DNA of 64,000 nt from a virus. Shown here piece after piece: positions 1 through 64,000 of this stretch. The translations under genes and the position numbers were made by a program. A model generated the notes under the pieces. The model did no database searches. It was not told the DNA's origin and was given only the letters and a program-made list of their open reading frames with translations. Positions within the stretch are counted from its first letter, which is position 1, and every line of letters begins with the position of its first letter. The stretch is from the IMG/VR virus record IMGVR_UViG_3300028829_003504, positions 124,001 to 188,000 of that record. The stretch is one strand, 5' to 3'.

Positions 1-686
1 ATAATGTTGGCGATAAACTGCTCCAACATTAAGTGCTTCATCCGCTTAGATAAGTTTTTTTGTTTCTCTAAAAGATAACTAACTAAGTCTGCCTGAGTAA
101 CAGCGTGTATATAAGACTCTAAGGAAGTATCAGGCTCGATGTCCGCACCGAAACAATCCCGCATAACGGCTTCCAAATGGGCATTAGCACTATCGCCAGC
201 AAAAGCAAGAGGAGCATGAGAGGCTAACATTAACTCAGTCATTTCCTCAGTAATGGTTTTAGTGTTTTCTACAATATTTTCTATATAGTCTTCATCTACG
301 TCGATGACATTACCGAAAGGTATAGAACTTTCGTCTATAGTAGGTACAGAAGATAGTATAGTAGGTACTAAGTGATTCCGATGCTCGACTTCAACGACTT
401 CATCAGGTCCTATTAGTATACCTTCGTCGTCAAATTCGCCGTCGTCGTAAGACGGGACTACGCTCTCACCATCAAGGTCGCTGTCCCAAATAGGTTCATC
501 ATAATCATCGACGTAGGCAGGTTCGATAACAACTCTATCAGTAACTGGGATAGCTTGGCTACCGTCTAATGTAGGTAATATGTAAACACCGCTAAGTCCA
601 TCAGTAATGAACCCGTGTATTTCAGAGGAGGGGTTCGCCTCCCCTGAGCAAGCCCCGTAAACGGGATGCTCTAGGTTCTTTGTCAT
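1..686 (-). CDS. Hypothetical acidic protein, truncated by window edge
   Basis: The reading frame is open from an ATG at 686 down to base 1, so about 228 N-terminal residues are seen and the C-terminus is missing. The start overlaps the helicase stop as ATGA (bases 683-686), which suggests translational coupling to the helicase. Residues from about 45 to 110 are rich in Asp and Glu. No catalytic motif or membrane segment is visible and I do not recognise a family. Its position directly after the replicative helicase makes a replication-related role possible, but that is only inference from context. Confidence 0.8.
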   Translation of the reverse strand, partial: MTKNLEHPVYGACSGEANPSSEIHGFITDGLSGVYILPTLDGSQAIPVTDRVVIEPAYVDDYDEPIWDSDLDGESVVPSYDDGEFDDEGILIGPDEVVEVEHRNHLVPTILSSVPTIDESSIPFGNVIDVDEDYIENIVENTKTITEEMTELMLASHAPLAFAGDSANAHLEAVMRDCFGADIEPDTSLESYIHAVTQADLVSYLLEKQKNLSKRMKHLMLEQFIANI

Positions 687-2134
687 TCTAGTGCGAAATC
701 CTTCTTACGTTTCTTGCTTGATTTATCTTTAAGGGCTTTCTTACTACTTCCAATACGCTTACTACGTTTGAAGCCTTTACCTTTAACTTTTTTGGCATCA
801 TCATTAAGGAGGGATCCATCTGAGTCGTTGTCGTCGTCATCGGAAGGATCAAGTCGCTTAGTTGAAGAGCCATCCATGTTGCTGACTCGCATTCTGTCAA
901 ACTCCTCTTTCAAGTCAAACGGCATTAACTCACCGTCACGGTTCTTATCTACTTTAATGTGTAGGATTTTCTCAGCACGGACTTCCTCCTCAGAGTAGTT
1001 CCACTTCCACATAACGTCACAATGTTCTTTAATACCTTTAGAGTAACGTAGCTTACTTGAGGTATCATCCAATTGACAAAGTAGTATAACTAGAGTACCT
1101 GTCGCTACCGAAAAACGCTTACAGATTGCGGCAATCTCAGATAATTTACGCCATTGATTTTCGTCATCAACCCCGTCCAGTAGACTGATGTAATCCAAAC
1201 AGATTACCTTATAGTTAAACGGACGGACCATTGATAGTACCTCATCTATGGTCATAGACTTTGTAGGTGCAACTAAGCCAAACTGAGTACCAGCTTTCAA
1301 TTTAAGTGCATCCCACTCCAACATTTTACGCTCAAGCTCTTTCTTCTCGCGCTTAGATAATTTACCTTGCTTGATCTTCCAGAACGGAGCTCCTGTTACC
1401 ATAGCGATTAAGCGATTAGTCTCTTGCTCAATACTCATTTCCAATGTAATACGGACAGTACTTATCGAGTTTAAGTCATTTAGATTTGCCAGTAGATTGG
1501 TTGAAGTTACTGATTTACCTCCTGACGTTGTAGCTGCGATAATCATAACGCCTGACGTAGGGAGTCCGCCGCTGTGTTCATCAAAGTCCTTGTAGCCCGT
1601 CTTGTACATACGTTCGGCAGGAGAATAGAGAACCTTATTGAGGACTTTCTGCATGTTACCACGCAAACCAAAGTTATAGATAGTCTGATCTTCTGAGTAG
1701 TTGCGATTGGCGTGATTCATATCGTTCCCGATTTCCTCAAACACACTCTCAACGTCAACGGACTCTCCTTCTAAGGCCTCACTAATCTTTTTACCTATAT
1801 CGTATAGCGACCTAATCTTACGATACCCATCTAACTGCTCCACTAAGGCTTTCGTCGATCTCTTAGTCTTACAGGGTTTAACATCTGTTTCTTCAAACAG
1901 TTCTCGATACTCTTCACTCAGTCCAGGGTCTTGGAGAAGGTCTTCCCAATCCATAATCTGGGCTTTCTTCTGAGCTATCTTTTGAAAACGGCTAAGTGCT
2001 TTACGTGCCGGGTCCAAATGGAACATCGACTTGTCTAGCTTACCTAGTATTGCAAGGCGCATGTTTTCAGGTATAGTATCAGAACCGAGAGTGCGGAGCA
2101 TTTGTATTTCACCACGTTGGTTAAATAGCTTCAT
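683..2134 (-). CDS. dnaB: Replicative DNA helicase, DnaB-type
   Basis: A 483-residue hexameric helicase that would unwind the phage fork 5'-3' with the primase encoded at 56.6 kb. The C-terminal RecA-like core shows Walker A ATTSGGKS (about residues 201-208), the H1a-type Glu in LEMSIEQE (about 231-238), Walker B VICLDYISLL (about 310-319, Asp314) and a downstream LLCQLDD segment at the place of the sensor-like motif. Length fits DnaB and T4 gp41. The last 50 residues form a Lys/Ser-rich and Asp-rich tail that core DnaB proteins lack. It is followed by a gene overlapping by 4 bp and preceded by a small unknown gene. Family call is firm; the partner primase is inferred. Confidence 0.93.
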   Translation of the reverse strand: MKLFNQRGEIQMLRTLGSDTIPENMRLAILGKLDKSMFHLDPARKALSRFQKIAQKKAQIMDWEDLLQDPGLSEEYRELFEETDVKPCKTKRSTKALVEQLDGYRKIRSLYDIGKKISEALEGESVDVESVFEEIGNDMNHANRNYSEDQTIYNFGLRGNMQKVLNKVLYSPAERMYKTGYKDFDEHSGGLPTSGVMIIAATTSGGKSVTSTNLLANLNDLNSISTVRITLEMSIEQETNRLIAMVTGAPFWKIKQGKLSKREKKELERKMLEWDALKLKAGTQFGLVAPTKSMTIDEVLSMVRPFNYKVICLDYISLLDGVDDENQWRKLSEIAAICKRFSVATGTLVILLCQLDDTSSKLRYSKGIKEHCDVMWKWNYSEEEVRAEKILHIKVDKNRDGELMPFDLKEEFDRMRVSNMDGSSTKRLDPSDDDDNDSDGSLLNDDAKKVKGKGFKRSKRIGSSKKALKDKSSKKRKKDFALE

Positions 2135-2142
2135 CTATATGA

Positions 2143-2547
2143 TCACTTTCTAGGTTTAGCGACGCAAAACTGATTTAACTCTGGTCTACTTGTACTTATT
2201 TTATCTAACCAGTGCTGCATCGTTTCGTTGTTAGGATTAATCTTATAGTGTTTTACACCTTTCGTTTTTGTAGATGGCCAGAAATGTATGGCATTAAATA
2301 CTTCCCTGGACATCAATACGGCAACTACCTTATCTATCAGATCTTTATCGATTGCGTACTTCTTTAGAATCCATTTAATGGATTTCACGGTTATGTTTGG
2401 ATTCTCCGTAATAGTCCTATACGTCAAGTATATGACCATTCGCTTGTAGTCAATATCGGGTGTGCCTGATATCAAGGCCAGTGCTTTCTTCTCGGTATCG
2501 GCGATGCTTACTGCCGCCGATCCTATTTCATTTTTTAATTCTGGCAT
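2143..2547 (-). CDS. Hypothetical protein, 134 aa
   Basis: A small protein lying between the helicase (8 bp downstream) and a sigma-like gene (3 bp upstream), so clearly in one operon. It is mixed helix and strand in composition, with no Cys cluster, Walker motif or membrane segment. Residues 50-75 (TENPNITVKSIKWILKKYAI) look like a helix-turn-helix spacing but are not diagnostic. The tight spacing to the helicase would fit a helicase accessory or loader role, which is inference only. I do not recognise the family. Confidence 0.75.
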   Translation of the reverse strand: MPELKNEIGSAAVSIADTEKKALALISGTPDIDYKRMVIYLTYRTITENPNITVKSIKWILKKYAIDKDLIDKVVAVLMSREVFNAIHFWPSTKTKGVKHYKINPNNETMQHWLDKISTSRPELNQFCVAKPRK

Positions 2548-2550
2548 AAA

Positions 2551-3741
2551 TTATCCCAATTCAATTGCGAGTTCTTTAGCAGACTTTACCAAGAATCTTA
2601 CCATAGTATCTACAGGTACGTTTAAATACTCAGATAGTATAGGCATAAACTCGTCGCGTGTTTTTTCCTCAATAAAGTCCACTCCAGTTTTTATATCCGC
2701 TTTGATTAATTGTTTTTTCCTCAACCAACGATCGAACCCATCAACCTGTCGGCCAACAACGATCAATAGTAGTCTAGATTTGCGGAGCCTTGACTTACGT
2801 GAACTTACAGGGCAGGCTAGTATACTGTGAAGTAATTGGTCTATCGACATACTGAATTCACGGTGTGCTATGATATCGCGGCTGGGTTCGATACATCCCA
2901 TTTCATCATAAGTTCTAGTATCGTCCCCGTTCTCACCGCCAGTACTTAATCGCATCTGACTTTCGGAAGAAGTACGTTGAACAAACACCGCACCTTCTTG
3001 ATTATCAGTACCTACATTAACTAAGCGTTGCCTACTTTCCGAAGTATAATGCTTAATCATGTTTATCCTATGATTCGACATCGATGCACGTAAGCGATTA
3101 AGGTGGTGCTCGTAGCTAACTTCATTAGGACTATAGTAGTAATGCGTTTTCAGGGCATGAGCCACCAAGTCTGTAGTGAATTCGTCGCGGTCAAAGTTCT
3201 CTGACTTAACGACAAAAGATAGTTTACGTACAGCACGTTTAGCGTGAGTATTTAACTCGTCGATCATGGATGTAAAAGTATCGCACATTTCGAAATAGGC
3301 TTCAGGTGTTACCGACTCAGATTTAATTACCTTCACTTTAGCTGAGTTAGCTATACTAGCCCTAACACCACGCCTTCCTAATATCCAGTAGATGGCCTCC
3401 GCGTCTTCTTCGTATACTTTATATTTTCTAGCCATTGCATGAGTACTGTCCTCACATAATGCTTTGCTAGTCTTACATAGGTGTAATACGAAGAATTTTA
3501 GGCAAGACATAGTATAACCAGATTCACGTAACGCTAGACGGAATTTACTTGCGGTGATTCTTAGTTCTTTAAAGTTAACTACTGCTCCCAACTTCTTATT
3601 GAAGTTCGCATAGTCAACAGAGTTGACGCAGTATCGTAAGCACAACTCAAAAGAATCTTCAAATTCCTCCGACTGGTAATCTACGTTTAGTATCTCACAT
3701 AAAAGGAAGGACAAACTTGATCTGTTTTTTATTAGTTCCAT
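2551..3741 (-). CDS. Possible sigma-70-like protein
   Basis: The frame is open upstream to 3855, but the ATG at 3741 is chosen because a TAAGGGAGG Shine-Dalgarno sits just before it and the preceding gene ends at 3758. The 396-residue product has, around residues 190-245, a helical segment (DLVAHALKTHYYYS, then a YEHHLNRLRASMSNHR stretch) that resembles the layout of sigma region 2, and a basic C-terminal third. The resemblance is weak and no region 4 helix-turn-helix could be confirmed. It could instead be an unrelated DNA-binding protein. If real it would be the second sigma-like gene in the window beside the one at 43.5-44.5 kb. Confidence 0.4.
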   Translation of the reverse strand: MELIKNRSSLSFLLCEILNVDYQSEEFEDSFELCLRYCVNSVDYANFNKKLGAVVNFKELRITASKFRLALRESGYTMSCLKFFVLHLCKTSKALCEDSTHAMARKYKVYEEDAEAIYWILGRRGVRASIANSAKVKVIKSESVTPEAYFEMCDTFTSMIDELNTHAKRAVRKLSFVVKSENFDRDEFTTDLVAHALKTHYYYSPNEVSYEHHLNRLRASMSNHRINMIKHYTSESRQRLVNVGTDNQEGAVFVQRTSSESQMRLSTGGENGDDTRTYDEMGCIEPSRDIIAHREFSMSIDQLLHSILACPVSSRKSRLRKSRLLLIVVGRQVDGFDRWLRKKQLIKADIKTGVDFIEEKTRDEFMPILSEYLNVPVDTMVRFLVKSAKELAIELG

Positions 3742-3757
3742 TGACAACACGCCTCCC

Positions 3758-4627
3758 TTAAAGCATATCGTTAAGTTCAATAGTACCTTTATTGGAGGTT
3801 TTTGTTTCTTTCTTTCTATACGATTTGTTCTTGACCCAGTTACCTCCAGCCACATCGCTTGCGAAGTCTGTAAGATCGTATGTGCGTTTTGATTTTTTAG
3901 CAGGCTTGTGTCCGTTAACTTTCATGACATCTGACATACCGACTACCATACCATCAAGTGACTCACTAGGCATTGCGGACAAATCGAATTCGTCAAGAGG
4001 TATAATAGATTTAGAAGTATTACGCTCTATATCAGGGTCGGTATGACGCCCCTTACTAACCATTAAATCTTTAAGTGGTTTGAAGTTTTTGCTACTATAG
4101 AGACTAGGCCCATTAAGTCCTGTATTCTCGTAAGATAAAGTGTAACGGCGCTCACGGGGATCGGCTGCAAATAGTTTGACTTCGTGATCATTTGCATATA
4201 AAACATAAGCACTCATGAAGTTACTAACGTAGTTAGACTTCTGGGTACCTCTATACCGTACGTAAACACGTTGGCCGAATGAGTAGCCATGTTTTCGGGT
4301 TTCGCCTTCTTGTAGAAACAAAGAGGCTACTAGTTTGAATTTCTCAGGAGGTACGCGGCGCATAATCTGACGTATGAAGGTAAACACATCTTCAAATGCG
4401 TCTCCTTCCATATCAAGCAGGGAAAATGCGTCGGGTTTAAATTTGGGGCAGGCTTTCTTAACTTCGTCCATACCTTGTTCAGAACATGAAGTGTTACTTC
4501 CATCAATTAACGCTTCTCTGTTAAGACCGACACAATCACCACAGTTTAGTAGCCCTGTTGTGATTTTTCTTGTTGGGAAGTTTTTTGTTATGTCTTGTGG
4601 TCTTATGTTCTCTGCAACTTTTGTCAT
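3758..4627 (-). CDS. Hypothetical protein with N-terminal Cys cluster
   Basis: A 289-residue protein with four cysteines near its N-terminus (about 29, 32, 48, 60) that could bind one zinc ion. The C-terminal 60 residues are basic. The chosen ATG overlaps the upstream HNH gene by about 90 bp, an unusually long overlap for this genome. The next in-frame ATG lies some 50 residues in and would remove part of the Cys cluster, so I keep the longer form. AAAGG precedes the ATG. No enzymatic motif is recognised. Confidence 0.7.
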   Translation of the reverse strand: MTKVAENIRPQDITKNFPTRKITTGLLNCGDCVGLNREALIDGSNTSCSEQGMDEVKKACPKFKPDAFSLLDMEGDAFEDVFTFIRQIMRRVPPEKFKLVASLFLQEGETRKHGYSFGQRVYVRYRGTQKSNYVSNFMSAYVLYANDHEVKLFAADPRERRYTLSYENTGLNGPSLYSSKNFKPLKDLMVSKGRHTDPDIERNTSKSIIPLDEFDLSAMPSESLDGMVVGMSDVMKVNGHKPAKKSKRTYDLTDFASDVAGGNWVKNKSYRKKETKTSNKGTIELNDML

Positions 4628-5075
4628 GGGGTATACCTTTATTATTTAATGTGAATTCAACACAGTACTTAACTAGATTAGATAGGTTAGTAATACCTTC
4701 TGATTTCAGATCTAGTTTAAGTATATCAATTGCGATTCTGAGCTGGCGTGATGCCTTAAACCCAGGAACCAATATAAGCTTATCCTCCTGAGAGACGGGA
4801 GGATTTAGCATAGAAGACAGTAAGACATTAAACCATATATCGGCTCTTTGCTCACAATCTGCTTTAATCCAGTACCTTTGCTTCGGCTGCTTACCACTTC
4901 CTTTAAGTAACGCGTAATAAGCATCCGCCTTGTGGTGAAGTGTATCATGGCAATCTCCACACAAGGGTATCTGAATACTATCCTCTCCGCCAAGTGAACG
5001 GGGAATCGTATGGTGCCAGTTTATGGTAAATGTCTTGTCATTACAGATAAGACATTGTTCTGACTTAGCTCCCAC
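4536..5075 (-). CDS. HNH endonuclease
   Basis: A 179-residue protein starting at GTG. The first 50 residues carry an HNH/zinc-finger nuclease core: C8-x2-C11, WHHTIPRSLGGEDS (His21/22 and the central Asp region) and CGDCHDTLHH (C39, C42, His47/48). The two CxxC pairs would hold the structural zinc and the histidines the catalytic metal. The rest of the protein is unassigned. Such genes are common in large phages as homing or free-standing endonucleases. It overlaps the next gene by about 90 bp, which could reflect insertion or a wrong start. Domain assignment is good; the cellular role is unknown. Confidence 0.85.
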   Translation of the reverse strand: MGAKSEQCLICNDKTFTINWHHTIPRSLGGEDSIQIPLCGDCHDTLHHKADAYYALLKGSGKQPKQRYWIKADCEQRADIWFNVLLSSMLNPPVSQEDKLILVPGFKASRQLRIAIDILKLDLKSEGITNLSNLVKYCVEFTLNNKGIPHDKSCREHKTTRHNKKLPNKKNHNRATKLW

Positions 5076-5084
5076 GAATCAATA

Positions 5085-6404
5085 TCACTTAGTAGGTTTG
5101 GATAGTTTGGCTTTACTCTGCCAAGGGAGTCCCCAACGCAATATCTTCATATTACCGCCAGTTAAAGAGGTCATGCGTCTATATAGCATTGTCGGTATAA
5201 ACCAATACATGACTAAATCAGAGTTCTTCGGGTTAGTCATAGGACTGCCCGTTATCAACGTGTAGTCGTTAGAACTCCGTGAACTTAATTCTTCCACAGT
5301 GTGCTGTGCGGTTGTAAACAATACGCTGCTTGGATCTAGTACACGTTTCTCTCTGGCCTTTAGTCTGCGTGAAGCATCTTTCTTCTGGTTATCAAGTTCA
5401 GCATGTTTGTCCTGTACGATCTTCAATTCTTTCTGAAAAGCTTTTAGGCTATTCATTACCTCACGAAGTAGTTCAGGAGTTTTATATAAATTCTTAGCTA
5501 AAGTATCAAAGTTAATACCTTGCTCCGATTCCATACGCTCAATGAATTTGGCTTGCTGGTCTTTAGTTTTCTTATTGAAGAGTTGGGCGATTTGGCTTTG
5601 CTTGGCTTTAATCTGTCTATTAAGATTACGCCTCATAGTTCCGTTCTTTTTAGAATCCGATGTTTCTTTGTATTCATCAAATTCTTCTTGCGCTAGTTCC
5701 ATTGCAGCCTTCTTACTAAACATAAGTAAGTTTTGGTTTTCAAAAACAACCATAGCCGTAGCACCTGCATAGTCCTTGCCGGAACTAATTCGATTAAACG
5801 GAATGCCTAATTTCTGCAATGTATTTGAACGCATGAACGCAGCCTGTTCGAACTGGGACATGACGGGGAGTTCTATGACTTGAATACCACCAGGGTTTCT
5901 CAACTTAGAAGGTATTTTATTTAGATACTTAGAACGGTATCTTTGGAATAGATCTTTAGTATCGCCTGAGCGTTCTTGATCTCGCTCTTGTCGGTTCTTG
6001 TCGAGCAAGTCGGCAAGTTCCTCGGAGCCTTTACCTGAATTAGATTCAGCAATCAATTTCTGATGGTTTAGGTAATTGGTGTGTAAAGTTTGCGCATCAT
6101 CAATAAATTCAGTTAACTTCCCACTAACCATAATTTTCATTTGAGCAAACTTCAATTCTTTAGATTGAACTCCATCTTGAATACCTTTAACGACATTCAA
6201 GGTATTCTTTAACTTTTTACGTATACCTGAGATAGAAGGAGTTTTTCCAGTTGCAGATAGAAATGACTCGATACTTTCTACGGTTGACGCGGTTGCTTCC
6301 AACATAACTTGGCGACCCTTAAGAGGATTGCTTTTGTCTAATGCTTGAGACTGGAAGGCTGTAACTGCTGAGATTACCTCAGCGATGTTTTCGTTAATAC
6401 TCAT
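5085..6404 (-). CDS. Hypothetical coiled-coil protein, 439 aa
   Basis: A largely helical, highly charged protein with long stretches rich in Lys, Glu and Gln (about residues 230-370) typical of coiled coils. A less charged region near residues 170-230 contains GGIQVIELPVMSQFEQ. No Walker, nuclease or membrane motif is visible. It starts at ATG 6404 with AGGGA upstream and is followed closely by the HNH gene. About 135 bp without a gene separate it from the next gene upstream, so it may head its own transcript. Function unknown. Confidence 0.8.
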   Translation of the reverse strand: MSINENIAEVISAVTAFQSQALDKSNPLKGRQVMLEATASTVESIESFLSATGKTPSISGIRKKLKNTLNVVKGIQDGVQSKELKFAQMKIMVSGKLTEFIDDAQTLHTNYLNHQKLIAESNSGKGSEELADLLDKNRQERDQERSGDTKDLFQRYRSKYLNKIPSKLRNPGGIQVIELPVMSQFEQAAFMRSNTLQKLGIPFNRISSGKDYAGATAMVVFENQNLLMFSKKAAMELAQEEFDEYKETSDSKKNGTMRRNLNRQIKAKQSQIAQLFNKKTKDQQAKFIERMESEQGINFDTLAKNLYKTPELLREVMNSLKAFQKELKIVQDKHAELDNQKKDASRRLKAREKRVLDPSSVLFTTAQHTVEELSSRSSNDYTLITGSPMTNPKNSDLVMYWFIPTMLYRRMTSLTGGNMKILRWGLPWQSKAKLSKPTK

Positions 6405-6540
6405 TTTTGATCCCTAATTATAAGTGCGATTAAACACTGACGCTTTGAGCGTAAGAGCGGCCTCTATGCGAGTCCTGCAATTAGAATTTTAAATTATTAT
6501 TTTTGTTCAAGGTATCTTAGGTGTGTCTTGAGATTAAGTA

Positions 6541-7047
6541 TCAATCTCTGTTTAATTGTCGTAACCAATTGGAAGTATCTTTACTAGATACAATACGCAG
6601 CGCTGTTTCTCGGTCAAAACCATCTGCTGCTAAACGTTCTACTATTTCACTGTTAATGCTGGCACCTCCTTCAAGGGCTTCTAATATACTAATGCCTCGG
6701 GCGACCATAACAGTACCCAAGGCAATTAGTATTTTACCGTCGGTAACATGGCAATCACGTACCTTATCGGAATCTTCGTATTCACTAGAATCAACCGAAA
6801 GACCTTCTTTAGATGTAGAGTCGGCACCTTTAAGGTACCACTTAAGGTATTCTTCACCATAATACTCTTCAGGTACTACAGTATCCATACCCGATTCGTC
6901 TAAGTAAGGATTTTGAATACATGAACCATGTGAAGTGAAACTATCTAAAACATCCGTCATCAGGTCATTGTTTGAAAATATACGGCGGCGTTCGATATTT
7001 TCTAATTCAGGTGTTCTAAAGTTTGAAGTATTGATTAGATTTGTCAT
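6541..7047 (-). CDS. Hypothetical protein with UBA-like C-terminus
   Basis: An acidic 168-residue protein and the first gene after a clear promoter (7098-7152). AAAGGAAA precedes the ATG. The last 40 residues (IVERLAADGFDRETALRIV and on) resemble the three-helix layout of UBA/TS-N-like domains, but this is a pattern impression only. A hydrophobic stretch around 105-125 is too short and broken for a confident membrane segment. Function unknown; its own promoter suggests early expression. Confidence 0.75.
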   Translation of the reverse strand: MTNLINTSNFRTPELENIERRRIFSNNDLMTDVLDSFTSHGSCIQNPYLDESGMDTVVPEEYYGEEYLKWYLKGADSTSKEGLSVDSSEYEDSDKVRDCHVTDGKILIALGTVMVARGISILEALEGGASINSEIVERLAADGFDRETALRIVSSKDTSNWLRQLNRD

Positions 7048-7097
7048 ACTGAGTTTCCTTTTAGTTAATAGAAATTGCGTCTTCTTAGAGACACTGC

Positions 7098-7152
7098 ATT
7101 ATATCAAATTGGAACCTTGATGTATACAGAGAAATGAGACGGCGCTAGGCAA
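7098..7152 (-). promoter_or_regulatory. Early-type promoter with upstream box (copy a)
   Basis: On the minus strand TTGCCTAGCGCCGTCT begins at 7152 and a perfect -10 TATAAT begins at 7103, 49 nt later, with TG at the extended -10 position and a weak TATACA at -35. Same layout as five other intergenic promoters in the window. It drives the gene ending at 6541. Confidence 0.8.
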
Positions 7153-7197
7153 GTTAGGTCCTGTACGTATTATGACCACCTACCTAGAGACGTGTTC

Positions 7198-8796
7198 TTA
7201 CTTCTTCATTTTCTGCGTTTTAGTTTTAGCATTGAAATCATACTTAGGTGAAAGTGCCTTGTACTTCTTAACACGTTCTACTAAGTCAGCTTCGATGCGG
7301 GCATTCGGAGATTTACGCTCTTTAGCCAGAGACTTAATTTCCGCTTTAAGTTCTTTAATCGTTTTGACTATAGCAGAACGCTCAAGAGAGGCAAGGCGTC
7401 TAATCTGCAGGTCAAGGATACGTTTAGCGTATTCGACGGGTTTCTTAATTGCTTTACTTAAGGCGGCATCAGGCTCTTTCGCTTTAAGTACTTTAGGTAG
7501 TACTTTAAGTATCAAGTCTCTATTATCCACGGCGAACAATAATAGTTCTTGGTAATCAAGTTTGCGGGTTGCTTCTTTAATCAAGTAATCTATGTAGTCA
7601 ATTTCTAACTTGATGCGGTACTTAATCCAAGTATTAATAAATTGAGGAACATTAGGACGTTCGAACGTTACCTTGTCTATGTGCTTATGCGTACAGCCTA
7701 GATCAAAGTGCTCTTTAGTGGTAAGAATCTTTTCAACTTTCTCAGCCAGTTCGAAGAACTTGTCTTCACTAATTCCGCGCTTAGGTTCAACGATGTATAA
7801 GCAGCCATAAGGACCAGAACGACCATACTTATCTTTCTTACCCGTTCTATCGTAAGCACGCTGTACTGAGTCTAAAGCGTTAATCTTTTCGAGCTGCTTA
7901 ACAACTGAGGCTCCGCGAAAACCAGGGCTGTAGGATTGAATACTAATCTTCTTGGCTGCATCTTTGTTTTTGTGCTCCCACGTAGCAGATATGACAGGTG
8001 TAAAGGCCATGCTACCTCGTCCAGTCTTAATCAGCTCTGCGAAGTCATCGGCAGAAGTGACATCAATTGAGCCGTAAGGGTAGTGTACTTCAAGATTCTT
8101 AATGCAGGCTTTTTCAGTAATAGCCTTACCTCGTAGACCTCCGCGTAACAACTTAACAATACCTTCAATCGCGAATGGAGGATTACCAGCACGTACACCA
8201 TAAGCAGGTGCAGTAGGATTACCCATCATCAACATGACTGGCAGTAGGGCAGGTAAGTGGACAGGCATCATTGCTGTGTTGTCGAAGTTCTGCTGCATAG
8301 GTACAACATTCAAGTAGCCGCTATCTAGTAGGAATAACTTGCTGAATACAGATAGACGAGCTTCGGTATATCGATAAGCAGCAGCACCATCGACTGGGCT
8401 ACCCCAATTACCTTCGCCACGCACTAGCTTAGGGCTAGCGTTAGCTAAAGTAACCATTGCATCGTAACAAGCACCGTCACCATGCGGGTGATAAGAACCA
8501 ATTGTGTCACCTACAACTTTAGCGGACTTACGTGTCTTAGCCGTATAAGTTAAATTCAATTGCTGCATTGCCCATAATAAAGCTCTATGGACAGGTTTCA
8601 ATCCGTCACGATGTTCTGGTATAGCGCGTTCTTCAACAACATATGAACCATATATCTTTAGGGCCATCGATGCAAAGTTATTAATCGAGATATCTTTAAA
8701 CGTATCTGGATTCATAATATGGACGGAGCCTTTAGCCATACTAGTTTTACTAGTCTTGGCTATCCGAGTGGCATTCTTTTTTGTTCTATTAGTCAT
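7198..8796 (-). CDS. gyrA: Type II DNA topoisomerase, subunit A (GyrA/ParC-like)
   Basis: The breakage-reunion subunit, 532 residues. GSYHPHGDGACYDAM and AAAYRYTEARLS are diagnostic; the catalytic tyrosine is in RYTE (about residue 143 from the start used here). The protein ends near the coiled-coil tower and lacks the C-terminal beta-pinwheel of bacterial GyrA, as in T4 gp52. It should therefore relax or decatenate rather than supercoil, which is inference. ATG 8796 is chosen over an upstream start at 8829 because the previous gene ends at 8808. The ATPase subunit is encoded just upstream with one small gene between. A Lys-rich tail ends the protein. Confidence 0.93.
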   Translation of the reverse strand: MTNRTKKNATRIAKTSKTSMAKGSVHIMNPDTFKDISINNFASMALKIYGSYVVEERAIPEHRDGLKPVHRALLWAMQQLNLTYTAKTRKSAKVVGDTIGSYHPHGDGACYDAMVTLANASPKLVRGEGNWGSPVDGAAAYRYTEARLSVFSKLFLLDSGYLNVVPMQQNFDNTAMMPVHLPALLPVMLMMGNPTAPAYGVRAGNPPFAIEGIVKLLRGGLRGKAITEKACIKNLEVHYPYGSIDVTSADDFAELIKTGRGSMAFTPVISATWEHKNKDAAKKISIQSYSPGFRGASVVKQLEKINALDSVQRAYDRTGKKDKYGRSGPYGCLYIVEPKRGISEDKFFELAEKVEKILTTKEHFDLGCTHKHIDKVTFERPNVPQFINTWIKYRIKLEIDYIDYLIKEATRKLDYQELLLFAVDNRDLILKVLPKVLKAKEPDAALSKAIKKPVEYAKRILDLQIRRLASLERSAIVKTIKELKAEIKSLAKERKSPNARIEADLVERVKKYKALSPKYDFNAKTKTQKMKK

Positions 8797-8807
8797 TATA
8801 ATTCCAA

Positions 8808-9347
8808 TTATTCGTTGCAGTCGGTGCAATCACTATTTACACTTTTAAGTGTATTAGACCTATTATGTGTAGAGGTACTTAGTCTACCGGACGTAATACC
8901 TTGAAAACTAGATCCGTTCAAAGTGACAGGCTTACTTATGAAGAAAGGCTGCAAAGCATTATATAGCAGACTAGGCACTCCTTGATTAAGTTCCATGTAC
9001 GAAGTAAGCGACTCATACTGGTCAAGCACCTTGCTGGTAATAGATCTTTGCAGTAAAGCGTAACGCCATTCGTGCAGGTCCTCAGTATTATAATCCAAGG
9101 CACGGCCTTTAACATAGTTCTCTAAGCCCTCAGGGTCAGTACAATTAGTGAGTCCGTTAATTGAATTCTTAGTAATCTCAAATTTATCATTAAGAATTAT
9201 GCTGGACGCAAAAGACATAGAGGCTATAGGATAGGTTGTAATAATCTTATCACCTATGTCATGTACTATTACGGGCATTTTAAGTACAACGATTTCAGGA
9301 TCGTGTGCTCTGACCCTAGGCCATTGTAGTAATAAATAGTGAAACAT
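8808..9347 (-). CDS. Hypothetical protein between topoisomerase subunits
   Basis: A 179-residue protein of unknown family between the two topoisomerase genes (11 bp and 22 bp spacers), with AGGA before its ATG. No zinc, Walker or membrane motif is seen; only C175 and C178 near the C-terminus form a CxxC pair. Its place suggests expression with the topoisomerase, but a subunit role cannot be claimed. Confidence 0.75.
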   Translation of the reverse strand: MFHYLLLQWPRVRAHDPEIVVLKMPVIVHDIGDKIITTYPIASMSFASSIILNDKFEITKNSINGLTNCTDPEGLENYVKGRALDYNTEDLHEWRYALLQRSITSKVLDQYESLTSYMELNQGVPSLLYNALQPFFISKPVTLNGSSFQGITSGRLSTSTHNRSNTLKSVNSDCTDCNE

Positions 9348-9369
9348 GCGGGGTTCCTATTATTCGAGA

Positions 9370-11391
9370 TTAATGTTTAAGGCCAATAAGCTTACGTCTA
9401 GCTTCGGGTGAATCACCAACAACAGCAGTAAACCATTTGTCCATTTCAGGACTACACGCTGGGTTGATTTTAAATAAGCGGCGAGTTTCTGGGTTCATAC
9501 CAAAGTATTCTAACTCGTCTTCCGACATTTCGCCGAGTCCTTTGATGCGCTTAACACCAGTCTTACTGGTCCCTTTAGGAAGTTGGTCAGTAACTTCTTC
9601 GAGAGTCATACCGCCGTAGAATTGTCCGTTATGATTAATACTGAACAAGGGGTTATCAACTACGTAGACTAAACCTTCTTTATATACGTCAGGTACGAAC
9701 TTATGTAAGAAGCCAAGCAATGAAGTACCGATATGGAATCCATCAGGGTCGGCATCAGGCATGATGATAATAGCACCACGAACACGAAGTTTATCAATAC
9801 TGAATTGAGGAACACCCGTGTTACGCTTATCTATCTTCAACTCAAGACCAAGAGCAATCAGCAAATCTTGTATTACTTTATTGTTCACAACTTTATCAAG
9901 AGAAGCACTAACAGCATTCAAGGGCTTACCTCTAAGCTTCAACACTTCTTGGTACTCAGGGTCACGCGCGTTCTTAGCAGTACCACCAGCAGAGTCACCT
10001 TCTACAATGTAGAGTTCACGATGTTCTGGTTTTGCATCAGGTGCAATGGTTAATACTTCTGGAATGATTGCACCTTTCGATTTTTTCTTAGTATCGGAAA
10101 GAGATTTCATTACTGACTTCAACCCTTCAACTTGCTTCTGGAATTCAGTAGCACGTTTGATTAGGTTCTTAGCGATGTTGGGATTCTTCTTGAAGTACTC
10201 AGTCAGGGGATCGACTAACATATCCTCAACGTCTTTATCAACTTTCGATTCCAACTTATCTTTTATCTGACCGCTGAATTGCGCGCCGTGCATTTTCCAT
10301 TCGAAGAAACCTACAAGACCCATCATCAAGTCTTCACGCTTAAAGCCAAGGCCTTTCTTCTTACCTTTAGTTTTAGCTGCTGACTCATGAGGTTTGATTG
10401 CTCTGGCGAGTGCTGCTTTAAAGCCATTGACATGAGTACCGTGCTCAATACTCGGAGAACTGTTTACGAAAGATTTAAACAGTTCTGCATCAGTATGATC
10501 AGACCATTGAACGGCAACAGTCATGTAGTCTGTCTGTAGCGTGAATGGTTTACGGCCAACAGAATTCAATTCGTTCTCGTCCATAAATATTTTAGGTATA
10601 GCATCAAGACCTTTCTTGTTGACCATTGTCTTAGACTTTAACTTACCTTTAACTACTTGCGATACTGTCAACGTTAATCCTGGATTAAGCAATGTCATAT
10701 TGCGTAACCAAGGGCCTACGGATTTAGCATTCTGCTTAGCAGGAATTGGTTTGAATGTTTTCTTTTTGCGCTCTGAACGACTAGCGTTTTCGGCAATGAT
10801 TGTAAAGTCAGGAGTAAAACGAACGATTGTACCGTAGCCGCTTTTCTTCTGCAATAGATCCATAACATCTTTTCCGGGCTTCTTGTTCTTTGGATTAGGA
10901 AAGTCCGTCTCACCTTTTGTGAATGATTGATAAGACCACTTACCTCCAAATGACGACCATACTTCAAGCTTAGCAGAGCAGGCGTTAACAGCAGCACTAC
11001 CGACACCATGCGTACCAGCAGATGTTTTATAGGCATCTTGATTGTTCTTACCGCCAGCATGTATGCGAGTGAATACGGCGGTAAGAGAGTTTATCTTATC
11101 ACCGCCTTTGAGTTTCTTCATACCGACTGGAATACCGCCCGCGAAATCGGCAACGATATAACTGTGTTTTGTTGGGTCAAGAACAATCTCACCTGCTTTA
11201 CATCGACCCGCTATGTATTCATCGTAGAAGTTATCCACTTGCTCTTTGATCATTCTGAAAAGCATCGGATTACCTAAGGCACCCATGTACATACTAGGGT
11301 TCATTCTTATGCCATCAAGGCCTTCAAGGATTTCAATACTTTCCGAGCTATAATCCTTACCTTTCGTGGCTTTCTTTTTCTTAGCTACCAT
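9370..11391 (-). CDS. gyrB: Type II DNA topoisomerase, subunit B (GyrB/ParE-like)
   Basis: The ATPase and TOPRIM subunit, 673 residues, close to ParE length. The GHKL ATPase domain shows EQVDNFYDEY (Glu50, Asn54), DFAGGIP and GTHGVGSAAVNA (about 127-138). The TOPRIM domain has EGDSAGG (464-470) and PDADPDG (545-551), which hold the catalytic metals. T4 splits this subunit into gp39 and gp60, whereas here it is one chain. It pairs with the A subunit encoded next to it. AGGA lies before the ATG at 11391. Confidence 0.95.
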   Translation of the reverse strand: MVAKKKKATKGKDYSSESIEILEGLDGIRMNPSMYMGALGNPMLFRMIKEQVDNFYDEYIAGRCKAGEIVLDPTKHSYIVADFAGGIPVGMKKLKGGDKINSLTAVFTRIHAGGKNNQDAYKTSAGTHGVGSAAVNACSAKLEVWSSFGGKWSYQSFTKGETDFPNPKNKKPGKDVMDLLQKKSGYGTIVRFTPDFTIIAENASRSERKKKTFKPIPAKQNAKSVGPWLRNMTLLNPGLTLTVSQVVKGKLKSKTMVNKKGLDAIPKIFMDENELNSVGRKPFTLQTDYMTVAVQWSDHTDAELFKSFVNSSPSIEHGTHVNGFKAALARAIKPHESAAKTKGKKKGLGFKREDLMMGLVGFFEWKMHGAQFSGQIKDKLESKVDKDVEDMLVDPLTEYFKKNPNIAKNLIKRATEFQKQVEGLKSVMKSLSDTKKKSKGAIIPEVLTIAPDAKPEHRELYIVEGDSAGGTAKNARDPEYQEVLKLRGKPLNAVSASLDKVVNNKVIQDLLIALGLELKIDKRNTGVPQFSIDKLRVRGAIIIMPDADPDGFHIGTSLLGFLHKFVPDVYKEGLVYVVDNPLFSINHNGQFYGGMTLEEVTDQLPKGTSKTGVKRIKGLGEMSEDELEYFGMNPETRRLFKINPACSPEMDKWFTAVVGDSPEARRKLIGLKH

Positions 11392-11395
11392 TATA

Positions 11396-11836
11396 TCATC
11401 CTAATAGGTTTTCTGGAATACCGTAATCATCAGCCGTATTGTTACTTGGCTCCATGACTCTTAATTGGTTTACGTACTGTCTAAAAGCCGAGATGGCTTC
11501 TTCGTTTTTGTCAAAGGGAAACTCTAAGCCACCAGGCTCTTTATCGTCATCTAATTCACCACTCAACCAACGTCTAATTATAACGCTGTGCTGGATGTGA
11601 GTATAGGACGCTTCAAGAAGTTCCATACTACAAATCGATCTATCTAACTGGTCAATGTTGACTGGGTGGAACATACAATTAGTGAAGTCCAGTTTAATAG
11701 TGTTTGTGTTAACGTCAAAGAATACTATTGAGTAGTATTCACCTATAGGTATAACGCGAAATACTGAGTCTTTTGTTTGTTCTATTTTATCCTTGATTGC
11801 TTCTACCAGATGATTAAATTTATTTAGATCGTTCAA
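11396..11836 (-). CDS. Hypothetical protein, 146 aa, TTG start
   Basis: Begins at a TTG (11836) with AGAGG about nine bases upstream and overlaps the previous gene by 17 bp. It ends 4 bp before the topoisomerase B gene. The sequence is acidic and without recognised motifs. An operon with the topoisomerase is clear from spacing; function is unknown. Confidence 0.7.
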   Translation of the reverse strand: MNDLNKFNHLVEAIKDKIEQTKDSVFRVIPIGEYYSIVFFDVNTNTIKLDFTNCMFHPVNIDQLDRSICSMELLEASYTHIQHSVIIRRWLSGELDDDKEPGGLEFPFDKNEEAISAFRQYVNQLRVMEPSNNTADDYGIPENLLG

Positions 11837-12374
11837 TTATATGTACCTCTGTCTCGGCCGTCATCATCAATAAGCGCTCAATGCTATCTTGTGTGAGGTT
11901 GTTATTACGGGGTAGTACAGTAGTGCCATAAAAGGGAAGTTCCTTTAACGGTTGTGTTTTGATAGCATTAGCATGATTGTACATGATCATTTCATATATC
12001 TGAGTAATGCCTTCATTCTTAAATAAGGGGAGCACCTCGCATTGCGCCAAAACTGTCTCCATAATTAGCTTAGCTTTACTTAAATCCTCCAAGTGCTTAA
12101 CTAGAACTCCGTACTTAGCTTTAGCTTTCGTACTCTCAGCTTCGGCTTGATACAGGTCTTGGTGCTTAATATTATTATTTGCAACGGAGGAGTCGGCCAC
12201 AATATTCTTATGATAAGCAATTGCTGCTTGACCCATGGATATATCTCCAGCGACATCGCCCATAGAGGATTCTATATTTAATAATTCACGTACGGTGAAG
12301 TGATACACACTAGAGTCTAAGATGAAACTCTTAGCGGCTAGTAGATAGGATACGTGAGGTAGTTGATCAGGCAT
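11820..12374 (-). CDS. Hypothetical helical protein, 184 aa
   Basis: A mostly alpha-helical protein with AAAAGGAAA before the ATG at 12374. A strong terminator lies just upstream (12398-12425), so this gene either depends on read-through or has a weak promoter that I do not see. No catalytic motif recognised. Confidence 0.75.
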   Translation of the reverse strand: MPDQLPHVSYLLAAKSFILDSSVYHFTVRELLNIESSMGDVAGDISMGQAAIAYHKNIVADSSVANNNIKHQDLYQAEAESTKAKAKYGVLVKHLEDLSKAKLIMETVLAQCEVLPLFKNEGITQIYEMIMYNHANAIKTQPLKELPFYGTTVLPRNNNLTQDSIERLLMMTAETEVHIIERSK

Positions 12375-12397
12375 GTGAGTTTCCTTTTGACAAAAGC

Positions 12398-12425
12398 AAA
12401 AAAGGCAGCTACAGGAGCCGCCTTT
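12398..12425 (-). terminator. Rho-independent terminator
   Basis: On the minus strand AAAGGCGGCT, a 5-nt loop, then AGCTGCCTTT followed by further T residues. It lies just after the histone-like gene stop (12450). Confidence 0.85.
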
Positions 12426-12449
12426 CTATTTTTACTGGACGAGATTCAA

Positions 12450-12872
12450 TTAATCATCGAAATCGAAATCTTCGTCATCAGACTTTTTTGCCGCTTTACC
12501 TTTCTTAGCTTTCACTTTTTTAGCTTTAGCTGGTTTTTCTTTTTTAGCTTTAGCTGGTTTTTCTTTTTTAGCTTTAGCTGGTTTTTCTTTTTTAGCTTTA
12601 GCTGGTTTTTCTTTTTTAGCTTTGCCTGACTTTTCTTTTTTAGCTTTGCCTGACTTTTCTTTTTTAGCTTTAGGAGCTTCACCAGAAGCATCAGAAGATG
12701 TAATAGTCTCTACTTCTGCATCTATAGCATCCGCTTCGGCGTTAAGGGCATCAACAACTTTCTGCTGTGCAGCTAGACCCTTCTCAATAAGTGTTGCTTG
12801 TTTGCGGATTGATTTAGCGTTTCTAGTTATAGCGCCGGTGCTTTTCTTTGTAGCTAGGAAACCTTTAGCCAT
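12450..12872 (-). CDS. Histone H1-like Lys/Ala-rich protein
   Basis: A 140-residue protein starting at ATG 12872 (AGAGGAA upstream; the frame extends to 12995 but without a ribosome site). The N-terminal 65 residues are helical. The C-terminal part is a tandem array of KAKKEKP/SGKAKKEKS-type octapeptides followed by an acidic tip (SDDEDFDFDD). The array resembles eukaryotic and bacterial histone H1-like tails and would bind DNA or RNA by charge. Its upstream neighbour is one of the most acidic proteins in the window. A role in compacting phage DNA or scaffolding is inference. Confidence 0.75.
   Translation of the reverse strand: MAKGFLATKKSTGAITRNAKSIRKQATLIEKGLAAQQKVVDALNAEADAIDAEVETITSSDASGEAPKAKKEKSGKAKKEKSGKAKKEKPAKAKKEKPAKAKKEKPAKAKKEKPAKAKKVKAKKGKAAKKSDDEDFDFDD
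12516..12667. repeat. In-frame 24-bp tandem repeats
   Basis: About six near-identical 24-bp units built on ttttagctttagctggtttt encode the KAKKEKPA array of the histone-like gene. Copy number could vary by slippage without breaking the frame. Confidence 0.85.
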
Positions 12873-12902
12873 TGTAAATTCCTCTTTTAGAGATTTAAGT
12901 AG

Positions 12903-12924
12903 GTGCGGACGAAATGCCCGCACG
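12903..12924 (-). other. Intergenic hairpin
   Basis: GTGCGG, a 9-10 nt loop and CCGCAC, without a following T-run, between the acidic protein gene and the histone-like gene. It could stabilise the 3' end or attenuate transcription. Confidence 0.5.
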
Positions 12925-12973
12925 CGTTCAATTAAAATTATAACGATTTGTGAATCAAAGTAAGACGGTCGGA

Positions 12974-13765
12974 TTAATCTTCGTCTTCGTCCCACTCTTC
13001 GTCTTCATCATCGTCTTCATCTTCATCGTCTTCTTCGTCTTCGTCTTCGTCTTCGTCCCACTCTTCGTCTTCTTCTTCACCATCTTCATCGTCATCGCCG
13101 TCTTCATCGCCGAAGGTTTCGTTGTAAAGTTCTTCAACGTCATCGTCGTCCATTTTCTTGGCTTTGCCTTTCTTGATGGTACCTTCTTCGACTAAAGCGG
13201 CACGCATGTCGTCGGCTGACATTTCTTCTTCTTCGTCATCGTCATCGCCGTCTTCATCGCCGAAGTTTTCGTTGTAAAGTTCTTCAACGTCATCGTCGTC
13301 CATTTTCTTGGCTTTGCCTTTCTTAACAATGCCTTCTTCAACTAAAGCGGCACGCATGTCGTCGGCTGACATTTCATCGCCGTCTTCATCTTCGTCTTCA
13401 TCATCGCCGTCTTCAAGATGTTCGGCAGCAAGTTCTTGAAGATCACTATCGTCCATTTTCTTCAACTTAGCTTTAGTTTTACCTTTAAGTTTTAATGCAA
13501 CAAGTTCACGGATAACTTCGTCACGATCGAACTCTTCATCTTCATCTTCATCTTCCCACTCTTCATCATCAGGTTCAGCTTTTTTAGCTTTGCCTTTGCC
13601 TTTAGATTTAGGTGAAGTATTAGGTGAAGTATCGGTATCGCCGGCTGCCACTTGCGCTTGTTCAATTACATCTTCAAGAGTAAGACCAGCTTCTTCTGCG
13701 CCAGTTAAAAGATTAAGTAATGCAGTTGCTACGTTGTATACTGGTGCTTTATTTTTCTTAGCCAT
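12974..13765 (-). CDS. Highly acidic repeat protein, 263 aa
   Basis: Three copies of a roughly 40-residue module of the form DDMRAALVEEGIVKKGKAKK followed by MDDDDVEELYNE are joined by Asp/Glu runs. The last two copies are almost identical, and the C-terminus is a pure acidic tail with two DEEWDED segments. Related modules occur in the 585-residue acidic protein at 18-19.7 kb. No enzyme motif is seen. A nucleic-acid mimic, a chaperone for basic proteins, or a decoration or scaffold protein are all possible. It sits directly upstream of the basic histone-like gene. Confidence 0.7.
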   Translation of the reverse strand: MAKKNKAPVYNVATALLNLLTGAEEAGLTLEDVIEQAQVAAGDTDTSPNTSPKSKGKGKAKKAEPDDEEWEDEDEDEEFDRDEVIRELVALKLKGKTKAKLKKMDDSDLQELAAEHLEDGDDEDEDEDGDEMSADDMRAALVEEGIVKKGKAKKMDDDDVEELYNENFGDEDGDDDDEEEEMSADDMRAALVEEGTIKKGKAKKMDDDDVEELYNETFGDEDGDDDEDGEEEDEEWDEDEDEDEEDDEDEDDDEDEEWDEDED

Positions 13766-13800
13766 TTTGGTTTTCCTTTAAGGGTATTTCATTTAATAAG

Positions 13801-13833
13801 ATTTAATAAAAGACAAGACAGAGTGCCTTGTCT
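13801..13833 (-). terminator. Rho-independent terminator
   Basis: Minus strand AGACAAG, 9-nt loop, CTTGTCT, then TTTATT. It follows the gene ending at 13867 and precedes the acidic repeat gene. Confidence 0.75.
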
Positions 13834-13839
13834 CAATTG

Positions 13840-13849
13840 TTTACAGTTT
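13840..13849 (-). promoter_or_regulatory. AAACTGTAAA element
   Basis: Perfect copy of a recurring intergenic 10-mer, between the stop at 13867 and the terminator at 13801-13833. Role unknown. Confidence 0.45.
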
Positions 13850-13866
13850 GCAGGGTAACTAATGTT

Positions 13867-14361
13867 TTACTTTAAAAAAGAGATTACGTTAACAGTGACG
13901 CCTGGGCGTTTTTGGATATGAATTTCAGCACCGTCTGGTTCTTTCAAAATGTATGCACCATCTTTAATTGAAACAGAAACATCTTTAAACAAAGCAACTT
14001 CGGTTTTTTCAGTTACTACGATTTTAGCTTTTCCACCTACAGTACCTTCAACGGCAATTACGTTATCACGATCAATAAGCATAACGCCTTCTTTAGAAGA
14101 ACCTGACTTAGGCTTGGTAAGGAAGCTAATCGAACTAGAATCCATACTTGAGATAATACCGAAACGAGTAACTACGCTATCCGCCAGTACCGATACGGTA
14201 GATAGTGCGCCTTTATAGGCTTTTACAGTACTCTTAACTTTAACTTTTGCTTCATTACGTTGGACACGTATGTTGCTTTTACTACTTGACTTAGTAGACT
14301 TCTTTGCTAGGCCTGATGATTTAGACTTAGCTACAGTTTTTTTACTTTTCTTGTCTGCCAT
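13867..14361 (-). CDS. Hypothetical protein with basic N-terminus
   Basis: A 164-residue protein. The first 45 residues are Lys/Ser-rich (DKKSKKTVAKSKSSG type). The remainder is beta-rich with alternating polar and hydrophobic residues, ending in HIQKRPGVTVNVISFLK. This suggests a small beta domain with a nucleic-acid-binding extension. No family recognised. AGGAG lies upstream of the ATG, and hairpins bracket the gene on both sides. Confidence 0.7.
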   Translation of the reverse strand: MADKKSKKTVAKSKSSGLAKKSTKSSSKSNIRVQRNEAKVKVKSTVKAYKGALSTVSVLADSVVTRFGIISSMDSSSISFLTKPKSGSSKEGVMLIDRDNVIAVEGTVGGKAKIVVTEKTEVALFKDVSVSIKDGAYILKEPDGAEIHIQKRPGVTVNVISFLK

Positions 14362-14405
14362 TGTGCATGTTCTCCTAGAACGTTTAATTGTGGTTACAAT
14401 ATTAT

Positions 14406-14415
14406 TTTACAGTTT
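14406..14415 (-). promoter_or_regulatory. AAACTGTAAA element
   Basis: Perfect copy about 45 bp before the start of the gene at 14361 and just downstream of a 26-bp palindrome. Confidence 0.45.
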
Positions 14416-14427
14416 TAGTTAAAGTGG

Positions 14428-14453
14428 ATAGTGAGAGTACGTACTCTCACTAT
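14428..14453. other. 26-bp perfect palindrome
   Basis: ATAGTGAGAGTAC followed directly by its reverse complement, with no loop. It lies 9 bp after the stop of the 391-residue acidic protein gene. It could be a terminator without a T-run, a protein-binding site, or a cruciform. Confidence 0.7.
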
Positions 14454-14462
14454 GGGAAAATA

Positions 14463-15638
14463 TTATTCTTCTGAAACCAATTCGCTTTCTGCCGCACTGT
14501 CTAAGCTACTTACTAACAGTAGATCACCACCATGTAGGAACAAGGCGTCTAATTCTTCGTCTGTTACCGGATTGATCTCAGCAGGAAGCAAGGATTCGCC
14601 TCCAAGGGAATCTTCTAGAGAGTCACGGCTAACAGCCATGAAGCCTGAGCTAACCAATGAATCAATAAGAATTCGCAAGTCTGGGTCTGTTACTGCAAGG
14701 TCAGAGTTGAATGCGAATGATACTACGGCAGGTAAGTCTCCGCGTAGTCTGCCAATAAGAGCCACTAGTTTACGTGCCATAACATCAGGACGTTGCGTTG
14801 CATACAAGGCAGGCACTTGCATAGAAATATTAACAACGCTATTTGTTATGACTTCCAGACTGCTTTGGTTTTGAGGCGAGCTATAACCTACTGCGTCGAT
14901 AAATTCTTCGAAGCCAATTAATGAACCTGCTTCTTCTTCATCATCATCACCGCCTGCATCGACGACAACGCCTTCAATTTCATTGAGTTCGATATCACAA
15001 TGCGTATTTAAAAGTTTCCATTGTACCAGTTCGCCTACATGAGAGGAAAGCATATCAGTAATCTGTCTGCCGTGTAAATCAGGAGCAACAACACGAATTT
15101 CTTCACTAGGTAGATTACTCAAGTATTCAATTACACTACGTAAAGGTTTTGCGAAGGCCGGGACTGCATCATTTTCAGATTTAACACGTTGGAATGGAGA
15201 CCAATAATTAACTGAAACTTCTTCGGTGACGTCAACATTAACTAACTGAGACTTCAATCCGGCAAATAAGTCAGGACCCGTCAAGTTGAATGTAGCGACA
15301 AGGACAGGACTTAATTTATGTGAAGCGTAGTTTGACATAAATGACGAGAAAGAGCCTTCTTCGAATAATTGATTACGATCAAGTGTAGGTTCTTCTTCGG
15401 CGTCCATATCTTCTTCGGCGTCCATATCTTCTTCGGCGTCCATATCTTCTTCGGCGTCCATATCTTCTTCGGCGTCCATATCTTCGGAATCTAAATGTGT
15501 ATCTGCGTGGAAATCTGACGGCACAAGAGCATCAATCTCACCGTTACTTACGTTCAAAGTTATAGCTTCCTCAGAAGCTTGTACGTTTTGACCACCCGTA
15601 TTCAAGTGGGCTTTGTTTTGATTTTCTTGGTTAGACAT
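14463..15638 (-). CDS. Acidic protein with five DMDAEE repeats
   Basis: A 391-residue protein from ATG 15638, preceded by AAAGGAAAG. A longer form from a TTG at 15794 (AAAGGGG upstream) would add 52 residues. I prefer the ATG because a stable GC hairpin (15668-15686) sits between the two, like the hairpins between other genes here. A five-fold DMDAEE repeat (about residues 53-82) links an Asn/Gln-rich N-terminus to a folded, Ser/Leu-rich domain. The C-terminal 80 residues are acidic. No catalytic motif recognised. Confidence 0.7.
   Translation of the reverse strand: MSNQENQNKAHLNTGGQNVQASEEAITLNVSNGEIDALVPSDFHADTHLDSEDMDAEEDMDAEEDMDAEEDMDAEEDMDAEEEPTLDRNQLFEEGSFSSFMSNYASHKLSPVLVATFNLTGPDLFAGLKSQLVNVDVTEEVSVNYWSPFQRVKSENDAVPAFAKPLRSVIEYLSNLPSEEIRVVAPDLHGRQITDMLSSHVGELVQWKLLNTHCDIELNEIEGVVVDAGGDDDEEEAGSLIGFEEFIDAVGYSSPQNQSSLEVITNSVVNISMQVPALYATQRPDVMARKLVALIGRLRGDLPAVVSFAFNSDLAVTDPDLRILIDSLVSSGFMAVSRDSLEDSLGGESLLPAEINPVTDEELDALFLHGGDLLLVSSLDSAAESELVSEE
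15393..15482. repeat. 18-bp tandem repeat, five copies
   Basis: Five units of ttcttcggcgtccatatc, in frame, encoding DMDAEE on the minus strand. Perfectly conserved copies suggest recent expansion. Confidence 0.9.
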
Positions 15639-15667
15639 AATAGCTTTCCTTTTATTACTTTTATGAT

Positions 15668-15686
15668 TGGCAGGGTTGAGCCCTGC
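15668..15686 (-). other. GC-rich hairpin before internal start
   Basis: GGCAGGG, short loop, CCCTGCC, located 30-50 bp upstream of ATG 15638. It may be the true 5' leader hairpin or a terminator for upstream transcripts. Confidence 0.6.
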
Positions 15687-15808
15687 CGCGATAGCACGTT
15701 GATTAGCTAAGTTTGCAGTAGGCGCTTCACCTAGGGCTTTCTGTATAACAGAACCTAAATTAACCGCCGTTGCTACTTTAACTTTATTTTGCAAAACAGA
15801 CCCCTTTA

Positions 15809-17215
15809 TTAAAGTTTATACCAGAGTTGCTCTGTGTTTTGATTTACAGTTTTGTTATCGCATGTTCGAACGATAACCCCAGTGTGAGGTACTCCTTTAA
15901 CTTTCTGTACAACTGCCATGGCACGCTGCTTTAAAGTCTTGGTGGACCCTACTTTTATCTCTACTATAGGTAGAGCTGATATACCCATTCGCTTGAACTG
16001 CTTTTGGATATTAATAAATCCAGCTCTAACAAAGCGTACGCCCTCAACATTGTCATCTATAAACATATCGAATGCGTAGAACTTAGCGCGTTGACCTATG
16101 TTAGCATCTTTTCGCCATGTAGATTCTTGCTTCTTTCTATCCTTTACAATTTCAGTAAAGGCATGTACGCTGGAAAGGAAGGATTTAGCCTTTTCGCATT
16201 TAATACGATTAGACTTTTTAACGCGCCGCCCATTTGTATCCAATAAGGTAACCCTATCAACAAGGTCCTGTGCTTGCCTAATAACAATCTTCTTTTCGGA
16301 TAAATATCTTGAAGCTTCTCGCTGCTCGGTATTTAAACCTACTACGCAATCTTTATGATCTGATAAGTCTTGGTCCAACCAGTCGCTAAACAAAGATTCC
16401 TTAGTAGCGCCGAGGCGACTCCCTGATAACTCCTTTACAGCTTTAGCATTTAATACGGTTTTACCTGTTACTACAACGTATGTTCCTACGTAAGGCATTA
16501 CCTCAGCACTAAGCTTAGAGGGTATAGATCCACAAGAACAGGCTTGCTTGAGAAAAGGTACGAACTTACTATTCTCTTTGAGAAAGGCTCCGTATAGTCT
16601 GTACCCTTCTCGGGCTGAGCTAGTTCTATATACTAGTAACGTATCACGGCCATCAAGGTTAGGTCCAACGAATACGCTCTTTGGATTGTATGTCTTAATT
16701 GCGTTTTCTATATTACTATCTTTTACAGAAAACATACTAGTATACTTAGCATAGTGCTTTTGTACATTAGACATATAGGCGGTTAAACCGTCAGGGCTAT
16801 TAGAAATGGCCTGCTGTATATGCTGTTTAAGTGCGAATAGTATATCCTCATAGGATACAATATTACCTCCGTATTCAGGTCTATCGCCATAAGCAAAGCA
16901 ACGCCAGAATGAGGACAACCTCGCATCTAAAGGTAGACCTAAGCCTGCCGCGTATAGTTCTGATATACGAACACATGACGTTAGAGAGAACTCCCTAGAT
17001 ACAGTTCTATACAGGACTTTAAGGGTTCTTAGATACAACCTTGGAACTAAGTGGCGAGAAGCTGGACCTCGCTGATCTTGAACAGGAGGTTTAATCTCAA
17101 AAGACATTGAAGTTTTAATCAAATCAGTGTCCGTTGTTTCCTCAAACACAGAGTTATGATATAGCTTTATTATGGCCGCTAAAGGTACGTCGGATAGGAC
17201 ATGGGTTAGAGACAT
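15809..17215 (-). CDS. Hypothetical protein, 468 aa
   Basis: A mixed-composition globular protein with GGAG upstream of ATG 17215. Notable segments are KQACSCGSIPSK (about 230) and a basic, helical region with DRKKQESTWRKDANIGQRAK (about 365-385). Near the C-terminus PIVEIKVGSTKTLKQR could be part of a nuclease-like strand, but a full PD-(D/E)XK motif is not convincing. Function unknown; it lies among the low-complexity proteins. Confidence 0.75.
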   Translation of the reverse strand: MSLTHVLSDVPLAAIIKLYHNSVFEETTDTDLIKTSMSFEIKPPVQDQRGPASRHLVPRLYLRTLKVLYRTVSREFSLTSCVRISELYAAGLGLPLDARLSSFWRCFAYGDRPEYGGNIVSYEDILFALKQHIQQAISNSPDGLTAYMSNVQKHYAKYTSMFSVKDSNIENAIKTYNPKSVFVGPNLDGRDTLLVYRTSSAREGYRLYGAFLKENSKFVPFLKQACSCGSIPSKLSAEVMPYVGTYVVVTGKTVLNAKAVKELSGSRLGATKESLFSDWLDQDLSDHKDCVVGLNTEQREASRYLSEKKIVIRQAQDLVDRVTLLDTNGRRVKKSNRIKCEKAKSFLSSVHAFTEIVKDRKKQESTWRKDANIGQRAKFYAFDMFIDDNVEGVRFVRAGFINIQKQFKRMGISALPIVEIKVGSTKTLKQRAMAVVQKVKGVPHTGVIVRTCDNKTVNQNTEQLWYKL

Positions 17216-17219
17216 TATA

Positions 17220-17576
17220 CTACTCCAAATTTAATAGGTCAGGCCTACAAGCTTCTTCTGCTATGAATAATAACGTACTTGGGTCGTGGTTTTGGCCGTG
17301 CGTCAATATAGCTACTTGTATGCCTGGCAATTGGTTTGATGTGAATTCAATCAGTTCAATTTTAGAATCGGCTGCTTTCAAATCCGCATTCATTGAGTCA
17401 ATGTCCAGGGTTACTACTCCGAAGTTGGCAAGTAGTAACTTTAACTGGGACAAATCTATAATAGATAAAATATCTACAAGATCCTTTAATACTAGGTTAA
17501 GCGACTCGCCTGCAGAGGCTGACCCTAAAGGGATATTAACCATTGCTGATAAAGTTTGATTAGTTCTTGATTCCAT
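17220..17576 (-). CDS. Hypothetical protein, 118 aa
   Basis: A small Leu-rich protein. The listed ATG overlaps the previous gene by 52 bp; an internal ATG at 17543 would reduce this to 19 bp. Neither has a convincing ribosome site, so the start is uncertain. No family recognised. Confidence 0.6.
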   Translation of the reverse strand: MESRTNQTLSAMVNIPLGSASAGESLNLVLKDLVDILSIIDLSQLKLLLANFGVVTLDIDSMNADLKAADSKIELIEFTSNQLPGIQVAILTHGQNHDPSTLLFIAEEACRPDLLNLE

Positions 17577-17914
17577 AATTCAATCTTATCTCTATTCTTA
17601 TAAGTTTTTAATATGTCGGCTGCTTCTCTTTCGGAAACATTCCGCTGATGGACAACACACTTCTTTAAAAAAGCTTGCGTTGGCGTATGGTCTTGCTTAG
17701 TTATAACGGCCGTAATCATAGGTCGTCCATTAACTGCTTCGTACTTAGCAATAGCATCTAAGTATTTATATACTACGTCTGCCATACCCTCGGCTTCAAA
17801 CGGTAAACCGCATTTTGAGACTAAAGCCTCAAGGGTAATGGTTGATCGCATTCCAGCAGTCTCGACTAACGCAGAGTAGACTTTATATAAAAAGACTTTT
17901 TCTAGTTGGGACAT
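17525..17914 (-). CDS. Hypothetical protein, 129 aa
   Basis: A helical protein with GAGGTG before ATG 17914. A segment of the form ITLEALVSKCGLPFEAEGMA could be a winged-helix-like start but is not diagnostic. It is preceded by an 8-bp-stem hairpin (17933-17956). Confidence 0.7.
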   Translation of the reverse strand: MSQLEKVFLYKVYSALVETAGMRSTITLEALVSKCGLPFEAEGMADVVYKYLDAIAKYEAVNGRPMITAVITKQDHTPTQAFLKKCVVHQRNVSEREAADILKTYKNRDKIELWNQELIKLYQQWLISL

Positions 17915-17932
17915 AAGACACCTCGAAGATTA

Positions 17933-17956
17933 GGGAAGTTAGAGACTTAACTTCCC
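17933..17956 (-). terminator. Possible terminator hairpin
   Basis: GGGAAGTT, 8-nt loop, AACTTCCC between the acidic 585-residue gene and the next gene. There is no T-run, so termination is uncertain. Confidence 0.5.
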
Positions 17957-17967
17957 AGATATATTAG

Positions 17968-19725
17968 TTAGTCTTCTTCGTCAAAATCGGTGTCGTCATC
18001 TAAATCATCAAGATCTTCATCACCATCTAGGTCGTCATCTAAATCATCAAGATCTTCATCACCATCTAGGTCGTCATCTAAATCATCGATGGCGTCAAGG
18101 TCTTCGGCAAGTTCTTCGTCAGCATCGATTGAAGAGATATGATCTTTATACATTTTAGTGATTTCGGCATCCGTTAATTTACGGACGTCACGAGGTTTGA
18201 TTAAACCTTCCTCCAGTAACGCGTCAATCATTAAGTCAACATGAGGAAGTTCCTCATCGTCAGTGCCGAAGTGCTGGTCATAAGCGGCTAGTATAGCTGC
18301 ATCGTCCATTTTACGTAACTGCTTAGCATCAACAAAATCACCGTCACTCAAGGCATCGGCCATTGCATCAAAATCTAACTCAGAATCAATTTCTTCGTCA
18401 AGGCCGGTTTCATCACCGTCTTCATCAATTAGGTCATCTTCTAGATCGCCGTCCAAATCATCGATATCGGAAAGGTCTTCGGCAAGTTCCATATCATCTT
18501 CGTCCACACCGTCACCTTCGGTAGCACCAATCAATTCAGCAAGGCGTAAGGCATCCCCTTTACTGATGATTTTGCTAATATCAGAGGTTTCTTCATAGTT
18601 TTCTTCGATGTAAGTAATCATAACGTCAGTGGAGTAGTTCTCAAGTAAGAACTCCGCAATCGCTTCCGAGTCACCGTTGAATTGTGAAAACACTTCTTCA
18701 TCTAATGTAGAGGCCATTTCTGAATTTTCTTCTTCGTCCAAGTCATCGCCGTCAACCATATCATCAAAGTCGAAGTCATCTTCATGGCTATCTTCTTCGT
18801 CAAAACCTTCATCAGGCTTAACCTGTTGTAGTAGTTCGGCTGCGCGGGTAATAGTAAGTTGCTTAACTACTACCTTATCACCAGTTGCGTCAAACACAAG
18901 ACGGGCACCTTCTTCGGTTTTACGGGCACCGACAAACATAAACTCTGTGCCCCTATCCGACTCAAGTAGAGTACCTAGTACAAGAGGCTCACCGAAAGCT
19001 TTAGCGGCACGGTCTTGCGCTTTAGTAGACTTCTCCCATAGACCAGTAGTAACAATCTTCTTAGCCTTAATTGACATAGTTAAAGGTACGTCGAGTTCGA
19101 CGTCTTGCTCAGGTAAATCTTGAACCACAGTACAGTTTATGGCAACAACAGGACTGTTTGGATCATCGACAATCTCAGGCGCGAATACTTCTGTATTAAT
19201 TCTAAGGTCACCGTCATAGTCATATAAACTATCAAAGTGGTCACGTACTACTTTTGAAACTTTAGATATCAAGGGCTCAAGTATAGGTTTGTCGGCAAAC
19301 GAATCGATAAACACTTTCGCTTTAGTCTTGCTAGACTTAGGCTTACTGGTTTTACTCTTGCTAGACTTAGGTTTACTGGTTTTACTCTTGCTAGACTTAG
19401 GTTTACTAGTTTTACTCTTGCTAGACTTAGGCTTACTAGTTTTACTCTTGCTAGACTTCATAGGCTTGCCGTGAACTTCCTCGAACAGTTCAGCATCTAT
19501 GATATTTGCAAAACCTTTACCGCTATCTTCAATCTGCGAAGCTCTAGGTTTTTCTATTTCAGTTAGGCTTGCGCCGACTTTAACCATACTGCCTGCCATT
19601 AGTTGCTTGCTTCGACCAGTTACTTTATAACCACGAGTAGTAACGCTTTCAATTTTGCCTGACGTACCGTCTAATAGTTGAACTTTACGTTTAATCAATG
19701 ATTCGTTGTTTTGTACTTTAGCCAT
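17968..19725 (-). CDS. Large acidic repeat protein, 585 aa
   Basis: Starts at ATG 19725 with AAAGGAAAA upstream (the frame continues to 19815 without a ribosome site). After a folded N-terminal 90 residues comes a basic linker of four TSKPKSSKSK-type decapeptides (about 92-131), then a beta-rich domain. The C-terminal half is very acidic and contains at least two modules of the kind MIDALLEEGLIKPRDVRKLT that match the modules of the acidic protein at 13.0-13.8 kb. It ends in DDLDGDED repeats. The charge pattern (basic linker, acidic tail) suggests an abundant nucleoprotein or assembly factor. Not recognised as a known family. Confidence 0.7.
   Translation of the reverse strand: MAKVQNNESLIKRKVQLLDGTSGKIESVTTRGYKVTGRSKQLMAGSMVKVGASLTEIEKPRASQIEDSGKGFANIIDAELFEEVHGKPMKSSKSKTSKPKSSKSKTSKPKSSKSKTSKPKSSKSKTSKPKSSKTKAKVFIDSFADKPILEPLISKVSKVVRDHFDSLYDYDGDLRINTEVFAPEIVDDPNSPVVAINCTVVQDLPEQDVELDVPLTMSIKAKKIVTTGLWEKSTKAQDRAAKAFGEPLVLGTLLESDRGTEFMFVGARKTEEGARLVFDATGDKVVVKQLTITRAAELLQQVKPDEGFDEEDSHEDDFDFDDMVDGDDLDEEENSEMASTLDEEVFSQFNGDSEAIAEFLLENYSTDVMITYIEENYEETSDISKIISKGDALRLAELIGATEGDGVDEDDMELAEDLSDIDDLDGDLEDDLIDEDGDETGLDEEIDSELDFDAMADALSDGDFVDAKQLRKMDDAAILAAYDQHFGTDDEELPHVDLMIDALLEEGLIKPRDVRKLTDAEITKMYKDHISSIDADEELAEDLDAIDDLDDDLDGDEDLDDLDDDLDGDEDLDDLDDDTDFDEED
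18001..18078. repeat. 39-bp tandem repeat, two copies
   Basis: Two exact 39-bp units plus a partial third encode the acidic DDLDGDEDLDDLD tail. In frame. Confidence 0.85.
19331..19450. repeat. 30-bp tandem repeat, four copies
   Basis: Four units beginning ctagacttagg and ending gttttactcttg encode the Lys/Ser decapeptide linker. Two variable positions per unit. Confidence 0.9.
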
Positions 19726-19811
19726 GATATGTTTTCCTTTAAATTTGTAATTAAGTTGGGCTTGGGTTTTTACTTTTGCTTTTAGCTTCTTTTTAACGTA
19801 TGTCTCACCAA

Positions 19812-20624
19812 TCAATTAGATAAGGGAAACACGTCGCTGACCTCCATAACAGCGGTCTTACCAGATTTAACATTCAATAGGCGAACTCTCTCCTTACTAG
19901 CACTTGCCGCAATAATTCTATAGACGCGGTCATCAATTTGAATTGGTTTCCAGAACAACTTAGGTGAAAGACCTTTAGTTGAAAGTTTCTTAGCTTGCAC
20001 TTTGAACTTCTTCTCTAGTTCAGCTTTTTTAGAATTGCTATATGGATTAACACCAGTCACTTTAGTTTTGACTAGTTTTGCACCAGATTCTGTTGATTGC
20101 TTCGTTCCATCCGAAGCCTGTTTCTTTTTTAAAGGTTTGCGCTCTTTGATTTTAGGAGAAGATGTATCACCAGACAAAGCAGCTAACACGGCTTTCTTTG
20201 TGCCGTTGACAATTCTACCATTCTCCTTACGGAGACGGAACTTGCCATTTTCAAAACCAACGATCATCACTTCTACCTCTCTAACAGAGATTACTTTGCC
20301 GAACATATTGTTCTTAATACCGTCTTCGTCGGTAATGCTTTCTTTGTACTGCACACGTAACGCTTTCTTCTCACCACGTACAAACTCTAGACCAGAAACT
20401 TCACTGGAAGGGGCTATCGCTTTTACTGTTGGTGTTTTCTTTTGTTCAGGTTGACCGTTGGGTTTGAATTTTATTGTGATAGTTCCGTTATCTTGGTCGA
20501 TAACCATACCACGAGTATTAAGTTTAAGGACATCTACTAATGATGCGCTGCCTTGGTTTGAACCAACAGAAACGATTTCATTTATAGCTTTACGGATTGC
20601 GCTTAATTTTAATTGAACAGTCAT
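19812..20624 (-). CDS. Hypothetical basic protein with SH3-like segments
   Basis: A 270-residue Lys-rich protein starting at ATG 20624 with AGGAG upstream; an upstream in-frame ATG at 20660 lacks a ribosome site. Two segments (GKVISVREVEVMIVGFENG and PIQIDDRVYRIIAASASKER) have the short beta-strand rhythm of small barrel (SH3/KOW-like) domains, joined by a Lys/Ser linker. Tandem promoters lie upstream (20723-20949), so it should be strongly expressed. Function unknown. Confidence 0.7.
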   Translation of the reverse strand: MTVQLKLSAIRKAINEIVSVGSNQGSASLVDVLKLNTRGMVIDQDNGTITIKFKPNGQPEQKKTPTVKAIAPSSEVSGLEFVRGEKKALRVQYKESITDEDGIKNNMFGKVISVREVEVMIVGFENGKFRLRKENGRIVNGTKKAVLAALSGDTSSPKIKERKPLKKKQASDGTKQSTESGAKLVKTKVTGVNPYSNSKKAELEKKFKVQAKKLSTKGLSPKLFWKPIQIDDRVYRIIAASASKERVRLLNVKSGKTAVMEVSDVFPLSN

Positions 20625-20691
20625 GACGACTTCTCCTATGTTTATACAACATTCGCTCAACGTGAGCTTTCGGTTTATATGAGGGGGTTTG

Positions 20692-20716
20692 AAGTTGAAA
20701 AGTGTTGCTTCAACTT
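20692..20716 (-). other. 5' leader hairpin
   Basis: AAGTTGAA, 9-nt loop, TTCAACTT directly after the -10 box of promoter b, so the transcript would begin with a stem-loop. Such 5' hairpins often protect mRNAs. Confidence 0.6.
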
Positions 20717-20722
20717 GATTAC

Positions 20723-20777
20723 ATTATAGCAAAATATAAGGTGGTTGACTAAGGTATTATTGGCCACTATTAGGCAA
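20723..20777 (-). promoter_or_regulatory. Early-type promoter with upstream box (copy b)
   Basis: TTGCCTAATAGTGG begins at 20777 and TATAAT at 20728, 49 nt downstream, with TGC extended -10. It drives the basic protein gene at 20624. Confidence 0.75.
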
Positions 20778-20828
20778 TGTATCTATGCGATACTCGAATA
20801 CTAATATTATCAATTGCAACTCACTATC

Positions 20829-20838
20829 TTTACAGTTT
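20829..20838 (-). promoter_or_regulatory. AAACTGTAAA element
   Basis: Perfect copy between tandem promoters c and b. Confidence 0.4.
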
Positions 20839-20895
20839 TATAAATACCAGTTAGTGCTTATATTGAGGCTGAAACGTTTTGCTTCAACTGGACGC

Positions 20896-20949
20896 ATTAT
20901 AACAAATATCAGCCCCTGTGTCTTGTTTGTTTCAGACGGCACTAGGCAA
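20896..20949 (-). promoter_or_regulatory. Early-type promoter with upstream box (copy c)
   Basis: TTGCCTAGTGCCGTCT begins at 20949, overlapping the stop codon of the upstream gene. TATAAT begins at 20901, 48 nt later, with an AAGACA -35 and TGT extended -10. Confidence 0.8.
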
Positions 20950-21106
20950 GCAAGCAGAATAGACATATCGCTACCATGCACGATATAAGCAAAGCTAGTA
21001 ACATACGGTCAGCACGTTTTGATTTACGTATGACTTCTTCTATAGCTTCTGTCCTACGGAGTTCGTGGACTTCATCACGCCACTTGTGTATAGATTGATT
21101 ACTCAT
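20942..21106 (-). CDS. Small membrane protein, 54 aa
   Basis: Starts at ATG 21106 (GAGGGTG upstream), overlapping the previous stop by 8 bp. A charged N-terminal helix of about 32 residues is followed by one membrane span (MLLALLISCMVAICLFCLLA) that ends the protein. Topology would be N-in with a very short outer end. Function unknown; small phage membrane proteins are often lysis-related or superinfection factors, which is only a possibility. Confidence 0.7.
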   Translation of the reverse strand: MSNQSIHKWRDEVHELRRTEAIEEVIRKSKRADRMLLALLISCMVAICLFCLLA

Positions 21107-21731
21107 AGTCACCCTCAACCCAACGCTTGTTGCCACTAATGTACATTACAATATCACCAGTCTCTACTTCACGGGCTACGCCGCTAATTATACCCTTAGT
21201 GGATATTTCACCGATTGCTTCTAAACTATTAAGTCTACCTGTCATCAGAGAACCTTTGTGTGGAGTTAATGTGATACAATACTTCGCATCTTTATTTCCA
21301 TTAGGGAACACAGGTTTAGTCTCGTCTCCATAGTCTTCACCGAAAGTACCTTCGTGGTGTTCTTCTTTCCAGAAACGATAAACGCGATTTGTCATTTCGT
21401 AGTGAAGTCTTGTTTTGAGTTCACGTGGTATATCCATCATACACATACCGTGAAGTGCCTGCCAAGTCCAGAAGCCGTTGCCAGGTAATCCCTGCTCAGA
21501 TCCACTTGAACGAACAACTAACGCAGCTAGCATAGGCAGGCGATTGTTGTGGCAGAATAGATTCACACGATCTAAATGACTGCCCAATACTTTACCCAAC
21601 TGACTGCCTGTTTCAGGTACTTGCATCGGTCTGGTATTGTTTATCGCCTCTGCCAGTTTCTTGTATGAAATGGTCTTTTCCTCAATGGCACAATCAATCA
21701 GGACTTGAAGAATTTTAGAATATATGTTCAT
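21099..21731 (-). CDS. Hypothetical protein with MGMT-like helical N-terminus
   Basis: A 210-residue protein. The N-terminal 75 residues (TISYKKLAEAINN and later GSQLGKVLGSHLDR) have the layout of the winged-helix part of alkyltransferase-like proteins but lack a PCHR active site. A segment with SEQGLPGNGFW follows. I recall similar genes of unknown function in phages and bacteria, but cannot name a family. ATG 21731 has AGAGA upstream. Confidence 0.65.
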   Translation of the reverse strand: MNIYSKILQVLIDCAIEEKTISYKKLAEAINNTRPMQVPETGSQLGKVLGSHLDRVNLFCHNNRLPMLAALVVRSSGSEQGLPGNGFWTWQALHGMCMMDIPRELKTRLHYEMTNRVYRFWKEEHHEGTFGEDYGDETKPVFPNGNKDAKYCITLTPHKGSLMTGRLNSLEAIGEISTKGIISGVAREVETGDIVMYISGNKRWVEGDYE

Positions 21732-21794
21732 AGATAAGATCTCTCTATATAGAAACAGTTCGTGGAACTGTGAGCTACAACACGCGGCTCATTG

Positions 21795-21818
21795 CAGGGC
21801 ACTAGCTAGAATGCCCTG
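21795..21818 (-). other. Intergenic hairpin
   Basis: CAGGGCA, 10-nt loop, TGCCCTG, just after the stop of the 76-residue gene. No T-run. Confidence 0.45.
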
Positions 21819-21833
21819 AATATGAAGCGCAGG

Positions 21834-22064
21834 TTAATTGCTTGCTTGCATACCATACCCGTCATCATCATGTGTAATAAGGATAGTACTGCCATCCTCA
21901 AATGTGTAAGTACAGTGCTCGTCATCCTCGCCGTGAACTTCTATAGGTGACACCATCAAGTCACAACACATGTCGGCGGTAGCTGCAACCGCCTCGCTGT
22001 AATTCTCACTGTGGCAGTCTTCAAGTATCTGTTGCGCTATGTTTTTCTTTTCAGGTTCTGTCAT
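21834..22064 (-). CDS. Hypothetical acidic protein, 76 aa
   Basis: A short acidic protein with GGAG before ATG 22064. Two Cys (about 15 and 32) and an HGEDDEHC segment are visible. It starts 2 bp after the stop of the previous gene. Not recognised. Confidence 0.65.
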   Translation of the reverse strand: MTEPEKKNIAQQILEDCHSENYSEAVAATADMCCDLMVSPIEVHGEDDEHCTYTFEDGSTILITHDDDGYGMQASN

Positions 22065-22066
22065 GG

Positions 22067-22441
22067 TTATTCTCCAGTTGGTTTTAGGCTTTCAATTGTT
22101 TGCTCAATATCATAATTCTTACCGAATGTAACGAAGCGGCGGTAAGCAGGGACTCTACTATATGCCGTTTGAATACCCACTCGCTTCTCGCTTAGGTTCT
22201 CCATCATAGTAGATAGTGCTTCCTCAACGGTAGCACCTGTCGCAGTAGCAGTAAGGGGCAATTCATGTTTAATGTTTTCAGGTATACCGACATAAATACA
22301 TTCAGGATGGTGAGGTTCGTCCGAAGCATTCAAAGTAACAGTTACTTGGGAGACTGTATCTGTACTAAATAACTCGGTACGGGTTTTGGTAAGCAAGTGA
22401 ATTGTCAGGTCATTCTCTGACAAGAATTTAAGTAAGTTCAT
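22067..22441 (-). CDS. Hypothetical protein, 124 aa
   Basis: ATG 22441 with AAGGGAA upstream is chosen over an in-frame start at 22516, which would overlap the previous gene by 64 bp. Mixed alpha/beta composition, no motif recognised. Confidence 0.7.
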   Translation of the reverse strand: MNLLKFLSENDLTIHLLTKTRTELFSTDTVSQVTVTLNASDEPHHPECIYVGIPENIKHELPLTATATGATVEEALSTMMENLSEKRVGIQTAYSRVPAYRRFVTFGKNYDIEQTIESLKPTGE

Positions 22442-22452
22442 AATATATTCCC

Positions 22453-22794
22453 TTAGGGATGCCCGTAGTTGGCTTCGTCTTGTTCTTTTAGGATCTGCAA
22501 CATTTCGGCGAAACATTCAGGGCGATGCGATTCGATTTCGTCATCAAGTTCTGATTCAGGTATCCCATTAAGTATATCTTCGGCCACAGCACGTAAGTAG
22601 CAAGATAAGGCTTCATCTAACTGCTTACCTAGTGGTACCTCACCTTGTATACCAGAACCGCGGTACCTAGATGTATCTAATGAGTAAGACTGACGAAACC
22701 GCTGATACTTAAATGAGCGGAGAGTGCAAAGTACCTCAGCACGTTCGTGTAAGTACTTGTGTATATGTTGTGTAAACTGAGTAGGCTCTAGCAT
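22453..22794 (-). CDS. Hypothetical protein, 113 aa
   Basis: ATG 22794 with AGGAAC upstream is preferred over 22839. Helical, acidic C-terminal half. Not recognised. Confidence 0.65.
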   Translation of the reverse strand: MLEPTQFTQHIHKYLHERAEVLCTLRSFKYQRFRQSYSLDTSRYRGSGIQGEVPLGKQLDEALSCYLRAVAEDILNGIPESELDDEIESHRPECFAEMLQILKEQDEANYGHP

Positions 22795-22875
22795 AGTAGA
22801 AGTTCCTGTAATTAAATACTGCGACGGGCGATACCTCAATCTCCGTATTAACGTATCCGTATTCGGAATAATTCC

Positions 22876-23190
22876 TTATTCTTCTGATTCGGTTTGTGCA
22901 AAGTCAGGTCGTATTGACGTGGATATGTCATAGACCGTATCATTCATTTGTGCGAATACCGCGACAATGCCGTAAACGACTACCGAGATGCCTGCTCCAA
23001 GGAACCCCATCCAACCTGGAATGTATTCATCTATAGTCAAACTTACAACTCCGTTAAGAGTCGCTACTGCCGCTAAGGTCGTAAGTACTAAAATATAAAT
23101 CTTACGTTTAGTAGCTTTGTCATACAGTCTTTCAAGTACTTCGAATTCTTTATCAGTCATAGCTTTTTTAATGTCATTGGTATTACGCAT
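22876..23190 (-). CDS. Small membrane protein with two spans
   Basis: A 104-residue protein with CGGAG upstream. A cytoplasmic charged N-terminus (about 28 residues) leads into two hydrophobic stretches (about 30-50 and 59-80) joined by a short polar loop, so both termini should face the same side. Function unknown. Confidence 0.75.
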   Translation of the reverse strand: MRNTNDIKKAMTDKEFEVLERLYDKATKRKIYILVLTTLAAVATLNGVVSLTIDEYIPGWMGFLGAGISVVVYGIVAVFAQMNDTVYDISTSIRPDFAQTESEE

Positions 23191-23247
23191 AACAACTCCG
23201 TTCTCGTATTAAGTATTTGCCGTTGGGTTAAATTAGATGTAAGGGAT

Positions 23248-23370
23248 TTAATATTGAGCTCCAGACAATAACCCTACAAGAATTAGCACAACTAAAGCTA
23301 CTATAGGTGTGCTCATAAATGCCTCAATAGCAAGTCTTATACGTGTAGATCTATTCAATTTAATTTTCAT
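23248..23370 (-). CDS. Small membrane protein, 40 aa
   Basis: ATG 23370 is preceded by AAAGGAAT at good spacing. The product has a basic N-terminus (MKIKLNRSTRIRLAIEAF) and a single hydrophobic span (PIVALVVLILVGLLSG) near the C-terminus. It fills an otherwise empty 240-bp gap between larger genes. Function unknown. Confidence 0.65.
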   Translation of the reverse strand: MKIKLNRSTRIRLAIEAFMSTPIVALVVLILVGLLSGAQY

Positions 23371-23432
23371 AGTAGTATTCCTTTAAGTGTAAGTAATAAG
23401 GTAGGGTGCGTAGCCCTTAACTTGTGTTTTAA

Positions 23433-25268
23433 TTAATCCATATTAATCAATTTACGAACTTCAAACAAAGAGAACTCAATGCCTTTAAGGCACATAAAGT
23501 TTTCAGTATCGGAGTTCGAAGTGACCAACATTAGAATCTGCTCTACGGTAAAATCTATATCCTTTATAGTTTTGAAAACCCCGCCCTTAGTAACTTTACG
23601 TTTATGTAAGGCGAATCTAATTTTCTTCACCCAAGCATCAAAGACCTCGTAGAGAAGGATTTCCAGTTTCTTATAAGTAGGATCAGTAATTAATGTGACG
23701 CCCAGTTCCTTTACCATAACCTTCATATTGTGATATTTTAACGCTGAGGGTGTTTCTTCACACACAGTCAAAGTATATAAAGCTACAATATATGAATCTG
23801 GGGCAAAAGCTAAAATTTCTTCTTCAAAGCCATTTATGTTACATTTGATAAGTGCGCTTATGATTTCCATGCGGTCCATAGGCTCAAGGTCACTTTCGAA
23901 TTCAAAATCGGAGCTACTGGCTGGGTTAATTTTACGTTTACCTGTAAGCATATGACCGATTTCATCTTCGTCGTGTCCGCCTTCGTCCCAGGCGTCCTCT
24001 TCATCCTCTTCATCCCACGCTGCGTCTTCCTCTTCTTCGTCCCAGTCGTCTTCTTCGTCGTTTGCGTAGTACTCACGTACATCAGAATAGGACATGGCGT
24101 CAAGCATATCACGAGTAATACCATTGTCTTCAGCTAAAATCATTTGGCGGAGCTGGCCGTTAGTCTTAACCTTATGAGGTTTCTTTTCAAGATCTACTAT
24201 GAGGTATTCCTCATACAACGTGTTAATCTTTTCATCAGACGCCTTACAGTAAAAGTCTTTACCTATATAAGCAACAGAATAAAGATATAGGGCTTTGCGC
24301 GAAGCTTCTTCCGAGCGAGCGGATGTATGACTAATACCAGTTAATTGGTATTCCCTTTCCTTAAGTCTAGTAATCGTTTCAGTAAGGGTAGATACTCTAT
24401 TGTTGTAAAGTTCACGGCAGTTGGCTTGACCCGCCATACCTTCTTTAGGTTTATCGCGTGAACTACAGAAGACTGCGTGGGTCATAGGCTTAAGGAATTT
24501 CGAAGCACACCAACAGCACTTACACGTAGCTCCTTTAGGAAAGTCTTTAACTGCTGAATTAGATGCCTTCAGATCACTAAGTTCTGTCTCTGCCGATAGT
24601 CTACGGGCAATTATGTGATCTAGTTGAGTAGGGTTCTTCTTTCCTAGTTCTGATAATTCGATAGTTTCCATGCCAGTGGCCTCGTCTAATGTTGGTACGT
24701 TTGCGGTTTTATCATCTGCCTTTATATCTTCGTGAATGGCTTCATAATCTAAACCAAGAAACTTTGCCTCATCTTTAGATAGAGATTTAACAGTCTTCTT
24801 AGAAAGGCGGTTGTGTTTACGTATAGCAGTATCCTCAACTTCCTGACGTCGATTCTTCTCAGCAAGAGCGGCCTGCTCAACATACATCGAGCAAGTTATT
24901 TTGCCGTTGGTAGGGTCACGGTATAAATCGATTTGAGAGAAGCGTCCGGAGCCTTGCTTGAAAGCCGTTATGCTATAGTCTTCCGTATCTTCTATATTGA
25001 TACGTTTCATGTTAAGGCGCCCGAATAAAAAGCTTGTTAGAGATACACCCACTCCCTCTTTACCAGATCGTCGGCAAGTGTAACCTCTACTGTCTTTGAT
25101 AATAAACAGGTGGCCGTGAGGAGCTCGTTTACATAAGGTATGCTCATTAAACAAATGCTGTTTGTCGCCATCTATAATGATTGATTCAGTTTCACCTGAA
25201 GGGTCGTAACTGTTAGAAGTTAAACGTACTTCAACTATGGTTTGTTCTTGTTCTTTCATAATATACAT
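23433..25268 (-). CDS. Hypothetical Zn-finger protein with acidic insert, 611 aa
   Basis: A large protein directly behind promoter d. The central part holds a Cys-rich segment (CKCCWCASKFLKP, then VFCSSRD and a later Cys) likely to bind zinc. Residues about 400-440 are an Asp/Glu/Trp-rich repeat (DDWDEEEEDAAWDEEDEEDA). The C-terminal 150 residues are helical. Two starts are possible (25268 or 25259), both near AGGA/TGGA. A DNA- or RNA-binding role would fit the zinc segment, but no family is recognised. Confidence 0.7.
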   Translation of the reverse strand: MYIMKEQEQTIVEVRLTSNSYDPSGETESIIIDGDKQHLFNEHTLCKRAPHGHLFIIKDSRGYTCRRSGKEGVGVSLTSFLFGRLNMKRINIEDTEDYSITAFKQGSGRFSQIDLYRDPTNGKITCSMYVEQAALAEKNRRQEVEDTAIRKHNRLSKKTVKSLSKDEAKFLGLDYEAIHEDIKADDKTANVPTLDEATGMETIELSELGKKNPTQLDHIIARRLSAETELSDLKASNSAVKDFPKGATCKCCWCASKFLKPMTHAVFCSSRDKPKEGMAGQANCRELYNNRVSTLTETITRLKEREYQLTGISHTSARSEEASRKALYLYSVAYIGKDFYCKASDEKINTLYEEYLIVDLEKKPHKVKTNGQLRQMILAEDNGITRDMLDAMSYSDVREYYANDEEDDWDEEEEDAAWDEEDEEDAWDEGGHDEDEIGHMLTGKRKINPASSSDFEFESDLEPMDRMEIISALIKCNINGFEEEILAFAPDSYIVALYTLTVCEETPSALKYHNMKVMVKELGVTLITDPTYKKLEILLYEVFDAWVKKIRFALHKRKVTKGGVFKTIKDIDFTVEQILMLVTSNSDTENFMCLKGIEFSLFEVRKLINMD

Positions 25269-25285
25269 TCCATTTGATCCTAATT

Positions 25286-25319
25286 AATAGTAAAAGTTTC
25301 TTTTGAAACTTTTACTATT
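25286..25319 (-). other. 15-bp inverted repeat overlapping the -10 box
   Basis: AATAGTAAAAGTTTC, 4-nt loop, GAAACTTTTACTATT, a perfect 15-bp stem. Its first bases overlap the -10 of promoter d, so it could be an operator or a 5'-end mRNA hairpin. Confidence 0.75.
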
Positions 25320-25372
25320 ATAGTATATAAGAGGCCACTAAGTATATGCTATTTTGGGAAGGTCTTAGGCGC
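25317..25372 (-). promoter_or_regulatory. Early-type promoter with diverged upstream box (copy d)
   Basis: GCGCCTAAGACCTTCC begins at 25372 and TATAAT at 25322, 50 nt downstream. This is the least conserved member of the set. It drives the 611-residue protein gene. Confidence 0.65.
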
Positions 25373-25398
25373 TGAAACGACAAGAGAGCCGAAGCTCC

Positions 25399-25854
25399 CT
25401 AATGTAGTGTTCTATCTAACTGATCTAGCTGGGCGACAATCATGCCGGATAGTGATGGAAGTACTTTGAACGTGGCATTTTGCAATAATATTTTTACGTC
25501 ATATTCATCAAAGTATTCAATCAAGAAGCAGAAGGGATTATTGTTTCCATTGACTGAGGCGTCATTAATAATATATCTGAACATTTCGTCTCGACCCCAA
25601 TCGCCAGTTCTGTCCAGTTCCATGTAACCGTTGCATAGTAGAATTAGGATTTCTCCGCGCAGGCCTTCTAATACATGCTCTCTACTTTCTTCTGGATTAC
25701 GTTCAATGTTGTTGCTGGCTAACAAGTCGGCATCACATGAAATAAGGTAGTTTTCCAGAGAAGCGTATGTCACTTCCTTTCGGGTAGATAAGTATGTACT
25801 TATTGCGTCACCTAATAAGTCACCTAGTACGCAGAATTTAAGAGTCTTACTCAC
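25399..25854 (-). CDS. Hypothetical protein, 151 aa, GTG start
   Basis: Starts at GTG 25854, overlapping the previous stop by 4 bp (GTGA) with GTGGAG upstream. Helical and acidic. Not recognised. Confidence 0.7.
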   Translation of the reverse strand: MSKTLKFCVLGDLLGDAISTYLSTRKEVTYASLENYLISCDADLLASNNIERNPEESREHVLEGLRGEILILLCNGYMELDRTGDWGRDEMFRYIINDASVNGNNNPFCFLIEYFDEYDVKILLQNATFKVLPSLSGMIVAQLDQLDRTLH

Positions 25855-26327
25855 GGCTCCACGCCTCTATCTCGAAGTTGGGTAACAATCTTAACAAGCC
25901 TAGCATTGTTTGACTCTAGGTCACCGCATGACATACCCATATCACTATTGACATTATCAACAGCCGCGTATGTTACTTTAAGCAGTTCGTCTATTAAAGA
26001 GCCTTGACATTGCTTGGCTTTTTTACGGTCTACCTCTTTCTGGCAGATAGTTTTAAGGGCTACGCTCTCACGTTCTAACTTTTGCACCTTATCTTTGTAA
26101 CCTGTAAGAATGCCAATTAATGGATGCTTAACGAAACGAGCAAATGTTTCAATAGGGTAGATATTAAGATTTCGGTTGAGGGTAAAACCCGTACGCTTAT
26201 CGTCTACTATATACTGTACGATAACCCAATCAGCGGCGCTATCTGTTAAGATATCAGGTTTCTCTGTACGAGGTAAAGCTAAGTACCACTCACCAGACAC
26301 TAACTCAGGTAATTCTTGCGTTTCCAT
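25851..26327 (-). CDS. Hypothetical protein, 158 aa
   Basis: ATG 26327 with AAGGAAG upstream is chosen over 26426, which would overlap the HAD-like gene. The central part is a Lys-rich helix with one Cys. No motif recognised. Confidence 0.7.
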   Translation of the reverse strand: METQELPELVSGEWYLALPRTEKPDILTDSAADWVIVQYIVDDKRTGFTLNRNLNIYPIETFARFVKHPLIGILTGYKDKVQKLERESVALKTICQKEVDRKKAKQCQGSLIDELLKVTYAAVDNVNSDMGMSCGDLESNNARLVKIVTQLRDRGVEP

Positions 26328-26337
26328 AATGACTTCC

Positions 26338-27162
26338 TTATTTGTTATCTCTATGGCAAGCTCGTCTCCACTTGCACCAGCGTTTAAATCTAGGTAACCA
26401 GTTTCGCCAACCACGGCCGGGTTCATACCAAGGGTTGAATACTTTACCTATTAGTTGTTCGTGGATAAGATACCACATTATGTCTCTACTTAACTCAGGA
26501 AGATTGGCGTCTTTGAGGTAGTCGCTTGACGCCCAGGTAAACCAGTTTCCGTCGTCATAATGTAGCTTCCTAATACTTCGTATGTAATCATCCATGTTAA
26601 AGCCAATGCGGCCTAATGTATGTACTAAATTACCCGACTGATGGAAGATAGGGAAATGCCTATAGCCACTGTCATCGATTGCAATTAGCTCTTTAGCATT
26701 ATCAAGGTCGTCACATGTGAAGTCTCGTAACCATTCAAAGAACTGCTGCTCTCGATTAATACCTCCGCCTCCACGTGTTTGCCCAACAACGAAAGGTAAA
26801 GGGTTTTCAATATTAAGCAATTCCATTAAGGCTTCAACTCCTCTACAGGTATCGGCGTTGCTTACCCAACTACTTACTATGATAAATCCAAACTTACCGT
26901 CTGAGGCCAAGGCACATAGATAAGACAAGGATTCAAACTGAACACCTCGAACATCATGCTTACCTATAGCGCCACTGTCAATATACTCCTTGTACTCGAC
27001 CAAGAACTTCTCTATTCTAGGATCTTGCATATTAGGATGATCATATCTTATATGGCTAAGCCAGGTATCGGCAAACACGCCATCAATATCAAGAGCAATA
27101 AATCCTTTATATTGCTTTAAGAATTCTTTGTCATACAGGCTCAGGTATTTAGTGTTACTCAT
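26338..27162 (-). CDS. HAD-superfamily phosphatase-like protein
   Basis: A 274-residue protein from ATG 27162, which has GGGAG at ideal spacing; an upstream ATG at 27192 lacks one. HAD motif I is IALDIDGVFADTW (nucleophile Asp25, acid/base Asp27), motif II is IIVSSW and motif IV IAIDDS. The cap is probably small. The C-terminal 30 residues are Trp/Arg-rich (WRNWLPRFKRWCKWRR), an unusual tail that might bind nucleic acid or membrane. Phage HAD enzymes include nucleotidases and polynucleotide 3'-phosphatases; the substrate here is unknown. Confidence 0.8.
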   Translation of the reverse strand: MSNTKYLSLYDKEFLKQYKGFIALDIDGVFADTWLSHIRYDHPNMQDPRIEKFLVEYKEYIDSGAIGKHDVRGVQFESLSYLCALASDGKFGFIIVSSWVSNADTCRGVEALMELLNIENPLPFVVGQTRGGGGINREQQFFEWLRDFTCDDLDNAKELIAIDDSGYRHFPIFHQSGNLVHTLGRIGFNMDDYIRSIRKLHYDDGNWFTWASSDYLKDANLPELSRDIMWYLIHEQLIGKVFNPWYEPGRGWRNWLPRFKRWCKWRRACHRDNK

Positions 27163-27214
27163 AAAACTCCCATAGTTTAGTATGTCAGTCATTTACAGTT
27201 CAATTAAAGATTGC

Positions 27215-28060
27215 CTATATACGAGATAAAGCACGTATGGCCTCGCGTTCTTGTTTAATGTAATCGTGTTGATTAGTAATAGACTCGGCGGTAAGTTCAC
27301 CTGTATTACGTGCATCGGCAAGCAAGTGCTTATTAAACAAAGGTCCGTACTTAGAATAGTCACTACGATTAGCTCTGTGTATACCCAAAGCGCAATGGTA
27401 ACAGTAATAGGCGTTAGTACCTGCGTTGAAGAACAATGCAGTGCCCGGTAATTGACAAGCGTTAACATTACAGCGACCGCCTAGCTCCCCTTTACCTTCG
27501 AAGTCATCTTGACTAAGACGATACCCAGAAGGAAAACGATTATCTTTTCGTGTCCCAACGGCAACGACATTACCCCGTAGCGATTTAATCGCGTGCATTA
27601 GGGTAGACACGTTGTACAGGCTGTGAACAGTCATACTATTAGACTCATGTATATGTTTCTCCAAGTCTCGTACTGCCAGCCAATCGTTTAACATGGTAGC
27701 ACCCATGTACGAAGATACTTTTGTTTTCCAGTACAGATCCAAAGATCCTACATTGTCCATCGTACGGGCTTGAGCTTTAATCGATGCGTAATTAACAATA
27801 GGTAAATTACCTTCCGAGAGCACTGAGACATTTAACGATAAGGCGCCTAAGTCCAAATCATCTTTCATGAATTCGACTTTACCTGAGTCATATACTTTAA
27901 ATACAACAGGTGATACTCCCATAAGAGTCTTAGGAAACAGTTGGCCAGGATCTTTAATATCAGTAGACTCAAGTAACAGTAAACCTGTAGAGTCGTGCGA
28001 TATAATTCCATCGAACAGTGGTGATAACAAAATGGTGTGAACTAAACAATAAGCTTTCAT
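27215..28060 (-). CDS. Hypothetical protein with C-terminal zinc ribbon
   Basis: A 281-residue protein. Cys197, Cys202, Cys220 and Cys223 (in GGRCNVNACQ and YYCYHCA) form a likely zinc ribbon near the C-terminus, similar in layout to primase or DnaG-type fingers, but no catalytic core is recognised. The N-terminal 190 residues are beta-rich. It ends 52 bp before the HAD-like gene. Confidence 0.7.
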   Translation of the reverse strand: MKAYCLVHTILLSPLFDGIISHDSTGLLLLESTDIKDPGQLFPKTLMGVSPVVFKVYDSGKVEFMKDDLDLGALSLNVSVLSEGNLPIVNYASIKAQARTMDNVGSLDLYWKTKVSSYMGATMLNDWLAVRDLEKHIHESNSMTVHSLYNVSTLMHAIKSLRGNVVAVGTRKDNRFPSGYRLSQDDFEGKGELGGRCNVNACQLPGTALFFNAGTNAYYCYHCALGIHRANRSDYSKYGPLFNKHLLADARNTGELTAESITNQHDYIKQEREAIRALSRI

Positions 28061-28165
28061 TAGGTATTTCCTATAGATAAAAATTAGCGGTGCGATTAGG
28101 TGTAAGCCAGAACAAAGCGTCAGCTAAGATAAGTAAGAATATGTCAGCCTCTCTGGAGACTAAGG

Positions 28166-28966
28166 TTAAGCACTGTCGTTTAACTCGGCAGTGTAATATT
28201 GAATAGTAGGTAGTGTGCCTTTCTTCTTACGTAACCATTTACGTACACGCTCATGCAACTTACCTGTTGTGTTCTTACCTTGTCGATCGGTATCAACTCC
28301 CCAGAATTTCTCTTTGTCCCAGGGGGCTATCTCAACAATAGGCACATCCTCGGTTCCCATAAGCATCTCGCCCATAACTACATTCTGAGAGTACTTGGCT
28401 TTAAGAATCTCAAACATAATAGACTCTTTAACTTCATCCCAATCATCGCGTAATGGACAGCCTGCTTTAGCGCTGCCTTGATAACGGGCATCTTTAGGCT
28501 TTATGCAATTGCGAATCTTAGTGCGATGTTCGGCGCTTTCCGTTTTCATGTACTGGAAGGCCTGTTCAGCACTATAGAACATTATGTATGCGTCGTTCAC
28601 TAAACAATAGACTGGTGCAACGTGCATATTGCTAAAGATTTCATACCCAGGAGTAGTAACCTTACCGAATGTTATTTCATTGTGCTTGAAAGGTTTAGGT
28701 TTAGGTTTAGGTTTACGTAGACCGGGAGCCTTTTTAATCTTAACGTCAGTGTCGTCACGCGTAGAAGATTTCTTTTTCTTAGTAGAGGCTTTTTTGGTCT
28801 CAGGAGATTCGGATTTAGCATCAAGCTTCTCCACAGACGCACGTATGCGTTCTACTGTAAGCTTGCCTGGGATATCAAACTCTCGTAATTCTTTTAAAAG
28901 CTTTAAAGTTGATTTGCCTCGGTAGCCAATCTTACGTAAGGCTGGCATAAGTTTAATTTGAGCCAC
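28166..28966 (-). CDS. NADAR (YbiA-like) ADP-ribose/N-glycosidase domain protein
   Basis: A 266-residue protein starting at GTG 28966 (AGGAG upstream). Residues 95-248 match the NADAR/YbiA fold: EIFSNMHVAP (109-118), FYSAEQAFQYMK (130-141), a GSAKAGC-type turn, DDWDEVK (174-180), a Lys-containing helix, VEIAPWDKEKFWG (211-223) and GKNTTGKLHERVR (230-242). Known members act on riboflavin intermediates (YbiA) or remove ADP-ribose from guanine in DNA when paired with DarT-like toxins. The N-terminal 90 residues are a small helical region and a Lys/Pro linker (KPKPKPKPF). No DarT-like partner lies nearby, so a counter-defence role against host ADP-ribosylation is an attractive inference. Confidence 0.85.
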   Translation of the reverse strand: MAQIKLMPALRKIGYRGKSTLKLLKELREFDIPGKLTVERIRASVEKLDAKSESPETKKASTKKKKSSTRDDTDVKIKKAPGLRKPKPKPKPFKHNEITFGKVTTPGYEIFSNMHVAPVYCLVNDAYIMFYSAEQAFQYMKTESAEHRTKIRNCIKPKDARYQGSAKAGCPLRDDWDEVKESIMFEILKAKYSQNVVMGEMLMGTEDVPIVEIAPWDKEKFWGVDTDRQGKNTTGKLHERVRKWLRKKKGTLPTIQYYTAELNDSA

Positions 28967-29153
28967 AATTGCTCTCCTGTTCTAAGTTCTGTTGCATAAA
29001 TTGAAGTACTGAGCACCGTTTACACTTATGTGCAAGTGTCCAGCCTTCTCCAAAGTCCATTCCGTTAATTGGGTTGTCATCGCTGCAATTAATACGCTCG
29101 TGTTCAGGGAACATGGCATCTAACAGCATTTTATTATTTGTCATAGACATCAT
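28953..29153 (-). CDS. Hypothetical small Cys-containing protein
   Basis: A 66-residue protein overlapping both neighbours slightly (20 and 14 bp). It has a C-x2-C pair (HKCKRCSV) and two further Cys that may bind zinc. The start may be any of three nearby ATGs (29153, 29150, 29144). Not recognised. Confidence 0.6.
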   Translation of the reverse strand: MMSMTNNKMLLDAMFPEHERINCSDDNPINGMDFGEGWTLAHKCKRCSVLQFMQQNLEQESNCGSN

Positions 29154-29907
29154 TCCACTTTTTACCTAATGATCGGACTTCAAGGCCCCGGCTAAACAAG
29201 TCCGTTAAGTAGATGTGTTGATCTTTTGCTTCTTCGATACGGGCCAGGGAGTTTTTCTTTATTTCCTTAATTATGTCAGGAAGTTGCTCCTTAGTTTCAC
29301 CTTTTAGGACTTTACGTCCGTCGGCTTTGTTGTGTAAATTTTTATACAGCGATATAGTTTTATCGGTACTACCTAATATGTAAGAAGCGAGTTCTTCAAG
29401 CTCCTCACCATTCAGTTCCCAACTCTGTATGTGATTAACAAACCAGCGCTCGCCTATTACACGGGAGTCGATAGGAGATAGCTTATTAGGAGTAAGGTGT
29501 CCAGATCTATGTTTAATTATGCACATTCTATTTTCACAGAGAGGGCTACCGCAGACAAGACCCATAGTAGAATCGCAGTTATGATTAGACTGTCCTCCAC
29601 ATAGAGAGCATTTCTCCTCTAGGTGACTGAGGCAAAAGTCCGTACCGTCAATACAAACTTTACCGCAAGTGCCTTGCCAAGCTTCGTCGTAGATGCACGT
29701 TGTATTACGCGTGTATTCAGCAGCACCTAAGTAATGATCTTGATTTACTTTCGGTACGGTAGTCGCAGCTTCGAAGTTGTATGTATGACCTGAGTAAGTT
29801 AAAGATTCAGGCCATTCAGTAAGAGCTTTCTTACTAAAGATAGTAACTACTTTGCCTTCAATACCTGCTGCGTAAAATACGGCAGGGTCTAAGTTAATTT
29901 GAGCCAT
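29134..29907 (-). CDS. Cys-rich zinc-binding protein, 257 aa
   Basis: ATG 29907 with GGAGAAGG upstream is preferred over 29940. The middle third holds ten cysteines (about 71, 81, 85, 92, 100, 103, 111, 119, 124, 129) plus histidines, enough for two or three zinc sites in a B-box or ring-like arrangement. The C-terminal 90 residues are helical and basic. Family unknown; protein or nucleic-acid binding is likely. Confidence 0.7.
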   Translation of the reverse strand: MAQINLDPAVFYAAGIEGKVVTIFSKKALTEWPESLTYSGHTYNFEAATTVPKVNQDHYLGAAEYTRNTTCIYDEAWQGTCGKVCIDGTDFCLSHLEEKCSLCGGQSNHNCDSTMGLVCGSPLCENRMCIIKHRSGHLTPNKLSPIDSRVIGERWFVNHIQSWELNGEELEELASYILGSTDKTISLYKNLHNKADGRKVLKGETKEQLPDIIKEIKKNSLARIEEAKDQHIYLTDLFSRGLEVRSLGKKWNDVYDK

Positions 29908-30295
29908 TAGCCTTCTCCTCGAACTCAGGGAACATAACAATGATGCGACCTTTAACTAAGGAGATAAGATCCTTAATTTCTTCTCCATCCATTTTAAATG
30001 TTTCAGTAAGGTAGCGCTTAGCTCTATCCAGGTTTAGTTCAAAATTACCATATTCTACTATTTGCATTTGCACAGTAGCACTGACCATTGCTCTGTTTCC
30101 GTACTTGCCGTCAATATATGCGTATAGTGCTGCAACCCCTCCGTTATGTAGTATAGAATCATTAAGTCCTGGGTTCGAATCAGGAATATCATTAAGCAGA
30201 GTAGCCACCAGCTTATCTATCGTCATTTCAACGTCAGGTATTATAACCAACATAGACATTTGGTTAAGTGTATTGGTTTGGAATAAGGTACCCAT
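29894..30295 (-). CDS. Hypothetical protein, 133 aa
   Basis: AGGAG precedes ATG 30295. Helical, acidic, no motif recognised. It overlaps the following gene by 14 bp. Confidence 0.7.
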   Translation of the reverse strand: MGTLFQTNTLNQMSMLVIIPDVEMTIDKLVATLLNDIPDSNPGLNDSILHNGGVAALYAYIDGKYGNRAMVSATVQMQIVEYGNFELNLDRAKRYLTETFKMDGEEIKDLISLVKGRIIVMFPEFEEKANGSN

Positions 30296-30304
30296 ATCAA
30301 TCTC

Positions 30305-31609
30305 CTATATATTTGATTTAGAGTAGAGGACAGCTTGATTGTCGTCTTCGGATTCTACTTTCTTGATGAATCCATACGCTTCGAACTTATCAAGTATGTA
30401 GGAACTATGCCAGTTGCTCATTATGTTTGATGCCTTTTCAAATTCATCACTAGTAAATGGGGATTCTAAATTATCTAAGGCTTTAGTCGCCGTTATAATA
30501 ATCTGAAACTCTCTCTTCTGATAGCCTTGAGGATCAATAAATTCTTCCCATACCTTTAAAGAAGTATAACCTCCACGTGGATCTTTTTCAGTAATGTAAT
30601 TAGCTATGTGAGACAGAACGGTGTACCCGTTAGCCATAAGCGTTTCGAGTTCATCGACAAGTAGTTCATCTTCGGTAAACTTACTTTCGTCAGTCTGCTT
30701 AGTACCGCGCCAACGATTATGCTGTTTGTAATCACCGTTATCTATTTCTTGGAAACGAAGACTCATGTAATGGAGAACCTCACTAAGTCCCGGCTTCGTG
30801 GGTTCAGGTATTGTCATAAACGTAATATGGTCAGCCCACTCTGTGCTTACTTTCCGGGCAGAAGGAGTGTAGGCTCTCAGAGTTGAGAGCAGATCAACTC
30901 CAGCACGTTCCCAGAGTTCGATGTCATCCTCGACGTCAATAACGTCTTCCATTAGGTAAACGGCTCTGGCTATATCCTGCTTGTTGTATGCCGCTGCGAC
31001 AAGTTCATCAAACAAATGCTGGAATGAATCATACGCTTTACTAAAGTCCGTAGTCTCGAACTCAACGCCAGCGACTTCTAATATACGGGTCCACTCTTTT
31101 ATCATAGCTATAATGGAATGAGGTACACTATCAGGATTAAGATTAAAGTCAGGTATAGGTGATTCATACACTACAGGCTGAGGTGTTTTAGTTAAGCGAG
31201 TAACAATGTTAACCGAATCTTTAACTACAAGTGGTTGGCATATAACAGATTCCTGAGGTGTGCTAAATAAAGAATCCTGTAACCTTGCTTGCATATCGTT
31301 ACAGAACTTAAGTCCTTTTGGAGATACATGGAATTCGTACTGATAAGGCCTATCTTTGAGAATACCATTGACCGTATAGTCGTTTAATTTAAGGTCAACC
31401 CGTTTAGCCTCCAGATTGTCAATGTGTATTTTACAGGAAGTAATGAGGCCTTCGCTATCAAGTCGTAGTAAAGATTCTAAAGCCTCTCGGTAAGGCGAGT
31501 CAAAGTCGGCTGCGTCTTTCTTATATACAAAGACTAGGTCTTCCAGTACAACGCCTCGAGGTGTTATTGCTAAAAATATTTGCGTATCTTTTAAAGTTAT
31601 ATTGTGCAT
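30305..31609 (-). CDS. Hypothetical protein, 434 aa, possible winged helices
   Basis: AAGGA precedes ATG 31609. The N-terminal 110 residues and the C-terminal 110 residues each show the helix-helix-strand-strand rhythm of winged-helix domains (for example EALESLLRLDSEGLITSCKI and ELETLMANGYTVLSHIANYI). The middle is acidic. This suggests a DNA-binding or protein-interaction regulator, at low confidence. It is placed directly after the UV endonuclease gene. Confidence 0.6.
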   Translation of the reverse strand: MHNITLKDTQIFLAITPRGVVLEDLVFVYKKDAADFDSPYREALESLLRLDSEGLITSCKIHIDNLEAKRVDLKLNDYTVNGILKDRPYQYEFHVSPKGLKFCNDMQARLQDSLFSTPQESVICQPLVVKDSVNIVTRLTKTPQPVVYESPIPDFNLNPDSVPHSIIAMIKEWTRILEVAGVEFETTDFSKAYDSFQHLFDELVAAAYNKQDIARAVYLMEDVIDVEDDIELWERAGVDLLSTLRAYTPSARKVSTEWADHITFMTIPEPTKPGLSEVLHYMSLRFQEIDNGDYKQHNRWRGTKQTDESKFTEDELLVDELETLMANGYTVLSHIANYITEKDPRGGYTSLKVWEEFIDPQGYQKREFQIIITATKALDNLESPFTSDEFEKASNIMSNWHSSYILDKFEAYGFIKKVESEDDNQAVLYSKSNI

Positions 31610-31621
31610 ATCTGTTCCTTA

Positions 31622-32665
31622 TTAAGAATGGGTAATGATTTTTTGTTTTACGGCCTGTAGATAAAGTTGACCGCTAGCTAAGTTTTTGGCCTTGGCCTCA
31701 CACATGATATCGAATTCAGGTAAAAATGAAAGGGCCCAGCTATTCATTCTTTTATTACCGAACAACATACTGTGGGCACGTAGTTTAGTTTTTGGGAAAC
31801 CCATAGAGATAAGTTCGTCAAAGTTGAACATTCTATTTCTAGGTAATCCTAAAGTGTACTGCTCTTTACTATTTGAATAATGGATTGTAGGTCTTTTTCC
31901 ACGCCAACTGTCTTTTATGTACTTTAACCTCCCATCAGTAGATCTTATATATTCACCTTCACTGTTAATCCAATGGTGATGAATATCTAATACCAAGCCA
32001 ATTTTCTTATACAAAGGTAGCAGGTCATCTATACTGGCTCCAAACTCGTCGTTTTCTAAAGTAATAACTCTACGGGCTTCAGGTGACAGTCTGCTATAGG
32101 TCCGTTTAAACTCAGGTATTCCACCCCGACCAGATAGATGCACATTGACCTTCATGTCCAACTTCTTCTTTGCAAAACCTAAATATTTACAAATGTCTAC
32201 ATGATGCTCAAATTCCAATAGGGACGATGATACTACTTCAGGTTTATCGGAAGCTAGAACCGTAAACTGACCTGGATGGAAAGATAACTTAACGTTCAGT
32301 CTACGTGCAAGGTCCCCTACAGGTTTAAGATTATCGGATAGATACTTCTGTACATCGGGTTTATCATAGAACCAAGACCACGTCCTGTGTGTTGCGCCTG
32401 GACATATACTTGAACCTAGGCGCAACATACGTAGTTGTTCTGGGTACTCAGATAACTTGCGTACTAAGTTACGTATGGCTTTACAGTTGTTTTGCATAAT
32501 CTCATATAGACGGTCCTCTGCAATACTCTTGTTTTCATTTAACCATTTTATAGTAGTGCTCTGGAACCTGTAAGGTTTTACCCAACGCTCGGATTCTGCT
32601 TTAGATGAAGCTTGTGCTTCTACATCGGGAGGTAACTCGTACACGCACGCAAATCCAATCTTCAT
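31622..32665 (-). CDS. uvsE: UV damage endonuclease (UvsE/UVDE)
   Basis: A 347-residue TIM-barrel endonuclease that nicks 5' to pyrimidine dimers, starting alternative excision repair. Family signatures are visible: LRLGSSICPG (82-90), LSFHPGQFTVLAS (127-139), VNVHLSGRGG (174-182), TLENDEFG (202-209) and LDIHHHW (226-232), which supply the metal-binding His, Glu and Asp residues. AAGGA precedes ATG 32665. Phage-encoded repair of this kind would help virions damaged by sunlight; T4 solves the same problem with the unrelated DenV. Confidence 0.92.
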   Translation of the reverse strand: MKIGFACVYELPPDVEAQASSKAESERWVKPYRFQSTTIKWLNENKSIAEDRLYEIMQNNCKAIRNLVRKLSEYPEQLRMLRLGSSICPGATHRTWSWFYDKPDVQKYLSDNLKPVGDLARRLNVKLSFHPGQFTVLASDKPEVVSSSLLEFEHHVDICKYLGFAKKKLDMKVNVHLSGRGGIPEFKRTYSRLSPEARRVITLENDEFGASIDDLLPLYKKIGLVLDIHHHWINSEGEYIRSTDGRLKYIKDSWRGKRPTIHYSNSKEQYTLGLPRNRMFNFDELISMGFPKTKLRAHSMLFGNKRMNSWALSFLPEFDIMCEAKAKNLASGQLYLQAVKQKIITHS

Positions 32666-32705
32666 AATAGATATCCTTGTATATAGATTTAATCGCTAGC
32701 TAGGT

Positions 32706-33281
32706 TTAGCTGTAGCGTGGCTTTTTCTTTTTTAGCTTCTTTCTCTTAGGACCCTTCCTTAAATCCTTAACCAACATCTTAGATACCATCTTAAATACGG
32801 CTAGGCTTTCTTCCTCGCCTAGACTCGCAATAGATTCTTGTAACAAGGAACTAACATCTAGTCTATGTTTATGGAGGTCGACCCATTCTCCGTTTTCATC
32901 GCTCCCATAAGAATGTATGCGATGCTTGTACGCAATGTAATGACCGCCGACAGTAGGGTCTATGTCTATAATTACGCGGTCTTCTTCTAGGCTTAAATGG
33001 AAAGCCATAGTTAGTCCTTCAACATCCGTTGTGAATTCCATAGAATCGTCGCCGCACACTGAATCGCTACTGGGGAACAATTCAATTACAGATCGAATAC
33101 TAACTATCAGGTTAGTCCATATAGGCTTAAAATCTCCGGCCACAATAAAAGTATTACGGGTTTTGTGTATCTTACCTAAACTCAACGTATTAATTTTTAC
33201 GGTATCCTTTAAGGAAGTTTCAGGGTTGCTTAATACGGCAAGGATGCTCGTTATTGAAGTTTCTAAGTTTGACGATTTCAT
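32706..33281 (-). CDS. Hypothetical protein with basic tail
   Basis: A 191-residue protein with AAAAGGAAAA upstream. It is beta-rich in the middle and ends in a Lys/Arg tail (DLRKGPKRKKLKKKKPRYS). No family recognised; the tail suggests nucleic-acid contact. Confidence 0.7.
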   Translation of the reverse strand: MKSSNLETSITSILAVLSNPETSLKDTVKINTLSLGKIHKTRNTFIVAGDFKPIWTNLIVSIRSVIELFPSSDSVCGDDSMEFTTDVEGLTMAFHLSLEEDRVIIDIDPTVGGHYIAYKHRIHSYGSDENGEWVDLHKHRLDVSSLLQESIASLGEEESLAVFKMVSKMLVKDLRKGPKRKKLKKKKPRYS

Positions 33282-33293
33282 TTTGTTTTCCTT

Positions 33294-33761
33294 TTAAGAA
33301 TTGATTGACTCTTTAGTAATTATGTCAACAGGTGCAAGTTCGTACTTAACAACACAATCGGTACAGGCATGAATGTGGTTATTAACTTTGCCGTTTAACT
33401 TACCTGCGAAGTGATATAGATTTTCATAATCTTTCAGATTTTCAAAGTTGTAGCCACAGCAGTCACAAGCTAGAGGCTCAGTCGAATTACCATTAGGTAT
33501 AATTACTTCATCTATACAAACGGCAATCGTATTACCTTGAACGTATGCCGCACTAGTTCCTAAGTCCGCTCCAAACGCCTGAACGAAGATGTGCATAGGC
33601 ACGCGATAGAAACCATCGTCGTCAAATGCGAATTCGTCAGTACGGACAGGCGAATCATCTATAAGCTCGACGCCTCTTTTATTAGGTTTGAATCTAACGA
33701 AAGTATTCATGTTTAGCGCAACGTAGGTTCTACTACCTGATACATAAGAGTTGATTTGCAT
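33294..33761 (-). CDS. Hypothetical protein with C-terminal zinc site
   Basis: A 155-residue protein. ACDCCGYNF (about 98-106) and HACTDC (131-136) supply four cysteines for one zinc ion. The N-terminal part is beta-rich. CGGAG precedes ATG 33761. Function unknown. Confidence 0.7.
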   Translation of the reverse strand: MQINSYVSGSRTYVALNMNTFVRFKPNKRGVELIDDSPVRTDEFAFDDDGFYRVPMHIFVQAFGADLGTSAAYVQGNTIAVCIDEVIIPNGNSTEPLACDCCGYNFENLKDYENLYHFAGKLNGKVNNHIHACTDCVVKYELAPVDIITKESINS

Positions 33762-33827
33762 TGTTATCTCCGATAATTAAAGGGCCGCACTTTGATACAT
33801 AGGGCTGCGGAATACCCAAGGTAAATA

Positions 33828-34070
33828 TTAGATAAAAGGCTGTGCTGGAATACCTGCGTACTTTGATATAGCGTCGATAATTTCCATGTCGTCGCAGTCA
33901 ACCACAAGAAGTTTAGGTGGTGCTCCTTGAGGACGAATCTCAATTACAATGACTTCAATAGAAAGTTGCCCTTTCTTGAAACCATATCTTGAAACCGATG
34001 CGTTAGCGCCACATGTCCGCAGTAGCATAGTTAAACTTGAAGCTGGGTTATCGCCTAAACATATTAACAT
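33828..34070 (-). CDS. Hypothetical protein, 80 aa
   Basis: ATG 34070 with AGGAG upstream is chosen over an in-frame ATG at 34151, which would run through the terminator at 34090-34131. Alpha/beta composition ending in YAGIPAQPFI. Not recognised. Confidence 0.7.
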   Translation of the reverse strand: MLICLGDNPASSLTMLLRTCGANASVSRYGFKKGQLSIEVIVIEIRPQGAPPKLLVVDCDDMEIIDAISKYAGIPAQPFI

Positions 34071-34089
34071 TGTTTTCTCCTGGGTGAAT

Positions 34090-34131
34090 AAAAAATGATG
34101 GGTGAATATAAGATGTTCCATTTCACCCATC
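34090..34131 (-). terminator. Rho-independent terminator
   Basis: Minus strand GATGGGTGAA, 15-nt loop, TTCACCCATC, then ATTTTTTATT. It closes the gene ending at 34155. Confidence 0.85.
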
Positions 34132-34154
34132 GAACATCGCAGCAGTCTCAAGTG

Positions 34155-34892
34155 CTACGAAAGTTTAACTGACTCAATTACTTCTTTACCGATAGTGCCA
34201 CTGTTTGCATCAGCCGCTATATCTTTGTGTAGGCGTAGATCCTTTTCGCCGAATGCGAAGATAACTTGAAACTCTTTACGCATGTCCTTTTGTTTCCATT
34301 CGATGTCCAACTCGGAAGGAAAGACAATCTCGGTCTTAGATAAAGAAGGGTAAACCCTAAGCTGTTCGTTTTCGCTTCTAATGTTAGTCGGTTGATTGAA
34401 GTCTACCTTTCTAACAGCGATCAAGTAGACGTTTTGCTGTGCGGCTAACGGTGCGAGTTTCTTGTGGATGAACTCGCACGTAACAGCTCCAGCCATGTTG
34501 TATCTTCCGCAGATACCTACATCAAAGATTGACTTGTCATCATCTTTGATGAAAGTGTTTACGAAAGTCGCACGGCTTGCACCGTAGCCATAAACTTCCA
34601 TTTGTGTAACGTCACCTTTTCTATACACGCTCATAGTGTCTGTGCCTTTGGACCAGAACGGGCGATACTCGCGGTTCGATTCTAGGTCGGCCGAGTAGAT
34701 TCCGTAATGCGCGTAACCATTAGCAGACCCTACAAGCAATACTAAAGCGTTCGTCAGAGGAATAATGTGGCGCGCCACGTTGCGGCCACTATACTCGTCT
34801 TCATCTTTAACGTGAATTGTTATATCTGGGTAGTTACCGCAGTTCGCCCACCAATTGATTGACAACCTAGTAGGTTCGATTAATTTGCTCAT
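34155..34892 (-). CDS. Hypothetical protein, 245 aa
   Basis: ATG 34892 with GGAGAG upstream; it overlaps the previous stop by 4 bp. Beta-rich with many aromatic residues (for example GYAHYGIYSADLESNREYRP). No catalytic motif recognised. It is followed at once by a strong terminator. Confidence 0.7.
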   Translation of the reverse strand: MSKLIEPTRLSINWWANCGNYPDITIHVKDEDEYSGRNVARHIIPLTNALVLLVGSANGYAHYGIYSADLESNREYRPFWSKGTDTMSVYRKGDVTQMEVYGYGASRATFVNTFIKDDDKSIFDVGICGRYNMAGAVTCEFIHKKLAPLAAQQNVYLIAVRKVDFNQPTNIRSENEQLRVYPSLSKTEIVFPSELDIEWKQKDMRKEFQVIFAFGEKDLRLHKDIAADANSGTIGKEVIESVKLS

Positions 34893-35212
34893 TCTTTTTC
34901 TCTCCAAATAGTTAAGTTTGTGGAATCATCAGGTTGACTTTTAAAATTGTGATCTTGGATAGTCGTAGATAACATCTGCAACCCTAGAATACTTTTACCA
35001 GCATAAGGTATTATACCTGTCACGCGTCTGCCTAGTGGAAGACCCAGTACCTCATCCCAACTAGAATAACCTGCAGACTTCGCAAAGGTGTCTGCGGGGT
35101 GCTCGATTTTTACCTCATTAAATGCGTGTTGTTCAGATAGCTTCAATGCGTGGCGAAGTGCAGGAGTCTTATCTAAATCCAACGAGTAATCCAGATTCTG
35201 TGTAAACTTCAT
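34889..35212 (-). CDS. Hypothetical protein, 107 aa
   Basis: AAGGAATT precedes ATG 35212. A short protein with no recognised motif, in an operon with its neighbours (4-bp overlap downstream). Confidence 0.65.
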   Translation of the reverse strand: MKFTQNLDYSLDLDKTPALRHALKLSEQHAFNEVKIEHPADTFAKSAGYSSWDEVLGLPLGRRVTGIIPYAGKSILGLQMLSTTIQDHNFKSQPDDSTNLTIWREKE

Positions 35213-35223
35213 TATTTAATTCC

Positions 35224-35577
35224 TTATTTGAATAAGCTTTCGGCCAAGTCAGGTTCGTCTGAGTTTTTAACTGCCCAGATAATTTGAGCTTTCAACGCTT
35301 CAAAGAATTCGTTTTTCTTAGTGTGCCATTCACGGCGATCACTATCGTAGTCTTTAGGTGAAAAGAACTCTCTTACAATTAAAGCTTCAAGCATCGAAAC
35401 TTGTGCGGTCTCCAGGGCTTGAGTAGTTTCCCATATATGTATATAAGCCTTGCTGTTGACATAATCATGTAAGCCTATTGACATACCGCCTACGTCAACA
35501 ATTAAACGTTGCATTTCCATAATGGCCGGAACAAGGTGAGGTTGTTGGTTAAGAAAGTTCTTAGGCAATTCTTTCAT
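35224..35577 (-). CDS. Hypothetical helical protein, 117 aa
   Basis: CGGAG precedes ATG 35577. Almost entirely helical. Not recognised. Confidence 0.65.
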   Translation of the reverse strand: MKELPKNFLNQQPHLVPAIMEMQRLIVDVGGMSIGLHDYVNSKAYIHIWETTQALETAQVSMLEALIVREFFSPKDYDSDRREWHTKKNEFFEALKAQIIWAVKNSDEPDLAESLFK

Positions 35578-35595
35578 TAGTTAATCTCCGTTGCT

Positions 35596-35652
35596 TTACC
35601 ACGTTGCGTCCGCAGATTGGTAAATTGATTGGGCTCTTTTAGCAGTAGTCAT
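35596..35652 (-). CDS. Possible 18-aa peptide
   Basis: ATG 35652 follows AAAAGG at a slightly long spacing and encodes MTTAKRAQSIYQSADATW before a TAA that lies 19 bp before the next start. It fills the gap between two genes and may act as a leader peptide, or be chance. Confidence 0.3.
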   Translation of the reverse strand: MTTAKRAQSIYQSADATW

Positions 35653-35666
35653 TTGGGTAATACCTT

Positions 35667-35876
35667 TTATAGTTGTTTTACTTTAACTAGGGAGTAACAG
35701 TCTTTAAATTTAGCTAGGCGTTCGGAAGACCACGCTTCTTGGTAGTCATCACGGAGTTCTCCATTCAAACAGACGTACTCACTACCATCGGTGAATCTAA
35801 ACATCTTCTTTGGGTATAGACCGCAATCAACGGCGACTTTATATACGCCGTAGTCCTCAAGTATAAGTTGCGACAT
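35667..35876 (-). CDS. Hypothetical protein, 69 aa
   Basis: First gene after promoter e (35929-35983) with AAAGGAATG before the ATG. A small beta-rich protein, not recognised. Its promoter predicts early expression. Confidence 0.7.
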   Translation of the reverse strand: MSQLILEDYGVYKVAVDCGLYPKKMFRFTDGSEYVCLNGELRDDYQEAWSSERLAKFKDCYSLVKVKQL

Positions 35877-35928
35877 ATTAACATTCCTTTAGTTTAAATC
35901 AATATAGTTGTCTTGCTCTTTATGTCTT

Positions 35929-35983
35929 AGTATAACACATCGTAGCTATCAGTAATATAGCATAATAAGACGGCATTAGGCAG
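35929..35983 (-). promoter_or_regulatory. Early-type promoter with upstream box (copy e)
   Basis: CTGCCTAATGCCGTCT begins at 35983 and TATACT at 35934, 49 nt downstream, with TGT extended -10 and no good -35. Confidence 0.75.
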
Positions 35984-36072
35984 TGAAATACAGAGCATAC
36001 AGCTAGCTAGAGAGCGCCTGAGGCTGGTGGTTTTTAGCTTCAATATGAAGTACTAGAAAGGACGAAATGTCT

Positions 36073-36114
36073 TTAAAAGGGGTAGTATGTAGTCATCCTT
36101 CTCTCGCATACCCC
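36073..36114 (-). terminator. Likely rho-independent terminator
   Basis: Minus strand GGGGTATG and CATAC-ta-CCCC pair around a 17-nt loop, followed by TTTT. It lies just after the stop of the 532-residue gene. Confidence 0.65.
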
Positions 36115-36140
36115 ACCCATTGTAAGCTGATCAATACCTT

Positions 36141-37739
36141 CTAGTATAGGTCAGCTAGGTCTATAGTATTTAGGCGTTCGGCATCATGTATAGTTTTATA
36201 CCAAGTCGTAGCAATAAAATTTTCTCCGAGTAACAGGTTCTTGTATTGAGACTTAGAAATAATTTCCTGTACGTTTTCTCTAAAGTCGGTAATCAATCTA
36301 TATCGAGGTCCATCTTTATATAAGAAACCCCAAATAGTCAATCTATTCAAGATAGACGATATGTGATGAGGTTTACGTCCAATCCGTTTTCCTAAGTCTT
36401 CATAAGTAATAAGGTTAGAGTTTAAGTCGTCGATGTGAGGTAAGACCAAAGTAGCTAAACCAAAGTAGTTGTTATTTATAGGAGTAAGGCCTATTAGGTA
36501 TCCTAGGTATTTTAAATTCTGTGTGTTCATAGTATTTTCTTTATCTAAGTTGATTAATTTACATAATGCTTCTTTCATACTTCTTAAGCTCTGGGCGACA
36601 CCAAGACTATCGTTTTTCAAATTCGCTTCAATACCTTTATTAATTAAACTAAGTAAGACTTCAGGTGCTACGGCTTCTTCAACTTCTGTGCGTTGATCTT
36701 GAAGTTTTTGTCTGTCCAACTCAAGTGCCTTTAGTTCCAGGCGGGCTTCTACAGGACTGCGGCCTCCAAGGTCGTACCTTATACCGTCTGAGTAAGACAA
36801 GGTCGTCTTATATTGAGGACATAAGTTATACATTGTTATAAAATCTTTTAGTACTATACGAGGTCTTAGCACATAAAGGTAGTCTAAGGCAGAGTCTACA
36901 TTATCAGATTGTCTATTACCGAGACCGTAGAAAACCCTAGCAGCTATGTATAATTCTACGCAAGGTAATACTAGTGGGAACTTGGCACTTTGCTCTATGG
37001 CAATTAGACCCTGGACTATTTCAATATCTCGGTTTGCCTGTCTATTAAACTCAGCAGATATAGTACTTATTTTTCCGTCACACTTACTTTTAAATATTTC
37101 GTACAGAGTGACTGGGTCACATTCAGTTAGATTAACTAAGTCGATGTGGTCAGGTATAAGATTCTTCTCTTTTAAATAGTCAGTGATTTCACTTAGGCTA
37201 GGGTCACAATTATAAGCACATTCTTCTAGGGAACTTCCATAATCATAGGCAGCCATCAGCCAGTTGTACATGGCGTCATGGCCTTGAGACTCGATTTCTT
37301 TTTTCTGTTCGTCACTTTGGATTAAATTTAAGTTGTTCCCTTGTCGATCCTTAAGGTAAGACAACAACACGGATGTCACTATTTCACTTTCTTGGAAAGG
37401 TCCTACGACATAAGTATGGGTGTGATATTCCTCATACTTAGGAATTTCGCCGTCTATGCCTTGTGCGTTAAAATCAGGACAATGGTTATGGGTATATACA
37501 GTATGTGCAACTGCCGGTGCTGGAAAATCTTTTGAGGAGCTATACTTCTCAAGGGCCTGTAGGAACAGACTGTGTTTGACTTTAGACGTACAGCCACTGT
37601 CGTCGTCAATTGCCAGGTCGTTGAATGTTATTTCTAAAAATGGACCTGCAGGCTTTACTGATATGATATTATGTGCTTCTGACCATTGTGAAGAAAGCAC
37701 CTTTGAGTGAGATAGTATTTCTTTAATTGAGTTTAACAT
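36141..37739 (-). CDS. Hypothetical protein with C-terminal winged helix, 532 aa
   Basis: A large protein of unknown family. The C-terminal 110 residues contain TYEDLGKRIGRKPHHISSIL and a following LTIWGFLYKDGPRYRL, which together look like a winged helix-turn-helix with a beta wing. The N-terminal 130 residues include a His-rich segment (VYTHNHCPDF and YHTHTYVVG). A transcription or replication regulator is possible. AGAGAGAA precedes ATG 37739. Confidence 0.65.
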   Translation of the reverse strand: MLNSIKEILSHSKVLSSQWSEAHNIISVKPAGPFLEITFNDLAIDDDSGCTSKVKHSLFLQALEKYSSSKDFPAPAVAHTVYTHNHCPDFNAQGIDGEIPKYEEYHTHTYVVGPFQESEIVTSVLLSYLKDRQGNNLNLIQSDEQKKEIESQGHDAMYNWLMAAYDYGSSLEECAYNCDPSLSEITDYLKEKNLIPDHIDLVNLTECDPVTLYEIFKSKCDGKISTISAEFNRQANRDIEIVQGLIAIEQSAKFPLVLPCVELYIAARVFYGLGNRQSDNVDSALDYLYVLRPRIVLKDFITMYNLCPQYKTTLSYSDGIRYDLGGRSPVEARLELKALELDRQKLQDQRTEVEEAVAPEVLLSLINKGIEANLKNDSLGVAQSLRSMKEALCKLINLDKENTMNTQNLKYLGYLIGLTPINNNYFGLATLVLPHIDDLNSNLITYEDLGKRIGRKPHHISSILNRLTIWGFLYKDGPRYRLITDFRENVQEIISKSQYKNLLLGENFIATTWYKTIHDAERLNTIDLADLY

Positions 37740-37813
37740 AGTCGTTCTCTCTACTTAGTTTAAGTTTATGGGTGGTACGCCAACCTGAAGCCAGCATTCA
37801 AAGTATGTTTAGT

Positions 37814-38800
37814 TTATTTGGTTTTCTTTTTGGCTACTACTTTCTTTTTGGCTACTACTTTCTTTTTGGCTTTAGTAGTGGATTTTACTTTCTTAGATTC
37901 GGTAGGGCGTTCTGTTTTATCTCCGTCGCCCGGTACCGTTGTTGCTTTAGCTTTCTTGAAGTTCTCAAGCTTGCTTAGGCTAACGGCTATGATTAGACCT
38001 GATCCAGGAAGTTTAACTTGCATATTTTTACCCATCATACCCTGGCTGATAGCCGAATCTTTTGAGTCAATACCTGCGCTCTCTAGGAGTCCTAAAACTT
38101 CAAGGGCTGCTGTGTCAAAATCTAAGGCACGTTGCTCTGCTACAATCTCTTTAGCAGATTTCAAACGAGCTTTAATTTTATCAAGTGATTTGGTGTGTAC
38201 GCTAATAGCTTTAACTGCGGCTACCATGTGCTTTTCCATTTGTTCAGATAAGGTACCTTTAGGTAAAGCGTATAATATAACGTTAGACTTAGCAGTGGCT
38301 TTCTTCTGCTCTTTAACAGGCGCACATCGGCGCGTCAGGTAAGCATAAGAATCACCAGCTTTGTTTTTCTTAGCGTCGAATTCTTCGTACTTACCTTTAC
38401 CTATAGTGAACACGGCTGTAGGTGAAGTTGGGAATTTACTACCCAACAAAGCTGAGATAGATAATGAAGTATGTTCACCAAATAACATTTCTTTAGGTAA
38501 GACAAGTTTGAAGCTACCGTCTTTCATCTTAGTGGTCATTGAAGATTTTATCTCACGTGGCGCTTCAATTAAACCTGACTCAAGTAACGAATCGACTATC
38601 TGCTTACGGTTACGAGAATGAATTTTAGTAATAGTTACTGATTCTCTAGTGACACGACAAGGTGCCAACTTATTAGATAAGGCTGCAACAATCTTAGTTT
38701 GCAGTAATTCGACTTTACCACGGTTTAATAAGCCGTCTCTGTTCAAGTAAGGGTTAGTAAAGTTAGAAGTAAGGGTAATTAATGTGTTTGAGTTTTTCAT
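37814..38800 (-). CDS. Hypothetical protein with Lys-rich tail, 328 aa
   Basis: AAAGGAAT precedes ATG 38800. A folded region of about 280 residues is followed by a tail of three KKKVVA-type units (TTKAKKKVVAKKKVVAKKK). No family recognised. The tail resembles the DNA-binding tails seen in other proteins of this window. Confidence 0.7.
   Translation of the reverse strand: MKNSNTLITLTSNFTNPYLNRDGLLNRGKVELLQTKIVAALSNKLAPCRVTRESVTITKIHSRNRKQIVDSLLESGLIEAPREIKSSMTTKMKDGSFKLVLPKEMLFGEHTSLSISALLGSKFPTSPTAVFTIGKGKYEEFDAKKNKAGDSYAYLTRRCAPVKEQKKATAKSNVILYALPKGTLSEQMEKHMVAAVKAISVHTKSLDKIKARLKSAKEIVAEQRALDFDTAALEVLGLLESAGIDSKDSAISQGMMGKNMQVKLPGSGLIIAVSLSKLENFKKAKATTVPGDGDKTERPTESKKVKSTTKAKKKVVAKKKVVAKKKTK
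37823..37870. repeat. 18-bp tandem repeat
   Basis: Two to three units of ttctttttggctactact encode KVVAKK repeats at the C-terminus of the preceding gene. Confidence 0.8.
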
Positions 38801-38860
38801 AATAACATTCCTTTAAGTATTTAAGTTGTTTCGTTCGCTTTGGACTTATACATAATATAG

Positions 38861-38889
38861 TAAATTAAGAGGGTAGGTCGTACCCTCTT
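38861..38889 (-). terminator. Rho-independent terminator
   Basis: Minus strand AAGAGGGTA, 5-nt loop, TACCCTCTT, then AATTT. It lies after the Cys-rich 127-residue gene; a -10-like TATATT for the next gene follows at once. Confidence 0.75.
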
Positions 38890-38911
38890 CGGGGACAATT
38901 GTAATATTGAA

Positions 38912-39295
38912 CTAATTACCCTTGAACGTTTGTTTGCAATTCAGGCACTCGTAGTATTCAAAATACGAATCGCATGAAGTCATCTTAGCGGGGCCTGAAC
39001 ATGACGAACAAGAGCCTGCCCAGTCATCACCTTCGTCATCGCTAATAATAGGTTCACCCGTCTGTTTGCGCCATATTTGAAACACGTAATCGAACACGGC
39101 ATCAATTTTTCTGAATTCGCGGAACTTAGTTGACTCAGAACCGTAGCTCGTCATCTCCAAACCGCATACACATAACGGATCGACACACGCTCCAGGCGTA
39201 TGGCTGCGAGGGTCATTAGGAACTAATTCCTCAAAAGGACCCAGCTTACTTGAGTCTTTACCGCATGAACATTTCCAATCAAAAATATCAGTCAT
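38912..39295 (-). CDS. Double zinc-finger protein, 127 aa
   Basis: Ten cysteines in two groups: C9, C11, C37, C42, C44 and C96, C99, C108, C117, C120. The second group (SCSSCSG then ECLNCKQTF) is a typical zinc ribbon. AAGGAAAA precedes the ATG and promoter f lies 46-100 bp upstream, so it is probably an early gene. Zinc-ribbon early phage proteins often contact the host RNA polymerase, which is inference here. Confidence 0.7.
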   Translation of the reverse strand: MTDIFDWKCSCGKDSSKLGPFEELVPNDPRSHTPGACVDPLCVCGLEMTSYGSESTKFREFRKIDAVFDYVFQIWRKQTGEPIISDDEGDDWAGSCSSCSGPAKMTSCDSYFEYYECLNCKQTFKGN

Positions 39296-39340
39296 AGTTT
39301 TTCCTTATTCATATAAGTTTGCTTGCTTCGTTATGGACTC

Positions 39341-39395
39341 ATTATAGCAGGTTAATACCTTTGATTATACTCTTAAATGAGCCGACATTAGGCGA
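39341..39395 (-). promoter_or_regulatory. Early-type promoter with upstream box (copy f)
   Basis: TCGCCTAATGTCGGCT begins at 39395 and TATAAT at 39346, 49 nt downstream, with TGC extended -10. Confidence 0.8.
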
Positions 39396-39417
39396 CGAAA
39401 GATATATACCGCAGACA

Positions 39418-39450
39418 TAAAAAAACCACTGTACTCGAAAGCAAGTGGTT
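39418..39450 (-). terminator. Strong rho-independent terminator
   Basis: Minus strand AACCACT, 13-nt loop, AGTGGTT, followed by a run of Ts. It ends the long non-coding stretch downstream of tRNA-Lys. Confidence 0.9.
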
Positions 39451-40320
39451 AGTGTTAGAATACATTGGGATAAAAAAGAACTGAGTATATTTCAACTCAG
39501 TCCAAAATATCAAAAACTGTTTAACTGATTGGGTTGATAGTTGTCTCACTTCCTATCCCAATGTATTCTTAATAGGTTGAATACCGCATGAGGCAAAAAC
39601 GCGGCTAAACGATTGCTGGTAAATAAGGAGCCTCATGCTGTATTCAAATGGTCGCAACTCTAACTCCTTAAGAGGAACCCCATTCAACCGGAGGAGTTAG
39701 AGTTGCTTTTCTACTGTTCGAGTTACGAAGTCAAACAGCAAGAAAGTTTCAGGGTTATCTTACGGAAGGGAGAGCCTTGCTCACCTAACAGCCTTATCCT
39801 AACAAAGTTAAATGAAACTTTCAGAGGCATGTCTAAATAGAACATGTAAGGAGATTCGTTTAATATACTGTGGGTATTTCCCTAGTAGAAGAACTCAAGC
39901 TGTACCTTAGATACCACACGTTGGCCTTAGTGTTTGTGCTGGGTCTTTGAGTTTACATGCAAAGTGACCTGCCACACAGGTAAATAGTACAGCTCGGTAA
40001 TACGTTTGCGTTTAGTACGTATCGACATTCCTTTCCGATATTCTTACGTTGTGACATAGATACCGTGCGATAGGTAAATAGCCTTTCGTGCAATCGGAGT
40101 TCGCTTCTTCTAGACCCTTAGCGTCGAGTCCTGTTTAAGAAAATACACAAAGTATACTAGTATACTTTACTTAGTGCTACCCACTCAATGAGCTAAGATT
40201 AGGGCCTTGCGTGTGAACGGCGCGAACCTCTGTAGCTCTCTAAACAATGCCTCAACGCAACTTGGCATGGACAGATTAGAGTGAGTACCACTAAAGAAAG
40301 TAGGATAGAGTCCTAGCGAG
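39451..40320 (-). ncRNA. Candidate large structured non-coding RNA
   Basis: No gene fits these 870 bases, yet they are full of nested complementary segments: 39457-39472 with 39554-39569 (16 bp, perfect) enclosing a smaller hairpin 39480-39501; 39577-39594 with 39630-39647 (17 of 18); 39654-39667 with 39693-39706 (14 bp, perfect); 39742-39751 with 39813-39822 (10 bp); 39892-39898 with 39947-39953; 39898-39905 with 39987-39994; and a 20-bp palindrome at 40149-40168. On the minus strand the stretch begins right after tRNA-Lys and ends in a strong terminator. Size, hairpin density and tRNA linkage recall the GOLLD and ROOL giant phage RNAs. Identity is inference. Confidence 0.6.
40149..40168. 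other. 20-bp perfect palindrome
   Basis: AAAGTATACT followed by its reverse complement AGTATACTTT. It lies inside the structured non-coding stretch. Confidence 0.85.
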
Positions 40321-40323
40321 AAA

Positions 40324-40399
40324 TGGTGGGTCGTGCAAGATTCGAACTTGCGGCAAATTGGTTAAAAGCCAACTGCTCTACCAACTGAGCTAACGACCC
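40324..40399 (-). tRNA. tRNA-Lys (UUU)
   Basis: A complete 76-nt cloverleaf on the minus strand: acceptor GGGTCGT/ACGACCC, D arm GCTC-AGTTGGTA-GAGC, anticodon arm GTTGG-CTTTTAA-CCAAT with anticodon TTT, T arm GCAAG-TTCGAAT-CTTGC, discriminator A and an encoded CCA (40324-40326). An AAACTGTAAA element lies just upstream. It would serve the AAA codons of the many Lys-rich phage proteins. Confidence 0.97.
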
Positions 40400-40422
40400 A
40401 TAGTACAAACTATATATTAGTG

Positions 40423-40432
40423 TTTACAGTTT
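40423..40432 (-). promoter_or_regulatory. AAACTGTAAA element upstream of tRNA-Lys
   Basis: Perfect copy 24 bp before the tRNA, in the context AATACAAACTGTAAACACTAATA, nearly the same as the copy at 40747. TACAAACT here also pairs with AGTTTGTA 16 nt downstream. Confidence 0.5.
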
Positions 40433-40645
40433 GTATTTTACATAAATACTGGAGGTATACGTACACCAGAATTAAACGTATTATATAGGCGTTGAACGTG
40501 TACGCGTTCTAGCCATGTCCCTGACAGGAATTCGGGTTCTACCTGTAACTTACTATTTGAATTGAGGGTATCGCACCTCGCAGAAACAGCAATGCTCTAA
40601 GCTTTGAGCTATAGGAACTTTTCGTTTAATCGCGTATAACAAAAT

Positions 40646-40735
40646 GAACAAGGCTGGAATCGATACCAGCAATGCCAGAATAGGGCTTACCGTAACACGA
40701 GCCTAACTGTTGGTTTATCTTAACTCTACTTGCTC
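40646..40735 (-). tRNA. Degenerate tRNA-like sequence
   Basis: GAGCAAG (40729-40735) pairs over 7 bp with CTTGTTC (40646-40652), and the latter abuts a 5-bp arm GCTGG/CCAGC with an 8-nt loop containing TCGAT. No clean D arm or 7-nt anticodon loop can be drawn, so this is at best a decayed or unusual tRNA. It has its own AAACTGTAAA element immediately upstream, like tRNA-Lys. Confidence 0.25.
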
Positions 40736-40746
40736 ACGTATTAATG

Positions 40747-40756
40747 TTTACAGTTT
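40747..40756 (-). promoter_or_regulatory. AAACTGTAAA element after the recombinase gene
   Basis: Perfect copy between the recombinase stop (40776) and the tRNA-like sequence, in the context AATACAAAACTGTAAACATT. Confidence 0.45.
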
Positions 40757-40775
40757 TGTATTAAGTAGGATTTAC

Positions 40776-42296
40776 TTAATCTTCTTCGTCCGCAACTAGG
40801 TCACCTTTACCTGCACAGATAAGAGCGAAATTCTTGAGAGCTTTACCATTCGCCAATTGCTTCTTACACCAGAAGCGTATATCAACAGGCTTAACACCAA
40901 GTAAGTCGCAAGTTTCTTTTACCTGTCGCTTGTTACCTAACACCAGTGCTTTGAATGATAACCAAGAACACTTCTTAGCTCCGTGTAAGGGACAATCTTC
41001 GTGGAATTTCATATTACCACGAGTACCGCCTACTACGCCTAACATCTTCAAGAAGTTCCAAGTATCAAACACTGGATCTAGGCCTCTAGCCACACCATCA
41101 GCATCACGAATCCAGATACGTGCAAATGTATCTTGATACTGTAGCCCGCCAAGTTTGTTCTTGATAACTTTCAAGTTGATGAAACGATATTCGTCGTTTC
41201 CTTCGTGCTCAACAGACTTCTCATCCATAGTAGGACCTTTACCCCAACCTGAAGGTAGAGCACGGCTGGTAGATTTTATTCTACAGTCAGAGAAGAATTT
41301 CAACGCTTCACCTCCCGGCTCATACTCAGGATTACCAAACATAGTCGCAGGCTTCTGTCGTAATTGATTAACCCCAAATACTGTCATGCGTTTCTTCTTC
41401 ATAGAACCTTTAATGCGTTTAAGTTCTTTGGAGAACATCCGCGCTTGCAGGGCCATTGCATTGCTACCTTCGTCCGTATCTTCTTGCCTAGGTAACATAG
41501 CAGGATAGGAATCTAGTAGCGCGATTGCTTGCATCATACCATCTGCGGCAGGCACTTTAATTTTGTTATGCTTAGATAAGTACTTAGGGTCATATACAGA
41601 TTTGAATCGCTTGAGTAATTTCTTATCATGAGGGAACAAATAGTAATACTCTTTGCCTAATTTAACTTTATCAGGTAGTATTCTTTTTAGTCGATTATAG
41701 AATTCGAAAAATTCCTCGCCTCCATCAGTGGAGATATAATCAACGATCGGAGGTGTAATTTCCTCACCTGTATCGGGGTCTCTCTCTCCGAAGATTTGGC
41801 TCAACGTTTGCTTAACGCCTTGTGATTTTAGAATACTCTCAATGTAGTCAGGGCTACCTGAACCTTCGTAATCCCAGTAGCTGGCTTTACCCTCAAAGCC
41901 TTGTTTAATTATAGCTGACATTATTGTCATAGCTATTGTTGTCTTAGCGGATTGTTCACCACCAAAGATAGTGTACCAGCCACCTGATACGATACCACCG
42001 CCTATTAATAGATCAAGTGATACTAAACCTGTATGTAAACGAGGTTCGTCTGGGTCAAAAGCTGTACCTGCAAGACCCATCTTCTTCTTAACGTCTGTAA
42101 TGGATTCATCTAACATGTTTTCCAATAGAGATTTCGTTAAGGCGACTGCCTCTGAATGAGCGTTATCTGCAACTAAGGTAGCTTTATCGGAATTCTTGGC
42201 TTTCTTAGTTTTAGGAACATCAGCAACCTCAAGAGCCTTTTTGGCTCCTTTAGTTACTTTGGCTGATTTAGATCTAGTCGCTGTTTTAGTTGCCAT
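40776..42296 (-). CDS. recA: RecA/UvsX-type recombinase
   Basis: A 506-residue strand-exchange protein for recombination-dependent replication and repair. The core starts near residue 75; LVSLDLLIGGGIVSGGW leads into Walker A FGGEQSAKTT (111-120), where the Gly before the catalytic Lys is Ala, a loosened P-loop comparable to T4 UvsX. A long insertion and Lys-rich first 45 residues are extra. A GVNQLRQKP segment matches the RecA L2 region (G-x-NQxR). It follows the ssDNA-binding protein gene by 4 bp, a natural functional pairing. No strong ribosome site is seen, so translation may be coupled to the upstream gene. Confidence 0.9.
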   Translation of the reverse strand: MATKTATRSKSAKVTKGAKKALEVADVPKTKKAKNSDKATLVADNAHSEAVALTKSLLENMLDESITDVKKKMGLAGTAFDPDEPRLHTGLVSLDLLIGGGIVSGGWYTIFGGEQSAKTTIAMTIMSAIIKQGFEGKASYWDYEGSGSPDYIESILKSQGVKQTLSQIFGERDPDTGEEITPPIVDYISTDGGEEFFEFYNRLKRILPDKVKLGKEYYYLFPHDKKLLKRFKSVYDPKYLSKHNKIKVPAADGMMQAIALLDSYPAMLPRQEDTDEGSNAMALQARMFSKELKRIKGSMKKKRMTVFGVNQLRQKPATMFGNPEYEPGGEALKFFSDCRIKSTSRALPSGWGKGPTMDEKSVEHEGNDEYRFINLKVIKNKLGGLQYQDTFARIWIRDADGVARGLDPVFDTWNFLKMLGVVGGTRGNMKFHEDCPLHGAKKCSWLSFKALVLGNKRQVKETCDLLGVKPVDIRFWCKKQLANGKALKNFALICAGKGDLVADEED

Positions 42297-42300
42297 CTAA

Positions 42301-43449
<1,149 letters not shown>

Positions 43450-43484
43450 TTAGATTTTCTCCTGTTTATAATTCGAAAAATACA

Positions 43485-43493
43485 TTTACAGTT
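43485..43493 (-). promoter_or_regulatory. AACTGTAAA element before the SSB gene
   Basis: AACTGTAAA sits in the loop of a 7-bp hairpin (AATACAT/ATGTATT) followed by TTT. It may combine a weak terminator for the sigma-like gene with the recurring element. Confidence 0.4.
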
Positions 43494-44541
43494 ATGTATT
43501 TTGTAGACCTTGTTCGCGCATAGATACGCGCATCTTCTCTTTTTCAGATTTAGAAAACACCTCACCTATATCAAGGGTTAGTCTAGCACAACCATTAATG
43601 TCGGCGTGTTTTGCCAAGTACATAATATTATTAGACTCTCTCATGTTAGCAACCTCACTACTTAAGTCATAGTCGTTTGTAACTTTGTTATGTAGACCTT
43701 CCGCTGAATCCCCATCATCGTCTTCAACTATTTGGTCTAAGCTTGTGCTGAAATTAATCATAGTATTGGCCGAGCCTGACATAGCTAATTTTTTCTTCTG
43801 ACCTTGAGGCACAGTAAAGGCTATGCCGTACTCATGCTCAGAACTACTACAGGTCTGAGCATTAAACATCCACCACTTTATGTAGGAAGTTAAGGCACCT
43901 TTGTTTGCATCGTACTTGTTTAGAGCAATTATAACATTCTGTAGGAGACCTTGCCTTACGTCTAGGAAGTCGTATTGGTTATGAGGATTGGCCATAACGT
44001 GCTGCTTAGCCTGTGTGCTGCAAAGCCTTACGTATTCTTTCGCTACGTCTTGTTGATAGGCGTAAAACATCTTTAGGTAGTCAGTACTTTGATTGAAGCA
44101 TAAATATAAGTCGGACCGCTTTGTTGCGCCTAGGTCACGTTGGATTAGATCCAAATGCCTTGACCAACGGGCCCTGCGATTATCGAAGTTTGTAAGAAAT
44201 TTATCGTACAAACAATTAAACTCATCCTTATACCTATCCAACAAACGTTTAATGAAACAGTGGATAAAACTCCTCTCTATTCCAATCTTACGTATTAAGT
44301 TAAACTTCTTCTGCCTGTCAGACTCAAGATGTATCTGGCATAATATGTTAATGGCGTCTTCCCGTTCAAGAGCAACGAGTTTACGCTTTTTGTTTCTCGT
44401 TATCACCGATAGTATGTGAACCATTTGGGTATCAAATATATCAGTATGCAGGACAACGGGCTCAAGTGCATTATAGAGTAAGGTATCCATAATCTCACTT
44501 ATCTGGTCGCCCGTTAAGTTCTTGGTTTGGTCATCGGACAT
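43492..44541 (-). CDS. Sigma-70-like transcription factor
   Basis: A 349-residue protein. Residues about 188-232 match sigma region 2: DFLDVRQGLLQNVIIALNKY, then DANKGALTSYIKWWMFNAQ, the equivalent of the core-binding and -10-recognising helices (compare FDPxxGxxFSTYAxWWIRQA). Region 3/4 is not evident, as in many phage late sigma factors. The N-terminal 180 residues are helical and basic. It could direct host polymerase to phage middle or late promoters such as TATAAATTACG. It lies immediately upstream of the SSB and recombinase genes. Confidence 0.8.
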   Translation of the reverse strand: MSDDQTKNLTGDQISEIMDTLLYNALEPVVLHTDIFDTQMVHILSVITRNKKRKLVALEREDAINILCQIHLESDRQKKFNLIRKIGIERSFIHCFIKRLLDRYKDEFNCLYDKFLTNFDNRRARWSRHLDLIQRDLGATKRSDLYLCFNQSTDYLKMFYAYQQDVAKEYVRLCSTQAKQHVMANPHNQYDFLDVRQGLLQNVIIALNKYDANKGALTSYIKWWMFNAQTCSSSEHEYGIAFTVPQGQKKKLAMSGSANTMINFSTSLDQIVEDDDGDSAEGLHNKVTNDYDLSSEVANMRESNNIMYLAKHADINGCARLTLDIGEVFSKSEKEKMRVSMREQGLQNT

Positions 44542-44559
44542 TAAACAGACTACCTTAGA

Positions 44560-45219
44560 CTATGATTTCTTTTTGTTTCTTGGAGGGTGTTTTGACTTTA
44601 GGGTAGATGGAGTTCCCAACTCCGTACCGATAAATTCCACACTATCTTCATTATCGACCGTGCTAGCGAGTCCGTGAGATAGTTCGACTACTTCTTCGTC
44701 TACCTCTACCTCTTCGTATACATCACCAACTACCTCTACCTCTTCGTTGGATTCTAATGACTTAGTAGTAGGCATGCTTACGGCTGATGTAACACGAATA
44801 ACATCCGCAATATTTGTAGAAACTTTCTCACCCGTAAGCACGGATTGATGTACTTTAACAATGTCGTTAAGTACTTGGATATCTATAGTGTTCATACCAT
44901 TACTGTCTGGAGATTGCTTTAAAAGCTGCTCACAGTACCAAGTCAAAGCACCGACTTTAAGTGAGGCATCTTTAGATACTCCTACCCACTTAAGGGTTTG
45001 CTCTTGTGACGCCGCAAGTTGCTGAGTAATAAGTCCGAGCTTCTCTTGGACTTCGATACGATTCTCAACCTCAAGGGCATGAAGGACTTGAATCTCAGTC
45101 AATTGATCCAGTATGCCATCTCGTTGATTCTTCATAGAGTTAGCGCGATGTGTTGCTGTTTTCAGTTGCGTAATGAAGGCTCCTGATACGGTAGGAGCAT
45201 TTTCTTTGTTATCGGACAT
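44560..45219 (-). CDS. Hypothetical coiled-coil protein, 219 aa
   Basis: AAAGGAAAA precedes ATG 45219. Residues 15-90 form a long helix with heptad-like spacing. The C-terminal third is acidic (EEVEVVGDVYEEVEVDEEVV) and ends in a basic tip (KHPPRNKKKS). Function unknown. Confidence 0.7.
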   Translation of the reverse strand: MSDNKENAPTVSGAFITQLKTATHRANSMKNQRDGILDQLTEIQVLHALEVENRIEVQEKLGLITQQLAASQEQTLKWVGVSKDASLKVGALTWYCEQLLKQSPDSNGMNTIDIQVLNDIVKVHQSVLTGEKVSTNIADVIRVTSAVSMPTTKSLESNEEVEVVGDVYEEVEVDEEVVELSHGLASTVDNEDSVEFIGTELGTPSTLKSKHPPRNKKKS

Positions 45220-45453
45220 TTATTTTCCTTTGGGACAGTTTTCAATGGTTGCAGATTCTGGAAACTTAGAGGGATTGCCGTCAATGCCGCATGTATCACA
45301 GGTCATGACGTAACCTTTAGGTGTCAGTTTAGTTCTCTTAGCACATACTGTATTTACAGTTACATCAGGACTAAGGGTCTGCTTACGTGTAATTAGTCTA
45401 TGGAAAGAACGTTTTATTAAACTGGAACGTCTTGTACATCTACCGCATGCCAT
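45220..45453 (-). CDS. Small zinc-ribbon protein, 77 aa
   Basis: Six cysteines: C3-x2-C6 at the N-terminus, C37, C52-x2-C55 and C73. The CDTCG and CGRC pairs suggest one or two zinc sites. It is very basic. It lies between the SWIM protein and the coiled-coil protein with 1-bp spacers. Function unknown. Confidence 0.7.
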   Translation of the reverse strand: MACGRCTRRSSLIKRSFHRLITRKQTLSPDVTVNTVCAKRTKLTPKGYVMTCDTCGIDGNPSKFPESATIENCPKGK

Positions 45454-45454
45454 A

Positions 45455-46132
45455 TTAGGCTCCTTTACTTATAACAGCGTCAGCAGTGGCGATAAGATGT
45501 TTACAAAGACCAGGCGTCTCACCTGGGTTAGTAAAGTTAGGCTTATCACCGTTGCCATATATAATACGCGCCGCGCCGTACTTGGCGTTTGCATATTCCC
45601 ACATGTATGTATTATTCTCACAGTCACATGATACTAGGACTTTCTGATTCCTATCTGAAATCTTCAAGTCGTGAAGTCTACCTATGATAGTAACTTTATG
45701 ATCTCGCGGCGTAGCGTCAGGTCGCCATGTATCAAAATGCCTACATGTGGCTGTAACCGCAGGTAACCCTGACGCCGTCTTAGTACGCTTGAACTTTCTA
45801 ACTGTAGTCTCAGAGCCATTCTCCTTCATCAATCTAGGAGTATTACGGTACAGTTGCTTCAAAGTCAAACCTTTCTTAGAAAGAGATGTCTCGGGAAGCT
45901 GCTGCACCAGGTTCTGACCTTGCAAAGGCATTATACGAACCTGTCTTACTTTTTGCGCCCTAGTAGTTCTAGTGGCTGCTTTCTTCGGCTTTGCTTTTGC
46001 TGCCGTAGACTCAAGACCTTTATACTTAGTTTTACGTGTCGAGGTACGGGCTTTACTGGCGCGTTCAGCGTTACGCTTAGCTGGAGACTTGGTTTTCTTA
46101 ACAGAGGATTTAATTCCAGTGTATTTGGGCAT
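45455..46132 (-). CDS. SWIM-type zinc-finger protein
   Basis: A 225-residue protein with AAAGGTG upstream. The C-terminal half shows the SWIM pattern: SCDCENN (C169, C171) and, about 40 residues on, GLCKHL (C210, H212), giving CxC...CxH. The first 65 residues are Lys/Arg/Thr-rich. SWIM domains bind DNA or proteins; phage members are common but poorly characterised. It is the distal gene of the putative DNA-modification operon or the first of the next module. Confidence 0.75.
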   Translation of the reverse strand: MPKYTGIKSSVKKTKSPAKRNAERASKARTSTRKTKYKGLESTAAKAKPKKAATRTTRAQKVRQVRIMPLQGQNLVQQLPETSLSKKGLTLKQLYRNTPRLMKENGSETTVRKFKRTKTASGLPAVTATCRHFDTWRPDATPRDHKVTIIGRLHDLKISDRNQKVLVSCDCENNTYMWEYANAKYGAARIIYGNGDKPNFTNPGETPGLCKHLIATADAVISKGA

Positions 46133-46167
46133 GACTATTCACCTTTTCAATATAGATTAAAAGTAAA

Positions 46168-46608
46168 TTACTTATCGTGAGTCATCCATTTCAACCCTTC
46201 TAGAGTATCGTGCAATTTAAACAATCGAGTCTTAGTGCCTTCTTTTGTTTCACCTACGATATAAAGATTAGCGCTGTAATTACTAGGTACCTTATCTTTA
46301 ATCTGTTTAAGGGAGGCATAAGATTTCTTACCTTTCTTCTTACCCTTATACAATGAGTAGGAAGAATACTTTTCGCCCAACCAGCTCTTAACAATCTCAA
46401 GCATTTCATCAGGATATTTGTACTGCATCTCCTCGTCATTCAAACGATAGAACATCGTGTTTGCACCGCCCTTACCGACTAGGTAAGTAACGCCAGCAAC
46501 AGTTGCTAAGAACTGCCACTGGAAAATCTTTCTTTCTTCGGGAGTCAATGAAGCTTCTTTAAGTAAAGCTCCTTTCACTTGGTCATGTAGTACTTTAAAT
46601 GGATTCAC
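46168..46608 (-). CDS. Hypothetical protein, 146 aa, GTG start
   Basis: Starts at GTG 46608 with AGGCGG upstream, 14 bp after the asparagine-synthetase-like gene. A basic segment (LYKGKKKGKKSYASLKQ) sits in the middle. Not recognised. Position suggests it belongs to the modification operon. Confidence 0.65.
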   Translation of the reverse strand: MNPFKVLHDQVKGALLKEASLTPEERKIFQWQFLATVAGVTYLVGKGGANTMFYRLNDEEMQYKYPDEMLEIVKSWLGEKYSSYSLYKGKKKGKKSYASLKQIKDKVPSNYSANLYIVGETKEGTKTRLFKLHDTLEGLKWMTHDK

Positions 46609-46622
46609 GTTACCGCCTGTAG

Positions 46623-47510
46623 TTACAATAGTTCTTTTGGTATTTTACCTAACCGAACATCGTTATATATCGCAACTACTGATTTAGAGTTTCGTATATT
46701 CCAGTCAGAGCTAAGTAGTTTATCGCTAAAGTTGTCTGCGATGTTAGTATCACCTAATTGAAAGTTCTGGTGAGGCTTAACTATACATTTTTTCAAGTCA
46801 TCGGCAAAGGCTTCACGTAACTGGCGTTTCTGAGGCTTGTGCATCTCCTCGTAAGTCCCGACCGATAACATTTCTGCCCACACACGGCAAGTAGTGAAAG
46901 GTATGTGGAAGATTTTATCTTTCTTGTAAGCCAAGTTCTGGAAGAAAGTATTTTGAATCTTTACGTCACCGCGAAAGTTAGATTGCCAGTACTTCTTAAC
47001 AATATCTTTGGCGTGCATACTAGGTTTCTTAGCAGTGGCGAAGTAGATATCTGAATCAAAGCCAACTACAATATGCTTTGCTGGGCAGTTACGTACTGCT
47101 TGCATCATAGGCCAGATACATTCAATTGAACTTTTCTTAATAAGACCTAACTTACCGACAGCATGTTTAACCCAACTCTTTAGGTGTTTCTCGGAAGAGT
47201 TTAAAATAACTGGATTAAACTCCAAGCCGTAAACTTCTGAGGCATGTTTAGCTGCTTTGAAGTCGGTACTTTCATGTGTGTCTAAAGTAAACGAAGTGAT
47301 TAATGGGCGGTGTCCTAGAGCTAGCATGGCCCATAGTACCGCGTGGCTATCCATACCGCTAGACATAAATACGGAAGTACTTTGTGTAGTAGGTATAGGC
47401 CGCAGGGCACTCATTAATGCCATCTTCATGTCAGCAGGGCGAGAGCAGTTGTCCTCAAGCTCTTGTCTAAACTTCTCTCGCATCTTTTTTGTGCTTTCTG
47501 ATATAGCCAC
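46623..47510 (-). CDS. Asparagine-synthetase-like PP-loop ATPase
   Basis: A 295-residue protein starting at GTG 47510 (AGGAG upstream). It corresponds to the C-terminal synthetase domain of AsnB-type enzymes: PP-loop VFMSSGMDSHAVLW (47-60, variant of SGGxDS), SFTLDTHESTDFKAAKHAS (adenine-binding strand), and HIVVGFDSDIYF, at the place of the GxGxDE segment. The glutaminase domain with Cys2 is absent, so it would use ammonia or another amine. Family chemistry is carboxylate activation as acyl-AMP followed by amide formation. Beside a cytosine methyltransferase and a carboxy-SAM synthase-like gene, amidation of a DNA carboxylate is the suggested role (inference). Confidence 0.75.
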   Translation of the reverse strand: MAISESTKKMREKFRQELEDNCSRPADMKMALMSALRPIPTTQSTSVFMSSGMDSHAVLWAMLALGHRPLITSFTLDTHESTDFKAAKHASEVYGLEFNPVILNSSEKHLKSWVKHAVGKLGLIKKSSIECIWPMMQAVRNCPAKHIVVGFDSDIYFATAKKPSMHAKDIVKKYWQSNFRGDVKIQNTFFQNLAYKKDKIFHIPFTTCRVWAEMLSVGTYEEMHKPQKRQLREAFADDLKKCIVKPHQNFQLGDTNIADNFSDKLLSSDWNIRNSKSVVAIYNDVRLGKIPKELL

Positions 47511-47520
47511 GCACAGTCTC

Positions 47521-48534
47521 CTATTTTACGTTAAAGAACTCGTCTGCTTTGACAAACGCCGTAAGCAACTCAGGTTCGCGTGTAGGATCGAATACAGGTA
47601 CGCTGTATTGCGCTTTCAGCTTATCACGTAAGGCAGCGTATACTTCGAAGCTTACTTCACGGCTAAATAAAGAGATTGCACCTAGACGTACATTAGGATT
47701 AGAAAAACGAGCAACCTGTAAGTTGAATCGAATTGTCTCATCTAAATCAATAGGCGTAGTAGTATCATTAATAATAGTACGGCTAGGATCGTGGCAGGCG
47801 ATCATCATATCAGGCTGTGAGCCTTGAATGATCGCATAAGTAGAACCGCCGAAACTAGGATGCAATATAGAGCCTTGACCTTCAACAACGTCAATGTGAT
47901 TATGGGGTGCAGAAGGTGTCTCTTGCTCAAGTGCCCCTACAATGAAATCAGCAGGTATCGTGTCGTTGGTAATGCCTGCACCGCTGATCAAGTAGCCTGT
48001 CTGGCCAGTTGCAACGAAACGACTGGAGTAACTTTGATTTAGCAATTCTTTCCATACTGATAAGGCTGTGAACTTCTTGCCTGATGCACAATCTGTACCG
48101 AAGGTAAGAATACGATAACCTGAACGTTCCTCGCCCGTACCTTTAATCCAATCGATAGGTTTATGTCGGAAATCGTATACTTCTATTCCGTTTAAGTCAC
48201 CAAACTCAGCAAGCAACACAGGCTCAAGTTTAGCATGAGAGCCTGATGCTATATTTAAGCCCAGGTCAATTGCTTCTTTACATACGCTAAGTACTCTAGA
48301 ATTGAAGTTACTTACTTCTCGAGGACTGAATCCGAGTAATAATGTTTTAGCGCCTGCTTCTTTAGCTTGCGCTAAACTCATATCAGGAAGACCTAGGTCG
48401 TAGGCTTCTTCGCTATCACGGTGTTGAGCCAGACATCGCTCAGGGGCCCAATCGACAATACCACATGCTGTCTTTACTTTACGGAATATAGTTTCGGAGC
48501 CTACATATATAATAAATGGATGTTGAATATTCAT
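47521..48534 (-). CDS. DUF1611/DgcN-like P-loop protein
   Basis: A 337-residue protein from ATG 48534 (AAGGT upstream); an upstream in-frame start overlaps the previous gene. The N-terminal 140 residues form the Rossmann-like DUF1611 part. The C-terminal part has the P-loop GTDCASGKKFT (146-156), RFVATGQTGYLISGAGI and HIDVVEGQGSILHPSFGG, diagnostic of the family. The studied bacterial member DgcN acts as a D-glutamate N-acetyltransferase. In this operon it might supply or cap an amino-acid-like group, or activate a carboxylate. That role is inference. Confidence 0.8.
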   Translation of the reverse strand: MNIQHPFIIYVGSETIFRKVKTACGIVDWAPERCLAQHRDSEEAYDLGLPDMSLAQAKEAGAKTLLLGFSPREVSNFNSRVLSVCKEAIDLGLNIASGSHAKLEPVLLAEFGDLNGIEVYDFRHKPIDWIKGTGEERSGYRILTFGTDCASGKKFTALSVWKELLNQSYSSRFVATGQTGYLISGAGITNDTIPADFIVGALEQETPSAPHNHIDVVEGQGSILHPSFGGSTYAIIQGSQPDMMIACHDPSRTIINDTTTPIDLDETIRFNLQVARFSNPNVRLGAISLFSREVSFEVYAALRDKLKAQYSVPVFDPTREPELLTAFVKADEFFNVK

Positions 48535-48548
48535 TTGTTTACCTTGTG

Positions 48549-49325
48549 TTATTTGATGCAGACCCAGCCTGCGAAGTTTAAATGACGATAGAAGCAATCG
48601 ATGTTCTTAAAGCCCGCAAGCGTTAACATTTCCTCATTGGCTCTAGCGGTTTGCGGAACAAGAACGCCTTCGAGTGAGGCTTTCTTGCGATCAATATCTT
48701 CGTAAGAATAACCATTACTGTGTTTCATTTTATGATACTCACCGACAAATAATTTGTTCAATCTACTACCACTACCTAGAATCTTCTCCACAAAGATAAA
48801 GGCTCCGCCGACAGGTAAGGCATCATAGATATTCTGAATGATTTCAAGTCGGTACTCTATAGGAGTAAACTGGATAGTTAGTATAGAAAGAATCAAACCA
48901 TGCTTCTCAGGCCAACCTATAGTTTGAGGACACTGAAAAATATGAGGCTGCCTCAAATCATCTCGATACACTTCAACGTTTCGGTTCTCAATGAAACGAT
49001 CGTCAAGCTCGGTCAGCATAGGCTCAGATATCTCAATAGCATAGCAGCCTATAGTAGGGTCTTTAGTGAACGGGGCGAGTGCTTCACCTCGACTAGCTCC
49101 TAGATCAAGGACAGTACGTAGACCGAAGTTTGAGCGGTTTTGCTCTGCTCTAGGTAAAGCATTCAATACGTCCATACCTAACTGGTAAGTCAGACTACGC
49201 ATCATGTCGTAGCTAGGTATACTACGTGATAGCATGTTATCAAAAGATTGTGCAACATCCTGGTTAAACTCCCACTTGTCGCCTGGGACGTGCGTATCTT
49301 CTCGGACTTTGGGTTCGTCTTTCAC
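48549..49325 (-). CDS. CmoA-like carboxy-SAM synthase / SAM-binding enzyme
   Basis: A 258-residue class I SAM-fold protein from GTG 49325 (AAGGAG upstream). It aligns along its whole length with CmoA: the RSIPSYD stretch before the fold, motif I VLDLGASRGEAL (72-83), LSILTIQFTPIEYR (146-159, CmoA NFTLQFLEPSER), GGAFIFVEKI (173-182), HKMKHSNGYSYEDIDRKKAS and CFYRHLNFAGWV. CmoA makes carboxy-SAM from SAM and prephenate. Its carboxylate-binding Arg199 falls on Lys215 here, flanked by Arg213 and Lys214, so a basic residue is kept. No CmoB is encoded nearby; the neighbouring methyltransferase is the obvious user. Confidence 0.75.
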   Translation of the reverse strand: MKDEPKVREDTHVPGDKWEFNQDVAQSFDNMLSRSIPSYDMMRSLTYQLGMDVLNALPRAEQNRSNFGLRTVLDLGASRGEALAPFTKDPTIGCYAIEISEPMLTELDDRFIENRNVEVYRDDLRQPHIFQCPQTIGWPEKHGLILSILTIQFTPIEYRLEIIQNIYDALPVGGAFIFVEKILGSGSRLNKLFVGEYHKMKHSNGYSYEDIDRKKASLEGVLVPQTARANEEMLTLAGFKNIDCFYRHLNFAGWVCIK

Positions 49326-49387
49326 CGATAGTCTCCTTATGTTTCTGTTGTAGGGTTTCGACGGTTTGAATAAAGTACATATATCTT

Positions 49388-49402
49388 ACCGTATATAGAC
49401 GG
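49388..49402 (-). other. Small hairpin before CmoA-like gene
   Basis: ACCG, 7-nt loop, CGGT in the 113-bp gap upstream of the GTG. A near copy of the AACTGTAAA element (TTACTGTAAAG) lies just before it. Confidence 0.4.
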
Positions 49403-49438
49403 TGATATTTAAGTCTTTACAGTAATCTATTGACCTAA

Positions 49439-49804
49439 TTACCAGCTATCTTTATAGGGGTTTTCCGTTTCAGTCAGGTCATACTTAGATAGAGGGACTT
49501 CATCGGATAGGTAGGTAATAGGGTCTCTTAAAATACATAATACACTTCGAGTAACGTAATCTGACACAGGTGTGGCTGCTTGAAGTATGTACCCTCCTGA
49601 GTCAATCTGTGCGCCTGTATAGGTCGAGTAGTTAATACTGTTTTTAAGTCGCTCAACATCTAGTGCGAACTCAGGATCAGTAACGGTATCCCGTTTGTGG
49701 TCAAAAGCCATGTGCGTACCAAGCTCAATCAAACGTAAACCTAATATCTTAGATCGCTCTCTGCTATAGAAAGGTAGAATTAGATTCTTGAATAGTTTAA
49801 GCAA
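49439..49804 (-). CDS. Hypothetical protein, 121 aa, TTG start
   Basis: The frame starts at TTG 49804, overlapping the preceding small membrane gene by 8 bp. No good ribosome site is visible, so it may be translated by coupling. Not recognised; it sits inside the modification operon between the methyltransferase and the CmoA-like gene. Confidence 0.6.
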   Translation of the reverse strand: MLKLFKNLILPFYSRERSKILGLRLIELGTHMAFDHKRDTVTDPEFALDVERLKNSINYSTYTGAQIDSGGYILQAATPVSDYVTRSVLCILRDPITYLSDEVPLSKYDLTETENPYKDSW

Positions 49805-49937
49805 GGCAGAACAGTCCGATACAAAAGCCTGTAAGAAAAGCCACTGATAATCCAGCTGTCATGTAGATGTTGAATCTATCAATGATTTTCTTACGAGGCC
49901 ATGTGCTTTTGAATAAGTAGATCTTATTAAAGAGCAT
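49797..49937 (-). CDS. Small membrane protein, 46 aa
   Basis: ATG 49937 follows the methyltransferase stop codon directly and uses AAGGG within its last codons as ribosome site. The product has a basic N-terminus (MLFNKIYLFKSTWPRKK) and one C-terminal hydrophobic span (AGLSVAFLTGFCIGLFCLA). Function unknown. Confidence 0.65.
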   Translation of the reverse strand: MLFNKIYLFKSTWPRKKIIDRFNIYMTAGLSVAFLTGFCIGLFCLA

Positions 49938-51002
49938 CTATATACCCTTACCGCTTACGGGGCCTTTAGTATAGTCTAAACCACAGCCATCGGCAATAAC
50001 CTTAAGCAGATTGTTGACAATCTCTTTAGTTATACAGTACATCATTTGCGGAGGTACGGAACGACCAAGACGCTCCCATTGCTGCTCATACGTACCTATT
50101 AACTTGAAGTCTTCCGGGAAACCGCACACTACCTTCAATTCTTCGATCGTGTACTTACGCTGTACGCCCTCAAACGTCTCGATAAACCCACCAGAACTAA
50201 ACTGAGCCGTAGGTGAAGTAGCACCGTCACTAGCCGTAATGGTAGGATGAGGAACTTGCGCAGTAGCCCAGTTAAGGGTTCCTCCGGCTTCTTTAGATCT
50301 AAGCATAGCGATGTGCGGCAGTTTCTCCTGCACAGTAACCTGTCTGTGTGCAGGTTTAGGGAACACAGGCTTCAAGTCGTACTTCTTAGCAAGGTCTTTT
50401 CTGATGCCGACGTAGATTATACGTTCACGCCCTTGAGGAACACCTAACCAAGAACCGTTTATCTTTGCAGCACGTACAACGTAACCGCATTCAGCAAGCT
50501 TACCAGTTATTTCTTTGAAGTAACCTTTAGCATCACCTTTAATAAGGCCAGTAACGTTTTCTGCTACGAACACCCAAGGCTTTAAACCTTTTAACTCACG
50601 GCAGAATTCAAAGAACAAATCGTCTACACGTTGCTTAACGCCTTCTGAGTAATCCTTTGCTTCGCCCCATCCATCTTCACGAGTACCTGCTGTAGAGAAC
50701 GCACTGCATGGTGGGCTTCCGTCAAGAAAAGGTAAGTGTCCTTTCTTTATTCCTAAAAGCTTCAATACGTCGGAAGGTTTAACCTTTCGGATGTCTGAAC
50801 CATCGCAGAAGCTTTTAACGTGGTTGGCTTCATACGTTTCACGCGCAACGGGAATAAATTCGTTAGCGTATTTTATATCAATACCCGCCATTTTGTGCCC
50901 TGTACAAGAACCACCACAACCTGAGAAGAAACTTGCTCCTAAGAACAATTTCTTCTTCTTGTTTATCTGCTTCATTGTAGGAATCGTAGGAGGAAGTTTC
51001 AT
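49938..51002 (-). CDS. DNA cytosine-C5 methyltransferase with altered motif X
   Basis: A 354-residue enzyme from ATG 51002, whose ATG overlaps the TGA of a small upstream gene. Motif I FFSGCGGSCTGHKMAG, motif IV LDGSPPCSAFSTAG (catalytic Cys99), motif VI VAENVTGLI (Glu148), motif VIII GVPQGRERIIYVG (190-199) and motif X LGRSVPPQM are all present. The target-recognition region (PHPTITASDGATSPTAQFSS) is short, so the recognition site may be short or relaxed. Motif X normally reads GNxV; here the cofactor-side Asn is Arg314. I recall that a basic residue at this Asn in M.MpeI allows use of carboxy-SAM. A CmoA-like gene lies 600 bp downstream. The product may therefore be 5-carboxymethylcytosine rather than 5-methylcytosine (inference). 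Confidence 0.9.
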   Translation of the reverse strand: MKLPPTIPTMKQINKKKKLFLGASFFSGCGGSCTGHKMAGIDIKYANEFIPVARETYEANHVKSFCDGSDIRKVKPSDVLKLLGIKKGHLPFLDGSPPCSAFSTAGTREDGWGEAKDYSEGVKQRVDDLFFEFCRELKGLKPWVFVAENVTGLIKGDAKGYFKEITGKLAECGYVVRAAKINGSWLGVPQGRERIIYVGIRKDLAKKYDLKPVFPKPAHRQVTVQEKLPHIAMLRSKEAGGTLNWATAQVPHPTITASDGATSPTAQFSSGGFIETFEGVQRKYTIEELKVVCGFPEDFKLIGTYEQQWERLGRSVPPQMMYCITKEIVNNLLKVIADGCGLDYTKGPVSGKGI

Positions 51003-51115
51003 ATAACCCAACCTAGTTTCGTTTGAATTTGAATAAGAGTATAGTTAAATATAATAGATGCCTGTTCCATAAGAGTAAGCATCAATATAATCTCTTGTAT
51101 ACATATATGCGGCAT
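50999..51115 (-). CDS. Small protein, 38 aa, coupled to the methyltransferase
   Basis: ATG 51115 is preceded by AGGAC at good spacing, and the TGA overlaps the methyltransferase ATG (ATGA). The product (MPHICIQEIILMLTLMEQAS and on) is hydrophobic. The overlap suggests that its translation sets methyltransferase expression, as a leader peptide would. Confidence 0.5.
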   Translation of the reverse strand: MPHICIQEIILMLTLMEQASIIFNYTLIQIQTKLGWVI

Positions 51116-51132
51116 AATATGTCCTATTAGAA

Positions 51133-52023
51133 TTATTTACCTGCGAAGCGGTACTTACATCGAGGACAACACTGATCAAGTTCATCATCAAATGTATCCT
51201 CACCGTATTCCTCAAATGAGGCAGGACCTTTACCTTTTGACTTAGAATCAGTAGACTCGTCACTGGAACCTAGTGAAGGTAACTCGGGAAGTGTTTTAAT
51301 TTTAAGGGCGTCAAGCCCCATAGTATCGATATCAAACCCTCCGTCGCGTATTTCAAGTTCTTCCACCATGAAAGCAAGTTTACTATTGTCGAACTCACCA
51401 CCATGTGCGTTAGCTGCAATGTTTGCGGCGAATTCTACTTTCTTATCGGACCAGTCTACTACGCGGAATGGAATACGGTAGTTTCGATTATCTCCTAGAA
51501 TAACAGTCATGAATCCTTCTTCGATAGTACCGTGCTGGCAATCTTTAATAGGATTAGTTATGATTTTAGTCTCATAACCTTTCTTCCTGATACTAGAAGT
51601 ACGTTGATGTCCAGATACTAAGTGGCCTGAACGTCGGTTAAAAACGATACCTGACAGGTCACCGAATTCTTCGTATGACTTACCTAAGTTATCTAATCTA
51701 CGTGCAGTAATGAAACGTGGGTTATAGCTCGCACCTCTTAAGTCAGTTAGGCCCCAATCTCCTTTACGTTTAGAAGTCTTCTTATTCTCCCGAACCTTCT
51801 TAACTTTAAATTTCTTTGTGGCTACTTTTGATATACCTGATATCTCAAGTGAACCAGAAGCAGAAGTGGACCCAGACTTAGGTTTAACTATTTTATCCAG
51901 TTTCCCTGATTTCTTGGCCTTTTTAGTCTTTTTAGCTACTTTAGACTCAGAGGTAGCCTTAGATTTCTTTGTTAATTTCGCAGCTTTCCCTCTAACAGCT
52001 ACTTTCGTTTCTTTCTTTGCCAT
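51133..52023 (-). CDS. ParB/sulfiredoxin-fold domain protein
   Basis: A 296-residue protein. The first 85 residues are a Lys-rich tail. Residues 93-190 match the ParB N-terminal fold: ASYNPRFITARRLDNLGKSY, EFGDLSGIVFNRRSGHLVSG and the GHQR box (138-141), which in this fold binds nucleotide. The C-terminus has CCPRCKYRF (C285, C286, C289). ParB-like proteins are often encoded beside DNA methyltransferases in phages and have been proposed to be nucleases or DNA-base kinases. It opens the putative modification operon, behind a hairpin and an AAACTGTAAA element. Confidence 0.85.
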   Translation of the reverse strand: MAKKETKVAVRGKAAKLTKKSKATSESKVAKKTKKAKKSGKLDKIVKPKSGSTSASGSLEISGISKVATKKFKVKKVRENKKTSKRKGDWGLTDLRGASYNPRFITARRLDNLGKSYEEFGDLSGIVFNRRSGHLVSGHQRTSSIRKKGYETKIITNPIKDCQHGTIEEGFMTVILGDNRNYRIPFRVVDWSDKKVEFAANIAANAHGGEFDNSKLAFMVEELEIRDGGFDIDTMGLDALKIKTLPELPSLGSSDESTDSKSKGKGPASFEEYGEDTFDDELDQCCPRCKYRFAGK

Positions 52024-52040
52024 TTTTTCGCACCTTAAAC

Positions 52041-52080
52041 AAGAATACCCAATAATCTTAATTGACTATTGGGTATTCTT
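52041..52080 (-). terminator. Perfect 14-bp hairpin upstream of the ParB-like gene
   Basis: AAGAATACCCAATA, 12-nt loop, TATTGGGTATTCTT, followed on the minus strand by GTTT. It separates the acidic protein gene from the modification operon. Confidence 0.7.
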
Positions 52081-52088
52081 TACAGTTT
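52079..52088 (-). promoter_or_regulatory. AAACTGTAAA element before the modification operon
   Basis: Perfect copy immediately 5' of the 14-bp hairpin and about 55 bp before the ParB-like start. Confidence 0.45.
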
Positions 52089-52119
52089 TGTGTTTAGTAG
52101 TAGTAGTATATCCACTACA

Positions 52120-52533
52120 CTAAAGTTCGTCGTCCGTATCATCAAAATCTTCGTCGTCATCTTCACCAGAATCTTCGTCGTCATCTTCACCAGAATCTTC
52201 GTCGTCATCACCGAAGTCCGCAGAACCATCACTATCTTCACCGGTCTTAGTATCATCGTCTACTAAGGAGTCAGGATCAGATCCACCTGCTTTCTTATCT
52301 TTCTTTTTCTTATCATCTTCTTCACCTAGCTCTTTTATTAACTCTTCGTTACGTTCAGCCATGCGCTTCTTGGCCATTTTCTTTTCATGCTCAATAAGAT
52401 CCTTATCGTCTAAGGTAGACGGATTGTTAATCCCAGGAACATTAGGTCTATAAGGCTGCTTACTAAAGGCTTTTAGCATAAACTTATCAGTAACTAAGCA
52501 GTCGGATTTTAGAAACAAAAGCACAGGGCGCAT
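52120..52533 (-). CDS. Hypothetical protein with acidic repeat tail, 137 aa
   Basis: AGGAG precedes ATG 52533, which overlaps the previous stop (TAATG). The N-terminal half is basic and helical; the C-terminal half is Asp/Glu/Ser with DDDEDSGE repeats coded by a 24-bp DNA repeat (about 52148-52209). Function unknown. Confidence 0.7.
   Translation of the reverse strand: MRPVLLFLKSDCLVTDKFMLKAFSKQPYRPNVPGINNPSTLDDKDLIEHEKKMAKKRMAERNEELIKELGEEDDKKKKDKKAGGSDPDSLVDDDTKTGEDSDGSADFGDDDEDSGEDDDEDSGEDDDEDFDDTDDEL
52148..52209. repeat. 24-bp tandem repeat
   Basis: Two and a half units of tcttcgtcgtcatcttcacc plus agaa encode the DDDEDSGE tail. In frame. Confidence 0.8.
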
Positions 52534-54194
52534 TAGATATCTCCTAACTCAGGAAGTTCATTGACTAAGTCTTGCATTACTGATTTACTTAACTTAGCGA
52601 GGGCTTTACGAATGTTAGCAGGCGTCATACCCATCGACATACCTTCCTTGATGTTATTAAGGAACTTAGTATCTGAGGCTATTTGTTTTTTAGCGTCGTC
52701 TGGTCGTCCGCCTACCTTCAATGATCTAGTAACGGCATTGAACTTATTAGATGCGGCAGGTGTAGAAAAGAACTTGCTTCCGTCAGTAAATACAGAACTG
52801 ATAATTACTTTCTTAGCTGTATGTATTTGCATCTTAGCCATAAGACCATTAATGGAAATCACAGCCTGTTTGCCGTCTACGTAAGTTGTAATGTTAGCCT
52901 GGTTTGGATTCAGTATAGGTTCTATGTTCAAAATAGACGAGCTGGTATCAGTATTATTTTTAAGTTGCTTCAATAACTTAATAGCAACATCGAATGCAGT
53001 ACCTTTAGATTCGAACTGTACTGCGTCACGGCCATCAACAGCAGACTCAATATTCTTCATACCTGCTTTCTTCATTGCATCAGCCATGAACTCACCGAGC
53101 TCCGAGCCAATACCCTGAGCGATAGTATAGCCTTGAGCTAGCTCTTGGTTGATACGGCGTTGCTTGTCACTCAAGCCGGAGGTTAAAGCTTTGTTTTTCT
53201 TAACCTTCTTAGGTTGCTTCACACTAAGTATGTTGGCGTACGGTACTTTGAAAGGACCAGGCATGATAACTTCATCGTCATAAACCAAAGCATATTTTTT
53301 CAATGTTTTGTGTATTGCATCAGCCGTTCTAGTCTTTCCGTCTTCGTCAGTATATTCGAAAGATAAGACTCCATCAATGTCATCTTGGGTAAACTTAGGT
53401 GTAGGTTTACGGGCTTTAAGAACTTTATTAGCAGCTTTCTGGGCAGCTTTGTTTGAAGTATCAGAAACTTTATTAGCAACGCCCGTACCAGCAGCATTAC
53501 CTAATAAGGTATTGAACTTCATTACTTCTTTAAGATCTTTGTTGTACGCTGTCTGGGCGTCAAGTAACTTAGGAAGTTTAGAGGCTACAGCTTTCAATCT
53601 AGTACCTAACGTGTCAAAGCCTTTACGTTTCTTCAAACGGTCTATAGTACGTTGGTCGAAGGAGGCTTTAAGGAATGCACCTAAGTTATCAACTAATGCA
53701 GATTCGGCTTGACCTAATTTCTTTTTAAGCTTCAACAAGATATCGTACTGAGCAACAACTACTTTACCTTTAGCGCCCCATACTACCTTTGCAGTTTCTT
53801 GTTGATTCTTGGTAGATGACGTTGAAGACATCTTACCTGCTTCTTTACCCAACAAAGTACTAAAGGCGTTAAGACCTTTCATACCCTTGTCGTGTGCTTC
53901 ACGTAGGACAGCTAGCTTGGAGGCTTGTACCGCTACACGCTTTAATCTAACAGGTAAAGTATCGAAGCCTTTACGTTTCTTCAATTTAGCAATAGACTTA
54001 TCATCTAGTTCCGTTTTAAGAAATTCTGTAAGGGTAGATAGTAAACTATTTTCGTCTTCGCCTAACTTCTTTTTAAGTTTGATCAATGTGTCGAAGTTAG
54101 CAAGGAGGGTTTTTCCCTTAGCACCCCAAATAAGTTTAGCTGTTGCCTGCTGCTTCTTGTTGGCTGACTCTGAAATCAGTACATATCTAGCCAT
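52533..54194 (-). CDS. Hypothetical protein with internal duplication, 553 aa
   Basis: Residues about 15-125 and 130-240 are two copies of one domain: both contain TAK(L/V)(I/V)WGAKGK, a KLKKKLG segment, RLKKRKGFDTL and a final (F)STLLG or FNTLLG. The copies differ enough to be an old duplication. The remaining 310 residues are of mixed composition with no catalytic motif. GGGAG precedes ATG 54194. Function unknown; a repeated basic domain suggests nucleic-acid binding. Confidence 0.75.
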   Translation of the reverse strand: MARYVLISESANKKQQATAKLIWGAKGKTLLANFDTLIKLKKKLGEDENSLLSTLTEFLKTELDDKSIAKLKKRKGFDTLPVRLKRVAVQASKLAVLREAHDKGMKGLNAFSTLLGKEAGKMSSTSSTKNQQETAKVVWGAKGKVVVAQYDILLKLKKKLGQAESALVDNLGAFLKASFDQRTIDRLKKRKGFDTLGTRLKAVASKLPKLLDAQTAYNKDLKEVMKFNTLLGNAAGTGVANKVSDTSNKAAQKAANKVLKARKPTPKFTQDDIDGVLSFEYTDEDGKTRTADAIHKTLKKYALVYDDEVIMPGPFKVPYANILSVKQPKKVKKNKALTSGLSDKQRRINQELAQGYTIAQGIGSELGEFMADAMKKAGMKNIESAVDGRDAVQFESKGTAFDVAIKLLKQLKNNTDTSSSILNIEPILNPNQANITTYVDGKQAVISINGLMAKMQIHTAKKVIISSVFTDGSKFFSTPAASNKFNAVTRSLKVGGRPDDAKKQIASDTKFLNNIKEGMSMGMTPANIRKALAKLSKSVMQDLVNELPELGDI

Positions 54195-54642
54195 TATGTT
54201 CTCCCAATAGGTCTAAGGTTGATTTAATTTTTTTGTAGTTTACTGATATCGCTTGATATCGACAGGTACAGTACCGTTGTTGCTTAATTCTACTGATCTG
54301 TATATCTTCCAGCAACTCAGGTGAGCACATACCTAGTTGCTTATGCAAACGTTTTAATCCATGTACGGCATCTACGTAATCAGTTACAGATCTAACGTAT
54401 ACGAAGAAGTTGGAATAAAATGAGTTTGCATAGTTGTCCTTAAGTACAGCATTAACCAAATCAGGTGTGGCTGAATTCCTTTCAAAGAACTCGACCAAGA
54501 ATAAATATACACCTAATTCTCGGCTTAACTTCTCAGGGGCTCGCCCAAGAGACTCAAGGTTTTGTACGAATCGTCTATGATTGATAGGTCGCGGACGAAT
54601 AAATATACCAAAAGCATTATCTGTAATCAGATCGTGCTTCAT
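54187..54642 (-). CDS. Hypothetical helical protein, 151 aa
   Basis: CAGGAAA precedes ATG 54642. Helical with a basic N-terminus (IRPRPINHRRFVQN). Overlaps the next gene by 8 bp. Not recognised. Confidence 0.65.
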   Translation of the reverse strand: MKHDLITDNAFGIFIRPRPINHRRFVQNLESLGRAPEKLSRELGVYLFLVEFFERNSATPDLVNAVLKDNYANSFYSNFFVYVRSVTDYVDAVHGLKRLHKQLGMCSPELLEDIQISRIKQQRYCTCRYQAISVNYKKIKSTLDLLGEHNG

Positions 54643-54670
54643 AATGTTTCCTGTTTACTTGAATATATGT

Positions 54671-55798
54671 CTAAAGAGTTTCGTGGGTTATTTTATGTTC
54701 GGACTTCCGAACACCAAGTTTCTGGTATTCTTCATTCTTAATTATCTCAATGGTCTGCTCGAAAGTCGTTTCTTGCAGTTGGCCTTTATCGTGTACTTTC
54801 TTCCAAAGTTTAAGCCGCTTACGTAACTTATTAGGACTAAAGCATACGTCAAGCATTGGACAATCATCATACCCGTGCATATTCTTACGGTAATCACGCT
54901 CACAGCTACAAGGCTTCTGGTAGATAGATTCCTCGAAGGTATCTTCTTCCAAATCCTGTAACACAGCTTTATACCGTTTAACATTTTGCTTAATTACTTT
55001 GACGCTATGTTTATCCCATTTATCAGACCATGGGGCATTGTACTCATAAAACATAAAAGGATTATCGCGAGGCATATAGATTAAAGAGAAGCCTCTAATA
55101 TTCATCTTATGTTTCTTTTTCAAAATGTAAGCATATACAGGTAGTTGAGCCAGATGTTTTTTCTCAGGGAAATTCTTATCACCGTCTACTACTTTCTTCA
55201 AGCCCGTTGTCTTATAATCTACAACCCAATAACCACCACCCATACTCTTGGGTAACTTCCAAACCCCGTCTATATGGCCGGTAAGTCCTTTGTAGGATAC
55301 CTCAAGTTCTATATAGAACATAGGTATCTTACACTTAGGGCATATATTATCACAACTAAACTTTCGCGTAAGCTTACCTTCTTTAACCATTTGACCGTCT
55401 GCGGTCTTTATGTCACAAGCTGCTTTACCGTGCTTACATTTAGGATTCAAGCATTTCCAATGTCCAAATTGGACTTTGGTCAGACCCATGAAAAGCTGAC
55501 TAATCTCATGTACCGCGGTACCGACACCAGTAAAGTAATCCATACTAAATTTACGTTCAGCTATGTGGTGCCCTAGTGTAGCACCTCTATATTTCTGCAT
55601 CCATACTTTTACAGAACATTGAGGAAAGCTAGAAGGTCTTAATTCAGGTCCTCGACCCATCGGATGTAAAAACGATGACTCAAGACAATCCATGAATGTT
55701 TTACTAACCCAGGAGTCACTATTAGGGTTATACTTGGTTCTTGCTGTATTGCTTTTGTTTTTAGTGGCTATAGCACCACCACCAATTCGCCTAGACAT
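54671..55798 (-). CDS. Cas4/RecB-like PD-(D/E)XK exonuclease
   Basis: A 375-residue nuclease. The fold is marked by GVGTAVHEIS (His97), GLTGHIDGVW (Asp177), GGYWVVDYKTTG (Asp194, Lys196) and QLPVYAYIL. Cys61 (SSFPQCS) with C297, C299, C313 and C319 near the C-terminus fit the iron-sulfur cluster layout of Cas4 and AddB-type nucleases. Between the His and Asp motifs is an extra Cys-rich insert (C116, C121, C128, C149, C153, C156), probably a zinc ribbon. A role in end resection for recombination with the RecA-type protein is likely; ssDNA exonuclease activity is inferred from the family. Confidence 0.85.
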   Translation of the reverse strand: MSRRIGGGAIATKNKSNTARTKYNPNSDSWVSKTFMDCLESSFLHPMGRGPELRPSSFPQCSVKVWMQKYRGATLGHHIAERKFSMDYFTGVGTAVHEISQLFMGLTKVQFGHWKCLNPKCKHGKAACDIKTADGQMVKEGKLTRKFSCDNICPKCKIPMFYIELEVSYKGLTGHIDGVWKLPKSMGGGYWVVDYKTTGLKKVVDGDKNFPEKKHLAQLPVYAYILKKKHKMNIRGFSLIYMPRDNPFMFYEYNAPWSDKWDKHSVKVIKQNVKRYKAVLQDLEEDTFEESIYQKPCSCERDYRKNMHGYDDCPMLDVCFSPNKLRKRLKLWKKVHDKGQLQETTFEQTIEIIKNEEYQKLGVRKSEHKITHETL

Positions 55799-56113
55799 TT
55801 ATTTTACCCGCGCTTTTAGGGCCGTCGAGTCACTGAAAGCCGTTATATCTATAATAGTTTTACTATCGAGATGGAAAGCTTGTATAAAGATACCAGCCAA
55901 TGAGCAGGAGGCTAACAGAGAGGCTTTTGATTCTACTACCGCTGCTAGTTCCCTAGATGATTTTACAGTATTAGGTATGTCATACCCTATTACTCTATTA
56001 TCATTAGCCTTTATCTCATATTCATTAATATTAGGTATATGTGGAACTAGTATAGCGCGTAGTTTCTGTGTAGGTATCCCTACAATGCGAGTTTCAGTTT
56101 TTATTAACTGCAT
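55799..56113 (-). CDS. Hypothetical protein, 104 aa
   Basis: CAGGTTT precedes ATG 56113; the stop directly abuts the nuclease ATG (TAAATG). Alpha/beta composition. Not recognised. Confidence 0.65.
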   Translation of the reverse strand: MQLIKTETRIVGIPTQKLRAILVPHIPNINEYEIKANDNRVIGYDIPNTVKSSRELAAVVESKASLLASCSLAGIFIQAFHLDSKTIIDITAFSDSTALKARVK

Positions 56114-56116
56114 AAG

Positions 56117-56548
56117 CTAAACCTGACGGGTGTATGCACCCGTATATAGTTGACTAGGGCAGTACCTAACAGCATCTTCACTAGTTAGTTGCTCGCCAAA
56201 CCAATTAGCCAGCAATGGGTGTGCGTTAATGAAATGCGTGGCTTGCTTTACTAGAGCGGGCTTTGCTTCTGGCGGAAAGATGAAATGACAATCCCCAGTT
56301 ACGAATATTTTTCGAGCCATAATGTCATCGGCCAGTAGGGCATCCACAGACAACTTACTGCGGATGTTTGTACCTAAGGCATCTACGATATGTTGAGCCT
56401 GTCCTCTGTCTACGCCTTTCCCTTTGAGGAATACGAATAGGCGTAAGCATACATGTTGTGCGTGGTGGCCTCTAGTTTTATATAGATAGCTTTTCGGCAG
56501 CATATCCGCTGTGGCTGGTCCTGGCATATTAATAGCAACTGGTAACAT
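56117..56548 (-). CDS. Hypothetical protein, 143 aa
   Basis: GGAG precedes ATG 56548. It starts 64 bp from the divergent primase gene and heads the minus-strand unit with the Cas4-like nuclease. His-rich in places (TRGHHAQHVC). Not recognised. Confidence 0.65.
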   Translation of the reverse strand: MLPVAINMPGPATADMLPKSYLYKTRGHHAQHVCLRLFVFLKGKGVDRGQAQHIVDALGTNIRSKLSVDALLADDIMARKIFVTGDCHFIFPPEAKPALVKQATHFINAHPLLANWFGEQLTSEDAVRYCPSQLYTGAYTRQV

Positions 56549-56585
56549 AGTAGATCTCCATGATCTGTAAATACATAAGAGTATA

Positions 56586-56596
56586 TATAAATTACG
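56586..56596 (+). promoter_or_regulatory. T4-late-like box TATAAATTACG upstream of primase
   Basis: TATAAATTACG ends 16 bp before the primase ATG. The same 11 bases occur before the plus-strand gene at 61035. T4 late promoters read TATAAATA, so a phage-directed -10-only promoter is possible. Confidence 0.5.
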
Positions 56597-56612
56597 AAAT
56601 TAAGGCTCACCT

Positions 56613-57701
56613 ATGTCCAAAGAAGAAATAGATGCACATAGTACAATTATGTCAGAACTCAGCAGTGTCCGGGGTTGGAAGAAAGTAGCCGGGGATACCT
56701 TAATGTGCCAGTGTCCTTTCCACGAGGACAAAAGTCCAAGCTGCGGAGTATACACAGCAGTAGGTATGGAAATACCTTTAGGGTTCTTTAACTGCTTTGG
56801 GTGCGGAGAAAAAGGTCCTTGGAATAAGTTTGCAGAAAAGCTAGGGCTGAAGACTATAGCTGGATGGCAGATGATTGAAGGTGAAGGGGCTAACCTAACA
56901 TCTAGATATAGGAAAAACTCGGATAAGCTACTTACATTAGATACGAAGACGTTCAAGTCATTGATGCGGAGTATAGGAGATGTACCGAATTTCCCATGGT
57001 CCCATAAGACTGAATGGCGAGGATATCCAGGTAAGCTGATTAAAGATTGTGAAGGGCAGTATCTAGTAGAGTCCTGGAAAGAGGATACAGATAACCTTAT
57101 GTGCTTCTTCCCAGTAGCGATAGGTAAAAAGTACTACGGTGGTATACGTGCCTACATGATCAAGCCTGCGGGAGGTATGTCGTATGTTAATACAAAAGGT
57201 GATTGGGTTAAAAATCACGGACTGTTCCCGTACAACTTAACCGCTAAGATGATTAGACAATACGGATTGAACTACGTAGTGTTGACAGAGGGGCCACGTG
57301 ATGCTCTTAGATTAATTGCGGCCGGAATACCCGCAATGGCTATACTTGGAGGGCATAACTTCACAGCAACCAAACTAAGTCTAGTTTTAAAACTAGGTCT
57401 CGATTCAGTTTTTGTAATGTCCGATAACGACAAAGCAGGAAAGCAAATGAGGAAGTTAATTAAGAAAACATGCTATGATGCAGATGTAGCGTTCAAGGCG
57501 TTAAGACTTCCTGAAGATTATAATGAAAAAGATAAGTTGATTAAGATGGACCCCGATGATGCTCCGAACAGTGTCATCAGGGAAGTACGTAAGTATCTTA
57601 GAAGTGAAGCAGGCGGCCTATTACCTAGGAATGACGCGTATAAGCGTATACCTAAGCGTAAAGGATGCAAAGGCAGGAAAGCGTTGGAGATCAAGAAGTA
57701 A
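56613..57701 (+). CDS. dnaG: DNA primase, DnaG-type
   Basis: A 362-residue primase that would make RNA primers at the fork opened by the DnaB-type helicase. The N-terminal zinc-binding domain reads CQCPFHEDKSPSC then FFNCFGCGEKG (C34, H37, C61, C64). The TOPRIM core has YVVLTEGPRDALRL (Glu226) and VMSDNDKAGKQM (Asp271, Asp273). At 362 residues it lacks a full C-terminal helicase-interaction domain. It is one of the few plus-strand genes. AAGG precedes the ATG and a strong terminator follows. Confidence 0.93.
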   Translation: MSKEEIDAHSTIMSELSSVRGWKKVAGDTLMCQCPFHEDKSPSCGVYTAVGMEIPLGFFNCFGCGEKGPWNKFAEKLGLKTIAGWQMIEGEGANLTSRYRKNSDKLLTLDTKTFKSLMRSIGDVPNFPWSHKTEWRGYPGKLIKDCEGQYLVESWKEDTDNLMCFFPVAIGKKYYGGIRAYMIKPAGGMSYVNTKGDWVKNHGLFPYNLTAKMIRQYGLNYVVLTEGPRDALRLIAAGIPAMAILGGHNFTATKLSLVLKLGLDSVFVMSDNDKAGKQMRKLIKKTCYDADVAFKALRLPEDYNEKDKLIKMDPDDAPNSVIREVRKYLRSEAGGLLPRNDAYKRIPKRKGCKGRKALEIKK

Positions 57702-57707
57702 ACAATA

Positions 57708-57741
57708 AGCCCAGCATCTTTTAGGTGTCTGGGCTTTTTTG
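57708..57741 (+). terminator. Rho-independent terminator after primase
   Basis: AAGCCCAG, 14-nt loop, CTGGGCTT followed by TTTT. It overlaps the 3' end of the convergent peptidase-like gene. Confidence 0.9.
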
Positions 57742-58176
57742 TACTTGTAAAGGGACAAACATAGTCCAATAGTATAGCTCCTCAGATTTAACTACATCGA
57801 CCCCTAAATGAGCTTTGCTAGGGTTCGGGTCGTGTACCACTATGCCCTCACTGTTAATCAATACTGCGTGGAATCCTCGCGCAAAAGACCTACTTTTAAC
57901 ACTTGCGTAGATACATCCTTGAATCAAAAACTCCTCACGTAAATCCGCATAAGTTTCTTCTTTATTAGGCGCTAGCTCTCTAGTTCCTTCAACCTCATAT
58001 CCTTTTGCCTCCATGAAGTCCATAAACTTAAGTAACCACTTAGATGTATCTTCTTCACATACGTAGTCTATGAAGTTAGGTACTTCGTCTAGTCTAAGTT
58101 CTAGCAGGCTGGCTACTGCTGCCTGCATACAATTACCTATATCTTTATCTACTACTGTTTGATATACGGGTTTCAT
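57721..58176 (-). CDS. Papain-like (C39-type) cysteine peptidase-like protein
   Basis: A 151-residue protein with GAGGAA before ATG 58176. The catalytic set of the C39-like fold is visible: DIGNCMQAAVASLLEL (Cys16 with oxyanion-side Asn/Gln), GFHAVLINSEG (His103) and VVHDPNPSK (Asp116/Asn118). Members include peptidases and inactive or transferase relatives. No substrate is evident; it converges on the primase gene. In phage, host-protein cleavage or a protein-modifying role is possible but unproven. Confidence 0.75.
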   Translation of the reverse strand: MKPVYQTVVDKDIGNCMQAAVASLLELRLDEVPNFIDYVCEEDTSKWLLKFMDFMEAKGYEVEGTRELAPNKEETYADLREEFLIQGCIYASVKSRSFARGFHAVLINSEGIVVHDPNPSKAHLGVDVVKSEELYYWTMFVPLQVQKSPDT

Positions 58177-58188
58177 TTTGGTTCCTCA

Positions 58189-58221
58189 GATAATAAAAAA
58201 CCCAGATACAATACTGGGTTT
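58189..58221 (-). terminator. Rho-independent terminator
   Basis: Minus strand AAACCCAG, 8-nt loop, CTGGGTTT then TTTTATTAT, after the stop of the 230-residue gene. Confidence 0.9.
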
Positions 58222-58245
58222 GGTGTACTTAACAAGGGAGGTAGA

Positions 58246-58938
58246 TTAACCTAAGTTAATGCCGTCAACGTCTGTATTATCGTCTTCTAAAGCTTCTAAA
58301 GCTAACTTAGTTAGACTAGATCCAGTTACGTTATCAGCTATGTATTTTAAATCAGATTCAGAGAACTCACCCATGCGTGTACGGAAAGCATTCACAAGAG
58401 TTTCTTCAGGCTCACCGCCTTCTTCACGGGCAACGATAGATAGAGCCATATCGGAAGCCTGACGTTCGTGGTCCATAGAAGACTCACTAGATTTACGTGC
58501 GCCGTCTAAGTCAAGACCTTCTTCTTCGGACAAGCTGGCGGTTGCTACTGAGCCTGTGGCTGCAAGTACAGAATCGTACTCAGCACGGCATTCAGGACGC
58601 TTAAGTGCATCTTCGGCTCCAATAAAACCAAGTTTAGCTTTTTCGTCAGAGACGTTAGCCATAACAATAGTTATAACACCTTTACGAAGTAACGCTTTGA
58701 ATTCCGTAGAATTAATTAGCTTCTCACGCTGCGCCTGCTCAGTAAGGTCTACTGGAATCCATGTCGCTGGAACCTTAACTGTTTGAGGACTGCCTAACTC
58801 ACCCATACAAGAGAAAAGTATTTGACCTTTGTTACGCTTCATCGTATTAACGATAAATAAGGCCGAACCTGTTTCATCTTTAGTCTCTTTAATGTAAGTA
58901 GATAACTCTACGTTACGAAGTTTAATTTTTTTACTCAT
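58246..58938 (-). CDS. Hypothetical acidic protein, 230 aa
   Basis: TAGGAG precedes ATG 58938. The N-terminal 110 residues are beta-rich (VKVPATWIPVDLTEQ and others); the rest is acidic and helical. It has its own strong terminator, which suggests an abundant product. Not recognised. Confidence 0.7.
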   Translation of the reverse strand: MSKKIKLRNVELSTYIKETKDETGSALFIVNTMKRNKGQILFSCMGELGSPQTVKVPATWIPVDLTEQAQREKLINSTEFKALLRKGVITIVMANVSDEKAKLGFIGAEDALKRPECRAEYDSVLAATGSVATASLSEEEGLDLDGARKSSESSMDHERQASDMALSIVAREEGGEPEETLVNAFRTRMGEFSESDLKYIADNVTGSSLTKLALEALEDDNTDVDGINLG

Positions 58939-58976
58939 TCTAACACTCCTAGCTGTTTAGCTTTTGCTGTTTTTGA

Positions 58977-59573
58977 TTAACACATACGTTGGACATCAAG
59001 TTGGACTTTGGCTAATTTCTTAGGCACTAAGTCTAACATGTTTTTTAAATTAACATCGGAATTCTTATTTTGCACGTTTGACTCCATATACTCTTCTAAG
59101 ATGTTCTCGTCCAGGATGAATCTTAGCATCCAGGGTTTAAACTTCAATCGCTTAATACGTAGAGGGTACGATGATATAAGGTCGTCAACTCTTTGCGATA
59201 CACCGGCTTCGTACTCAAGACCTTCATCTTCAGGAAACTTTTCATCTATATAGAATATAAAGTACTGTAGTATGATTATATTACGCACCCGAGCTACGGC
59301 CAGTTTACGTTTAGTGTTGACATTTCTTTGGGTGACAGGCCCTCCTTTGAACTTATAGTGGTAGAGTTCAATATCAGTAATTGCCTTGCTGCTACTCTCT
59401 TTTCTATCAAGAGACAAACAGCCCCTAGAGGTTTCCGTTGTGTAGTATTGGCAACTCCGAATAGAACACTTACCTATGTACGCGAAAAAGTCCTGCTCAG
59501 GGCAACTATTTACCTCAGTCGTATTAACTACAGGTATCTCTTGATCTTCGAGTCTAAACTTCTTACGAGCCAC
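58977..59573 (-). CDS. Hypothetical protein with Cys pair, GTG start
   Basis: A 198-residue protein starting at GTG 59573 with AAAGGAG upstream. CSIRSCQYYTTETSRGC (about 32-48) with an earlier Cys near residue 24 suggests a small metal site. The C-terminal part is helical and basic. It follows the RuvC-like gene by 36 bp containing two AACTGTAAA elements. Not recognised. Confidence 0.7.
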   Translation of the reverse strand: MARKKFRLEDQEIPVVNTTEVNSCPEQDFFAYIGKCSIRSCQYYTTETSRGCLSLDRKESSSKAITDIELYHYKFKGGPVTQRNVNTKRKLAVARVRNIIILQYFIFYIDEKFPEDEGLEYEAGVSQRVDDLISSYPLRIKRLKFKPWMLRFILDENILEEYMESNVQNKNSDVNLKNMLDLVPKKLAKVQLDVQRMC

Positions 59574-59608
59574 GGGTCGTCTCCTTTACAGTTGTTCCAA
59601 AGTATATG

Positions 59609-59618
59609 TTTACAGTTT
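59609..59618 (-). promoter_or_regulatory. AAACTGTAAA element overlapping the RuvC stop codon
   Basis: AAACTGTAAAC contains the TAA stop of the RuvC-like gene; a second copy, AACTGTAAAGGAG, lies at 59585-59593 and runs into the next ribosome site. Confidence 0.45.
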
Positions 59619-60269
59619 AGGGCAATCCTTGAACATAGACATAAAGGTATCGAAGTAACTTTCAGTATCAAAGATTTCAAAGTCGTCTATACCGAAATGC
59701 TGATGCAATCCATAGACACCTATCAAGGTAGAATCCAGTTGATGTTCAGTAGGTCCTTCATAAGTCTTAGCTTTAGAAGTTAGGCCTTGGTTTTTATACT
59801 CATGCTTCAAGTCAAACTTCTTGTTGGCTCTATTCTTCCAAGTAGCAGCAGTAATAAACCGAGGGTACTTAGGACCAAGGTGATTAAACATGCTAGTTAT
59901 TCTCCCTAAGCCCATATTTATAGCTTCGATTGTACTGCCTCCATTGCCTCTGGATTGAAAACGCTCCATGTAAACAATCCCTATATCAAAAGGATGTAGA
60001 AGTTTAGTTAAATTTTCCTCGAAAGCCATAAGCTCCGCTTGGGCTTCAACTACGTTATATAGTAGTTTATCGTGAGCCAACATGCCTGTACCTAATATCT
60101 CAATCTCAAGTCTCTTACTGACTAGTTTGCGTTTGTGCTTCTTTCCATCGACCACTATATCCTTATAGGTAATTTCGCTTATACATCTGCCTTTTAAAAC
60201 AGTGATGGCAAAATTCTTCGTACCGGGATCAGCACTGAACATTGTTATCTCTTCGACTTTAGTTGTCAT
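59610..60269 (-). CDS. ruvC: RuvC-like Holliday junction resolvase
   Basis: A 219-residue RNase H-fold nuclease. Acidic motifs appear in order: FSADPGTKNFAI (Asp14), VYMERFQSRGNGG (Glu102), and EHQLDSTLIGVYGL (His176, Asp179). These match RuvC metal ligands, and the spacing is close to the bacterial enzyme with a small insert. It would cleave recombination intermediates or DNA branches before packaging. AGGAT precedes ATG 60269. Confidence 0.85.
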   Translation of the reverse strand: MTTKVEEITMFSADPGTKNFAITVLKGRCISEITYKDIVVDGKKHKRKLVSKRLEIEILGTGMLAHDKLLYNVVEAQAELMAFEENLTKLLHPFDIGIVYMERFQSRGNGGSTIEAINMGLGRITSMFNHLGPKYPRFITAATWKNRANKKFDLKHEYKNQGLTSKAKTYEGPTEHQLDSTLIGVYGLHQHFGIDDFEIFDTESYFDTFMSMFKDCPKL

Positions 60270-60284
60270 GTTAAATCCTATGCT

Positions 60285-60944
60285 CTAAGGTTTTTCAAGT
60301 TTGCGACTAATTAGGTCTAGGGCTTTAAGCACTTCATCCATCTTATTGAAAGACTCAGCAACCTGTTGAGCATTACGTATGTTAATCTGCTGCTGTTTAC
60401 TGTTGAATTCTTTAACTTGCCTAGCTAAGTCTTCTAGTTGTAGTGCTTGTAGCTTCTGTTCGGTTATTGAGGAGTCAAAACGAGATATTACCTCGTCAGC
60501 CTTATCCTGTAGTTCTTCCTGTTGATCTTTAATCAACGCGGTTTCTTCGGCACTTTTCTGTATAAACCTCTCGGTAGAATCTTGCGCCTGCTTTAATTTC
60601 TCGTCAAACACCTGAGACTGTCCATTAATCTGGGCTGCTACTATTTCCCGATTAGCATCCTTCATTGTAGTGACTAACGTATTAAGCATATCTGGATTGA
60701 TGCCTGTCTGGGCTAAAACTGTATGAATACCTGTAACCTGATTTCCTATATCTCTAAGAATCTCAGTGTCTCTTTTCTGTAGCTGTTCTATGCTACCTTT
60801 AAGACTTACGTGTGTATCTTTGGTGTTAGCCCAGACTGCACTAACTCCCCATACACTTAAAGCACTAGTTATTCCTAAGATAGAAATCAATAGAGGTACG
60901 CCTTTTTTCATCTTACCTTTATTATCCATAATACCAAAAATCAT
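60285..60944 (-). CDS. Membrane-anchored coiled-coil protein, 219 aa
   Basis: One N-terminal membrane span (VPLLISILGITSALSVWGVS, about residues 15-34) is followed by 180 residues of almost continuous helix rich in Gln, Glu and Lys. The layout resembles phage spanin- or RIII-like anchored coils, but no lipobox is seen and the family is unknown. It faces a divergent plus-strand gene across 90 bp of promoter-like DNA. GAGAA precedes ATG 60944; a second ATG lies at 60929. Confidence 0.7.
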   Translation of the reverse strand: MIFGIMDNKGKMKKGVPLLISILGITSALSVWGVSAVWANTKDTHVSLKGSIEQLQKRDTEILRDIGNQVTGIHTVLAQTGINPDMLNTLVTTMKDANREIVAAQINGQSQVFDEKLKQAQDSTERFIQKSAEETALIKDQQEELQDKADEVISRFDSSITEQKLQALQLEDLARQVKEFNSKQQQINIRNAQQVAESFNKMDEVLKALDLISRKLEKP

Positions 60945-60973
60945 ATTTAGGTTCTCGCATTTATTAGGTATAG

Positions 60974-60984
60974 TATAAATTACG
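60974..60984 (+). promoter_or_regulatory. T4-late-like box TATAAATTACG
   Basis: Identical to the box before the primase; 50 bp before ATG 61035. Confidence 0.5.
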
Positions 60985-60994
60985 TCCTTATCTT

Positions 60995-61004
60995 CTAATT
61001 TATA
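60995..61004 (-). promoter_or_regulatory. T4-late-like box TATAAATTAG (divergent)
   Basis: Minus-strand TATAAATTAG 50 bp before ATG 60944, facing the plus-strand box ten bases away. The two divergent transcripts would start almost on top of each other. Confidence 0.45.
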
Positions 61005-61034
61005 TTCATAATCACAAAGAGTAAGGGTTTATTT

Positions 61035-62255
61035 ATGACGTGGATAAAACGAGGAGCTGCCAGAAGGCCTAGGAAGAATGCTAGAAACTTCACACAAGTT
61101 TCCGCACAGAAAAGAATGGACGAGACAGTAGACGCATTCCACCAGAAGATTGAGAATGCTTTATTTGTTAACTCCAGAGCGGCTATAATATTTAAGCAAA
61201 CTAAAATAGGAATGGGCCGACCGTGCACATGTAACAAAGTAGAGTCACTAGGAGAATACGATGAAGTCATGGACGTTGATTCGGATGATCTTCAAGAAAG
61301 AACTAGAGACGCTTCACCTACCGCCCCTATACTTGCGCCGCAGTCAAGTCCCATGGATGGCGTTGAGATTAGGGTAAATAATGACAATTTCTTCGGAGAT
61401 ATAGGCATAGCTGAGAAACATGACCACATAGGAGATGCTGACCAGAACGGTGCCATAGAACTAGGGGACTTAAATAGAGATAGTAAATTGTATAACTTAG
61501 ATCACATGGACAGAAGCTCTATTGAGGACCTAGACCCAGCACTGCAAGCTATATATGAGGAGAATATATTCTCAGGTGCTACACTTAACTGTGGTATTTG
61601 CTTTAGGACAGGGTTTCAGCCCGGCTTCGAAGTACCAGGATATCACTATGAAGTTAAAACAAACTACGATATAGTGGATTCACGAGGCTATCACGTAGAC
61701 GTGTCGGCACACCCTGCTCAGTTCCAGAAGCAAGCAGAGGATGGTTTCATCGACTTCGAAGTGCTGGTGCCTTTGTTTTACACGGAATGTACGTTCAGTG
61801 TTAGAGATAACGAAGATGTCCTGGGGCGTGTTCTTATATATGAGGCAGGGGATGACTCAACTAGCAAGAAGCCTATAAGTAAAGAGTACTTTAATGAGTT
61901 CAGAGGTAAACATGTACGTATTAGGGTATATGAAAGTAACTTCACCCATGTATCTATCTGTTTCGATTTAGGCATGGAACCTATTTATGTTAACCTTAGT
62001 GAAGAGGCTCAGACTCTAGACTTTGAACGTGATATAACCTCAGGCAACCCCACTGTTATCTTACCTGCCCGTATAGGCGTATTAAATGTAGGAGATGTCA
62101 TTATTATACCCGATAGAAACTACTCGTTGAAAATTACGGATGCTCCGCGTAAGCAATTAGCTGACCGAGTAATAATTGAATGGGCTGTTAATACTAGGAC
62201 ATTGCAAACCAATGAGGCGTTACGGAATATCCATAAGGGATATAAGCTAAAGTAA
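61035..62255 (+). CDS. Hypothetical beta-rich protein, possibly structural
   Basis: A 406-residue plus-strand gene with AAGGG upstream. The N-terminal 60 residues are basic, followed by an acidic linker (GDADQNGAIELGDLNRD, resembling a dockerin-like calcium loop). Residues 190-400 are beta-rich with features of virion or baseplate domains (FEVPGYHYEV, VLVPLFYTEC, VGDVIIIPDRNYS). No family can be named. Its orientation, late-like promoter box and strong terminator fit a late structural gene. Confidence 0.6.
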   Translation: MTWIKRGAARRPRKNARNFTQVSAQKRMDETVDAFHQKIENALFVNSRAAIIFKQTKIGMGRPCTCNKVESLGEYDEVMDVDSDDLQERTRDASPTAPILAPQSSPMDGVEIRVNNDNFFGDIGIAEKHDHIGDADQNGAIELGDLNRDSKLYNLDHMDRSSIEDLDPALQAIYEENIFSGATLNCGICFRTGFQPGFEVPGYHYEVKTNYDIVDSRGYHVDVSAHPAQFQKQAEDGFIDFEVLVPLFYTECTFSVRDNEDVLGRVLIYEAGDDSTSKKPISKEYFNEFRGKHVRIRVYESNFTHVSICFDLGMEPIYVNLSEEAQTLDFERDITSGNPTVILPARIGVLNVGDVIIIPDRNYSLKITDAPRKQLADRVIIEWAVNTRTLQTNEALRNIHKGYKLK

Positions 62256-62269
62256 ATCTAGATAATAAG

Positions 62270-62299
62270 AAATGATCTACAATAAACTGGTCATTTTTT
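62270..62299 (+). terminator. Rho-independent terminator
   Basis: AAATGATC, 11-nt loop, GGTCATTT followed by TTT, 14 bp after the stop of the gene at 61035-62255. Confidence 0.75.
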
Positions 62300-63008
62300 G
62301 GACGGTCAGGTTAAATAATTTTAGTTTGAAAAACCCCCACGCTTAGATTGAGCATATACGTACGCCTGTGTAGCATATAGGGCAGTATAGGTCGACTAAA
62401 ACTAAATGGTTAATGTAATCAACCACTTACGATTTATTTTACACTAAAATTCAGGAAAAAGCCAACCCGGAATTGGCAGATATAGCATTCTACGTGGTTT
62501 AGGGTATAGCAGAGTACTTCTACCGTACGCCGGGGTCTAGATCGAGGTTTCTAAAAAGTTGGTTTAGGGCATTCTGTAAAGTGAGTGCAACGAGTATGAT
62601 GTTCTAAGCCATCAGAAACAAAAGACCACAAGGGTCCAAAGAGAGAAAAAAGAAAGCACGATCAGAACGTCGAGCGGGGAACCCGCTTGACGACAAACGC
62701 GATTAACAAAGAAACAATGCAAAACCCCGCAGACGATTACAACGATGCAAAGACCCTTGAGAAAACGGCGAGAAGGACCATTGCGCCCTTAAAAGGACCT
62801 TCGGTTTTACCTATTAAAAGGAGATCTAAGTACCTTGGTTCTCAATAGACTAATGGATCGTTTTCGGTAATAGGTTTATTGTTTATTGGGAGGTTTAGTT
62901 AAGAAAGAGATCGACCAAAGGTCTCCTCTTCCAACGGAGGTACCCTCCGACTATTATCTTTCTGTAAAGTATAATCATTAATATGATAATGATAATAGAG
63001 ATCTCCTT
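62300..63008 (+). other. Gene-free structured stretch
   Basis: About 700 bases without a supportable gene on either strand. Complementary segments include TTTAGTTT/AAACTAAA (about 62322 and 62400), GCCAA/TTGGC hairpin (about 62465-62481), CAAGGGTC/GACCCTTG (62629-62636 with 62752-62759) enclosing a GC hairpin CGTC-g-AGCGGG/CCCGCT-t-GACG (62668-62692), CGGAGG/CCTCCG (62935-62949), and AAGGAGATCT/AGATCTCCTT (62818-62827 with 62999-63008). It is either a long structured 5' leader of the following gene or a separate non-coding RNA. A TATAAT (about 62970) lies close to the next ATG. Confidence 0.5.
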
Positions 63009-64000
63009 ATGGCTATTTCCCGCGAGCCCCGCGCTGCCTTCCCAAAACTCACACTGCAAGCAACACGCTCCCAGATTAAAGTACTACGCAGTATGATAAA
63101 GCGTGCCTCTGAAATATACGTATGGACTATTGAGAAACACCAGTCTAACTACTTCACTGATGATAGCCAGCTACCTATTTACATCGACAGACTCTACGCT
63201 AATGATCCACTTGAATGGTTTCCCAGAGAACTTTTCTTAAACATCTTACGTCGAGGTAGAATGCACTACTTATCCTCGCCTGATGCAAAAGCCCAAGTCC
63301 CCAGAGGCTGGAGCTTACCTTTCCAATTCAAAGACTTCAAAGTACGGTCATTAGGTATAGACTTTACCTTACTGGAAGAAGTTCCCCACCTTGAGAAAAC
63401 CTTTATACCCTCAACTAATACAAACAAACAATTAAAGTTAAGCGAAGCCATGACCACTGGTTGGTGTCTTTTAAAGTACACTAAATTTAATGACCAGCTC
63501 CGTATTACACACGAACGATTCCGTAATATGGGCATGCGCTCCGACGTAGTTGCAGAAGATACTATGTGTTACGGATCTATCTCAATAAGCACCAAGGAGC
63601 TAAAGCTACTGGAGGACACAGCTAAGATAATAGGACCTGTCCGTAAGATTATTATTAATAGTATGTTCGACCACCACGAAGCAACTGGTAAATACCCAAC
63701 ATGGAATACTATTAAGAAAGAGTTACCCTTGATTAAGCACCAACTAGACTCGTCCCAGTTAGAGTTGTACTCTGCGGCCATCAGTGCCTCTTTCTATCAT
63801 ACGGCTATGCAGGCCTTACATAAATTTCATACTGAGGGCGATGCTAAGTTCTGGTACAGCGCCTTGGATAGAGTTAGCTTGTTAGTCGAGACCCCTGCCA
63901 AATACCTAGAGCGCGGTTCTATACACATACCTAAATTTGCACGTAGACCCTACATGACCTATAAGCGCCAGCTCTACTTAAACATAGAGGAAACTGTAAA
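63009..64000 (+). CDS. Hypothetical protein, runs off the window; possible duplicated TnpB-like N-terminus
   Basis: Open from ATG 63009 to the window end (at least 330 residues). No Shine-Dalgarno is present: the bases before ATG read AGATCTCCTT. The protein seems to contain two related halves, each opening with a helix of the kind TRSQIKVLRSMIK or STKELKLLEDTAK. Features such as WFPRELFLNILRRG with LPFQFKDFK in the first half, and TIKKELPLIKH with GSIHIPKFARRP in the second, resemble the REC/WED part of TnpB and Cas12-like proteins (compare FPRFK and LPKLG). This is a weak pattern match; the RuvC-like half, if any, is outside the window. Confidence 0.4.
   Translation, partial: MAISREPRAAFPKLTLQATRSQIKVLRSMIKRASEIYVWTIEKHQSNYFTDDSQLPIYIDRLYANDPLEWFPRELFLNILRRGRMHYLSSPDAKAQVPRGWSLPFQFKDFKVRSLGIDFTLLEEVPHLEKTFIPSTNTNKQLKLSEAMTTGWCLLKYTKFNDQLRITHERFRNMGMRSDVVAEDTMCYGSISISTKELKLLEDTAKIIGPVRKIIINSMFDHHEATGKYPTWNTIKKELPLIKHQLDSSQLELYSAAISASFYHTAMQALHKFHTEGDAKFWYSALDRVSLLVETPAKYLERGSIHIPKFARRPYMTYKRQLYLNIEETV

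Follow-up and report, generated by a model that had tools for sequence, protein, structure and literature searches.

The window analysed here, 64,000 nucleotides of viral DNA (positions 124,001 to 188,000 of IMG/VR record IMGVR_UViG_3300028829_003504), encodes a predicted C5-cytosine (carboxymethyl)transferase of the CmoX type. We are highly confident in reading its gene as the cmoX homologue of a jumbo phage, working in a CmoA to CmoX to CmoY pathway of cytosine carboxymethylation and amidation. Judging from its sequence, the enzyme very probably adds a carboxymethyl group, not a methyl group, to cytosine. The motif-X arginine signature is already in print for another phage (December 2025), and the window enzyme is one more member. 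What is new here is an extra DUF1611 gene within the carboxymethylcytosine cassette.

The CmoX gene and its motif-X arginine

The chemistry is known from Synechococcus phage S-B43, whose CmoX was identified by Yang et al. (Nat Commun, December 2025) as a DNA cytosine C5-carboxymethyltransferase with 5-carboxymethylcytosine as its product (PMC12783734). The enzyme has been crystallized with carboxy-SAM (Cx-SAM; PDB 8YF3), and its Arg350, which replaces HhaI Asn304, binds the carboxymethyl group of Cx-SAM (PMC12783734). Cx-SAM is supplied by the phage CmoA, while CmoY ligates glycine, and the glycine amide is present in phage DNA (PMC12783734). The same study counted 5,615 candidate CmoX sequences, which are often adjoined by CmoA, ligase, and ParB genes (PMC12783734).

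The window gene is located at 49938..51002 on the minus strand and specifies 354 amino acids from an ATG at 51002. The open reading frame reaches beyond this to a TTG at 51011 (49938-51011, -); from the ATG, the protein begins with MKLP, as does S-B43 CmoX. It matches the C5-methyltransferase family PF00145 (E 6.5e-45), and the virus record (261,788 bases) yielded no other C5-methyltransferase. By sequence, its best solved relative is 8YF3, with an E-value of 2e-60 versus 6e-23 for the next, and 8YF3 is also the top Foldseek match (E 9e-28) of its AlphaFold model (pLDDT 88). The preliminary description had drawn attention to motif X, which it read as LGRSVPPQM with arginine in place of the conserved asparagine, and this reading is borne out. 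The motif occupies 50043..50069 (-), and the arginine codon is CGT at 50063-50061. The arginine is residue 314 when counted from the ATG, in agreement with the original numbering, and residue 317 from the TTG. Arg314 stands at the position of M.HhaI Asn304 and is aligned with both Arg350 of S-B43 CmoX (8YF3; GRMVPP) and the asparagine of HaeIII (GNAVP). In the alignment, the reported Cx-SAM contacts F25, E47, F48, D69, and R350 are all conserved as F26, E48, F49, D70, and R314, the first four of them invariant, and the nucleophile C98 of S-B43 corresponds to C99, within an SPPC motif that is invariant.

It had also been proposed that a basic residue in motif X marks a Cx-SAM-dependent carboxymethyltransferase, with M.MpeI named as a precedent. 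For the S-B43 homologue, this is established by biochemistry, crystal structure, and phage DNA (PMC12783734), and the precedent agrees with the M.MpeI N374K variant in the same paper. Alternatively, the window enzyme could be an ordinary SAM-dependent C5-methyltransferase that tolerates the arginine, with CmoA having some other purpose, as its fold and most of its motifs are those of a C5-methyltransferase. However, the arginine sits at the Cx-SAM carboxylate-binding place of 8YF3, wild-type S-B43 CmoX accepts Cx-SAM and not SAM (PMC12783734), and near relatives without CmoA carry Asn, Met, or Leu at the motif-X position. Together, the arginine, its contacts, and the link to CmoA make a plain SAM enzyme very improbable. 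The arginine alone does not define the cofactor, since the R350N mutant of S-B43 CmoX uses neither SAM nor Cx-SAM (PMC12783734) and so gains no use of SAM; inactive with both cofactors, it also indicates that putting Asn back in place of Arg would not necessarily bring back methylation.

Co-inheritance of the arginine and CmoA

The sample of viral relatives was made up of the 80 IMG/VR loci closest to CmoX together with phage records, and the control of 80 IMG/VR loci closest to Asn-type relatives within the CmoX set. This gave 162 relatives in all, control loci included, and 141 distinct ones once identical copies were removed. Among these 141, a CmoA-like gene is found within 6 kb of 103 of the 109 Arg-type enzymes and of none of the 32 Asn/Met/Leu-type enzymes. 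The preliminary description had named equal frequency of the arginine without a CmoA-like neighbor as an outcome that would speak against it, and these counts (103/109 versus 0/32) mean that the two are not equally common. CmoA was called with a six-sequence profile whose weak matches might be other methyltransferases, yet the control loci gave none, and 100 of the 103 CmoA-positive loci score above 40 bits, with 3 being weak. The 6 Arg types that lack a CmoA within 6 kb are 4 Alexandravirus-type phages and 2 short contigs (L062 and L094). In the Alexandravirus-type genomes examined (AD1, locus L007; SNUABM_20, loci L012 and L013), CmoA is approximately 15 to 17 kb from CmoX. When the set is clustered at 90, 70, and 60% identity, CmoA is beside 80/88, 43/47, and 22/26 Arg types, respectively, and beside zero non-Arg types (0/10 at 60%). 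Profile scans were needed for such searches, as single-sequence scans of viral contigs returned 1 locus for CmoX and 0 for DUF1611.

The trees place one to three changes between Arg and non-Arg types, so Fisher values overstate the link between Arg and CmoA, and the pattern is one of tight co-inheritance, not of many independent trials. In a smaller balanced tree, the Arg type falls on one side of a branch with a support of 80. The idea that Asn types are revertants of Arg types came from one tree and was dropped when it vanished in the smaller balanced sample. Since all close relatives with a CmoA neighbor have the arginine, its presence in the window enzyme is not due to chance or a misread frame. 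The motif-X arginine is thus confirmed on another phage, with matched controls, as a usable sequence marker, by which carboxymethyltransferases can be separated from methyltransferases in unannotated genomes.

The surrounding cassette and its DUF1611 gene

The cassette is arranged as ParB-CmoX-CmoA-DUF1611-CmoY plus a small protein. The predicted CmoA-like Cx-SAM synthase (48549..49325, -; 258 aa from a GTG start) had been described as approximately 600 bp away from CmoX, and indeed the CmoX stop codon and the upstream end of the CmoA-like gene, at 49325, are 612 bp apart. It matches phrog_4752 (E 2.5e-58), falls under the NCBIfam equivalog cut-off for CmoA (TIGR00740; E 5e-29), and matches the CmoA structures 1IM8 and 4GEK with E-values of 6e-19 and 1e-16. 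The homology to CmoA is full-length, and by sequence comparison we take the protein to be a divergent CmoA. In E. coli CmoA, Arg199 binds the carboxylate (PMC3663124), whereas the window protein has Lys at this clamp position. Across 117 aligned rows of CmoX-linked CmoAs, this position holds Glu 76 times, Arg 29 times, and Lys 5 times, while Lys198 just before it is near universal; the E. coli row used for numbering agrees with the 4GEK chain at the Arg199 site. The proven active CmoA of S-B43 has Glu here, so the Lys is no argument against function of the window protein, and, to judge from the alignment, Arg199 does not seem to be a defining residue of phage CmoA. It could be argued that the window CmoA serves host tRNA wobble modification (cmo5U) and stands beside the methyltransferase incidentally, as bacterial CmoA makes Cx-SAM for tRNA and the phage encodes at least one tRNA (tRNA-Lys). 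Across viral loci, however, CmoA goes together with Arg-type CmoX, and no member of the CmoB family was found in the virus record, which makes a tRNA role exceedingly unlikely.

The predicted CmoY (46623..47510, -; 295 aa) is an AMP-forming amide ligase-like protein with an asparagine-synthetase-like ATP-PPi domain, an SSGMDS ATP motif, and no glutaminase domain, encoded near CmoA and CmoX. It matches phrog_26038 (E 5e-85), to which the asparagine-synthase-like protein of Pseudomonas phage PaBG also belongs. The conserved small protein (46168..46608, -; 146 aa) is a homologue of PaBG gp307 (phrog_23597), and its family occurs near CmoA/CmoY in 18 loci; its model (pLDDT 81) gave no PDB fold match at E<=0.001. 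Adjoining CmoX is a protein with a ParB-like DNA-binding domain (51133..52023, -; phrog_620, E 6e-25), in line with the ParBc neighbors reported for CmoX (PMC12783734). Between CmoX and CmoA is an ORF of 121 aa (49439..49804, -) that had no Pfam or PHROG match and no match in related loci apart from the window, and its membership in the cassette is uncertain. Elsewhere in the window, an endonuclease-like gene (phrog_8420; 31622-32665, -) is found approximately 8 kb away from the gene of a UvsX-like recombinase (40776-42296); the closest matches of this recombinase come from the jumbo phages NCTB and JA29 and from Erwinia phages.

In the proposed pathway, phage CmoA would use SAM and host prephenate to produce carboxy-SAM. 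The CmoX nucleophile Cys99 would attack C6 of the flipped cytosine, and the carboxymethyl group would be moved from carboxy-SAM held by Arg314 to form 5-carboxymethylcytosine in phage DNA. CmoY would then activate the new carboxylate with ATP and couple an amine; the DUF1611 protein may be the source of this amine or modify it further, for example by N-acylation. DNA modified in this way may be shielded from host nucleases. The CmoA, CmoX, and CmoY steps have been shown for the S-B43 homologues (PMC12783734). For the window phage, homology, residues, gene order, and co-inheritance are the observations; its activity, the choice of amine, the sequence specificity, the step assigned to DUF1611, and the protection of the DNA are what we infer. 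Counted against this reading are the sub-cut-off score of the window CmoA with its Lys at the Arg199 position and, in the alignment, the 24% identity of the window CmoY to that of S-B43.

The DUF1611 protein (PF17396 and PF07755; 47521..48534, -) is related to DgcN and has 337 aa from its ATG; the ORF is open to a TTG at 48597, a start that would overlap the end of cmoA. It scores above Pfam gathering for both PF07755 (166.5 vs 25 bits; E 7e-49) and PF17396 (32.9 vs 22.6 bits). It also matches PDB 7XRJ (E 1e-54), with which the P-loop and many other columns are invariant. The match to NCBIfam DgcN (NF041892; E 3e-88) reaches 295.7 bits, below the equivalog cut-off of 480. The DgcN substrate comes from D-glutamate metabolism. 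By its NCBIfam name, DgcN is an N-acetyltransferase of this metabolism, and the chemistry is also described in PMC12363236 and PMC10845958. The 34 phage records with relatives of DUF1611 are all from Erwinia and Dickeya phages, and each of the nine IMG/VR relatives found (9/9) shares its gene run with CmoA and CmoY.

A direct role for the DUF1611 protein in the modification pathway is possible, although we would place it somewhat short of an even chance. Tentatively, the protein, with a racemase-like enzyme in some phages, may make or acylate an amino-acid-like amine, perhaps a D-amino acid, for CmoY to attach to 5-carboxymethylcytosine. If true, the DUF1611 step would lead to a base modification unlike the glycine amide, the one described to date. 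In Yang et al., the words DUF, racemase, and acetyl are absent from the main text (PMC12783734). A competing view of this step alone is that DUF1611 is an unrelated metabolic passenger between cmoA and cmoY, for instance from D-glutamate catabolism, which we consider only slightly less likely than a direct role. In at least 33 of 80 loci, bacterial relatives adjoin DgcA-like genes of the enolase superfamily (identified by eye from sequence), in keeping with such a passenger. In the tree, one branch (100/97) sets the phage proteins apart, although the branches are very long, so these proteins may go back to a single acquisition; their common position would then need explaining once and may not be independent evidence. 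On the other hand, the consistent company of CmoA and CmoY in the IMG/VR loci speaks against a passenger, as does the CmoA-DUF1611-CmoY order common to two divergent groups, the window phage and the Alexandravirus-type phages (in AD1, DUF1611 is at L007:5016-6071). No DgcA-type or alanine-racemase gene was found in the record of the window phage, and some relatives add an alanine-racemase-like gene at the same spot. This gene stands between DUF1611 and CmoY in SNUABM_20 and four IMG/VR loci. SNUABM_20 (L013) encodes in succession a 420-aa protein (3034-4296), DUF1611 (4293-5327), and the alanine-racemase-like gene (5324-6259), and in SNUABM_34, a 420-aa protein likewise precedes DUF1611. Extra cassette genes may vary the amine decoration, and DUF1611, racemase-like, and oxygenase genes are possible sources of varied 5-carboxymethylcytosine decorations. 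PaBG, AD1, Alexandra, Y3, and TurkishDelight are isolated phages in which the chemistry could be checked directly.

Comparison with known systems

The engineered M.MpeI N374K (as cited in PMC12783734) resembles the window CmoX in having a basic residue for the motif-X Asn, but it is an engineered enzyme that carries Lys, not Arg, and targets CG. The S-B43 system shares the CmoX fold, the SPPC nucleophile, the motif-X Arg, and the Cx-SAM contacts, along with a neighboring CmoA and an asparagine-synthetase-like ligase. The window differs from S-B43 in gene order, the adjacent ParB gene, and the added DUF1611 and 146-aa proteins, and identity is approximately 43% for CmoX and 24% for CmoY. On the DUF1611 side, DgcN (PDB 7XRJ, NF041892) has the same fold family and P-loop, but the window protein is approximately 35% identical, falls below the cut-off, has no DgcA partner found, and is encoded in a DNA-modification cassette.

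PaBG (O152_gp306-310) has ParB, CmoX, CmoA, the small protein, and CmoY in one run, for which the annotations go no further than DNA cytosine methylase, tRNA methyltransferase, and asparagine synthase. Identities to the window proteins are 48% for ParB, 55% for CmoX, 44% for CmoA, 35% for the small protein (146 to 150 aa), and 29% for CmoY. The order ParB-CmoX-CmoA-CmoY is common to both; unlike the window, the PaBG run is without DUF1611, and its small protein stands between CmoA and CmoY, whereas that of the window follows CmoY. The other PaBG genes of the cassette region are unmatched in the window. In Erwinia phage Y3 and Salmonella phage Sen-NF, an oxygenase gene follows cmoY instead (L010:6152-6790 and L009:8877-9524, respectively); that of Y3 is of the 2OG-Fe(II) type, and both are candidates for a different decoration. 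In Streptomyces phage TurkishDelight (L262:2678-6696), a single run comprises ParB, an Arg-type CmoX, a protein with a glutamine-amidotransferase domain, and CmoA.

In the Alexandravirus-type CmoX, an intein-like insert directly follows the catalytic SPPC (L004:8986-11115, L007:21987-24116, L012:986-3115). These Erwinia/Dickeya jumbo phages (Alexandra, AD1, and SNUABM_18/20/34) are like the window in their CmoA-DUF1611-CmoY order, their small protein, and an Arg-type CmoX beside ParB. They are unlike it in that CmoX bears the insert and is encoded approximately 15 to 17 kb away, and in that some of them add the 420-aa protein and the alanine-racemase-like gene.
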